From contig NZ_JMFG01000037.1 of the NCBI RefSeq assembly GCF_000687145.1, positions 1 to 36,362 of the forward strand: DNA of 36,362 bases, in the 5' to 3' direction. A program made the translations under genes and the position numbers. The notes beneath the pieces were generated by a model. It made no database searches. It was not told the DNA's origin and was given only the letters and a program-made list of their open reading frames with translations. This DNA comes from Thermoanaerobaculum aquaticum (GTDB taxonomy: Bacteria; Acidobacteriota; Thermoanaerobaculia; Thermoanaerobaculales; Thermoanaerobaculaceae). Position 1 is the stretch's first letter, and the number at the start of each line of letters is the position of its first letter. Below are positions 1 through 36,362 of this stretch, one piece after another.

Positions 1-20
1 TCAAACTTCTGCTTGGCCAT
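1..20 (-). CDS. tuf: Elongation factor Tu, N-terminal fragment (runs off the window)
   Basis: Only the first codons are present. They read M-A-K-Q-K-F-E, the usual start of bacterial EF-Tu, the GTPase that delivers aminoacyl-tRNA to the ribosome. A strong Shine-Dalgarno (AAGGAGG) lies 8 bases before the ATG. The gene follows four tRNA genes on the same strand after a 77-base spacer, as in the E. coli thrU-tyrU-glyT-thrT-tufB operon, and is probably co-transcribed with them. The spacer holds a TTGACG that could be a -35 box, but no convincing -10 at the right distance. The identification rests on seven residues plus the context. Confidence 0.85.
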
Positions 21-97
21 TGTCCTTGCCTCCTTTTTTGTTTCCCTTCCTCATCCTCGGCGGCTTTTTAGCCAGCCATCTTGCTCCCGAACGTCAA

Positions 98-173
98 TGG
101 AGCCCACGACCAGACTTGAACTGGTGACCCCGTCCTTACCAAGGACGTGCTCTACCGCCTGAGCTACGTGGGC
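98..173 (-). tRNA. thrT: tRNA-Thr (anticodon GGT)
   Basis: This is a full cloverleaf of 76 bases including an encoded CCA. The acceptor arms are GCCCACG and CGTGGGC, the discriminator is T, and the anticodon loop TTGGTAA sits on the stem CGTCC/GGACG. The T-loop TTCAAGT is normal. It reads ACC/ACU threonine codons. It is the last of four tRNAs before tuf. Confidence 0.96.
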
Positions 174-196
174 CCAACCGCTCGTTGCCCTCACAA

Positions 197-271
197 TGGA
201 GCGGGAGACGGGATTCGAACCCGCGACCAACAGCTTGGAAGGCTGTGACTCTACCCCTGAGTTACTCCCGC
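197..271 (-). tRNA. glyT: tRNA-Gly (anticodon TCC)
   Basis: This is a 75-base cloverleaf with encoded CCA. The acceptor arms are GCGGGAG and CTCCCGC. The anticodon loop is CTTCCAA on the stem ACAGC/GCTGT, and the T-loop is TTCGAAT. It reads GGA (and GGG) glycine codons. It lies 23 bases upstream of tRNA-Thr(GGT) in the transcript direction. Confidence 0.96.
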
Positions 272-278
272 CAGAAAA

Positions 279-365
279 TGGTGCAGGCGGATGGATTCGA
301 ACCACCGTAGGGCTTAGCCCGGCAGATTTACAGTCTGCTGCCTTTGACCGCTCGGCCACGCCTGC
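279..365 (-). tRNA. tyrU: tRNA-Tyr (anticodon GTA)
   Basis: This is an 87-base type II tRNA with a long variable arm, as expected for bacterial tRNA-Tyr. The acceptor arms are GCAGGCG and CGCCTGC, the discriminator is A, and CCA is encoded. The anticodon stem-loop is CAGAC-TGTAAAT-CTG with GTA as anticodon. Only 7 bases separate it from tRNA-Gly, so the two are processed from one precursor. Confidence 0.96.
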
Positions 366-412
366 ACCTACCAAAGTCCCAAACCTTCCCCGCGGGATGC
401 GACCGCAAACAC

Positions 413-488
413 TGGAGCTGGCGAGGGGACTCGAACCCGTAACCTGCGGATTACAAATCCGCTGCTCTACCAGTTGAGCTACGCCAGC
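413..488 (-). tRNA. thrU: tRNA-Thr (anticodon TGT)
   Basis: This is a 76-base cloverleaf with encoded CCA. The acceptor arms are GCTGGCG and CGCCAGC. The anticodon loop TTTGTAA sits on GCGGA/TCCGC, and the T-loop is TTCGAGT. It reads ACA/ACG threonine codons. It is the first tRNA of the operon, about 75 bases after the proposed promoter. Confidence 0.96.
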
Positions 489-563
489 GCTTGCGCTCAC
501 GCCTCCGCCTCCGACACTACCAAAGATCTCCCGCGGTGCACACCTACACCGACAGGGACGAAG

Positions 564-592
564 ACTTTACCACCGGGCTTGGGAAAAATCAA
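564..592 (-). promoter_or_regulatory. Promoter of the tRNA-tuf operon
   Basis: On the minus strand, -35 TTGATT (587-592) and -10 TAAAGT (564-569) are separated by exactly 17 bases. Each box matches the sigma70 consensus at four of six positions. The promoter sits in the 200-base non-coding stretch (489-688) between rlmB and the first tRNA. I see no other gene in that stretch and no clear terminator for rlmB. Confidence 0.6.
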
Positions 593-688
593 GAGCCTAG
601 AGCTGGGGTGCGGTCCGAACTTCCGCCGGGAGCTGGCTCTGGCAGCGTCGCCGCCGTGGATCGACAAACCTTTGGGTTTTTCGCCAGG

Positions 689-1417
689 TCATGTCTCGCC
701 CCAGCGGCGGCGCCACTCCCAAGCCAGGATGCCGCAGGCGACGGCCAGGTTGAGGGACTCCACCTCCCGGGCAATGGGAATGGCCACCACGCCGTCCAAA
801 AAGCGCTGGGTTTTGGCCCGCAGGCCTTCCTCCCCGCCCAAGCACAGGAGCAACCGGTCCGGCAACTCCACCCGGTGCACGGGCTCACCCCGGGCATCGG
901 CCCCCAGCACCGTAAACCCGGCCTCCTGAGCCTGCCGCGCGAAATCGCCCAGCGCCCCCACCCGCGCCACCCGAACAAGCGGCAAGGTGCCGGCAGCAAC
1001 TTTGGCCGCCGCCCCACCCAACGGCGGTGGGTGGGGACCGGCCACCACCACCCCGCCCAGGGAGAAAGCCGCTGCCACCCGAATCACCGCCCCCAGGTTG
1101 TGGGGGTCTTGCACCCCATCCAGCCCCAAGAGGCAAACGGGAGAGGCGGTCGCCAGCAAGGCTTCGGCGTCAGCGAGCGGCGCCGGCGCCAGGCGGGCCG
1201 CAAAACCGTTGTGCGCCGCCCCTTCGGCCACCCTGTCCAGCTCCCGGCGCGGTACCACCGCAAACCGCACCCCGGCCTGGCGCGCCAGCTCCAAAACCGT
1301 GCGCGCGCGGCTGCCACCCACCCCCTCTCCCAGCCACACCACCTCCACCCGCGCCGGCTCCCGCTCCAAAGCCGCCGCCACCGCGTGGAAGCCCACAACC
1401 CAGTTAGTCCCCGACAA
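689..1417 (-). CDS. rlmB: 23S rRNA (guanosine-2'-O-)-methyltransferase, TrmH/SpoU family
   Basis: This is a SPOUT-class methyltransferase of 242 residues, the usual length for RlmB, which 2'-O-methylates a guanosine in 23S rRNA using S-adenosylmethionine. A short substrate-binding region at the N-terminus (VVGFHAVAAALE) precedes the three SPOUT motifs: DPHNLGAVIRVA (N and R of motif 1), LCLGGEEGL (motif 2) and VESLNLAVACG (motif 3), which form the trefoil-knot SAM pocket. The start is a TTG inside the end of ispDF, giving a 14-base overlap. A GTG at 1396 is an alternative start that would remove seven residues. Another TrmH-type rRNA or tRNA target cannot be excluded. Confidence 0.88.
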   Translation of the reverse strand: MSGTNWVVGFHAVAAALEREPARVEVVWLGEGVGGSRARTVLELARQAGVRFAVVPRRELDRVAEGAAHNGFAARLAPAPLADAEALLATASPVCLLGLDGVQDPHNLGAVIRVAAAFSLGGVVVAGPHPPPLGGAAAKVAAGTLPLVRVARVGALGDFARQAQEAGFTVLGADARGEPVHRVELPDRLLLCLGGEEGLRAKTQRFLDGVVAIPIAREVESLNLAVACGILAWEWRRRWGET

Positions 1418-2570
1418 GCAACACCACCGCTAGTGCGGCAACCCCCTCCCCCCGACCCACAAAACCCAGGTGTTCGGTGGTGGTTGCCTTGATGTTCACC
1501 GCAGCCGGCAAAACGCCGAGAATGCCGGCAAGGTTTTCGCGCATGGCCTCCCTAAACGGGGCCAGCCGTGGCTCCTCCGCCAGCACGGTAACGTCACAGT
1601 TGGCCACCGAAAGCCCCGCCTCCCGGGCTCTGGCCACCGCAAACTCCAAGAACACCCGGGAAGGGCCTCCCGCCCACTGGGGATCCGAGGGGGGGAAGTG
1701 CTGGCCAATGTCACCGCCGCCGCAGGCCCCCAACACGGCGTCGGTGACGGCGTGGAGGACCACATCGGCATCGGAATGCCCGGCCAAACCCTTCCCGTGG
1801 GGAATGGTGACACCAGCCAAAATCAACGGCCGCCCCTCCACCAGCGGGTGCACGTCAAAACCCTGCCCCACCCGCATGGCAGGCGGGAAAACCCCCCGCA
1901 AAAACGCCAGATCTTGGGGCTGCGTAACCTTGAGGTTTCTGGGGTCCCCGGGCACCGCCTTTACCCCCACACCGAGGCTTTCCAGCAGGGAAGCCTCGTC
2001 GGTCCACAGGGACGGCCCCGTCTGCTGCCAGGCTTTTCGCAACAAACCCACGCGGAAGACCTGAGGGGTGAGGGAACGCACCAGCCGCTCCCGGGGGAGG
2101 GTCCGGAGCACACGCCCGTGGGGGTCCACTTCCTTGACGGTATCGGCCACCGGCGCCGCCAGCACCGCCGCCCCTGTCTCTTCGGCTGCGGCCACCACCT
2201 GCCGCAGGTCCTCAGCTGGAACAAAGGGCCTGGCCCCGTCGTGAATGGCCACCAGCGCCTCGTCCCCCAGTGGCAACGCCTCCACGCCAGCCCGCACCGA
2301 GTCCTGGCGGTGCTCCCCTCCCGGCACAAATGCGCTTACGCCCAACTCCCGAAGCTCCGCGGCCCTGGCCTCCAGCTCCTCGCCCCGCACCACCACCACC
2401 AGCGGCGCCTGGGGAAAAACCGCGCGCAGACACCCCACCGCCCGTTGCAGGATGGTTCGGCCCCCCAAACGCACGCTGAGCTTATCTGAACCGAAGCGGC
2501 GGGAAGACCCCGCCGCCACCACCACAAGCCCAAGGGAAGGGCTCACGTTCGTTTTCGCCGAAGTACTCAC
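1404..2570 (-). CDS. ispDF: Bifunctional IspD/IspF (MEP cytidylyltransferase / MECDP synthase)
   Basis: This fusion of two non-adjacent steps of the MEP isoprenoid pathway is 388 residues long. Residues 1 to about 228 are IspD, which transfers CMP to 2-C-methylerythritol 4-phosphate, with the glycine-rich nucleotide loop VVVAAGSSRRFG and the HDGARPFV motif. Residues from about 230 on are IspF, which forms the cyclic diphosphate. Its metal ligands are visible as D239 and H241 (GFDVH) and H273 (after HSDAD), and TTEHLGFVGRGEG closes the domain. The start is GTG in a GTGA overlap with the frr stop, so it is translationally coupled to frr. No frameshift is seen at the domain junction. Confidence 0.95.
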   Translation of the reverse strand: MSTSAKTNVSPSLGLVVVAAGSSRRFGSDKLSVRLGGRTILQRAVGCLRAVFPQAPLVVVVRGEELEARAAELRELGVSAFVPGGEHRQDSVRAGVEALPLGDEALVAIHDGARPFVPAEDLRQVVAAAEETGAAVLAAPVADTVKEVDPHGRVLRTLPRERLVRSLTPQVFRVGLLRKAWQQTGPSLWTDEASLLESLGVGVKAVPGDPRNLKVTQPQDLAFLRGVFPPAMRVGQGFDVHPLVEGRPLILAGVTIPHGKGLAGHSDADVVLHAVTDAVLGACGGGDIGQHFPPSDPQWAGGPSRVFLEFAVARAREAGLSVANCDVTVLAEEPRLAPFREAMRENLAGILGVLPAAVNIKATTTEHLGFVGRGEGVAALAVVLLVGD

Positions 2571-3121
2571 ACTTCGAGGATTTCCTTTTCCTTGGCTTCG
2601 AGGATCTTGTTGATGGCCTCAATGTGCTCGTCGGTGAGCTTTTGCACCTCGTCCATGCCCCGACGCATGTCGTCTTCGGAAATCTTCTTGTCCTTTTCCA
2701 GCTTCTTGATGGCCTCGTTGGCGTCGCGACGGACGTTGCGCACCGCCAGGCGGGCCCGCTCGGCGTACTCGTGGGCCAACTTCACCAGCTCCTTCCGCCG
2801 CTCCTGGGTGGGCGGCGGCACCGGCAGACGGATCACCTTCCCGTCGTCCACCGGGTTCAACCCCAGGTTGGACTTCTGAATGGCGTGAACGATGGCCGAA
2901 AGCACCGAAGGATCCCAGGGCTGGATGAGGATGAGCGTGGGCTCCGGGATTGACAGCGTGGCCAGCTCGTTAAGAGGGGTGGGCGTGCCGTAGTAGTCCA
3001 CGCGGATGTGGTCCAGGATCCCCAGGTTAGCCCGACCGGTCCGCAGGGTCTTGAGCTCGTCCTTGAAGACCTCCACCGCTTTGTCCATATGGGTTTTGGC
3101 GTCCTTGATTACTTCCTTCAT
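2567..3121 (-). CDS. frr: Ribosome recycling factor
   Basis: RRF, 184 residues, splits post-termination 70S ribosomes together with EF-G. The N-terminal helix MKEVIKDAKTHMDKAVE, the LRTGRANLGILD motif and YYGTPTPLNELA are typical. The C-terminal long helices are rich in K and E (IKKLEKDKKISEDD). I chose the ATG at 3121, which matches the usual family start. A TTG two codons upstream is possible but its own ribosome-binding site is poorer. The gene follows pyrH by 38 bases, the common bacterial order tsf-pyrH-frr. Confidence 0.97.
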   Translation of the reverse strand: MKEVIKDAKTHMDKAVEVFKDELKTLRTGRANLGILDHIRVDYYGTPTPLNELATLSIPEPTLILIQPWDPSVLSAIVHAIQKSNLGLNPVDDGKVIRLPVPPPTQERRKELVKLAHEYAERARLAVRNVRRDANEAIKKLEKDKKISEDDMRRGMDEVQKLTDEHIEAINKILEAKEKEILEV

Positions 3122-3159
3122 CCTCAAGGCCCTCCATTCCCGCCTTGCGCCTTACGCGC

Positions 3160-3900
3160 TCATTCTATCGGCCCCGAAGAGGTATCGGAAACCGTGGAGC
3201 CCACGTCCTCGCCCAGCACCACCCGCTTGATGTTTCCGGGAACCCGGATGTTGAAGATGCGGATGGGGATGTTGGCGTTTTGGCAAAGCGAAACCGCCGC
3301 TGCGTCCATGATCGAAAGCCCCCGCTCCAGGAGGTACTGGTAGGTGGCTTGCTTGACCAGGCAGGCGCCCACGTCCCGCACCGGATCGGCGGTGTACAGG
3401 CCGTCCACCTTGGTGCCCTTCAGCAGCGCGTCGGCGTGGATTTCGCTGGCCCGCAACGCGGCTGCCGAATCGGTGGTAAAGAAGGGGTTGCCGGTCCCCG
3501 CGGCAAAGATCACCACCCGCCCTTTTTCCAAATGGCGAATGGCCCGCCGGCGGATGAAAGGCTCCGCCACCTGCCGCATTTCAATGGCGGTGAGCACCCG
3601 AGTTTGGCAGCCTTTCTTTTCCAAAGCGTCTTGCAGCGCCAGGGCGTTGATGACGGTGGCCAGCATCCCCATGTAATCACCGGTGACCCGCTCCAGACCC
3701 TGCTCGGTAGCGGCAATGCCGCGGATGATGTTGCCGCCGCCGATGACGATGGCCACATCCACCCCCAAAGCCCGCACCTCGGCCACCTCCTGCGCCAGCT
3801 GCGGCAGCACCTCCGGGGCGATGCCAAAGGGCTGGCTGCCCATGAGCACCTCCCCGGAGAGCTTGAGCAGGATCCGACGGTACACCGGCGTTGGCGCCAT
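3160..3900 (-). CDS. pyrH: Uridylate kinase (UMP kinase)
   Basis: This is a bacterial-type hexameric UMP kinase of the amino-acid-kinase fold, 246 residues, making UDP from UMP and ATP. The motifs are [13 protein letters not shown] at the N-terminus (phosphate-binding), [11 protein letters not shown], and [20 protein letters not shown] with the aspartate that positions UMP. It ends with [15 protein letters not shown]. The ATG overlaps the tsf stop (TGATG) behind the Shine-Dalgarno AGGAGG. A GTG one codon earlier is equally possible. Confidence 0.97.
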
Positions 3901-4757
3901 CACTCCTCCTGGCTCACCGCCTCACCCAGCCGGAAACGGGCAAAGCGGGCCACCACCACCTTGCCGCGCTCGGCCAGCACGTCCTTGACCTTGCGGTTGG
4001 GGTCTTTTACGAAGGGCTGCTCCACCAGGCACACCTGCTCGTAAAACTTGGCGAGCTTGCCCTCGGCGATTTTTTCCTGCACCGCTTCCGGCTTGCCGGC
4101 CGCAGCCGCTTGAGCCTTGGCAATTTCCTTTTCCTCGCGGATCACATCGGCCGGAACCGAAGCGGGATCCACGAAGCGCGGCTCCGCCGCCGCCACCTGC
4201 ATGGCGATGTCCTTTACGGTTTCCTCATCCGCCGAAGCGGAAACCTCAACGACCACCCCAATCTTGCCACCCATGTGCAGGTAAGAGCCGAGCTTCATGC
4301 CCTCGCCGGCTTCCCAATGGAGGGCCCGGGAAAGCACGATGTTCTCGCCAATGGTGGCGATGTTGGCGGCAATCACCTCGGCCACCGTGTGCCCGGGGTC
4401 CCCCACAAAGGGGCGTGCGGCCAAGGCCGCAGCATCCGCCACCGCCTCGTTCATGGCTTGCTCGGCAAGCGTCTTGACCAGCTTTTGGTACTGCTCGGTG
4501 CGAGCCACAAAGTCGGTTTCGCAGTTGAGCTCCACCATGCCGGCCTTCTTGCCGTCCGGGGAAACCGCAATGGCCACCAAACCGTCCTTGGCGACCCGTC
4601 CCGCCTTCTTGGCCGCTGCCGCCAGCCCCTTCTTGCGAAGGATCTTGATGGCCTCTTCCATATCGCCGCCGGCTTCCACCAGCGCCCTTTGGCAGTCCAT
4701 CATCCCCGCTCCGGTCTTTTCCCGAAGCTCCTTTACCGCTTGTGCCGAAACGCTCAT
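3900..4757 (-). CDS. tsf: Elongation factor Ts
   Basis: EF-Ts, 285 residues, is the guanine-nucleotide exchange factor for EF-Tu. The N-terminal UBA-like domain ([19 protein letters not shown]) is followed by the [12 protein letters not shown] motif that inserts into EF-Tu and displaces Mg-GDP. The C-terminal dimer domain ends with [15 protein letters not shown]. The ATG follows a strong GGAGGGG. A terminator-like hairpin (4779-4802) lies between rpsB and this gene and could lower its expression relative to S2. Confidence 0.97.
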
Positions 4758-4778
4758 TGTCCCCTCCGTGTCTTCGCC

Positions 4779-4802
4779 AAAAAGCCCTGCTTAAAGCAGG
4801 GC
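4779..4802 (-). terminator. Rho-independent terminator or attenuator between rpsB and tsf
   Basis: In the minus-strand transcript GCCCTGC and GCAGGGC form a perfect 7-bp stem around a 5-base loop. The stem can extend by TT-AA and is followed at once by five T residues. It begins 31 bases after the rpsB stop and ends 22 bases before the tsf start. It has all the parts of an intrinsic terminator. Because tsf continues in the same direction with no obvious promoter of its own, partial read-through is the likely design. Confidence 0.75.
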
Positions 4803-4832
4803 CTCTTGTTCTTCCGTTACCAAGCGCCGCCC

Positions 4833-5657
4833 TTAGCGCTCGTAAAGCTCCGTCTCGTCGTACTCGTCCAGCGTGTCATCCAAGGAAGGCAGGACGGCTT
4901 CCGCCACCTCCTCTTCCTTGACGGTCACCGGGCGCGCCGCCAGCTTCGCCCGCACCTCCTCCTCCTCCCGCCCCTCGATCATGGCCAAGCCCTCGAGGAT
5001 CGAATCGGCTATGCGGGAGGTGAAGAGCTTGATGGCGCGGATGGCGTCGTCGTTCCCAGGTATTGGGTAATCCACAAGCTCCGGATCGCAGTTGGTGTCC
5101 ACCAGCGCCACCACGGGGATCCCCAGCTTGGCCGCTTCCTTCACGGCGTTGTGCTCCTGGTTGGTGTCAATGACGTACAGGGCGTCCGGCAAGCGCTCCA
5201 TTTCCCGGATGCCGCCCAGGTTCTTTTCCATCTTGGCCCGGAGCCGCTCCAGGCGGATTCGCTCCTTCTTGGTCATCTGCGAATCCTCGGAGGCCAGCTG
5301 CCGCTCGATTTCCTTGAACTTCTCGATGGAGCGACGAATGGTGGTGAAGTTGGTGAGGGTCCCGCCCAGCCAGCGGTTGGTGACATAAAACATCCCGCAG
5401 CGGGTGGCCTCTTCCCGCACCACATCCTGGGCCTGCCTCTTGGTACCCACAAACAGCACGGTACCGCCGGAAGCCGCCAAATCACGCACAAACGCCGAGG
5501 CTTCTTCAAAGAGCTGCAGCGTCTTTTGCAGGTCCACGATGTAAATCCCGTTGCGCTTCCCAAAGATGTACGGACGCATCTTGGGGTTCCAGCGCCGGGT
5601 CTGGTGGCCAAAGTGAACGCCAGCCTCGAGCAGCTCTTTCATGGAAACTGATGCCAC
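4833..5657 (-). CDS. rpsB: 30S ribosomal protein S2
   Basis: S2, 274 residues, is a structural protein of the small subunit that binds late in assembly. The start [27 protein letters not shown]... is the canonical S2 N-terminus, which supports the GTG at 5657 behind AAAGGAGAG rather than the ATG five codons in. [10 protein letters not shown] and [18 protein letters not shown] are typical S2 motifs. The last 45 residues form a strongly acidic tail rich in E and D that goes beyond the E. coli protein. The gene follows rpsI by 20 bases. Confidence 0.98.
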
Positions 5658-5677
5658 GTCTCTCTCCTTTCCTCGCC

Positions 5678-6064
5678 TTAACGCTTGGAGAACTGGAACC
5701 GACGGCGGGCCTTGCGCTGACCGTACTTCTTGCGCTCCACCTCGCGGGCATCCCGGGTGAGGAACCCAGCCGCCTTAAGCCGCGGCCGCAGCTCCGGGTT
5801 GAACTCCACCAGCGCCCGGGAGAGCCCGTGGCGGATGGCACCAGCTTGACCGGAAATGCCCCCGCCCGCCACATTCACGTAAATATCGAACTTGTCAGCC
5901 GTCTCGGTGATCAAAAGCGGCTGCTTGATGATCATCTTTAAGGTACGGCTGGGGAAGTAATCGTCAAAATCGCGCTTGTTGACCGTGATCTTTCCCGTAC
6001 CCGGGCGCAGGTACACCCGCGCCGTGGCTGTCTTTCGTCGTCCGGTTCCGTAGTACTGGATCAT
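5678..6064 (-). CDS. rpsI: 30S ribosomal protein S9
   Basis: S9, 128 residues, has a basic C-terminal tail that reaches into the P site of the small subunit. [16 protein letters not shown] at the N-terminus and [21 protein letters not shown] in the middle are diagnostic. The C-terminus [17 protein letters not shown] carries the usual final Lys-Arg. The start is ATG. It lies 16 bases after rplM, the standard L13-S9 pair. Confidence 0.98.
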
Positions 6065-6080
6065 CGCTTCCCACTCCCTC

Positions 6081-6515
6081 TTACGCCTTCACCTTGATGG
6101 GCTGAGGTTGCTGCGCCTGGTGGGGGTGCTCAGGCCCGGCGTACACCTTCAGCTTGGACAAGAGCTTGCGCCCCAAGCGGTTCTTAGGCAGCATCCCCCA
6201 CACCGCGTAACGAATCAGACGCTCAGGCGTCTTTTCCCGCAACTCGCGGGCGGTAGCTTCCTTGAGATGGCCGGGGTCGCCGGTATGGCGGTAGTAGCGC
6301 TTGTCTTCCCACTTCCGGCCGGTCAACTTAACCCGCGAAGCGTTCACCACCACCACAAAGTCCCCCACATCCATCCCGGGGGTAAACTCCGGCTTGTGCT
6401 TTCCCCGCAACAGGCGGGCCACCAGCGTGGATAACCGCCCCAACACCACATCCGTGGCGTCCACTACGTACCAGCTCTGCTTGACTTCGCCTTCTTTCGG
6501 CACGTACGTTTTCAT
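6081..6515 (-). CDS. rplM: 50S ribosomal protein L13
   Basis: L13, 144 residues, is an early-assembly protein of the large subunit. [33 protein letters not shown] and [17 protein letters not shown] are the family landmarks. The last 15 residues are a less conserved tail rich in Q, P and H. The ATG follows GAGGAG at a 7-base spacing. It is the first gene of the ribosomal block and has a near-consensus promoter and a short hairpin leader. Confidence 0.98.
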
Positions 6516-6552
6516 CCGTCGCTCCTCACCTTACAACCGCATAGCCCGACTG

Positions 6553-6571
6553 TGGTTCCCCCACAGGGGGA
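6553..6571 (-). promoter_or_regulatory. Hairpin at the 5' end of the rplM leader
   Basis: Just after the predicted transcription start the transcript reads GTCCCCC-TGT-GGGGGAAC. This folds into five G-C pairs plus one A-U pair with a three-base loop. There is no U-tract, so it is not a terminator. It may protect the 5' end or act in autoregulation by L13, whose leader is an RNA regulatory element in some bacteria. The function here is inference. Confidence 0.4.
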
Positions 6572-6575
6572 CGCT

Positions 6576-6604
6576 ATCTTAGGCCACCCCGCCCTGCTTG
6601 TCAA
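6576..6604 (-). promoter_or_regulatory. Near-consensus sigma70 promoter of the rplM-rpsI-rpsB-tsf operon
   Basis: On the minus strand -35 is a perfect TTGACA (6599-6604) and -10 is TAAGAT (6576-6581), separated by exactly 17 bases. It is the best promoter in the window. It gives a 5' untranslated region of about 53 bases before rplM and must drive at least the four translation genes. Confidence 0.85.
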
Positions 6605-6707
6605 CAACGCGCGCTTAAAGCCTTCCTTGGGAGGGAGGCCACAGGGCGCAAACTGCGGCGCCGCTCGGGTCCCCTAAGCGGGTGCTTCAACCGCTCCCCT
6701 TTGGCGC

Positions 6708-9700
6708 TCACCCCAGCCAGCGCCGGCTGAAAGCTTCGCGCATGCGGAACAACTCCAGGTACAAGCTGGGAACCACAAAAAGCGTGAGCGCGGTGGAAAC
6801 CGTAAGCCCGCCAATCACCGCCACCGCCAGCGGGCTCATGAGCTCCGCACCTTCGGCCGGATTTAGGGCCAAGGGGAGCATGCCCACCACGGTGGTGCCC
6901 ACGGTCATGAGGATGGGACGCACCCGCAGGGGAGCGGCCTCGAGGATGGCGGCCACCGGCTCCAGGCCGGTCTTGCGCCGCAGCTCGATGTACTCCACCA
7001 GCAGAATGCCGTTGTTCACCACAATCCCCGCCAAAAGGATCATGCCCAGCATGACCGGGGCGGATATCGGCAGGCCTGCCAGCGCCAGAGCACCCACCAC
7101 CCCCACCAGCGCCAGGGGAATGGCGCCCATGATGGCCAACGGCAGCGAAAACGACTCGTACTGCACCGCCATCACCGCAAACACCAAAAACACTGCCAGG
7201 CCAATCATAGTGAGGAAGATCCGCCGGTTTTCGGCAATGGTTTCCTCCTGCCCGCCAAAGCGCACCGTGTACCCCTCGGGCAAGGCAAAGCCCGCGAGCA
7301 CCTTTCGCACGGCGGCCGTGGCCTCGCCGGTGGACCACACCGAAGGCAGCGCTTGCGCGGTGACCCTCACCAGGCGGTTTTGGTTTTCCCGGAGGATGGT
7401 CTGCGGGGAGGAGCTTTCGTAAATTCTGGCCACGTCCCTTACCCGCACCGGCACGCCGGTACGGGGAAACAGCGGCACCGAGCCCAGCTCCGAGGCGGAC
7501 TGCACCAGCTCCCGGGGGAAGCGCACGCGCACGTCGAACTCCCGGTCCTGCTCGGTGAGCCGGGTGGCCACCGTGCCGCCCACCGCAGTGCGCACCGTGC
7601 GCCCCACCTCCCCCACGTCCAAACCGAGGGTGGTAGCCCGTACCCGGTCCACTTCCACCCGCAGCTCCGGGGCCGTGCGCTGGTAGGAGCTGTCCACGTT
7701 TACGAGCCCTGGCAGGCGGGCCAGCTGCGCCGCCAAATCGTTCCCCAACCGCTCCAGAGTGGCCAAATCCTCGCCGAAGATCTTCACCTCGATGTCCTCG
7801 GTGGAGGTGCCGGTGCGCAGACCCCGAATCCGCGGCGGGGACACCCGCACCTGGGCGTCCTTCAGGGCTGGCAGCTCCTTGAGCCTTTCCTGGGCCATTT
7901 GCACCCACTGCGCCGCCGACATGGACCGCTTCCGCCGGGGAGTGAGCTCCACCACCATGGACCCCACGGCGGGGTTGACGTTGACGCCCCGCCCCCAAAT
8001 GCCGCCACCGGCCACCGCAAAGACCTGCTTTACCTCCGGCAAGCTTGACACCAGCCGTTCCGCTTCCTTCACCGCCCTGTTGGTTACCTCCACCGAGGTA
8101 TCCGGCGGAAAACGCAAGAACACCCGCACTCGACCGTCATCCACCGGGGGAAGGAACTCGTTGCCCAACTGGCCCATGCCCCACAGGCTCAGGAAAAACG
8201 CAAGAAAAGCCCCGGCGAGTACCCATCCACGGTGTCGCAAGACCCACGGCAGCTGCCGCCGGTACAGGCCCTCCAGGCGCTCCACCACCGCAGGCACCCA
8301 GCGCAAAAACGCCACCTCCTCCAGGCGCGAGCGGCGCGCCTTCAGCCGGAACAGCTGGCCTGAAAGCATGGGCACCAGCGTCAAAGCCACCAGCAGCGAC
8401 ACCAAAATGGCAAAAGAAATCGTCAACAAAAGCTCGCGGAAAATGAGAGCCGCCAACCCGGAAATCAAAAGGAACGGCACCACCGCCGCCAGGTTGGTCA
8501 GGGTGGAGGCGGCCACCGCCGAGGCCACCTCCGCTGCCCCCTGGTGGGTAGCCTCCAGCGCGTCCTCACCCCTGCGCTGGTGGCGGTCAATGTTTTCCAG
8601 CATCACGATGGCGTTGTCCACCAGCATGCCAATGCCCAGGGCCAGGCCCCCCAGGGACATGAGGTTTAAGGTCATGCCCGAAACACCCATGAGCGCCAGG
8701 CACCCGAGGATGGAAAGGGGGATGGCCAGACCGATGATGACGGTGCGGCGCAGGGAGCGCAAGAAGAGGAACACCACCACCATGGCCAAAGCACCGCCCA
8801 CCAGCGCAGCGTTGCCCACGCCGGAAACCGCGGCACGCACGTAAAAGGCCTGGTCCTCCACCACCTGGGATGTCACGTCGGGGGGGAAGAAACCCTCGGC
8901 GTGGAGCCGGGCCAACACCCGGTTGCAGCCATCCACCACCGCCACGGTGTTGGCGTCAGGCTGCTTGGAAATCGCCACCTGCACCGCGGGTTTGCCGTTC
9001 AAGCGCACGTACACGCGGTTGTCGCGGTGGGTGTCCAGGACCCGGGCAATATCGGTGAGCGCCACCTCGCCCCCCGACCGCAGGGGGATGCGCACCCGCT
9101 CGATGTCCGCCACCGACCGGAACTTCCCCTTGGTCTTGGTGAGCACCTCCCGGGTTGCCGAGGAAACCCGGCCACCGGAGATGTCCACGTTTTCCTCCTG
9201 GATGCGGCTTAGAAGCTCGGAAACCGTGAGACCGTAAGAGCGCAGCCGCTCGGGGTCCACCACCACTTGAATTTCGCGGTCAAGACCCCCGGCCACGTCC
9301 ACGGAAGCCACCCCTTCCACGGTGAGCAGCTGCTTGGCCAGGGCGTCCTCGCACCAGCGCTTGAGCCAGGCCTCATCGCGGGTGGGTGAGGAAACCGCAA
9401 ACTGCAGCACGGGGATTTGCGACGGGTCAAACTTGAAGATGACCGGCGGGTCCACATCCCGGGGCAACGCGCCCCGCGCCTGGTCCAGCTTGGTGGAGGC
9501 GTCCCGCAGGGCAAAGTCCACATTGGTGCCATAGGAGAAGTGCAGGTCAACGCCGGAGCGTCCCTCCGAGGATTCCGAGGTAATGAGGATGGCGTTTTCG
9601 GTGGTGGCCAAGCGGGTTTCCAAAGGCTTGGTGACGGTTTGCTCCATCACCTCGGGGTCCACCCCCGGATAGGTCACCGAAGCCCGCACCTGCGGGTAGA

Positions 9701-9839
9701 TGATCTTGGGCAGGAGGTCCACCGCCAAGTTGGTCCCCAGGGCCAGACCCACCACGCAAATCCCCAGCGAAATGGTGATGGTCCCCACCGGGTGGGTAAT
9801 GGCCCAATGCACCAACCCCCGACGCTCCTGGGCTTTCAT
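6708..9839 (-). CDS. RND-type efflux pump, inner-membrane permease (AcrB/HAE1-like)
   Basis: This is a complete 1043-residue RND transporter, the usual length, with an N-terminal membrane helix, two large periplasmic porter loops and two six-helix blocks. The relay helix TM4 reads GMLVDNAIVMLENI, with D408 followed by N409 where AcrB has two aspartates. TM10 reads GIVVNNGILLVEY, with Asn where AcrB has the relay lysine. This D/N/N pattern is common in a broad subgroup of RND pumps of unknown substrate. It overlaps its adaptor gene by 4 bases (ATGA), so the two are co-translated. The substrate cannot be inferred. No outer-membrane channel gene is nearby. The 103 bases between its stop and the rplM promoter hold only a poor hairpin (6620-6639). 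Confidence 0.93.
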   Translation of the reverse strand: MKAQERRGLVHWAITHPVGTITISLGICVVGLALGTNLAVDLLPKIIYPQVRASVTYPGVDPEVMEQTVTKPLETRLATTENAILITSESSEGRSGVDLHFSYGTNVDFALRDASTKLDQARGALPRDVDPPVIFKFDPSQIPVLQFAVSSPTRDEAWLKRWCEDALAKQLLTVEGVASVDVAGGLDREIQVVVDPERLRSYGLTVSELLSRIQEENVDISGGRVSSATREVLTKTKGKFRSVADIERVRIPLRSGGEVALTDIARVLDTHRDNRVYVRLNGKPAVQVAISKQPDANTVAVVDGCNRVLARLHAEGFFPPDVTSQVVEDQAFYVRAAVSGVGNAALVGGALAMVVVFLFLRSLRRTVIIGLAIPLSILGCLALMGVSGMTLNLMSLGGLALGIGMLVDNAIVMLENIDRHQRRGEDALEATHQGAAEVASAVAASTLTNLAAVVPFLLISGLAALIFRELLLTISFAILVSLLVALTLVPMLSGQLFRLKARRSRLEEVAFLRWVPAVVERLEGLYRRQLPWVLRHRGWVLAGAFLAFFLSLWGMGQLGNEFLPPVDDGRVRVFLRFPPDTSVEVTNRAVKEAERLVSSLPEVKQVFAVAGGGIWGRGVNVNPAVGSMVVELTPRRKRSMSAAQWVQMAQERLKELPALKDAQVRVSPPRIRGLRTGTSTEDIEVKIFGEDLATLERLGNDLAAQLARLPGLVNVDSSYQRTAPELRVEVDRVRATTLGLDVGEVGRTVRTAVGGTVATRLTEQDREFDVRVRFPRELVQSASELGSVPLFPRTGVPVRVRDVARIYESSSPQTILRENQNRLVRVTAQALPSVWSTGEATAAVRKVLAGFALPEGYTVRFGGQEETIAENRRIFLTMIGLAVFLVFAVMAVQYESFSLPLAIMGAIPLALVGVVGALALAGLPISAPVMLGMILLAGIVVNNGILLVEYIELRRKTGLEPVAAILEAAPLRVRPILMTVGTTVVGMLPLALNPAEGAELMSPLAVAVIGGLTVSTALTLFVVPSLYLELFRMREAFSRRWLG

Positions 9840-10861
9840 TGCTCACCCTCCACGATCACCGGTTGTCCATCCCGCAACAACGAAGCCCCCTCCACCACCA
9901 CCCGCTCGCCGGGCGTCAACCCCGAGCTCACCAGCGCCTTGCCCCCCTGGCGCAGGCCCACCTGCACCGGCCGCACCCGGGCCACATCGCCTTCCACCAC
10001 GTACACAAAAGACGGAAACTCCGAGCCGCGCATGACCACGGTTTCAGGCAGCAGCAAAGCGTTGGGGATGCGCTCCAACAGCAGCTCGGCGCGGGCCAGA
10101 AAGCCCGGGCGCAGCCCGGCGGGGACCTCTTCCAGCACCAGCTCCACCGTCACCTGACGCGAGGCGGGATCGGCCGCCGGGAAGATGCGCTCGATGCGCG
10201 CGGAAAGGGGCGTGGCCGCCAGGGCATCCACCACCACGCTGGCGCGGTCCCCCACCTTCAGCTTCACCACATCCAGCTCCGAGACCGGCACCCGCAACAC
10301 CATGCGACCCGCCGCCAGCTCCACCACCGGGGAGCGGCTAGCCACCAGGCTGCCAATTTCCACGTGCCGAGCCGTCACCACACCGTCCACCGGCGCGGTA
10401 ATGCGGGTAAACGAGAGGCGGGTCCGCAGCGCACTGACCCGGGCCTGCGCCACCTGGAAGCTGGCGCGGGCGGCGTCGGCTTCCGCAGCGGTAATAAGCC
10501 CCTCCTTAACCAGCGACTGCGCTCGCTGCCACTGGCCGGAAGCTTCGGAAAGCCGCGCTTCCGCCTCCTCCAGTTGTGCCAAGAGCTCCCGGTCGTCCAG
10601 CCTGGCCAGGAGCTGCCCTTTTCTGACCCGATCCCCTTCCCGCACCAACAGCTCGGTCACCACCCCTTCTTCCTGGGCGGCCACCAGCACCCTGTGCTCC
10701 GGCTCCACGGTGCCCACCGCCGTTGCCCGCACCTCCAGCACCTCGGGCTTTACCGCGGTGACCTTCACCCGAACCGCCTGGGGGCCCCTGGGGGCTCCCT
10801 CCCGTCCACCCCCGCAGGCCACGAGGCCCACAAGTCCCAGAACTGGCCAAAAACGACCCAT
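9836..10861 (-). CDS. RND efflux periplasmic adaptor (membrane fusion protein), lipoprotein
   Basis: This is an HlyD/AcrA-type adaptor of 341 residues. The N-terminus is a lipoprotein signal with lipobox L-V-A-C and the acylated Cys at position 16. A lipoyl half-motif follows (EGVVTELLVREGDRVRKGQLL), then a short alpha-helical hairpin (residues about 95-145, ending LITAAEADAAR), then the second half-motif (ITAPVDGVVTARHVEIGSLV) and beta-barrel and membrane-proximal domains. It links the pump to an outer-membrane channel. The ATG follows GGAGGAGG. The 80 bases upstream have a GCGGCC direct repeat but no convincing promoter. Confidence 0.92.
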   Translation of the reverse strand: MGRFWPVLGLVGLVACGGGREGAPRGPQAVRVKVTAVKPEVLEVRATAVGTVEPEHRVLVAAQEEGVVTELLVREGDRVRKGQLLARLDDRELLAQLEEAEARLSEASGQWQRAQSLVKEGLITAAEADAARASFQVAQARVSALRTRLSFTRITAPVDGVVTARHVEIGSLVASRSPVVELAAGRMVLRVPVSELDVVKLKVGDRASVVVDALAATPLSARIERIFPAADPASRQVTVELVLEEVPAGLRPGFLARAELLLERIPNALLLPETVVMRGSEFPSFVYVVEGDVARVRPVQVGLRQGGKALVSSGLTPGERVVVEGASLLRDGQPVIVEGEQ

Positions 10862-10941
10862 GCCCTCCTCCGACCTTCTAGCGTACGCGCAAGCCAGGCA
10901 AAGGTTAATGCGGCCAAACGCGGCCCTGGGAAAACCGACTC

Positions 10942-12342
10942 TCAGCCCACCTGCACCTGCAGGGCCTTGGGCATCAGCGAGTGCAGCTGACCTCGACCGT
11001 AAAGCCCGCAGCCCAGGGCAAAGGCACCAAAGCGCACCAGCACGTAACCGGGGCTAACCCCTTCCGCCACCAGGTTTTGGCTTTGTCCCGAAACGAACCG
11101 CCAGGCGGCGGCTTCATCGGCAAGCTCCACCACCGAGGCTCGAATCCGCGGCGCCAGGAACTGCAAAGCAAAGGTCTTGGGCTTGGGACCCCGGGGGGTG
11201 TGCTGCAGCAAGGGCATGCCGAGCCCTTCCACGGTGACCCCTTCGAGAGGCCGCACGTGGGGAAGCGCCACCCAAAGCAGGCGGTTGCCCCGCTGCCAAA
11301 AGCGATAGCGCTGGAGGAGCTCGGGTTCAATACCAAAGCGTTGGGCCAGGGTGTCCACCGGCTCCCAGGACGCGGGAGCAAAGGCCGGGGTTTTCCTTGA
11401 AAGCGGGCGGGTCTCCGTGGCCAGCGGTACATCGGTGCGGCGAATGCGGGCTACGAAAAACCCGCCGGTGTCGTTGAGGTGCGGCCAGAACCGCTTGGCG
11501 TGAACCACATCGGGGCGGAAGCTTTTCCCCTGCCAGGCCGTGATCCCCGGGGCGGATTGCAACCCGGGGATCTCAAAGGGCTCCACGTAGCCCCAGTCAC
11601 CCAGGGCCGCATCCAAAACCGCCTCGTTTTCGTCGGGGGAAAAGGTGCAGGTGCTGTAAACCACCACGCCTCCCGGCTTGGCCAAAGCCAGAGCCCGCTG
11701 GAGGAGCTTTTTTTGCAGCGCCTGCACCGTCCGGCGAAAGCCCTCCGGCGCCGCCTTAAAGCTCTTCACCGGCTTGCGCACGGTACCCTCTCCGGTGCAC
11801 GGCGCATCCAGAAGCACCCGGTCCCATTGCCCTTCGGCCAGCGGCACCCAGCGGCCATCCCCCCAGGTAACCACCACGTTTAAAAGCCCCATGCGATCCA
11901 CGGTGGCGCGCAAACCGGAAAGGCGATCCATTTGCGCTTCGTTGGCCACCACCAGGCCCTGGGGCCCTACCTTTAAGGCAATTTGCGCGGTTTTGCCCCC
12001 AGGGGAGGCGCAGAGGTCCACGATCCTCTCGCCCGGTTGCGGGTCCAGGGCCACCACTGCGGTGAGCGCAATTTCCTCCTGCACGTAGTACCACCCGGCC
12101 AAAAAGGCCAGCGTTGCCCCAGGACGCTCCCAGCCCCGCACCCGGTAAGCGCCGGGATACCAGCTCACCGGCTCGGGAACAACGCCCACGCTTTGCAGGT
12201 AGGCAAGACAGACTTCGGGTTGCGCCTTCAGCGGGTTAACCCAAAAGCTCACCGGCAACGGCGAAGAAAGCGCCGAAAGGAAAGCCGAAGGATCATCCAC
12301 CAACGGCAGGTACTGGGCAAAGGTCTCAGCCCACGAAGCCAA
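10942..12342 (-). CDS. RsmF/NOP2/Sun-type rRNA (cytosine-5-)-methyltransferase
   Basis: This is a SAM-dependent RNA m5C methyltransferase of about 466 residues, the length of RsmF/YebU. The SAM site is IVDLCASPGGKTAQIAL. The two catalytic cysteines are in DAPCTGEGTVRK (motif IV) and YSTCTFSPDENE (motif VI). A C-terminal PUA-like region ending near CGLYGRGQ probably binds rRNA. I prefer the TTG at 12342, which has GGGGAG upstream and matches the family start. An ATG at 12396 would add 18 residues without homology that overlap the divergent malQ start. Whether it acts on 16S position 1407 or another site cannot be told. Confidence 0.88.
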   Translation of the reverse strand: MASWAETFAQYLPLVDDPSAFLSALSSPLPVSFWVNPLKAQPEVCLAYLQSVGVVPEPVSWYPGAYRVRGWERPGATLAFLAGWYYVQEEIALTAVVALDPQPGERIVDLCASPGGKTAQIALKVGPQGLVVANEAQMDRLSGLRATVDRMGLLNVVVTWGDGRWVPLAEGQWDRVLLDAPCTGEGTVRKPVKSFKAAPEGFRRTVQALQKKLLQRALALAKPGGVVVYSTCTFSPDENEAVLDAALGDWGYVEPFEIPGLQSAPGITAWQGKSFRPDVVHAKRFWPHLNDTGGFFVARIRRTDVPLATETRPLSRKTPAFAPASWEPVDTLAQRFGIEPELLQRYRFWQRGNRLLWVALPHVRPLEGVTVEGLGMPLLQHTPRGPKPKTFALQFLAPRIRASVVELADEAAAWRFVSGQSQNLVAEGVSPGYVLVRFGAFALGCGLYGRGQLHSLMPKALQVQVG

Positions 12343-12379
12343 AGGAGCTCCCCTCTTCTGCCAGCCACGCTGGCGGCAA

Positions 12380-12389
12380 ATGCTAGCAT
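12380..12389. promoter_or_regulatory. Palindromic extended -10 element shared by divergent rsmF-like gene and malQ
   Basis: ATGCTAGCAT is a perfect 10-base palindrome and therefore presents TGC-TAGCAT, an extended -10 form, on both strands. Rightwards it would start transcription at or next to the malQ ATG (12395). Leftwards it would give a leader of roughly 30 bases before the TTG at 12342. An inverted repeat GCCAGC-CAC-GCTGGC (12360-12374) lies beside it and could be an operator. No good -35 box is visible on either side. This is inference from sequence only. Confidence 0.35.
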
Positions 12390-12394
12390 CGGGC

Positions 12395-13867
12395 ATGCGC
12401 TGGACCCGTTCTTTTGGGGTGCTTTTGCCGGTAACCTCGCTGCCAGCAAGCCCCCTCTTTGGCGATTTTGGCCCTCAGGCCCGCAACTTCGGGTCGTTCC
12501 TTAAAAGCGCGGGAGCCCGCTTTTGGCAGGTGCTCCCTCTAAACCCGCCAGGACCGGGGTTTTCGCCTTACTCTTCCCCTTCGAGCTTTGCCGGAAACCC
12601 CCTTTTGGTGAGCCCCGAGCTGCTCTGCCGGGAGGGCCTGCTGGCGCCGGAAGAGCTGGAAGGCATGCCCGCCGGCACCCGCTGGGCCCAGTACGAGCTT
12701 TCTCCGCTGCGCCAGCGGCTTTTGGACCTGGCTTTTGCCCGTTTTCAAAAAACAGGCTGGCGTGCCGCGGAATTTACCGCTTTTGGGGAGCGGGAGGCCT
12801 GGTGGCTGGAGGATTGGGCGCTCTTTTCGGTAGCAAAAAAGGCCTTTGGCGACCAGCCCTTCTGGCTCTGGCCCGAGGAGCTGGCCCACCGTAAGCCTGC
12901 CGCTCTCCAGCGCTTTGCCGCCCAAAACTCCCAGCGCATCGAGCAGGTGAAGTTTGAGCAGTTGCTCTTTGAGCTGCAGTGGCAGGCGCTGCGGAGGGAG
13001 CTTTCCCCCATCCAGATCATCGGCGATGTGCCGTTCTACGTGGCCCTGGACTCCGCCGACGTATGGGCCCACCCGGAGCTTTTCAAGCTGGGCCCTGACC
13101 TTCGTCCTCTGGCGGTGGCCGGCGTCCCCCCGGACTACTTTTCCCCCGACGGCCAGCTGTGGGGAAACCCCACCTACCGCTGGGAAGCCCATCAGGAAAG
13201 CGGCTTTGCCTGGTGGCGTGCCCGCCTGCAGCGGGCCCTGGCGCTTTACGACCTGGTGCGCCTGGATCACTTCCGGGGTTTTGCGGCGGCCTGGGAGGTG
13301 CCCGCCGGAGAACCCACAGCCCGCCACGGAGCGTGGGTGCCCAGCCCCGGGGAGGAGCTCTTCCGCTCCCTGGGACACGATCTTCCCCTCATTGCCGAAG
13401 ATTTGGGGCACATCACCGAGGACGTGGAAAAACTGCGGGACTGCCTGGGCATTCCGGGCATGGCGGTGCTGCAGTTTGCCTTTGACCCCGGGAGCCGCTC
13501 CAGGTTTCTCCCGCACTTTCACCGGCAAAACCTGGTGGTTTACACCGGCACCCACGACAACAACACCGCCCAGGGCTGGTGGGAAGAGGAAGCAACCGAG
13601 GAAGTGCGCGCCTTTTTCCGCGTTTATGCCGGCAACGATGAGCCGCCCCACCGGGCTTTGATCCGCCTGGCGATGGCTTCGGTGGCCAACCTCGCCATCC
13701 TCCCCATGCAGGACGTTTTGGGCTTGCCTTCATCCTGCCGGCTGAACCGGCCGGGGACCGCCTCCGGCAACTGGCGCTTCCGTCTGCTGGAAGAGGAGCT
13801 CCATCCGGACCCCGCTGCGTGGCTGCGGCACTTGGCCTGGGTTTACGATCGGCTCGCCGACGTTTAG
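12395..13867 (+). CDS. malQ: 4-alpha-glucanotransferase (amylomaltase), GH77
   Basis: This GH77 enzyme of 490 residues transfers maltodextrin segments between alpha-1,4-glucans in glycogen and maltose metabolism. The N-terminal GVLLPVTSLPASPLFGDFGP is typical of the short bacterial/Thermus type. All three catalytic acids are present: the nucleophile D291 (VRLDHFRGF), the acid/base E335 (LIAEDLG) and D388 (GTHDNNT). The C-terminus carries NRPGTASGNWRFR. I chose the ATG at 12395. The reading frame allows an ATG five codons upstream. Neither start has a clear Shine-Dalgarno, and leaderless translation is possible. No partner starch gene is adjacent. Confidence 0.95.
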   Translation: MRWTRSFGVLLPVTSLPASPLFGDFGPQARNFGSFLKSAGARFWQVLPLNPPGPGFSPYSSPSSFAGNPLLVSPELLCREGLLAPEELEGMPAGTRWAQYELSPLRQRLLDLAFARFQKTGWRAAEFTAFGEREAWWLEDWALFSVAKKAFGDQPFWLWPEELAHRKPAALQRFAAQNSQRIEQVKFEQLLFELQWQALRRELSPIQIIGDVPFYVALDSADVWAHPELFKLGPDLRPLAVAGVPPDYFSPDGQLWGNPTYRWEAHQESGFAWWRARLQRALALYDLVRLDHFRGFAAAWEVPAGEPTARHGAWVPSPGEELFRSLGHDLPLIAEDLGHITEDVEKLRDCLGIPGMAVLQFAFDPGSRSRFLPHFHRQNLVVYTGTHDNNTAQGWWEEEATEEVRAFFRVYAGNDEPPHRALIRLAMASVANLAILPMQDVLGLPSSCRLNRPGTASGNWRFRLLEEELHPDPAAWLRHLAWVYDRLADV

Positions 13868-13903
13868 CGCCGCCGTTTCCGGGCTAGGAGACCCCAAAAG
13901 CCC

Positions 13904-13933
13904 TTGTAGCACCTGGGAACTTCGTGATAGATT
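13904..13933 (+). promoter_or_regulatory. Candidate promoter of the DUF1015-serA-serC operon
   Basis: TTGTAG (13904-13909) and TAGATT (13928-13933) are 18 bases apart, and the -10 is preceded by TGA, an extended -10. The match to consensus is moderate. It lies in the 101-base gap after malQ, about 35 bases before the start codon, where the operon needs a promoter. A small hairpin follows at 13941-13956. Confidence 0.4.
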
Positions 13934-13940
13934 TCGCAAG

Positions 13941-13956
13941 CGACGGGGATCCGTCG
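13941..13956 (+). promoter_or_regulatory. Leader hairpin touching the Shine-Dalgarno of the DUF1015 gene
   Basis: CGACGG-GGAT-CCGTCG forms a 6-bp G-C-rich stem with a 4-base loop. Its last base is the first base of the Shine-Dalgarno GGGAGG (13956-13961). In the RNA the hairpin would sit directly beside the ribosome-binding site and could affect initiation. It has no U-tract and is not a terminator. Confidence 0.35.
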
Positions 13957-13968
13957 GGAGGTGTGCTT

Positions 13969-15207
13969 ATGTCCGATGTTCGACCGTTTCGCGCGCTACG
14001 TCCCCGCCCGGAGCTGGCAGCCCAAGTGGCGGCGCCTCCGTACGACGTGGTTTCCTCCGAAGAAGCGCGAAAGCTCGCGGAAGGCAAGCCCTACTCGTTT
14101 TTGCACATCAACAAGCCGGAAATTGACCTCCCTCCTGACGTGGACCTCTACGACGACCGGGTGTACGCCCAGGGGGCCAGCAACCTGCGAAAGTTCATGG
14201 CCGAAGGGGTGTTTTTCCGGGAACAGGAGCCCCGCTTTTACGTGTACCAGCAGAAGATGGGCAACCACGTGCAGGCCGGCGTGGTGGCAGCGGTGAGCGT
14301 GGCCGAGTACGATGCCGGGCTCATCAAGCGCCATGAGCTCACCCGCAAGGATAAGGAAGACGACCGCACCCGGCACGTGGACGAACTGAACGCCAACGAC
14401 GAGCCGGTTTTCCTCACCTACCGCCAGCTTGCAGCCATTGATGCCCTGGTGGATCAGGTGCGGGCCGGTGCGCCGCTTTACGATTTCGTGGCGGAGGATG
14501 GCATTGGCCACACGGTGTGGGTGGTGCCGTCCGAGCTCGCCGCAAACCTGCAACAGGCTTTCCAGCAGGTGCCGGCCCTTTACGTGGCCGATGGCCATCA
14601 CCGTACCGCGGCGGCAGCCCGGGTGGGGCGGGAACGCAAGGCCAAGAACCCCCAGCACCGCGGGGACGAGCCCTACAACTACTTCATGGCCGTGCTTTTC
14701 CCCCACAACCAGCTGCAAATCTTGGACTACAACCGCGTGGTGAAAGACCTGGGCGGGCTTTCGCCTGAGGCTTTTCTCAGCAAAGTGGCAGAAAAATTCA
14801 GGGTGGAAAAGGCCAGCAGTGGGCGTCCCGAAAAGCGGCACCAGTTTGGCATGTACCTCCAAGGGCAGTGGTACCGTCTTGAAGCCGTTCCCGGAAGCTT
14901 CCGGGAGGACGACCCCATCGGCAGCCTGGACGTTTCCATCCTGCAGGAAAACCTCCTGGCGCCGGTTTTGGGGATCACCGACCCGCGTACCGACAAGCGC
15001 ATTGACTTCATCGGCGGCATCCGGGGCCTTTCCGCCCTGGAGCAACGGGTGGCGGAAGGCTGGGCGGTGGCTTTTGCCCTCTACCCCACATCCTTGGAGC
15101 AAGTGATGGCGGTGGCCGATGCCGGCCTCATCATGCCGCCCAAGTCCACATGGTTTGAACCCAAGCTGCGGTCCGGGCTTTTGGTCCGCACCTTGGACAC
15201 CTGGTAA
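13969..15207 (+). CDS. DUF1015 family protein in a serine biosynthesis operon; possible phosphoserine/serine phosphotransfer enzyme
   Basis: This is a 412-residue soluble protein of the DUF1015 family, with no signal peptide or membrane helix. It opens with VRPFRALRPRPELAAQVAAPPYDVV. It carries the family signature around residues 120-150 (KRHELTRKDKEDDRTRH, then ANDEP) and YVADGHHRTAAAA at 205-217. The DGHHR motif (208-212) resembles the active-site motif of free serine kinases (SerK, SbnI) of the ParB/Srx superfamily, as I recall it. The gene is the first of an operon with serA and serC, and no serB is present. I infer that it may catalyse or control the phosphoserine-to-serine step, but this is unproven. 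The ATG at 13969 is chosen because of the GGGAGG 7 bases upstream. Confidence 0.8.
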   Translation: MSDVRPFRALRPRPELAAQVAAPPYDVVSSEEARKLAEGKPYSFLHINKPEIDLPPDVDLYDDRVYAQGASNLRKFMAEGVFFREQEPRFYVYQQKMGNHVQAGVVAAVSVAEYDAGLIKRHELTRKDKEDDRTRHVDELNANDEPVFLTYRQLAAIDALVDQVRAGAPLYDFVAEDGIGHTVWVVPSELAANLQQAFQQVPALYVADGHHRTAAAARVGRERKAKNPQHRGDEPYNYFMAVLFPHNQLQILDYNRVVKDLGGLSPEAFLSKVAEKFRVEKASSGRPEKRHQFGMYLQGQWYRLEAVPGSFREDDPIGSLDVSILQENLLAPVLGITDPRTDKRIDFIGGIRGLSALEQRVAEGWAVAFALYPTSLEQVMAVADAGLIMPPKSTWFEPKLRSGLLVRTLDTW

Positions 15208-15240
15208 TTGCCGGTTCGCCGGCAGGAAAGGAGAAGCACC

Positions 15241-16125
15241 ATGCTCATCCTCATCTGTGATGCGTTTGATCCCTCCTTGCCCGACAAGCTCCGCCGTTTT
15301 GGCGAGGTCACCGAAGACCCCAACCGCTTGCCGGAAGCGGAGGTGGCCCTCGTGCGGTCCAAGACCAAGTGCACCGCCGAGTGGATGGCCCAGGCCCGCA
15401 AGCTCAAGCTCATCATCCGTGGGGGCGTGGGCATGGACAACATTGACCTGGAAGCCGCCAAGGCCCGCGGCATCAAGGCGGTGAACACCCCGAAGGCTTC
15501 CGCCGTGGCGGTGGCTGAGCTCACCATGGCCCTCATGCTGGCGTTGCCCAACCGCCTGGTGGAGGCCCATAACTCCATGAAGGAAGGTAAGTTCCTCAAA
15601 AAGGAGATCAAGCGCACCGAGCTTTTGGGCAAGACCCTGGGGCTTGTGGGCATCGGCAACATCGGTCACGAGGTGGCGGTGCGGGCGCGGGCCTTTGGCA
15701 TGCGGGTTTTGGCCTACGACCCTTACGTGAAGCAATCCCAATCGGCCATCTTGGTGGCAAGCCTCAAGGAGCTTTTGCCGCAGGCAGATTACGTGTCGCT
15801 CCATGTGCCGCTCACCGAAGAAACCAAGGGCCTCATCAACAAGCAGACGCTTTCTCTCATGAAAGACGGGGCCTACCTCATCAACACCGGACGGGGCAAG
15901 TGCGTGGTGGAGGAAGACGTGGCCGAAGCGCTGCGTAGCGGCAAGCTCGCCGGCTATGCCACCGACGTGTACTCTTCCGAGCCCCCGGAACCCGGAAACC
16001 CGCTTTTGTCCGCGCCAAACACCCTGCTCACACCGCACATTGGCGCCTCTTCCAAGGAAAACCTTTTGCGCATCGGTGACGAAGTGGTCAAGATTCTGGA
16101 GGAATACACCGGCAAGCGGGCGTAA
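15241..16125 (+). CDS. serA: D-3-phosphoglycerate dehydrogenase, short form
   Basis: This NAD-dependent D-2-hydroxyacid dehydrogenase oxidises 3-phosphoglycerate to 3-phosphohydroxypyruvate, the first step of serine synthesis. It has 294 residues, so it has only the substrate and nucleotide domains. The C-terminal ACT and ASB regulatory domains of long SerA proteins are missing, which suggests no serine feedback through them. The dinucleotide fold is GLVGIGNIG (GxGxxG at 137-142). The catalytic triad is R218 (NTGRGKC), E247 (SSEPPEP) and H266 (TPHIGASS). The ATG follows GGAGA, 33 bases after the DUF1015 gene. The serC neighbour supports this substrate over other 2-hydroxyacids. Confidence 0.9.
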
Positions 16126-16144
16126 GCTTGCCAAGGAGGCCGAT

Positions 16145-17233
16145 ATGAACCGTGCCCACAACTTCAACCCAGGTCCTGCCGCCCTCCCCCTGGAGGTGCT
16201 GCAAAAAGTCCAAAGCGAGCTTTTGGATTTTGCCGGTACCGGCATGTCCATTTTGGAGGTGTCCCACCGCTCCAAGGACTACGAAGCGGTGCACAACGCC
16301 GCCCAAAGCTTGATGCGCGAGCTCTTGGGAATCCCCGAAAACTACCACATCCTGTTCCTCGGCGGAGGCGCCTCGCTGCAGTTTTCCATGGTGCCCATGA
16401 ACCTCCTGGGCCCTGGGGTGTCCGCGGACTACGTGATCACCGGTGCCTGGTCGCAAAAGGCTTTTAAGGAAGCCAAGCTGGTGGGAAACCCGCGAGTTGC
16501 CGCTACCACCGAGGAAGACGGCAAGTTCACCCGCATCCCCAAGCAGGAAGAGCTGCAACTGGACCCCCAGGCTCGTTATGTGCACATCACCTCCAACAAC
16601 ACCATCTTCGGCACGCAGTGGCACACCTTCCCCAACACCGGCAACGTCCCCATCGTCGCCGATATGTCCTCCGATTTCCTCTGGCGCCCCTTCGACATCA
16701 AACCCTTCGGCCTCATTTACGGCGGGGCGCAAAAGAACCTGGGGCCGGCGGGTGTCACGGTGGTCATCATCCGCGATGACCTCCTTGCCCTCTGCCGCGA
16801 AGACATTCCCATCATCCTGCGTTTCAAAACCCACGCCAAGGACAATTCGCTGTACAACACCCCACCGGTTTTTGCCATTTACATCGTCAAGCTGGTTCTG
16901 GAATGGATCAAGGAAAAGGGCGGCCTGGCCTGGATGGAGCAAGAAAACCGGGCCAAAGCCGCGAGAATTTACGGGGTCATTGACTCCTACCCCGAGTTTT
17001 ACCGCGCTCCGGTGGCCAAGGACTCCCGTTCCTTTATGAACGCGGTGTTCCGCTTGCCCAGTGAGGAACTGGAAAACAAGTTCCTGGAAGGCGCCAAGGC
17101 CCACCGCTTCGTAGGGCTGAAAGGCCACCGCTCGGTGGGGGGAATCCGCGTTTCCATGTACAACTACGTGCCGAAAAGCTCGGTGGAAGAGCTGGCCCGC
17201 TACATGGAGGAGTTCGCCCGGGCCCATGCCTGA
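16145..17233 (+). CDS. serC: Phosphoserine aminotransferase
   Basis: This fold-type I PLP aminotransferase of 362 residues turns 3-phosphohydroxypyruvate and glutamate into O-phosphoserine and 2-oxoglutarate. [14 protein letters not shown] at the N-terminus, [16 protein letters not shown] and [12 protein letters not shown] are the SerC signatures, with K197 as the PLP lysine. The C-terminal phosphate-site region [14 protein letters not shown] is intact. The ATG follows AAGGAGG, 19 bases after serA. The operon ends with the terminator just downstream. Confidence 0.97.
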
Positions 17234-17255
17234 CCCTGCCAGAAGAAATCACCAG

Positions 17256-17281
17256 GGGCGGGATTGCTCCCGCCCTTTTTT
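17256..17281 (+). terminator. Rho-independent terminator after serC
   Basis: GGGCGGGA and TCCCGCCC form a perfect 8-bp stem with loop TTGC, followed by six T residues (17276-17281). It starts 23 bases after the serC stop and ends the serine operon. The minus-strand gene from the right stops at 17280, inside the T-run. On that strand no U-tract follows the hairpin, so it works in one direction only. Confidence 0.93.
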
Positions 17282-18083
17282 ATTTGGCCTCTTTTGTCCA
17301 GTCAATTTCGCTGCCAAGCGCCGAATGGGGAATGGCAAAAACCGCCAAGGTCAGCACCGCCGCCACCAGCACCGGCCAGCGACGCGCCCCCTGGCTGCGA
17401 ACGGCCGCCCAAACCCAGGCCAGCACCACCGCCAACGTCTTGGTGTCGGTGAGGTCCTGGCCCACGGGAAAACCCGTCCAGTAGGCACCAAACGCTGCCT
17501 TTTGCACCAGCGGACCCATCACCAGCCCACCAAAAGCCAAAAGCAAAAGCGTTGGCCAAACGTACCGCCGGGGCTCCTCCTCACCGAAAACCACGGCAAA
17601 ACCGGCACGGTTGGCGGTGAGCATCCCCAAAAACATCGCCACAATATGGGGGAGCAAAAGCCCCAGGGGCACATGACCCTTAAACCGCACCACCACGGGC
17701 TCGGGAGGCACCGCCGACCTGCCCCCCATGATCCCATCCCGCGCCAGCATGAACTGGTAAGCCAGCTTCCCCGCCGGGGGTTGTTCGGGGAGAAACGCCG
17801 AAAGCTCGTTCCCCTCCCGGGCCAGGGCCAGAAGCTGCCAGTCATCGTGGCTGGGCACCCGCCGGCAGCGCACAAAGCCGGTCACCGGCCCCCCTTCAAC
17901 GGTCACCGAAACTTGCAGGTCTTTGCCTACCTCGGCAGAACGGGGCAAGCGAAACCGCACCTTCTCTCCGGTTAAAATCGTCACCTCGCCCTTGATCGGC
18001 CAGGTAGGCCCGGAAAGGCGTTGCCACACCGCTGCGGCTGCCGTCAGCAGAAATGCCAAAACCCAAAGCGCGGTCTTCTTCAT
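17280..18083 (-). CDS. Conserved membrane protein of unknown function
   Basis: I cannot name this 267-residue protein. It starts with a hydrophobic segment (residues 5-22) that is a signal anchor or signal peptide. An Ig-like beta-rich extracytoplasmic region of about 120 residues follows (VSVTVEGGPVTGFVRCRR and PAGKLAYQFMLARDG). Then come four to five membrane helices: GLLLPHIVAMFLGML, LLLLAFGGLVMGPLV, TLAVVLAWVWAAV and VLVAAVLTLAVFAIP. Striking conserved-looking motifs are VQKAAFGAYWTGFPVG and DLTDTKTL, and it ends with PHSALGSEIDW. I recall similar unnamed proteins in other phyla. I chose the ATG at 18083 because the hydrophobic segment begins there and the upstream extension is antisense to the thioesterase. 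Confidence 0.75.
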   Translation of the reverse strand: MKKTALWVLAFLLTAAAAVWQRLSGPTWPIKGEVTILTGEKVRFRLPRSAEVGKDLQVSVTVEGGPVTGFVRCRRVPSHDDWQLLALAREGNELSAFLPEQPPAGKLAYQFMLARDGIMGGRSAVPPEPVVVRFKGHVPLGLLLPHIVAMFLGMLTANRAGFAVVFGEEEPRRYVWPTLLLLAFGGLVMGPLVQKAAFGAYWTGFPVGQDLTDTKTLAVVLAWVWAAVRSQGARRWPVLVAAVLTLAVFAIPHSALGSEIDWTKEAK

Positions 18084-18119
18084 AGCGGCGCATTCTGCCA
18101 CGAACACCGCCGCAGTGGC

Positions 18120-18125
18120 TACAAT
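18120..18125 (+). promoter_or_regulatory. Candidate -10 box for the thioesterase gene
   Basis: TACAAT matches the sigma70 -10 consensus at five of six positions and lies 16 bases before the ATG at 18142, leaving a leader of about 10 bases that still contains GGGAGG. No good -35 is visible at 17 bases upstream. Confidence 0.35.
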
Positions 18126-18141
18126 GCCGCCGGGAGGGAGC

Positions 18142-18603
18142 ATGGAGCAGGCACTGCAGGACAAATTCGCACCGGAAACCCGCTGTTTTGGCTGTGGTCC
18201 TTCCAACCCCAAGGGCTTGCACATCAAAAGCTTTCCCGAAGGCGATGGGCTTGTATGCCGGTTCACCCCCGAAGAGCACCACGAGGGCTTTCCGGGCTTT
18301 CTCAACGGCGGCATCATCGGCACCCTCTTCGACTGCCACATGAACTGGACCGCCGCTTACTTCCTCATGAAGCGGGACAACCTCCCCTCGCCCGCCCCCA
18401 CCGTCACCGCCGAGTTTTCCGTGCAGCTTCTAAAACCCACACCTTCCCGCCAAGAGCTCCTCATTCGCGCCAGGGTTGTGGAGGCCCAAGGCCGGCGGGT
18501 CAAGGTGGAAGGGGAGCTTGTGGCCTCCGGCGAGGTCACCGCCCGCGCCTCCGGCACCTTCGTAGCCGTCAAGCAAGGCCACCCCGCCTGGGGGAGGTGG
18601 TGA
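18142..18603 (+). CDS. Hotdog-fold thioesterase, PaaI-like
   Basis: This 153-residue single-domain hotdog protein probably hydrolyses an acyl-CoA or similar thioester in the cytoplasm. The N-terminal CFGCGPSNPKGLHIKSF motif and the GFPGFLNGGIIGTLFDCHMNWTAAY segment are typical of this thioesterase branch. The LNGG-LFDCH pattern carries the helix-cap glycines and the acidic residue. The second half forms the beta sheet (VTAEFSVQLLKPTP, RRVKVEGELVASG). The ATG follows GGGAGG closely. It is divergent from the unknown membrane protein, with 58 bases between the starts. The substrate cannot be told. Confidence 0.85.
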   Translation: MEQALQDKFAPETRCFGCGPSNPKGLHIKSFPEGDGLVCRFTPEEHHEGFPGFLNGGIIGTLFDCHMNWTAAYFLMKRDNLPSPAPTVTAEFSVQLLKPTPSRQELLIRARVVEAQGRRVKVEGELVASGEVTARASGTFVAVKQGHPAWGRW

Positions 18604-18682
18604 AAGGGCAGGCGCAACGTTGCTGTGAGAAGCGATTCTAGACGGCGATTTGGCTACCGCTCCGGCTGTGTTACCCGATCTT

Positions 18683-19573
18683 CTAAGCAGTCTTGCGCCC
18701 TCGCACCATGCCCACGAGGTAATTCCAGCGAAAATCAAAATCCCAAAGCTTCTGGCGGTAGCTCTTGGCGGGTAGCAGCAACGTCAAAGCCCGGGCGGCG
18801 CAGGCCAGCAGCGGCTTGACCATGAAGATCCACACGAGCTCCGGGTGCCGGCGGACCACCAGCCTGGCCCCCGCTCCCGCCATGCGTGCACGGGACCGGA
18901 AGTCCTTCGGCCCCGTGTACGGGTGGTCGTGAAAGCAAACAGCGTCGGGGAGGTACAGGATTTTCCATCCCCGCCGCCAAAGGCGATAGCCCCACTCGCT
19001 GTCCTCCGCTGCCGCCCCTGGGAAGCCCTCATCCAGCGGCTCGTCCAAGACCCACGACCGCGGAACCGAAAGGTTGGTTGTCCAACAGGCATCCCAGGGG
19101 ATGACTTCGTAAGGCTTGAGCCTGGAGAAGTTGAACTGATGTCCGGCAGGGGCCAGCCACCGCATGTAGGGAGTTACGGGGGCCTCCGGGTCCCAAACCG
19201 TGAACCCAAGGGCGCCCGCTGGACCAAACTTCACATGCGCCTCCCAGTGGGCGCGCAAACACGCCGGGTGCGGCCTGGTATCGTCGTTAACAAACAAAAC
19301 CGTCGGTGCATGAGCCACCCGGCAGCCCAAATTGCGGGCGGCAGCAGCACCAAGCCGTGGCTGGGCCACAACCACCAATGGAAAAGACCACGGCCTTTTC
19401 AAAGCTTCGCGGGTTGCTGGGTCCTCGCCGTCCAGAACCACCACCACCTCGAAAGATGGCGTTCCCTCAGCCATTTCTCCTAGAGCTTGCAGTGTGCTGG
19501 CGAGCTTGGCGGCCCTCCCGGCCGTTGGAATCACCACGCTGAGTTCCACACCACCGTTAGCCATTTCCGGCAT
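18683..19573 (-). CDS. Family 2 glycosyltransferase
   Basis: This is a GT-A fold glycosyltransferase of 296 residues. ELSVVIPTAGRAAKLASTL is the N-terminal nucleotide-binding strand, GAAAARNLGC lies before the acceptor site, and VLFVNDDTRPH carries the DxD-type motif for metal and sugar nucleotide. AEDSEWGYRLWRRGWKI is the usual ED-x-E region with the likely catalytic acid. There is no clear membrane helix apart from a mildly hydrophobic stretch near residue 250. The ATG lies 5 bases after the stop of the GT-C gene, so the two are translationally coupled. Role in envelope glycan or protein glycosylation is inferred from the pair. Confidence 0.85.
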   Translation of the reverse strand: MPEMANGGVELSVVIPTAGRAAKLASTLQALGEMAEGTPSFEVVVVLDGEDPATREALKRPWSFPLVVVAQPRLGAAAARNLGCRVAHAPTVLFVNDDTRPHPACLRAHWEAHVKFGPAGALGFTVWDPEAPVTPYMRWLAPAGHQFNFSRLKPYEVIPWDACWTTNLSVPRSWVLDEPLDEGFPGAAAEDSEWGYRLWRRGWKILYLPDAVCFHDHPYTGPKDFRSRARMAGAGARLVVRRHPELVWIFMVKPLLACAARALTLLLPAKSYRQKLWDFDFRWNYLVGMVRGRKTA

Positions 19574-19578
19574 AACTT

Positions 19579-20892
19579 TCAGCTTTTTGCCCCTGATCTT
19601 CCGTCCACCCCTTTCCCAATTTGCGGGAACAGACCAGCTGCCAGCACACAGATCGCCGGCGCTAGCGGATAGCGGTAACGGTCCATTACCCCCGCGATCA
19701 GGAATGGTGCCGAGTAGGCCAACGAGAAGGCGACTACTAGCCACCACGCCGGAGTTTTACGGAGAAAGCCCACCACCGCACCCACCAACAACAAACAACC
19801 CGGTACAAACCAAAGGACCCTTTTAGCCCACAAACGAGCACCGGGCCGATCCCAACTCTTCGTATCGTACAAAAAATAGAACGAAAGCATCCGCCGCATC
19901 GTATTCCCAAGGAACTTGGCCGTGGAGAAATTTGCAAGCATCTCCCTCAACTTTGACCGCACGTACCTTACCTCACCCAGGTCTCGATATTTACGGAACT
20001 CACTTGCACTTTGGCTGGGGTGATACTTGGCGAGAACCCGCTCGGTAAGAATCCCGCCTGCCTCTGGCGCGTTTCCCAAATACAACTCAAATCCAGCGTT
20101 CGACTTAACCGGAACCCAAATACCCAGCCAACCCCTTTGCCACAGGACGTATGGGGCCACCAACGCCCCTGCCACAAAACACACAACACATAGGTCCAAT
20201 CCCTGCTTGCTTGTTCTTTTCGATAGCGCTGTAACCAACCAGGCACCAAGCGCGCACAGAATGAACCCCGGGAAAAGCAGGATAGAGGCTCCTGCAACGG
20301 CTCCAAGAATTGCCGCCTTTGGCACCCCGGGACGGCGGTAGTACAAAACAGAGGCCGCCAATAGCATGGCAAAGCCTAAGGTAACAAAGTTAAAGTCAAG
20401 GTGTCCGGTTACGCGGAAAATCCAGGCATCGTAGGGCAGAACCGCAAACAACAGCGCTGCCATAAGCGCCCTATCGACGGATCCAAAAAGCACCTTCGTA
20501 ACCCAGTAGACCGTTAAGCAGATGAGTGCGGAACATAACAAAGAAACCATGAAGACAGCGAAAATTGATTCAAAAGAAAAACATCCAAACACTGCAAACG
20601 CCGCAGCGAAAGGAACAACGACACCTGGAGCAATCCAAGCTGTAGGCCCCGATTGCGCACCAAAGGGATCGGAAAAGCCTCGATCTTTGCAAACCAGGGC
20701 GCAAGCTATACTAGAGGCTTCCCAGCCAAAAGGGTGTAAATAGGGCTCATCGCTCTGAACGAAACGGTCCAGGAGCTCTTGTCGTTTCGGAAAAAAATAA
20801 CCGTAATGCTCAGGAATTGAATAGGACAGGAAGAGGAGACGAACGAGAACTGCCAGCGCCGTTATCGCAAAAATGGAAACCCTTGCGCGCAC
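19579..20892 (-). CDS. GT-C type membrane glycosyltransferase (GT39/ArnT-like)
   Basis: This is a polytopic protein of 437 residues with about ten predicted membrane helices and one large loop after the first. That loop has QSDEPYLHPFGWEASSIA and GFSDPFGAQSGPTAWIAPG, a pattern of GT-C transferases that use polyprenyl-phosphate sugars. The acidic residues of the loop are likely catalytic. The start is GTG, with a TAATAT 6 bases before it that may be a -10 of a leaderless transcript. The gene is clearly more AT-rich than its neighbours (for example 20521-20600), which suggests horizontal transfer. The sugar and acceptor are unknown. Confidence 0.8.
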   Translation of the reverse strand: MRARVSIFAITALAVLVRLLFLSYSIPEHYGYFFPKRQELLDRFVQSDEPYLHPFGWEASSIACALVCKDRGFSDPFGAQSGPTAWIAPGVVVPFAAAFAVFGCFSFESIFAVFMVSLLCSALICLTVYWVTKVLFGSVDRALMAALLFAVLPYDAWIFRVTGHLDFNFVTLGFAMLLAASVLYYRRPGVPKAAILGAVAGASILLFPGFILCALGAWLVTALSKRTSKQGLDLCVVCFVAGALVAPYVLWQRGWLGIWVPVKSNAGFELYLGNAPEAGGILTERVLAKYHPSQSASEFRKYRDLGEVRYVRSKLREMLANFSTAKFLGNTMRRMLSFYFLYDTKSWDRPGARLWAKRVLWFVPGCLLLVGAVVGFLRKTPAWWLVVAFSLAYSAPFLIAGVMDRYRYPLAPAICVLAAGLFPQIGKGVDGRSGAKS

Positions 20893-20911
20893 GTTGCAAT
20901 ATTACTCCATT

Positions 20912-20932
20912 TGATGGGTTATGGGCCCATCA
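20912..20932. repeat. Inverted repeat upstream of the GT-C gene
   Basis: TGATGGG and CCCATCA are perfect 7-base arms separated by 7 bases. They lie 20-40 bases upstream of the GTG start, in the -35 region of the putative promoter, and could be an operator. The 105-base gap 20893-20997 holds nothing else recognisable. No U-tract follows on either strand. Confidence 0.4.
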
Positions 20933-20997
20933 CTATGATGAGCCCAAGAAACTCGCAAGACCTGTGCCGGACGAAAGCGCTGGTAACGGTGGTTGGG

Positions 20998-21822
20998 CTA
21001 AAGCGAGCTATGTCTTATCCGGACAGACTCAAAAAAGCGTAGCAGCAAGGCGGTCAGGCGATCCGGTTGTTCCAACGGCACCAAGTGACCGGATTGGGGG
21101 ACGGTTTCCAGGTGAGCCTGGGGGAGTTTGTTTGCTACAAACTCTGCCATTTGGTGAAATTCCGGGATGTCGTGTTCGCCGCGAATCACCAGCACCGGGC
21201 AGGAAATGTCCTGCAGGCGTTCGGTGAGCTTCCAGTCGCGATCGGGGGCGTCTTTTTCGGTGGCGAGGTACTCGCCAGCCGGAAAATTAAAAACAATTGT
21301 TTCGAGTTTTTCGCGGGATTTGGGGTTTTCCCAGGCGGAACGCAAAAGCGGATGGGAAAGCCAGAGCTCCTGGGCTGCGTGCTTGACGCCTTTTTCGCGA
21401 ATGGCTTGAGCCAAGCGCTTGAAAAAAGCCCAGAATTCGCCAGGCAAAGGGTAGTCAGGTACCAGCGGGCCCACCAGCACCAGGGAACGCACGAGGCTGG
21501 AAAAGCGCAGGGCCGCTTCCAGCGCAATGCCGCCGCCTTTGGAAAGCCCCACCACGTGCGCCGGGACGGCGTCTAGCTTTTCCAAAACCACCCGCAGATC
21601 GGCGGCGTGGTCACCCCAACGGTAGCCCCCCGGCGGTGACGAGGAACGGCCATGCCCGCGCTGGTCGTACCGAACGACGCGAAAGCCGGCGTCCACAAGC
21701 GCCGGCACAAGGTCGTCAAAAACCGTCAGGTCCAGGGAATGGCCGTGGAGCAAGACCACTGGCTCTCCCTGCCCTTCCACGACCACCCGCAAACGCACCC
21801 CGGGGGCAACGTCCAGGTCCAT
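20998..21822 (-). CDS. Alpha/beta hydrolase
   Basis: This is an alpha/beta-hydrolase-fold enzyme of 274 residues. The oxyanion region is VVLLHGHS (26-29), RYDQRGHGRS is the usual loop, and the nucleophile elbow is GLSKG with S94. The acid is in VIRGEHDIPEF and the histidine in PQSGHLVPLEQP, so the triad is complete. There is no signal peptide, so it is cytoplasmic. The ATG overlaps the stop of the lipoprotein gene (TGATG). It could be an esterase, lactonase or C-C hydrolase; the sequence alone does not decide. Confidence 0.88.
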   Translation of the reverse strand: MDLDVAPGVRLRVVVEGQGEPVVLLHGHSLDLTVFDDLVPALVDAGFRVVRYDQRGHGRSSSPPGGYRWGDHAADLRVVLEKLDAVPAHVVGLSKGGGIALEAALRFSSLVRSLVLVGPLVPDYPLPGEFWAFFKRLAQAIREKGVKHAAQELWLSHPLLRSAWENPKSREKLETIVFNFPAGEYLATEKDAPDRDWKLTERLQDISCPVLVIRGEHDIPEFHQMAEFVANKLPQAHLETVPQSGHLVPLEQPDRLTALLLRFFESVRIRHSSL

Positions 21823-22712
21823 CACCGCACCCAGAAGGAAAAGCTTACCGCCCGCTCCAGCTCGTTGCCGGAGGCATCCTCCACGGCATCGGCATCCAGG
21901 GTGGCGTGCACCTTTTCACCGCTTACCTGCGTTTGGCTTTCCCACACCACCCACCAGCGGCTCGCATCGTAGCTGGCCACTCCCGGAATGAGGCCGGAGC
22001 GCTCGCCCAAAACCCGCAGCTTTTGCGGGTCGAGAGAAGTGGGAGACAAACGTTCAGAAAAAACCCAGACGAGCTTCAGGCGCCCCGGGGGCACCTGGGC
22101 GCCCGCCGCCGGAAAGTGGGAGGTCACCACCGGTGCGGCGCGGTCGGCAGCTTCCGGGTAAGCGGCGGCCCATTCCCAGGTGAGGTGAAAGGCCACATCC
22201 ACAAGCTCCGGTGGGGGCAAGGGCGGCTCGGGGAGGTCCGCATCCTTCAGCCACTTGGAAAGGGCCACGGCCACCACTGCCACCACCACTACGCCAGCCA
22301 CCACCAAAGCCACCGGCATGTGCTCCAGCACCGCCTGCACCTGCACCATTTCCCCGGCCTGGAGGTTGAACTTCTTGGGCTTTTCCGAAAGCGGGACCAC
22401 CCTGCCAGCTTCGTCCAGGCGGGCGGGGAAGCGCAGGCGGTAGCGCCCCGGGGGAAGGCCGGTGAGCGACCAGCGGGGGGCCAAGGAGCGAAAAACCGGC
22501 TGCCAGCGCCCGTGCTCCCGCCGCTCCAGCTCGGATAAAACCCCCGCCGGACCGGGTTCGCCCTTCCGCCGGGCAGCATCGTCGACAAACACCACCACCG
22601 CGACTCCGGCTTCCGGGCGTCGTCCCTTTTGGCTTTGGGTTTGCACGGAAAGGCAACCGGAAAGCTGAAAGGCCAAAAAGACCGCCAGAACACGGGCGGC
22701 CAAGGGCCTCAC
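21822..22712 (-). CDS. Lipoprotein with Ig-like (SbsA/Big_5-type) domain
   Basis: This is a 296-residue exported protein. The lipobox is L-S-G-C with Cys20 after a hydrophobic stretch. The first 140 residues hold a small beta-rich region (LTGLPPGRYRLRFPARLD, a carboxypeptidase-regulatory-like strand set). A strong hydrophobic segment (VALVVAGVVVVAVVAVAL, about 147-165) may be a membrane helix, which is unusual for a lipoprotein. The C-terminal 100 residues look like a Big_5 domain (VVTSHFPAAGAQVPP, LVWVFSERLSPTSLD, ending DASGNELERAVSFSF). The start is GTG in a GTGA overlap with the pseudokinase gene. The function is unknown; it is probably the envelope partner of the pseudokinase. Confidence 0.75.
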   Translation of the reverse strand: MRPLAARVLAVFLAFQLSGCLSVQTQSQKGRRPEAGVAVVVFVDDAARRKGEPGPAGVLSELERREHGRWQPVFRSLAPRWSLTGLPPGRYRLRFPARLDEAGRVVPLSEKPKKFNLQAGEMVQVQAVLEHMPVALVVAGVVVVAVVAVALSKWLKDADLPEPPLPPPELVDVAFHLTWEWAAAYPEAADRAAPVVTSHFPAAGAQVPPGRLKLVWVFSERLSPTSLDPQKLRVLGERSGLIPGVASYDASRWWVVWESQTQVSGEKVHATLDADAVEDASGNELERAVSFSFWVR

Positions 22713-24742
22713 ACCCCCTCCCGAATTACCTCCACCTCGCCTGGCAAAACCAGCTTTTCTTCCGGCTGCCACACCCGCCGCACCCCCACCTCCAGGGGAA
22801 GCCCTCCCAGCCTCAAGCCCGACGTGGTGGCTTCCACCACCCAACCTTCGGGGGTGGGGTCGGCCAGGCCGCAGTCCCCCACCTCCGGGTGCAGCAGCGA
22901 AAGGGGGAGCCGTTGCAGCACCCACAGTGCCTTTTTGCCGGCCGCCACGCCTTCTGCAAACTCCACCCAAAGGGCCAGGACCTCGCCCTCCGGGGATTGC
23001 ACCAGCCGGTACACCCCCTTGGTGGCACCCCGGGCCACCACCAGGCTTCCCTCCAGGCGGATGGGAGCCGACTCCCCCCGGGCGAGGGTGACGCCGTCCA
23101 GGGTGATGCCGTGGGTTCCCAGGCAAAAGGCCTCCAGGCCCTGGGCACCAATGCGGAACTCCACATGCCCGGCGCGGGAGATGCTTTGCGCCAGAAGCAA
23201 AAGCGCCGAGTCCTCGGCCACCTTTTCCAGAGGCGGCGCCAGGTCCACGTGGTTGCCAAACTGCGTAAAGCTGCCCCTTCCCAAGCGCATGACCGGTCCC
23301 AAAACCACGGTTACCGGCTGATCCTGCACCCGGAAGGTCTCCACCACCTGCAGCTTGCCCTGCGGCTTGACGAAGCCCACCGGGGCCGCCACCACCACCC
23401 CGCCCAGCAGGCTTTCCAGGGCCTCCACCACGGTGAGGCGGGCGGCAAAGGAAAGCTCGGGTTTTTTCAAGAAGCCCAAAAGCGCCTTGACCGCCTCCGG
23501 GGTTTTTCCGGGGGTGGCTTGGGCGCGCTCCCGCTCCAGCCGCACGTAGTGCTCCACCACCTCCTCCCCGGGGAGCTCCTCGGCCACCCGGTCCAAAAAG
23601 CTCTGGGCGGCGGTGAAATCCCGGTCCTCCAAAAGCTTCTTGAAGGTGGACGCCAACCGCTGGCGCAAGCCCGCCTGGGCTCGGTGGGCCAGCTCCGAAA
23701 GCTCCCGCTCCAGGCTGGAGCTCAGCGACAACAGCCCCCTTTGCGCTTTGGCCTTTTGCGCCAGCGACAGCACCAGCTCGTAAGGGGGGTAGGTTTGCTC
23801 TAAGAGGGTTTCCGCCCATTCCTTGAGCTGCTTTCCGGAAACCTTGTTGCGGGCCTTGCGGTCGCGGACGTTTTGGTCGTAGCCAGCCTCCACGTCCCGC
23901 AGCTGGGCCAAAAACTCCAGCGCCGAAGCCGGCCGCAGGTCGGGGTCCCCCAGGCACTTTTGCAAGAGCTCGTCCATGGCCAGTGGCATGTAGTCCACCA
24001 TGTCGGAAAGGAGATCGGGAGCGGTCCAGCGGGGATAGGGAATGCCGGCAAAGGCTTCGTAGGCCAAAAGCGCCAGCTGGTAGACGTCGGCGTTGGGCTC
24101 CACGGTTTCCCCATCGGAAGCCAACCGTTCGGGAGGGGCCCAGGGGGCTGTGGCCCACGCTCCAAAGCCCAGAAGCTCCGTCCGCCGCCGCAGCCGCGGA
24201 GGCACGCCAAGGCCAATGAGGGTGGCGTTTTGCTTGCGGTCCAAGACCACCAGGCTGGGGCGCAGCTCCCCGTGCACCACCCCGGTGGCGTGCACCGCCG
24301 CCAGGGCCGCCGCCACCTGCCCCACCACGTGAAAGGCTTGCTCCGCCGGCAGGCCCTGCCCTCGACCCTGCAGCATGTGCTTGAGGGTGGCACCCCCCAC
24401 CCAGGGGCTTTCCGCAAACAGCAGCTCGAAGTTATCGGCGGTCAAGAGGCTTCCCGCCTCCAAAAGGCGCGCCAGGCGGGCGTGCTCCACCCTGGCGCAG
24501 GCCTGCGCCCAGGCCAGGAAAAGCTCCCGGTCCGCTTCTTCCGCCGCCAGCTCCGGGCGCAACAGGCGCAGGGCTACTTCCTTGCCCTCGGCGCAGCGGG
24601 CCCGCACCACCCATCCGGTGCGGGTGGTGTGCACCGGGCCCAAGAACACAAACCGCCCCTCCTTATCCAGAGGGGCTTCCACCGCCAGGCGCTTGAGCCA
24701 AGAGTCAACCTGCGCGCTGGTGAGCTGTGTGGCCAAAACCAT
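22709..24742 (-). CDS. Pseudokinase with degenerate C-terminal FHA-like domain
   Basis: The first 280 residues of this 677-residue protein align by pattern with a bacterial Ser/Thr kinase domain, but the catalytic residues are gone. The VAIK lysine is R59 (EVALRLL). HRDLKPSN reads HGELRPSL (157-164), so the catalytic Asp is Glu and the Mg-binding Asn is Leu. DFG reads GLG (177-179). The fold markers remain: APPERL for APE and NADVYQLALLAYE for helix F. Residues about 290-430 are helical. RLGRG (486-490) through SISRAGHVEFRI and GTHGITLDG resembles an FHA domain. I infer a scaffold or binding role, not phosphorylation. The ATG follows AGGAGG. It heads a three-gene overlapping operon, 40 bases after trpA. 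Confidence 0.82.
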   Translation of the reverse strand: MVLATQLTSAQVDSWLKRLAVEAPLDKEGRFVFLGPVHTTRTGWVVRARCAEGKEVALRLLRPELAAEEADRELFLAWAQACARVEHARLARLLEAGSLLTADNFELLFAESPWVGGATLKHMLQGRGQGLPAEQAFHVVGQVAAALAAVHATGVVHGELRPSLVVLDRKQNATLIGLGVPPRLRRRTELLGFGAWATAPWAPPERLASDGETVEPNADVYQLALLAYEAFAGIPYPRWTAPDLLSDMVDYMPLAMDELLQKCLGDPDLRPASALEFLAQLRDVEAGYDQNVRDRKARNKVSGKQLKEWAETLLEQTYPPYELVLSLAQKAKAQRGLLSLSSSLERELSELAHRAQAGLRQRLASTFKKLLEDRDFTAAQSFLDRVAEELPGEEVVEHYVRLERERAQATPGKTPEAVKALLGFLKKPELSFAARLTVVEALESLLGGVVVAAPVGFVKPQGKLQVVETFRVQDQPVTVVLGPVMRLGRGSFTQFGNHVDLAPPLEKVAEDSALLLLAQSISRAGHVEFRIGAQGLEAFCLGTHGITLDGVTLARGESAPIRLEGSLVVARGATKGVYRLVQSPEGEVLALWVEFAEGVAAGKKALWVLQRLPLSLLHPEVGDCGLADPTPEGWVVEATTSGLRLGGLPLEVGVRRVWQPEEKLVLPGEVEVIREGV

Positions 24743-24782
24743 AGCCACCTCCTGCTTTTCCTGAAGTTATGTTAGCACGCCC

Positions 24783-25586
24783 TTAGGACCGGCGGGTGGC
24801 TGCGCGTAGCGGTTGCAGAAACCTCTGGATTTCCCCAAAAAGCTCGGGGCGATCGCCGATTTCCGCGATGCGGTTGACGATGGCCGACCCCACCACCACC
24901 CCATCCGCCACCTTGGCCACCCGGTTGACCTGCTCCGGCTTGGCCACCCCAAACCCCACAGCCACACGTCTGCCGGTGAGCTTGCGCACCAGACGCACCT
25001 GGTCCTCCAGCTCCACCGGCAGCTGCGCTTGCGGGCCGGTGACGCCGGTGTGGGAGACGAAGTACACAAAGCTTTCGGCAAGCTTTTTAGCTTGCTTCAC
25101 CCGCGCCCGGGTGGAGGTGGGGGCCAGCATGGGGATGAGCTCCACGCCCACCCGCCGCAAGGCCTGGTAATAAGGACCCGCTTCTTCTGCGGGGACATCG
25201 GTCAAAAGCACGCCATCAACACCCGCGGTAGCGGCGTCCACGGCAAAACGGGAAAGCCCGTACGCGAGGATGGGGTTGGCGTAGGAGAAAAGCACTATCG
25301 GCAGCGAAGAGGAAAAGCGGAGCTCCCGCACGGTTTGCAAAACCCCGGTGAGGGTGGTTCCGGCGGCCAGCGCCCTTTCCGCAGCGGCGCAGTTAATGGG
25401 GCCGTCGGCAATGGGGTCAGAAAAGGGAACGCCCAGCTCCACAATATCGGCCCCGCCCCGTTCCAGCGCCCGCAAGACGTCTAGGGTGCGGGCCGGGGAA
25501 GGGTCCCCGGCGGTGATGTACGCAATGAAAGCCGCGCGCTTTTCCTTGGCTGCCCGCCGAAAGGCAGCTTCCAGCCGGTTGCTCAT
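24783..25586 (-). CDS. trpA: Tryptophan synthase alpha subunit
   Basis: TrpA, 267 residues, cleaves indole-3-glycerol phosphate to indole and glyceraldehyde 3-phosphate and passes indole to TrpB. The catalytic glutamate and aspartate are in [16 protein letters not shown] and [22 protein letters not shown] and [10 protein letters not shown] form the phosphate site. The ATG overlaps the trpB stop by 4 bases. It is the last gene of the his-trp super-operon. No terminator was found after it. Confidence 0.97.
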
Positions 25587-26776
25587 AGCCGCACCCCCTC
25601 CAAACGCGCCACCTCCGTCACGTCCTTGTCCCCCCGGCCGGAGAGGTTCACCAAAATGGCCTCGGCGGGGGAGTAGCTGCGGGCTACCTTGGTGACGAAG
25701 GCCAAAGCGTGGGCGGTTTCCAGGGCCGGCATGATGCCCTCCAGCTCGGAAAGCAGGTGGAAAGCGGAAAGCGCCTCATCGTCGGAAACCTGCACGTACT
25801 CCACCCTCCTGGTGTCCTTCCAGAAGGCGTGCTCGGGACCCACCGCCGGGTAGTCCAGCCCCGCCGAAACCGAATGGGTTGGGGCGGTGTTGCCGGAGGC
25901 GTCCTGCAGCACGTAGGTGTAGGTGCCGTGCAGCACCCCCGGTGAGCCGCCGGCAAAGCGGGCGGCGTGGTGCCCCAAAAGCGGCCCTCTCCCCCCCGCT
26001 TCCACCCCCACCAGCTTCACCTTTTGGTACGGCAAAAAGGCGGAAAAGATGCCAGCCGCGTTGGAGCCGCCGCCCACGCACGCCACCACCAGGCTGGGCA
26101 GCGCGCCGTGGGCTTTGCGGATTTGCAGCCAAGCCTCGGCGCCAATGACCGATTGGAACTCCCGCACCATCATGGGGTAAGGATGGGGACCCAGGACCGA
26201 GCCCATGACGTAGTGGGTGGTGGCCACGTTGGTGACCCAATCCCGAAGCGCTTCGTTAATAGCGTCTTTAAGGGTCTTGGAGCCGGCATCCACCCCCACC
26301 ACCTCCGCACCCAAAAGCTTCATGCGGTACACGTTCAGCGACTGCCGGCGCTCGTCTTCGGTACCCATGTAAATCCGGCAGGAAAGCCCCAAAAGCGCAG
26401 CGGCGGTGGCCACCGCCACGCCGTGCTGTCCGGCGCCGGTTTCCGCCACCACCCGCACCTTGCCCATGCGCCGGGCCAAGAGGCACTGGGCCAGGGCGTT
26501 GTTGATCTTGTGCGCGCCGGTGTGGCAGAGGTCCTCGCGTTTGAGGTAAATGCGGGCACCGCCCAGATGGGCGGAAAGGCGCGCGGCAAAGGTGAGGGGG
26601 GTGGGACGGCCGCAGTAGTCCCGGAGCAAGGCCTCCAGCTCCCGACGGAAGCCCTTGTCCCGGGTGGCCTCGCGAAAGGCCTGCTCCAGCTCCTGCAGGG
26701 GGGCCATGAGGGTTTCGGGCACAAACCGACCCCCGTAAGGCCCAAAGTAACCGCGTTCATCCGGTAACCGCTTCAC
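25583..26776 (-). CDS. trpB: Tryptophan synthase beta subunit
   Basis: TrpB, 397 residues, joins indole and serine to tryptophan with [19 protein letters not shown] is the classic N-terminus. K90 in [13 protein letters not shown] binds [14 protein letters not shown] holds the catalytic glutamate, and [12 protein letters not shown] binds the phosphate. It is the TrpB1 type that pairs with TrpA. I chose the GTG at 26776, behind GGAGGGG and giving the usual start [13 protein letters not shown] five codons upstream is also open. The gene overlaps trpF by 20 bases. It uses serine, which the ser operon in this window helps to supply. Confidence 0.97.
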
Positions 26777-27380
26777 GCACCCCTCCCTCACGAACAGCTC
26801 GAATAAAGGCCCGAACCTTCACCGGGTCCTTGCGGCCAGGGGACGATTCTACCCCAGAGGACACATCCACCCCCACCGGAGCGCAAACAGCTATGGCTTG
26901 CGCCACGTTGCCCGGGGAAAGCCCTCCGGCAATCCAAAAGCGCAGGGCAAGGGGCGGGCTGGCGAGTAGCTCCCAGGGAAAGGTGCGGCCGGAGCCGCCG
27001 CCAGCATCGAAGAGGATGCGCGCCACCGGGGCGTAAGTCCTCACCAGCTCCCAGTCCACAGAGGTTTCCACGGTGATGGCTTTGATTACGGCTTTTGGCC
27101 CTCCCAGCGCCTGGCAAAGCTCCGGTGGTTCCTGCCCGTGGAGCTGCACTAAGGCAAGCCCGGCCTTTTCCCGCACGGTTTCAATGAAATGCCGGGGTTG
27201 ATCGCGGAAGACCCCAACCTTGGCGGGAAAAGGCACCGCTTCAATCCACAAACAGTCAGCCACCGAAAGCGTCCGCGGCGAGGAGGGGGCAAACACGAAG
27301 CCCAAGTAATCGGCGCCGGCCTCTGCGGCCATGATGGCATCGCCGGCATCGGTAAGGCCGCAGATCTTCACCGTCACCAC
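26757..27380 (-). CDS. trpF: Phosphoribosylanthranilate isomerase
   Basis: TrpF, 207 residues, is a TIM barrel that performs the Amadori rearrangement of phosphoribosylanthranilate to Cd[11 protein letters not shown] contains the catalytic cysteine, [15 protein letters not shown] the catalytic aspartate, and [11 protein letters not shown] and [16 protein letters not shown] the phosphate loops. The start is GTG and overlaps trpC by 7 bases. As it is present as a separate gene, the HisA here need not be bifunctional. Confidence 0.95.
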
Positions 27381-28135
27381 CGGGCCTCCAAAAGCCCTTT
27401 CAGGGCGCGCTCCGGCTCTTCCTGCCGCAGGAGGTACTCGCCAATCAAAAAGCGCCGCACACCTTGGGCCACAAGCTGGGAAAACTGCCCGGGGTCTTTA
27501 ACCCCCGACTCCAGCACCCCCACCACCCCAGAAGGCAAACCTCGCACCAGAGCTGCTGCCGCTTCTACCTGGACCGTGAACGTCGCCAGGTCTCGCGAGT
27601 TGACACCCAAAAGCGTAGCCCCGGCATCCAGCGCCCGCTGCACATCCTCCTCGTTGTGGGTTTCCACCAGCGGCTCCAAACCCAGCTCCCGGCAGCACGC
27701 CACCATTTCCGAAAGCAGCGAGCCGGGAAGTACCCGGGCAATGAGCAGCACGGCATCGGCCCCGCTGGCCAGGCCATGGGCCAGGTGTTCAGGGCGGGAA
27801 AAGAAGTCCTTCTGCAACACCGGCAAGCTGGTGGCTTGCTTGACCTCAGCCACCCACCGACTGTCCCCGCCAAAGTACCGGGGCTCGGTCACCACCGAAA
27901 TGGCGGCCGCACCCCCCCGCTGGTACGCCCGGGCCAGCCCCGCGGGATCCATGGGCTCCCGCAGTACGCCGGCGGAGGGGGACTGTCTCTTCACCTCGGC
28001 AATGATCCTCACCCCCTCCTCGCTGAGGGCTTGCAGCAAGCTGCGGCGGGGAAACTCGGGATTCGAGGCTTTCGGTGGTTCAGCAAAGCGCGCCGTGCCG
28101 GAGGCCACCAAAAGCTCCAGCCAGTTCTTACCCAT
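27374..28135 (-). CDS. trpC: Indole-3-glycerol phosphate synthase
   Basis: TrpC, 253 residues, is a single-domain TIM barrel closing the indole ring from CdRP. RIIAEVKRQSPSAG carries a catalytic Glu and Lys, VLQKDFF the catalytic lysine, LVETHNEEDV and LGVNSRDLATF the phosphate and ring contacts, and VLESGVKDP the last strand. It is not fused to TrpF, unlike in enterobacteria. The ATG lies inside the end of trpD with an 8-base overlap. Confidence 0.96.
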   Translation of the reverse strand: MGKNWLELLVASGTARFAEPPKASNPEFPRRSLLQALSEEGVRIIAEVKRQSPSAGVLREPMDPAGLARAYQRGGAAAISVVTEPRYFGGDSRWVAEVKQATSLPVLQKDFFSRPEHLAHGLASGADAVLLIARVLPGSLLSEMVACCRELGLEPLVETHNEEDVQRALDAGATLLGVNSRDLATFTVQVEAAAALVRGLPSGVVGVLESGVKDPGQFSQLVAQGVRRFLIGEYLLRQEEPERALKGLLEARW

Positions 28136-29150
28136 GGGAAAGCTCCCGCGCCTTGCTCAAAAGCTTTTGCCAAAAGCCCAAAGCGGTGCCGTGCTTTAGC
28201 GCCGAGCTGGCCAACTCGTAGCCCTCGGCTACCGTGGCCGCCCGGCCAGCCACCACCAGCGCTGCCGCCGAGGCCAAAGCCACCGCCGGCGCTGCGGGGT
28301 CCGCTTCTCCCCCCAGCATGGCCAAAAGCCTCTGGGCGTTCTGGACGGCCTCCCCCCCGAGCAGATCCTCCCGCCCCACCGGGGGAACTCCCAGGGTTTG
28401 GGGGTCCAAAAGAAACTCCCGCACCACTGCCCCCTCCCGCACCTCCACCACCCGGGTGGGAACGCTGGGGGAAAGCTCGTCCATGCCGTCCTCGCTGTGC
28501 ACCACCCACACGTGCTCGGCCCCCAGACGGGCCAACGCCTCCGCCACCAGGTCCTGGGCCGGCAAGGAAAACACCCCCACCACCTGCCGTTGCACCCCCG
28601 CGGGATTGGCCAAAGGCCCCAAGAGGTTAAACACCGTGCGCAAACCCAGCTCCCGCCGCACCGGCGCCACCACCTTCATGGCCGGGTGAAACGCGGGCGC
28701 AAAGAGGAAGGCAAACCCCTCCTCCTGTAACAACCGCTCCAAAGCTTCCGGCGCCAGGGTCAAAGGCCAGCCCATGGCCTCCAGCACATCGGCGGAACCG
28801 CAGCGGGAAGACACCGAGCGGTTGCCGTGCTTGGCCACCGGAACCCCCAGGCTTGCGGTGAGGATAGCGGCAGCGGTGGAGATGTTGAGGGTGCCCGCGC
28901 CGTCCCCGCCGGTGCCGCAGGTATCCACCGCCCCCGTTGGGGCGGAAAGGCGCACCGCAAACTCCCGCATGACCCGCGCCGCCTCCGCCACCTCGGAAGC
29001 CGTTTCCCCCTTGGCCCGCAGCGCCACCAGAAAAGCCGCCTGCTGGGCGGGCGTGAGCTCGCCCCCCATAAGGGCGGAAAAGGCCTGGCGCATGAGCTCC
29101 GGAGCAAGCTCTCGGCCAGAAAGCAGCGTTTCCATGGCAACCTTGAACAT
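28128..29150 (-). CDS. trpD: Anthranilate phosphoribosyltransferase
   Basis: TrpD, 340 residues, transfers the phosphoribosyl group of PRPP to anthranilate. DTCGTGGDGAGTLNISTAAA is the PRPP-binding motif. KHGNRSVSSRCGSADVLEA binds anthranilate and PRPP. SEDGMDELSP carries the metal-binding Asp-Glu pair. The ATG follows AGGGGGAAG. It lies 12 bases after trpG, the largest gap in the whole his-trp operon. It is not fused to TrpG. Confidence 0.97.
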   Translation of the reverse strand: MFKVAMETLLSGRELAPELMRQAFSALMGGELTPAQQAAFLVALRAKGETASEVAEAARVMREFAVRLSAPTGAVDTCGTGGDGAGTLNISTAAAILTASLGVPVAKHGNRSVSSRCGSADVLEAMGWPLTLAPEALERLLQEEGFAFLFAPAFHPAMKVVAPVRRELGLRTVFNLLGPLANPAGVQRQVVGVFSLPAQDLVAEALARLGAEHVWVVHSEDGMDELSPSVPTRVVEVREGAVVREFLLDPQTLGVPPVGREDLLGGEAVQNAQRLLAMLGGEADPAAPAVALASAAALVVAGRAATVAEGYELASSALKHGTALGFWQKLLSKARELSHG

Positions 29151-29162
29151 CGCTTCCCCCTT

Positions 29163-29735
29163 TTAGCTTGCCAGCTCCAGGAAGTTGGCCAGCAAGTCCT
29201 TGCCGCGGTTGGTGAGATAGGACTCCGGGTGGAACTGCACGCCAAAGTGCGGGCGGCTCCTGTGCTGGAGGCCCATGATGAGCCCGTCCTCGGTCCAGGC
29301 GGTCACCAAAAGCTCAGCAGGCAGGCTTTCCCGGCGCACCACCAGCGAGTGGTAGCGCGTGGCCAAGAAAGGGTCCGGCAGCTTCCGGAAGATGCCGACG
29401 CCGGCGTGGCGGATTTCCGAGGTCTTGCCGTGGCGCGGCTCGGGAGCCCGCACCACCTCCCCGCCGTAGGCCACCCCCAGCGCCTGATGCCCCAGGCACA
29501 CCCCCAAAATCGGCACGTGGGGGGCCTTTCGGAAGAGCTCCACGCAAACCCCGGCGTTTTCCGGCCGCCCGGGACCTGGGGAAATCACGATGGCCCGTGG
29601 CTTTTTGGCCAGAAGCTCCGGGACCGTGGCTTGGTCGTTGCGCACCACCTGCACCTCTTCCCCGGCGGCCAGCTCCCACAGGTACTGCACCAGGTTGAAG
29701 GTGAAGGAGTCGTAGTTGTCCACCATGAGGATCAT
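29163..29735 (-). CDS. trpG: Anthranilate synthase component II (glutamine amidotransferase)
   Basis: TrpG, 190 residues, is the class I glutaminase that supplies ammonia to TrpE. MVDNYDSFTFNLVQYL is the standard start. ISPGPGRPENAGV is the oxyanion region, GVCLGHQALG holds the nucleophile Cys, and GVQFHPES supplies His and Glu. I chose the ATG at 29735, which overlaps the trpE stop (ATGA); the reading frame is open further upstream but in trpE antisense-free sequence of another frame. In some bacteria this subunit also serves folate synthesis. Confidence 0.96.
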   Translation of the reverse strand: MILMVDNYDSFTFNLVQYLWELAAGEEVQVVRNDQATVPELLAKKPRAIVISPGPGRPENAGVCVELFRKAPHVPILGVCLGHQALGVAYGGEVVRAPEPRHGKTSEIRHAGVGIFRKLPDPFLATRYHSLVVRRESLPAELLVTAWTEDGLIMGLQHRSRPHFGVQFHPESYLTNRGKDLLANFLELAS

Positions 29736-31207
29736 GGCTCCATCCCTCCGGCCAAAAGGCAGGCCGAAAGCAGCGCCTGCACCTTGTGCCCGCATTCGGA
29801 AAGCTCCCGCTCGGGCAGCGAGTCAAACACCACGCCGGCGCCAGCCTGCAGGTGCACCTGTCCACCCGTAGCCACCGCGGTGCGGATGGCAATGCAGGCG
29901 TCCATGTCGCCCCCCACGTCAAAGTAGCCCACGGCGCCGCCGTAAATCCCCCGCCGCACCGGCTCCAGCTCCTCAATGAGCTCCATGGCCCGCACCTTGG
30001 GGGCACCGGTGAGGGTACCGGCGGGAAAGCAGGAAAAAAGCACGTCCAAAGCGTCTTTTCCGGCCTGCAGGCGGCCGTTTACTTCGCTTACCAAGTGCAT
30101 GACGTGGGAGTAGCGCTCCACCGCCATGAAGCGCACCACGTTCACGCTACCCGGCCGGCACACCCGCCCTAAATCGTTGCGCCCCAGATCCACCAGCATG
30201 AGGTGCTCGGCCCGCTCCTTTTCGTCGTTGCAGAGCTCCCGCTCCAGGGCAGCGTCCTCCTCGGCCGTGCGCCCCCGGGGACGGGTTCCGGCAATGGGAC
30301 AGGTGGTGGCCACCGCCCCCCGCAGGCGGGCCAGGGTTTCCGGGGAAGAACCCAGCACCTGGGCCTGACCGGTGTCCAGGAAGAACATGTAGGGGGAAGG
30401 GTTGGTTAAGCGCAGCGCGCGGTAAAGCGTGTAGGCCGAAGCTTCCAGCGGCAAAGACCAGCGGCGGGAAAGCACAATTTGAAAGATCTCCCCCGCACGG
30501 ATCGCTTCTTTCGCCTTTTCCACCGCCCGCAGGAACGCCTCATCCTCAGGCACCACGGTAGCCGAAGCAGGAACCGCATCCGCCACCTCGGGAATGGGAG
30601 CGGGGGCAGCGGCTTCCAACGGCTTGGCCAGCACCGCGGCCAACTCGTCGAGCTCGGCTAAACCCCTGGCGTAGGCTTGCTCCACCCCTAGCTCCCGGGG
30701 GTCCGGGGTGGCCACCAAAAGCAAGCGCTGGCGGACCCGATCCAGGGCAGCCACCACACGGTAGTCGCCAAACCAGGCCTCGGGCAGCGCCAGGGGGTCG
30801 GGGAGGCGATCGGGCAGGCGCTCCAGGTAGCGCACGGTGTCGTAGGCCAGGTAGCCCACCGCCCCACCCACAAAGGGAGGGAAAGCCTCCAGCTGCGGGC
30901 GCCCGGGGCCCACCAGCAAGCGGTGCAAGCTGGCAACCGGCTCGCCCGGCACGGGCTTGCCGTCCACCGCCACCTGGCCGGCGCGCAGGGTTATGACCCG
31001 GCGAGGGTTGGCTCCGGCAAAGGACCACCGCGCCACCCGCTCCCCCCCTTCCACCGACTCCAGGAGAAACGGGTGACACCCCCAGCGGGCCAGGCGCAGC
31101 AGCATGCCGTAAGGGGTGACCGTATCGGCGGTGAGCTCCCGCACGATGGGCACCACCGGAAACTCCGCGGCCAAACGGCGGTAGGTGGGCAAATCGGGGA
31201 CGTTCAT
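29732..31207 (-). CDS. trpE: Anthranilate synthase component I
   Basis: TrpE, 491 residues, converts chorismate and ammonia to anthranilate. The N-terminal HPFLLESVEGG contains the LLES element that binds tryptophan, so feedback inhibition is probably kept. The catalytic half has SSPETLARL, PIAGTRPRG, HLMLVDLGRNDLG and FPAGTLTGAPKVRAME, all typical. DMDACIAIRTA and the AGAGVVFDS end close the chorismate site. The ATG overlaps the hisIE stop by 4 bases, joining the trp genes directly to the his genes. Confidence 0.97.
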   Translation of the reverse strand: MNVPDLPTYRRLAAEFPVVPIVRELTADTVTPYGMLLRLARWGCHPFLLESVEGGERVARWSFAGANPRRVITLRAGQVAVDGKPVPGEPVASLHRLLVGPGRPQLEAFPPFVGGAVGYLAYDTVRYLERLPDRLPDPLALPEAWFGDYRVVAALDRVRQRLLLVATPDPRELGVEQAYARGLAELDELAAVLAKPLEAAAPAPIPEVADAVPASATVVPEDEAFLRAVEKAKEAIRAGEIFQIVLSRRWSLPLEASAYTLYRALRLTNPSPYMFFLDTGQAQVLGSSPETLARLRGAVATTCPIAGTRPRGRTAEEDAALERELCNDEKERAEHLMLVDLGRNDLGRVCRPGSVNVVRFMAVERYSHVMHLVSEVNGRLQAGKDALDVLFSCFPAGTLTGAPKVRAMELIEELEPVRRGIYGGAVGYFDVGGDMDACIAIRTAVATGGQVHLQAGAGVVFDSLPERELSECGHKVQALLSACLLAGGMEP

Positions 31208-31827
31208 GGGCGCCCTCCCAGCCCCCGGGCTTCCAGCTCCCGGTTGACCGCCTCCACCGGAACGCCTTCCGCCACCAGCACCACCGCCAGGTGGTACAGA
31301 AGGTCCGCCAGCTCCTGCACCAGCCTCTCAGGCCCCTGGCCGCGGGCGGCCAGCACCACCTCTCCGGCTTCCTCCACCAGCTTTTTCAAAGCCTCATCCG
31401 GGGAGGCCAAAAGCCTCGCCGTGTAGGAGCCTTCCGGGGCCTGCTCCTGCCGGGCCCGGATCATGCGCAGCAAGCCCAAAAACGCTGGAACCGGCACCCA
31501 CCCCTGGCCGTAAACGGGCCGGTGGAAACAGCTCGCTTCCCCGGTGTGACAGGTAGGGCCCTGCGGCACCGCCAGAACCAGCAGCGCGTCGCCGTCACAG
31601 TCGGCCACCATCCCCCGCAGCGCCAGCCGGTTCCCGGAGGTTTCCCCCTTTTGCCAAAGCTCGTTGCGGGAACGGGAGAAAAAGTGCACCAGCCCGGTTT
31701 CTAGCGTTTTTGCCACCGCTTCGGCGTTCATGAAGCCCAGCATCAGCACCTCCCCAGTTAGGGCGTGCTGCACCACCGCGGGAACCAAGCCCCGCGGGTC
31801 GTACCGCAAGCTCTCCTCTACCCCCAC
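31204..31827 (-). CDS. hisIE: Bifunctional phosphoribosyl-AMP cyclohydrolase / phosphoribosyl-ATP pyrophosphatase
   Basis: This 207-residue fusion catalyses steps 3 and 2 of histidine synthesis. The HisI part (residues 1 to about 110) has GETSGNRL, VADCDGDALL and GPTCHTGEASCFH with the zinc and magnesium ligands. The HisE part (about 115 to the end) has KKLVEEAGEVVLAA and ELADLLYHLAVVL, an all-alpha pyrophosphatase with its acidic metal site. I chose the GTG at 31827 behind GGGAGG; a TTG four codons earlier is possible. It overlaps hisF by 10 bases. Confidence 0.95.
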   Translation of the reverse strand: MGVEESLRYDPRGLVPAVVQHALTGEVLMLGFMNAEAVAKTLETGLVHFFSRSRNELWQKGETSGNRLALRGMVADCDGDALLVLAVPQGPTCHTGEASCFHRPVYGQGWVPVPAFLGLLRMIRARQEQAPEGSYTARLLASPDEALKKLVEEAGEVVLAARGQGPERLVQELADLLYHLAVVLVAEGVPVEAVNRELEARGLGGRP

Positions 31828-32585
31828 GCTTCCTCCCAACGAACCGGGACCCCTGCTGCTGCCAACCTCCGCTTGAGGTCAGCCACCGTCATCTGCTGCT
31901 GATGAAAGATGCTGGCCGCCAGGCCGGCATCGGCGCCCGCTTGAAAAGCGGCCACAAAGTGCTCCGGCAAGGTGCCGCCGCCGGAGGCCACAATGGGCAC
32001 GCTCACCGCCTTTCGCACCGCCGCCAGCAGCTCCACATCGAAGCCCTGGCCGGTGCCGTCACGGTCTATGGAGGTGAGCAAAAGCTCGCCGGCCCCCCGC
32101 TCCACCCCCTCCTGCACCCAAGAAACCACATCGCGACCGGTGGGCACCGTGCCGCCGTGGGTGACCACCTCGAAGCCCCAGGGGGCCCGGCGGGCGTCCA
32201 CCGCCAGCACCACGCTTTGACTACCCAAAAGCGCCGCCAGCTGCGAAAGCAGCTCGGGGTTGGCCACCGCCGCCGAGTTCACCGCCACCTTATCGGCGCC
32301 GGCAGCCAGCAGCTTTCGTGCATCCTCCACCGTTCGCACCCCACCTCCCACGCAAAACGGGATGTCCAGCACCTCCGCCACCTGGCCCACCACCCAACGC
32401 ATGGTTTCCCTTCCCTCCACGGTGGCGGAAATATCGAGAAAAACCAGCTCGTCGGCGCCTTCGTCGCGGTAGCGCTGGGCCAACGCCACAGGATCCCCCA
32501 TGGTGCGCAGGTCCTGAAAACGCACGCCCTTCACCACCCGGCCGCGGTCCACATCCAAGCACGGAACGACCCGGAAAGCTCCCAC
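31818..32585 (-). CDS. hisF: Imidazole glycerol phosphate synthase, cyclase subunit
   Basis: HisF, 255 residues, is the TIM barrel that makes imidazole glycerol phosphate and AICAR with ammonia from HisH. RVVPCLDVDRGRVVKGVRF carries the first catalytic aspartate, and LLTSIDRDGTGQGFD the second. FCVGGGVRT and IVASGGG are the phosphate loops. The GTG at 32585 is chosen since it lies one base after the hisA stop behind AGGGG and gives the standard length. A longer reading would overlap hisA. Confidence 0.96.
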   Translation of the reverse strand: MGAFRVVPCLDVDRGRVVKGVRFQDLRTMGDPVALAQRYRDEGADELVFLDISATVEGRETMRWVVGQVAEVLDIPFCVGGGVRTVEDARKLLAAGADKVAVNSAAVANPELLSQLAALLGSQSVVLAVDARRAPWGFEVVTHGGTVPTGRDVVSWVQEGVERGAGELLLTSIDRDGTGQGFDVELLAAVRKAVSVPIVASGGGTLPEHFVAAFQAGADAGLAASIFHQQQMTVADLKRRLAAAGVPVRWEEAWG

Positions 32586-32586
32586 C

Positions 32587-33321
32587 TCAAGCCCCCTGCA
32601 CCTGGGCGATATCGGCAAAGGTCAGCTGCCCGGTGGCCAAAGCGGTCCCCACCACCACCCCTTCCAGCCCATCCCGGGCCATGGCAGCCAGGAACCGCAG
32701 CTCCTCTAACCTCCCCACCCCTCCGGAAGCCAACACCCCCGGGCCAAAGGCATGCAAGACCCTGCGCAGCAAGGGAAAATCCGGTCCATCCCCGGTGCCA
32801 TCCAGATCCACCGCCGTCACCAGAAGGTGCCGGCACCCCAGCCGCCTGACCTCCCGGGCAAAATCCGCCGGCGACCAGGAGCTGGCCTCCGCCCAGCCGC
32901 CGGTGACCACCACGCCCTGGCGGCTGTCCGCCGCCACCACCAGCCCCTCGGGGTCTTCGGCCGCAAGGAGCTGGATGGTCTTGGGCTCCCGCACCGCCAG
33001 CGAGCCCACCACCACCCGGGTGGCCCCCAGCGCCCGCAGCTCCCGGTAGGCCTCGGCGGAGCGCACCCCGCCCCCCACCTGCACCGGGACCGAAAGCTCC
33101 CGGCACAGCGCCGCCACCACCGGCCGGTTGTGCCCCAAGCCCAAAGCCGCATCCAAATCCACCACGTGCACCCCCGCAACGCCCCCCTCCTGCCAGCGCT
33201 GCGCCAGCGCCACCGGATCCTCGCTCACCACCCAGGCGGTTTCGGGTCTGCCCTGGCGCAAGCGCACGGCCTTGCCGCCCAAAAGGTCCACCGCTGCCCA
33301 AACGCGAAAGTTGCCGCTCAT
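32587..33321 (-). CDS. hisA: ProFAR isomerase (HisA)
   Basis: HisA, 244 residues, is a TIM barrel opening the ribose of ProFAR by an Amadori rearrangement. WAAVDLLGGKAVRLRQG contains the catalytic aspartate, and TAVDLDGTGDGPDF the catalytic acid of the second half. VQVGGGVRS and LASGGVGRLEEL bind the two phosphates. The ATG overlaps the hisH stop by 4 bases. A trpF gene is present in the same operon, so a PriA-like dual role is not needed. Confidence 0.95.
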   Translation of the reverse strand: MSGNFRVWAAVDLLGGKAVRLRQGRPETAWVVSEDPVALAQRWQEGGVAGVHVVDLDAALGLGHNRPVVAALCRELSVPVQVGGGVRSAEAYRELRALGATRVVVGSLAVREPKTIQLLAAEDPEGLVVAADSRQGVVVTGGWAEASSWSPADFAREVRRLGCRHLLVTAVDLDGTGDGPDFPLLRRVLHAFGPGVLASGGVGRLEELRFLAAMARDGLEGVVVGTALATGQLTFADIAQVQGA

Positions 33322-33917
33322 GAAGCCCGCTCCAAAAACTCACGCAAAAAACGCGCGCCCGCTTCCCCGCTCTTTTCGGGGTGGAACTGCACCCCCACCA
33401 CCCGCCCCCGCTGGGCCGCCGCGCAAAGGCGCAACCCCTCGTGCTCCACCACCGCCGCCTCATCTTCGGGGCTGGCTTGGGCGGCAAAGGAGTGCACGAA
33501 GTAAAACCACTTCCCGTCCAGAGAGCGAAAACCCCGGCGGGTGAGCTCCACCCGCGCCCAGCCCATGTGCGGCACCCGTACCCCGGCGGGCAAAGGCGAA
33601 ACCACCCCGGAGAGAAACCCCAGGCCGCGATGCACACCGAACTCCGTGAGCTCTTCAAACAACAGCTGGTGCCCGAGGCAAATGCCCAAAAGCCACGCCC
33701 CGTTTTCCACCGCCTGCCGGAGGGCTCCCGCAAGCCCGGTTTCCCCGAGCCGGCGCAACGCCGGAGGCGCTGCCCCCACGCCGGGCAGCACCAGGCAGCG
33801 GGCCCCGGCTACCTCTCTGGCCTGGGAAACCACCTGCACGTCCGCTCCCAAACGGCGAAAAGCCCGCACTACGTTGGGCAGGTTGCCCACCCCAAGGTCC
33901 ACCACGGTGACGGTCAT
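33318..33917 (-). CDS. hisH: Imidazole glycerol phosphate synthase, glutamine amidotransferase subunit
   Basis: HisH, 199 residues, releases ammonia from glutamine and passes it through the HisF barrel. VTVVDLGVGNLPNVVRAF is the N-terminal strand, VLPGVGAAPPA the oxyanion region, LGICLGHQLLFE the nucleophile loop with C80, and GVQFHPEKSGEAG the His-Glu of the triad. The usual residue after the cysteine loop is Met (LGMQ); here it is His, as in TrpG. The ATG overlaps the hisB stop (ATGA). Confidence 0.96.
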   Translation of the reverse strand: MTVTVVDLGVGNLPNVVRAFRRLGADVQVVSQAREVAGARCLVLPGVGAAPPALRRLGETGLAGALRQAVENGAWLLGICLGHQLLFEELTEFGVHRGLGFLSGVVSPLPAGVRVPHMGWARVELTRRGFRSLDGKWFYFVHSFAAQASPEDEAAVVEHEGLRLCAAAQRGRVVGVQFHPEKSGEAGARFLREFLERAS

Positions 33918-34510
33918 AGGTGCAGGGTGCCTTTGGTGGAGGGCACGGTTTCCGAAACCAGCTGCACCGCTTGCCGCAGGGCCAGGGCAAAGGCCTTAAA
34001 CGCCGCTTCCGCCGCGTGGTGCGGGTCGCGCCCCCGCTCCACGTCCAGATGGAGGGTCAAAAGCCCGCGGCTGGCCAGCGCCTTGAAAAACTCCGCCACC
34101 AGCGTGAGCGGAAAGGTGCTGGTCACCAGCGCCAGCTCCAGCCCTTGGGGGAAAGCCACCCAGGCGTAGGGCCGCCCCGATAGGTCCACCACCGCCCGGG
34201 CCAGGGCCTCGTCCAGGGGCGCGTAGGCAAAACCGAAGCGCTGGATCCCCCGCCGCTCGCCCAGGGCCTCGGCCAGAGCCTGACCCACCGCCAGCCCCAC
34301 GTCCTCCACGGTGTGGTGGGCGTCCACCACCAGATCGCCCTCGGCCCGCACCGTCAAGCCCACCCCCGCGTGGTGGGCCAGGGTTGCCAACATGTGGTCA
34401 AAAAAACCCACGCCGGTGGTCACCGCGTAACCCTGACCACCCAGCTCCAGCTCCACCACCACGGTGGTTTCACCGGTGAGCCGCTCCACCCGCCCCACTC
34501 TAGAGTCCAC
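33914..34510 (-). CDS. hisB: Imidazoleglycerol-phosphate dehydratase
   Basis: This is the monofunctional HisB dehydratase, 198 residues, without the histidinol-phosphatase domain found in enterobacteria. The manganese ligands are in FFDHMLATLAHHAG, DAHHTVEDVG and GRDPHHAAEAAFKA, giving the paired di-histidine sites. VDLSGRPYAW and FPLTLVAEFFKALA are typical. The start is GTG behind AGGAGG at a 6-base spacing. It overlaps hisC by 11 bases. Histidinol-phosphate phosphatase must be encoded elsewhere. Confidence 0.96.
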   Translation of the reverse strand: MDSRVGRVERLTGETTVVVELELGGQGYAVTTGVGFFDHMLATLAHHAGVGLTVRAEGDLVVDAHHTVEDVGLAVGQALAEALGERRGIQRFGFAYAPLDEALARAVVDLSGRPYAWVAFPQGLELALVTSTFPLTLVAEFFKALASRGLLTLHLDVERGRDPHHAAEAAFKAFALALRQAVQLVSETVPSTKGTLHL

Positions 34511-35531
34511 GGGTCACCTCCTGCAGCACCGCCAGCAAAGTGTCCCCCTCCTCGGGGTTGCCCACCGTGACCCGCACGTACCCGGAAGCCGAAAGCTCCT
34601 CCACCGGCCGCACAGCCACCCCCGCCTGGGCCAACGCCTGGGCCAAGCGCGCCCCGTCCCACCCCTGGCAGCGGAGCAGGTAAAAGTTGCCGCGGGAAGG
34701 CACGGCTTCAAGTTTGGGCAGCGAGGCCAAGGCCGCCAGCTGGCGATCCCTTTCGGCCACCACCGCTTGCGCCCTCTGCCGCCCCACCTCCGGCAGTGCC
34801 GCGGCCGCTTCGAAGGCCGCCCAAACGGCCACCCCGGGGGCAAACGGGAACAGCCGCTTGGCCACCCTCTTCGCCAGCTCCGGGGACGTGCACAGGCAGC
34901 CGGCGCGCACCCCGGCCACCCCCCAGACCTTGGAAAGCGTGCGGGTCACCATCAAGTTGGGGAACTCCGTAAGCCACGAACGCATGTCACCGTCGCTTCC
35001 AAACTCCCAGTAAGCCCCGTCCCAAATTGTGGGTTTGCCGAGGCTCAACAGCCTGCGCCAGAGGGCCGGAGAGAGCTCGCCGCCGGTGGGGTTGTTGGGG
35101 GAGCACAGGAGGAGGAGGTCCGCGTCTTCGGCCAAGCTAAAAAGCTCGTCCTCGGCCACGGCAAAATCCGGCGGCTTCAGCCACAACCGCAGCTCGCTAC
35201 CGCCGGCACGGCGGATCAGCCAGGGGTAAATGGAAAAGCTGGGCCATAAGGTCAACACCTTGCCGCCAGCGGCAAAGGTAGCCAGGGCCGCCGCTAAAAC
35301 CTCGTTGGAGCCGTTGCCCACCAGCGTGCCTTCAACCTGCCAACCGTAAAGCCGCGCGGCGGCCTCCCGGGCCGGCCGGGCATCCATGGGCGGGTAGCGC
35401 CGCAGCTCCACCTGCTCCAAGAAGGAAAGGAACAGCTTGCGAAAGGCCTCGTCGGCATCCCAGGGGGCCTCGTTGAGGTCCAAACGCAGGGGGGCAGGCG
35501 CCACCGCCGGACGGGAATAACCGGTGCTCAC
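34500..35531 (-). CDS. hisC: Histidinol-phosphate aminotransferase
   Basis: HisC, 343 residues, is a fold-type I PLP enzyme that makes histidinol phosphate from imidazole acetol phosphate and glutamate. LDLNEAPWDADEAF, VGNGSNEVLAAAL, CSPNNPTGGEL and RTLSKVWGVAGVRAG are the family motifs, with K201 as the PLP lysine. The GTG at 35531 overlaps the hisD stop (GTGA) and gives the usual length; the open frame upstream lies across hisD and is not coding. The ribosome-binding GGGAGG is very close to the start. Confidence 0.95.
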   Translation of the reverse strand: MSTGYSRPAVAPAPLRLDLNEAPWDADEAFRKLFLSFLEQVELRRYPPMDARPAREAAARLYGWQVEGTLVGNGSNEVLAAALATFAAGGKVLTLWPSFSIYPWLIRRAGGSELRLWLKPPDFAVAEDELFSLAEDADLLLLCSPNNPTGGELSPALWRRLLSLGKPTIWDGAYWEFGSDGDMRSWLTEFPNLMVTRTLSKVWGVAGVRAGCLCTSPELAKRVAKRLFPFAPGVAVWAAFEAAAALPEVGRQRAQAVVAERDRQLAALASLPKLEAVPSRGNFYLLRCQGWDGARLAQALAQAGVAVRPVEELSASGYVRVTVGNPEEGDTLLAVLQEVTRGL

Positions 35532-36362
35532 AACCTCCCCCGCTCGCCGGCGCTCAGGGCTTCCGCGTGAAGGGGGAGCCCCTCCACTTCCGCCAGGGTG
35601 GCCGCCGCCCTGGCCAGCTTGGGGTAGCGGTGCGGGGCAACCTGGATCACCGCGGTGCGGTGCACGAAATCCCAAACCCCCAGGGGCGAGGCAAAGCGCG
35701 CCGCCCGGGCCGTGGGCAAGATGTGGTTGGAGCCCACCACGTAATCGCCCAGGGTCACCGGTGAAAAAGCCCCCAGGAAAACGGCACCCGCCGCGGTGAT
35801 GCGCTCCACCCAGCGTTGCGGCTCTTCCACCAAAAGCTCCACGTGCTCCGGCGCAATGCGGTTCACCACCCCACAGGCGGCCTCCATGTCCTCGGCCAAA
35901 AACACCGCCCCCCACCGCTTCAGGGCGGTACGGGCCGGGGAGTCGCCGGGCAGGGAACGCAAACGCGAGCGCAGGCGGGCTTCGACCTTTTCCGCCAGGC
36001 TTTCCGAAGTGGTCACGGCCACCGCCAGGGCGTCCTCGTCGTGTTCGGCCTGGGCCAGGAGGTCAGCGGCGACGATGGCGGGATCGGCGTGGCCGTCGGC
36101 CACCACCACCACCTCCGAAGGCCCAGCGATGAGGTCCACGTCCACGATGCCGTACAGCGCCCGCTTGGCCGCTGTCACCCAGCGCCCACCGGGACCCACG
36201 ATCTTGTCCACCGGCGTCACCGACTCGGTCCCCAAGGCTAAAGCCGCCAGCGCATGGGCCCCGCCCATCAGGTACACCTCGCGGAGCTCCAGGCGCTTGA
36301 GCAGGTAGCGCAGGTGCGGTGAGCTGAGGTACGCCCGGGGCGGGCAGGCCACGGCAATGCGC
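35528..36362 (-). CDS. hisD: Histidinol dehydrogenase, C-terminal part (5' end outside the window)
   Basis: HisD oxidises histidinol to histidine in two NAD-dependent steps. The last 277 residues are in the window and run off the right edge in frame (reading R-I-A-V-A-C-P-P). GGAHALAALALGTESV, VDKIVGPGGRWV, DLIAGPSEVVVVAD, LLAQAEHDEDA and IAPEHVELL carry the zinc site and the catalytic His-Glu. YVVGSNHILPTARAARFASPLGVWDFV closes the domain. It precedes hisC in the operon. An internal GTG (36352) is not the true start. Confidence 0.97.
   Translation of the reverse strand, partial: RIAVACPPRAYLSSPHLRYLLKRLELREVYLMGGAHALAALALGTESVTPVDKIVGPGGRWVTAAKRALYGIVDVDLIAGPSEVVVVADGHADPAIVAADLLAQAEHDEDALAVAVTTSESLAEKVEARLRSRLRSLPGDSPARTALKRWGAVFLAEDMEAACGVVNRIAPEHVELLVEEPQRWVERITAAGAVFLGAFSPVTLGDYVVGSNHILPTARAARFASPLGVWDFVHRTAVIQVAPHRYPKLARAAATLAEVEGLPLHAEALSAGERGRL

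Follow-up and report, generated by a model that had tools for sequence, protein, structure and literature searches.

This locus raises the question of which enzyme releases serine from phosphoserine where the genes for serine synthesis are grouped without a phosphoserine phosphatase. The window (the whole 36,362-nucleotide stretch of Thermoanaerobaculum aquaticum DNA that was analysed) contains three genes in a row on the forward strand: a gene for a 412-residue DUF1015 protein (Pfam PF06245; 13969–15207), serA for a short, 294-residue form of 3-phosphoglycerate dehydrogenase (15241–16125) and serC for phosphoserine aminotransferase (16145–17233). Only 33 bp separate DUF1015 from serA and 19 bp separate serA from serC. 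The serA product matches PF02826 (1e-61) and PF00389 (7e-24) and, in part, TIGR01327; the serC product matches TIGR01364 with 491.8 bits, above the cut-off. Directly 3′ of serC there is a GC-rich hairpin followed by a T-tract, a strong intrinsic terminator (17254–17277, + strand; 10-pair stem with 7 GC pairs and a T tail). The remaining terminator-like sites lay within genes or overlapped this one, and the total was not above that in shuffled sequences. Gene calls, profile matches and hairpin thus confirm the initial annotation, which had described a DUF1015-serA-serC operon with a single terminator and no phosphoserine phosphatase; no serB is found among its genes. A 4-alpha-glucanotransferase gene lies upstream on the same strand (12380–13867), so co-transcription with the operon is possible. 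Four tRNA genes are clustered at 101–488 on the reverse strand.

The assembly that contains the window comprises 2.66 Mb and is 95.8% complete; its closest named relative is an uncultured Thermoanaerobaculum, with 89% identity. A serB is absent from this whole genome: the best TIGR00338 match reached 26.8 bits against a cut-off of 144 and fell inside the frame of a P-type ATPase, so the serB-type phosphatase that would have spoken against a role for DUF1015 was not seen. A search for His-phosphatases returned SixA as the sole member, with no phosphoserine phosphatase of the iPSP/PspA type. The small HAD proteins of the genome are of the phosphoglycolate-phosphatase-like, DREG-2 and KdsC types, and one of them may, as far as sequence can tell, act promiscuously on phosphoserine. 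The TIGR00338, HAD and His-phosphatase searches together reject a serB located elsewhere in the genome, with the qualifications that promiscuous HADs exist and that 95.8% of the genome is represented. One HAD phosphatase domain (locus L011; G000 C20:131419–131937) has an unusual architecture, being part of a 585-residue open frame that runs well past the domain.

The DUF1015 protein is an unambiguous member of its family, matching all 325 positions of the PF06245 profile (E 5e-118; 394 bits against a cut-off of 25.8). The Pfam label of the family still reads ‘unknown function’, and NCBIfam has neither a model for the family nor a match for this protein, TIGR00338 included. DUF1015 was the only profile to pass its cut-off; no ParBc or HTH domain was detected by profile search even at E ≤ 10, nor was any regulatory or DNA-binding domain.

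A fold model was obtained with AlphaFold2 from an alignment of 49 DUF1015 proteins and was confident (mean pLDDT 95.4, pTM 0.91). Foldseek comparison with 350,542 PDB chains gave nine matches at E ≤ 0.001, every one of them to SerK (5x0b–5x0k, 1vk1) or SbnI (5ujd, 5uje, 6nr6). A second structural aligner gave a Z score of 13.4 for SerK (222 of 239 residues) and 12.3 for SbnI (216 residues), with sulfiredoxin next at 4.8. The match, at model residues of about 90–411, spans both lobes and essentially the entire kinase. Therefore, DUF1015 has the full SerK architecture with an N-terminal extension of ∼88 residues. This relationship emerged from the fold search only, as PDB sequence searches with the protein and with the 49-row profile returned no relatives. 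The initial annotation had suspected a relationship with the ParB/Srx superfamily, and the model indeed groups with SerK and SbnI and with no other PDB entry at a significant level. DUF1015 has also been listed, with no function given, among ParB-fold proteins (PMC12704722, 2025).

The DUF1015 protein carries YVADGHHRTAAA at residues 205–216 (codons at 14581–14616, + strand), exactly where it had been placed previously. The D208-G-H-H-R212 within it is invariant in 49 DUF1015 homologues from many phyla, which shows that the motif is not due to chance. SerK carries VDGHHRW at 68–74 (DGHHR at 69–73), and the likeness to SerK that was first proposed from this motif now extends to the fold. Also invariant in the 49 proteins are H122, E123, K129, E130, R133, R256 and the whole of MPPKSTWFEPK at residues 389–399. 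The H122-E123 pair (codons from H122-E123 to K129-E130 at 14332–14358, + strand) sits between the first strand and helix of the model, a position that fits Glu30 of SerK; according to PDB titles, Glu30 mutants of SerK were used for trapping its complexes. Matching strands and helices in order, by topology, makes E123 a likely candidate for the equivalent of Glu30. The C-terminal MPPKSTWFEPK motif (codons at 15133–15165, + strand) may possibly form a phosphate or substrate loop. It had no match when probed against PDB sequences, so it does not count among the features shared with SerK. The N-terminal part of the protein (residues 1–88; 13969–14232) lies beyond the SerK-like region and contains an invariant PPYDV and E51.

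The association with serine genes extends well beyond this genome. We scored 80 DUF1015 loci from many phyla for same-strand neighbours no more than 3.5 kb away: 35 have serA, a phosphoserine-type aminotransferase gene or both, and 27 of these have both. When all neighbours were clustered, the next commonest family occurred in 7 loci and none other exceeded this number. The genes were found in the orders DUF-serA-serC, serC-serA-DUF, serA-DUF-serC and DUF-serC-serA, so the link has been made or kept repeatedly. In many Firmicutes, the place of serC is held by a different class-V aminotransferase, which matches the published SerC3 idea (PMC9026213). The expectation that DUF1015 would adjoin serA and serC in genomes without serB is thus borne out across phyla.

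SerB and DUF1015 are complementary in two groups, and across 50 genomes with DUF1015, drawn from many phyla, just one has a SerB above the cut-off. Co-occurrence was assessed with Fisher tests, in which related genomes count as independent and shared ancestry is uncorrected. None of 293 Clostridia genomes has SerB and 234 have DUF1015. DUF1015 was found in 158 of the 169 Clostridia with a TIGR01364 SerC and in 76 of the 124 others (p 1e-11, kin counted as independent); part of these 76 should be SerC3 users. Among 297 Acidobacteriota, 266 have DUF1015, and SerB-like genes were present in 16 of the 31 genomes without DUF1015 compared with 21 of the 266 with it (odds ratio 12, p 1e-8, again with kin counted as independent). 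Where genomes lacking DUF1015 were listed from the window’s own class, all seven had a SerB-like gene. Fifteen Acidobacteriota have neither gene; these may be auxotrophs, incomplete assemblies or carriers of yet another phosphatase.

The Chromatiales gave a different picture. Of 184 genomes, both genes are present in 86, DUF1015 alone in 88, SerB alone in 6 and neither in 4, and the presence of the two genes is unassociated (SerB in 6/10 genomes without DUF1015 and in 86/174 with it). DUF1015 was found in 88 of the 92 genomes without SerB. It is the fit to the DUF1015 profile that differs, with a median E of about 1e-112 in SerB-lacking genomes and 1e-105 in SerB genomes; of the copies worse than 1e-100, 24 were in SerB genomes and one was in a SerB-lacking genome. 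Weaker conservation of this kind would follow if the presence of SerB eased the selection acting on DUF1015. All of the most decayed copies belong to genomes with SerB. Strongly diverged copies (E 1e-7 to 1e-79) were noted in seven genomes, each of which has SerB, and these copies may be decaying or serving in another role. The two genes also occur together in Bacteroides ihuae and Methanosarcina acetivorans, so in these organisms and in Chromatiales DUF1015 is not a strict replacement. A model of strict SerB replacement in Chromatiales is weakened, as presence does not separate the genomes and only the degree of conservation differs.

T-box leaders turn genes on when a tRNA is uncharged, and the specifier codon identifies the amino acid concerned. 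We found T-box leaders before DUF1015 operons in seven Firmicutes, all seven with a UCC (Ser) specifier. The specifier was located by the established anatomy of T-boxes as the codon immediately preceding the (A/G)(C/U)C...GAG strand of stem I, and in several leaders GAA stands in front of it. In several Clostridia, serine T-boxes stand in tandem before an aminotransferase-serA-DUF1015 operon, namely in Lutispora (L039; 5464–5800) and in loci L126 (1716–2176), L129 (about 1800–2040; found by motif) and L135. A further Clostridia genome (L138) also has a T-box; the Pelosinus one (L097), at 91.4 bits, is just under the gathering score of 93; and in L134 the T-box lies ahead of serA, which is followed further along by the aminotransferase gene and DUF1015. 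Serine T-boxes imply induction on serine starvation, which suits an operon for making serine and argues against one for its degradation. The biosynthetic direction favoured in the initial annotation is therefore supported by the Firmicutes relatives. COG4198 genes in presumed Firmicutes reportedly have glycine riboswitches upstream (PMC2211319); no such riboswitch passed the Rfam threshold in the window, in 31 Firmicutes or related loci or in 20 further stretches.

Taken together, serA/serC adjacency, the absence of SerB and the T-boxes argue for the biosynthetic direction, and we consider it likely that DUF1015 converts phosphoserine to serine, acting in place of SerB at the third step of serine synthesis. 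SerA and SerC would make O-phosphoserine (Sep), which DUF1015 would turn into serine. The active site would be a two-lobed cleft as in SerK and SbnI, in which DGHHR would grip the phosphoryl group and an invariant glutamate, probably E123, would stand at the place of the catalytic Glu30 of SerK. The phosphoryl group would most likely go to water, making the protein a phosphatase that evolved from, or is sister to, serine kinases. On a wider scale, it is more likely than not that DUF1015 proteins form a large and so far unrecognised class of phosphoserine phosphatases with the ParB/SerK kinase fold, which use a kinase-type active site to hydrolyse or transfer the Sep phosphate and usually catalyse the last step of serine synthesis in Clostridia, Acidobacteriota and many further phyla.

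The closest rival differs in the acceptor. The initial annotation described the SerK reaction as reversible, and a reversed reaction of this type would pass the Sep phosphate to AMP, ADP or Pi to yield serine and ADP, ATP or PPi. It would share the pathway position and the conserved DGHHR, and the nearest folds are indeed nucleotide-dependent serine kinases, with complexes containing Sep and AMP or ADP in the SerK PDB set. We nevertheless regard it as unlikely. The phosphate ester of serine has a transfer potential far below that of ADP, ATP or PPi, so that by general thermodynamics the transfer would be strongly uphill, suiting the use of serine and not its making. As the SerA step, the first of the pathway, is already uphill and needs pulling, such a transfer would stall the pathway; this favours hydrolysis, and DUF1015 probably acts in this way rather than by phosphotransfer, with water as the presumed acceptor. 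In addition, a DUF1015 protein was part of a selected panel of ParB-like proteins, yet the main text does not mention DUF1015 where it names the nucleotide binders (PMC12704722).

DUF1015 might instead be a serine kinase, with the operon serving to degrade serine, by way of phosphoserine, to 3-phosphoglycerate, or to supply Sep to cysteine synthesis, and serine coming from elsewhere. SbnI makes phosphoserine, as its PDB name states, and in Desulfurococcales serK likewise lies by serA and an aminotransferase gene, a neighbourhood that has been read as serine assimilation (PMC5120207). However, the UCC T-boxes of seven Firmicutes indicate induction by serine starvation, SerB-like genes turn up where DUF1015 has been lost, and a kinase would leave all 293 Clostridia and 49 of the 50 DUF1015 genomes without SerB, many of them with serA/serC; this makes such a role quite improbable. 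Less probable still is a role in which DUF1015 senses serine or phosphoserine and regulates or assists SerA/SerC, the serine itself being made by an ordinary HAD phosphatase. SbnI is listed in the PDB as a bifunctional regulator and kinase, HADs of the phosphoglycolate-phosphatase and DREG-2 types are present in the genome, and SerB coexists with DUF1015 in Chromatiales, but DUF1015 has no detected DNA-binding or other regulatory domain, its catalytic-looking residues are invariant over phyla, and its better conservation where SerB is absent fits an enzyme.

Conversion of phosphoserine to serine by DUF1015 would bear on a published gap. In 450 gut genomes, mostly of diverse Firmicutes, SerA and SerC were found with none of four known phosphatases (PMC9026213), and Clostridium perfringens grows without serine and has only weak SerB candidates (PMC7311316). 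In a literature search confined to freely accessible articles other than preprints, we found no publication that assigns a phosphoserine role or any function to DUF1015, nor an earlier claim linking a phosphoserine phosphatase to ParB. If our reading is correct, DUF1015, present in 234/293 Clostridia and 266/297 Acidobacteriota, would close much of the 450-genome gap, auxotrophy predictions for gut bacteria would be corrected and a domain of unknown function would gain one. A known step of central metabolism would then gain a new class of enzyme, in which a kinase fold serves the reverse direction.

Among known systems, ParB CTPases and sulfiredoxin have the core ParB/Srx fold in common with DUF1015, with a far weaker match than SerK and SbnI, and ParB differs in that DUF1015 has no detected HTH or dimerisation domain and no DNA clamp context. 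SerB (HAD, TIGR00338) and iPSP/PspA (histidine-phosphatase) share the proposed reaction and pathway place; both are unrelated to DUF1015 in fold and family and both are absent from this genome. SbnI, the serine kinase of staphyloferrin B synthesis, has the same fold (216 residues aligned), whereas it makes phosphoserine within a siderophore pathway and its sequence is not detectably related. The known activity of SerK and SbnI is that of kinases, opposite in direction to the reaction proposed here. The nearest likeness is to SerK, the ADP-dependent free serine kinase (TK0378), which shares the two-lobed fold and DGHHR and in some archaea is also encoded beside serA and an aminotransferase gene (PMC5120207). 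In contrast to SerK, with which it has no profile-detectable sequence similarity, DUF1015 adds ∼88 residues at the N terminus and a long insertion ahead of DGHHR, has a vast bacterial distribution and, as proposed here, would work in the opposite direction.
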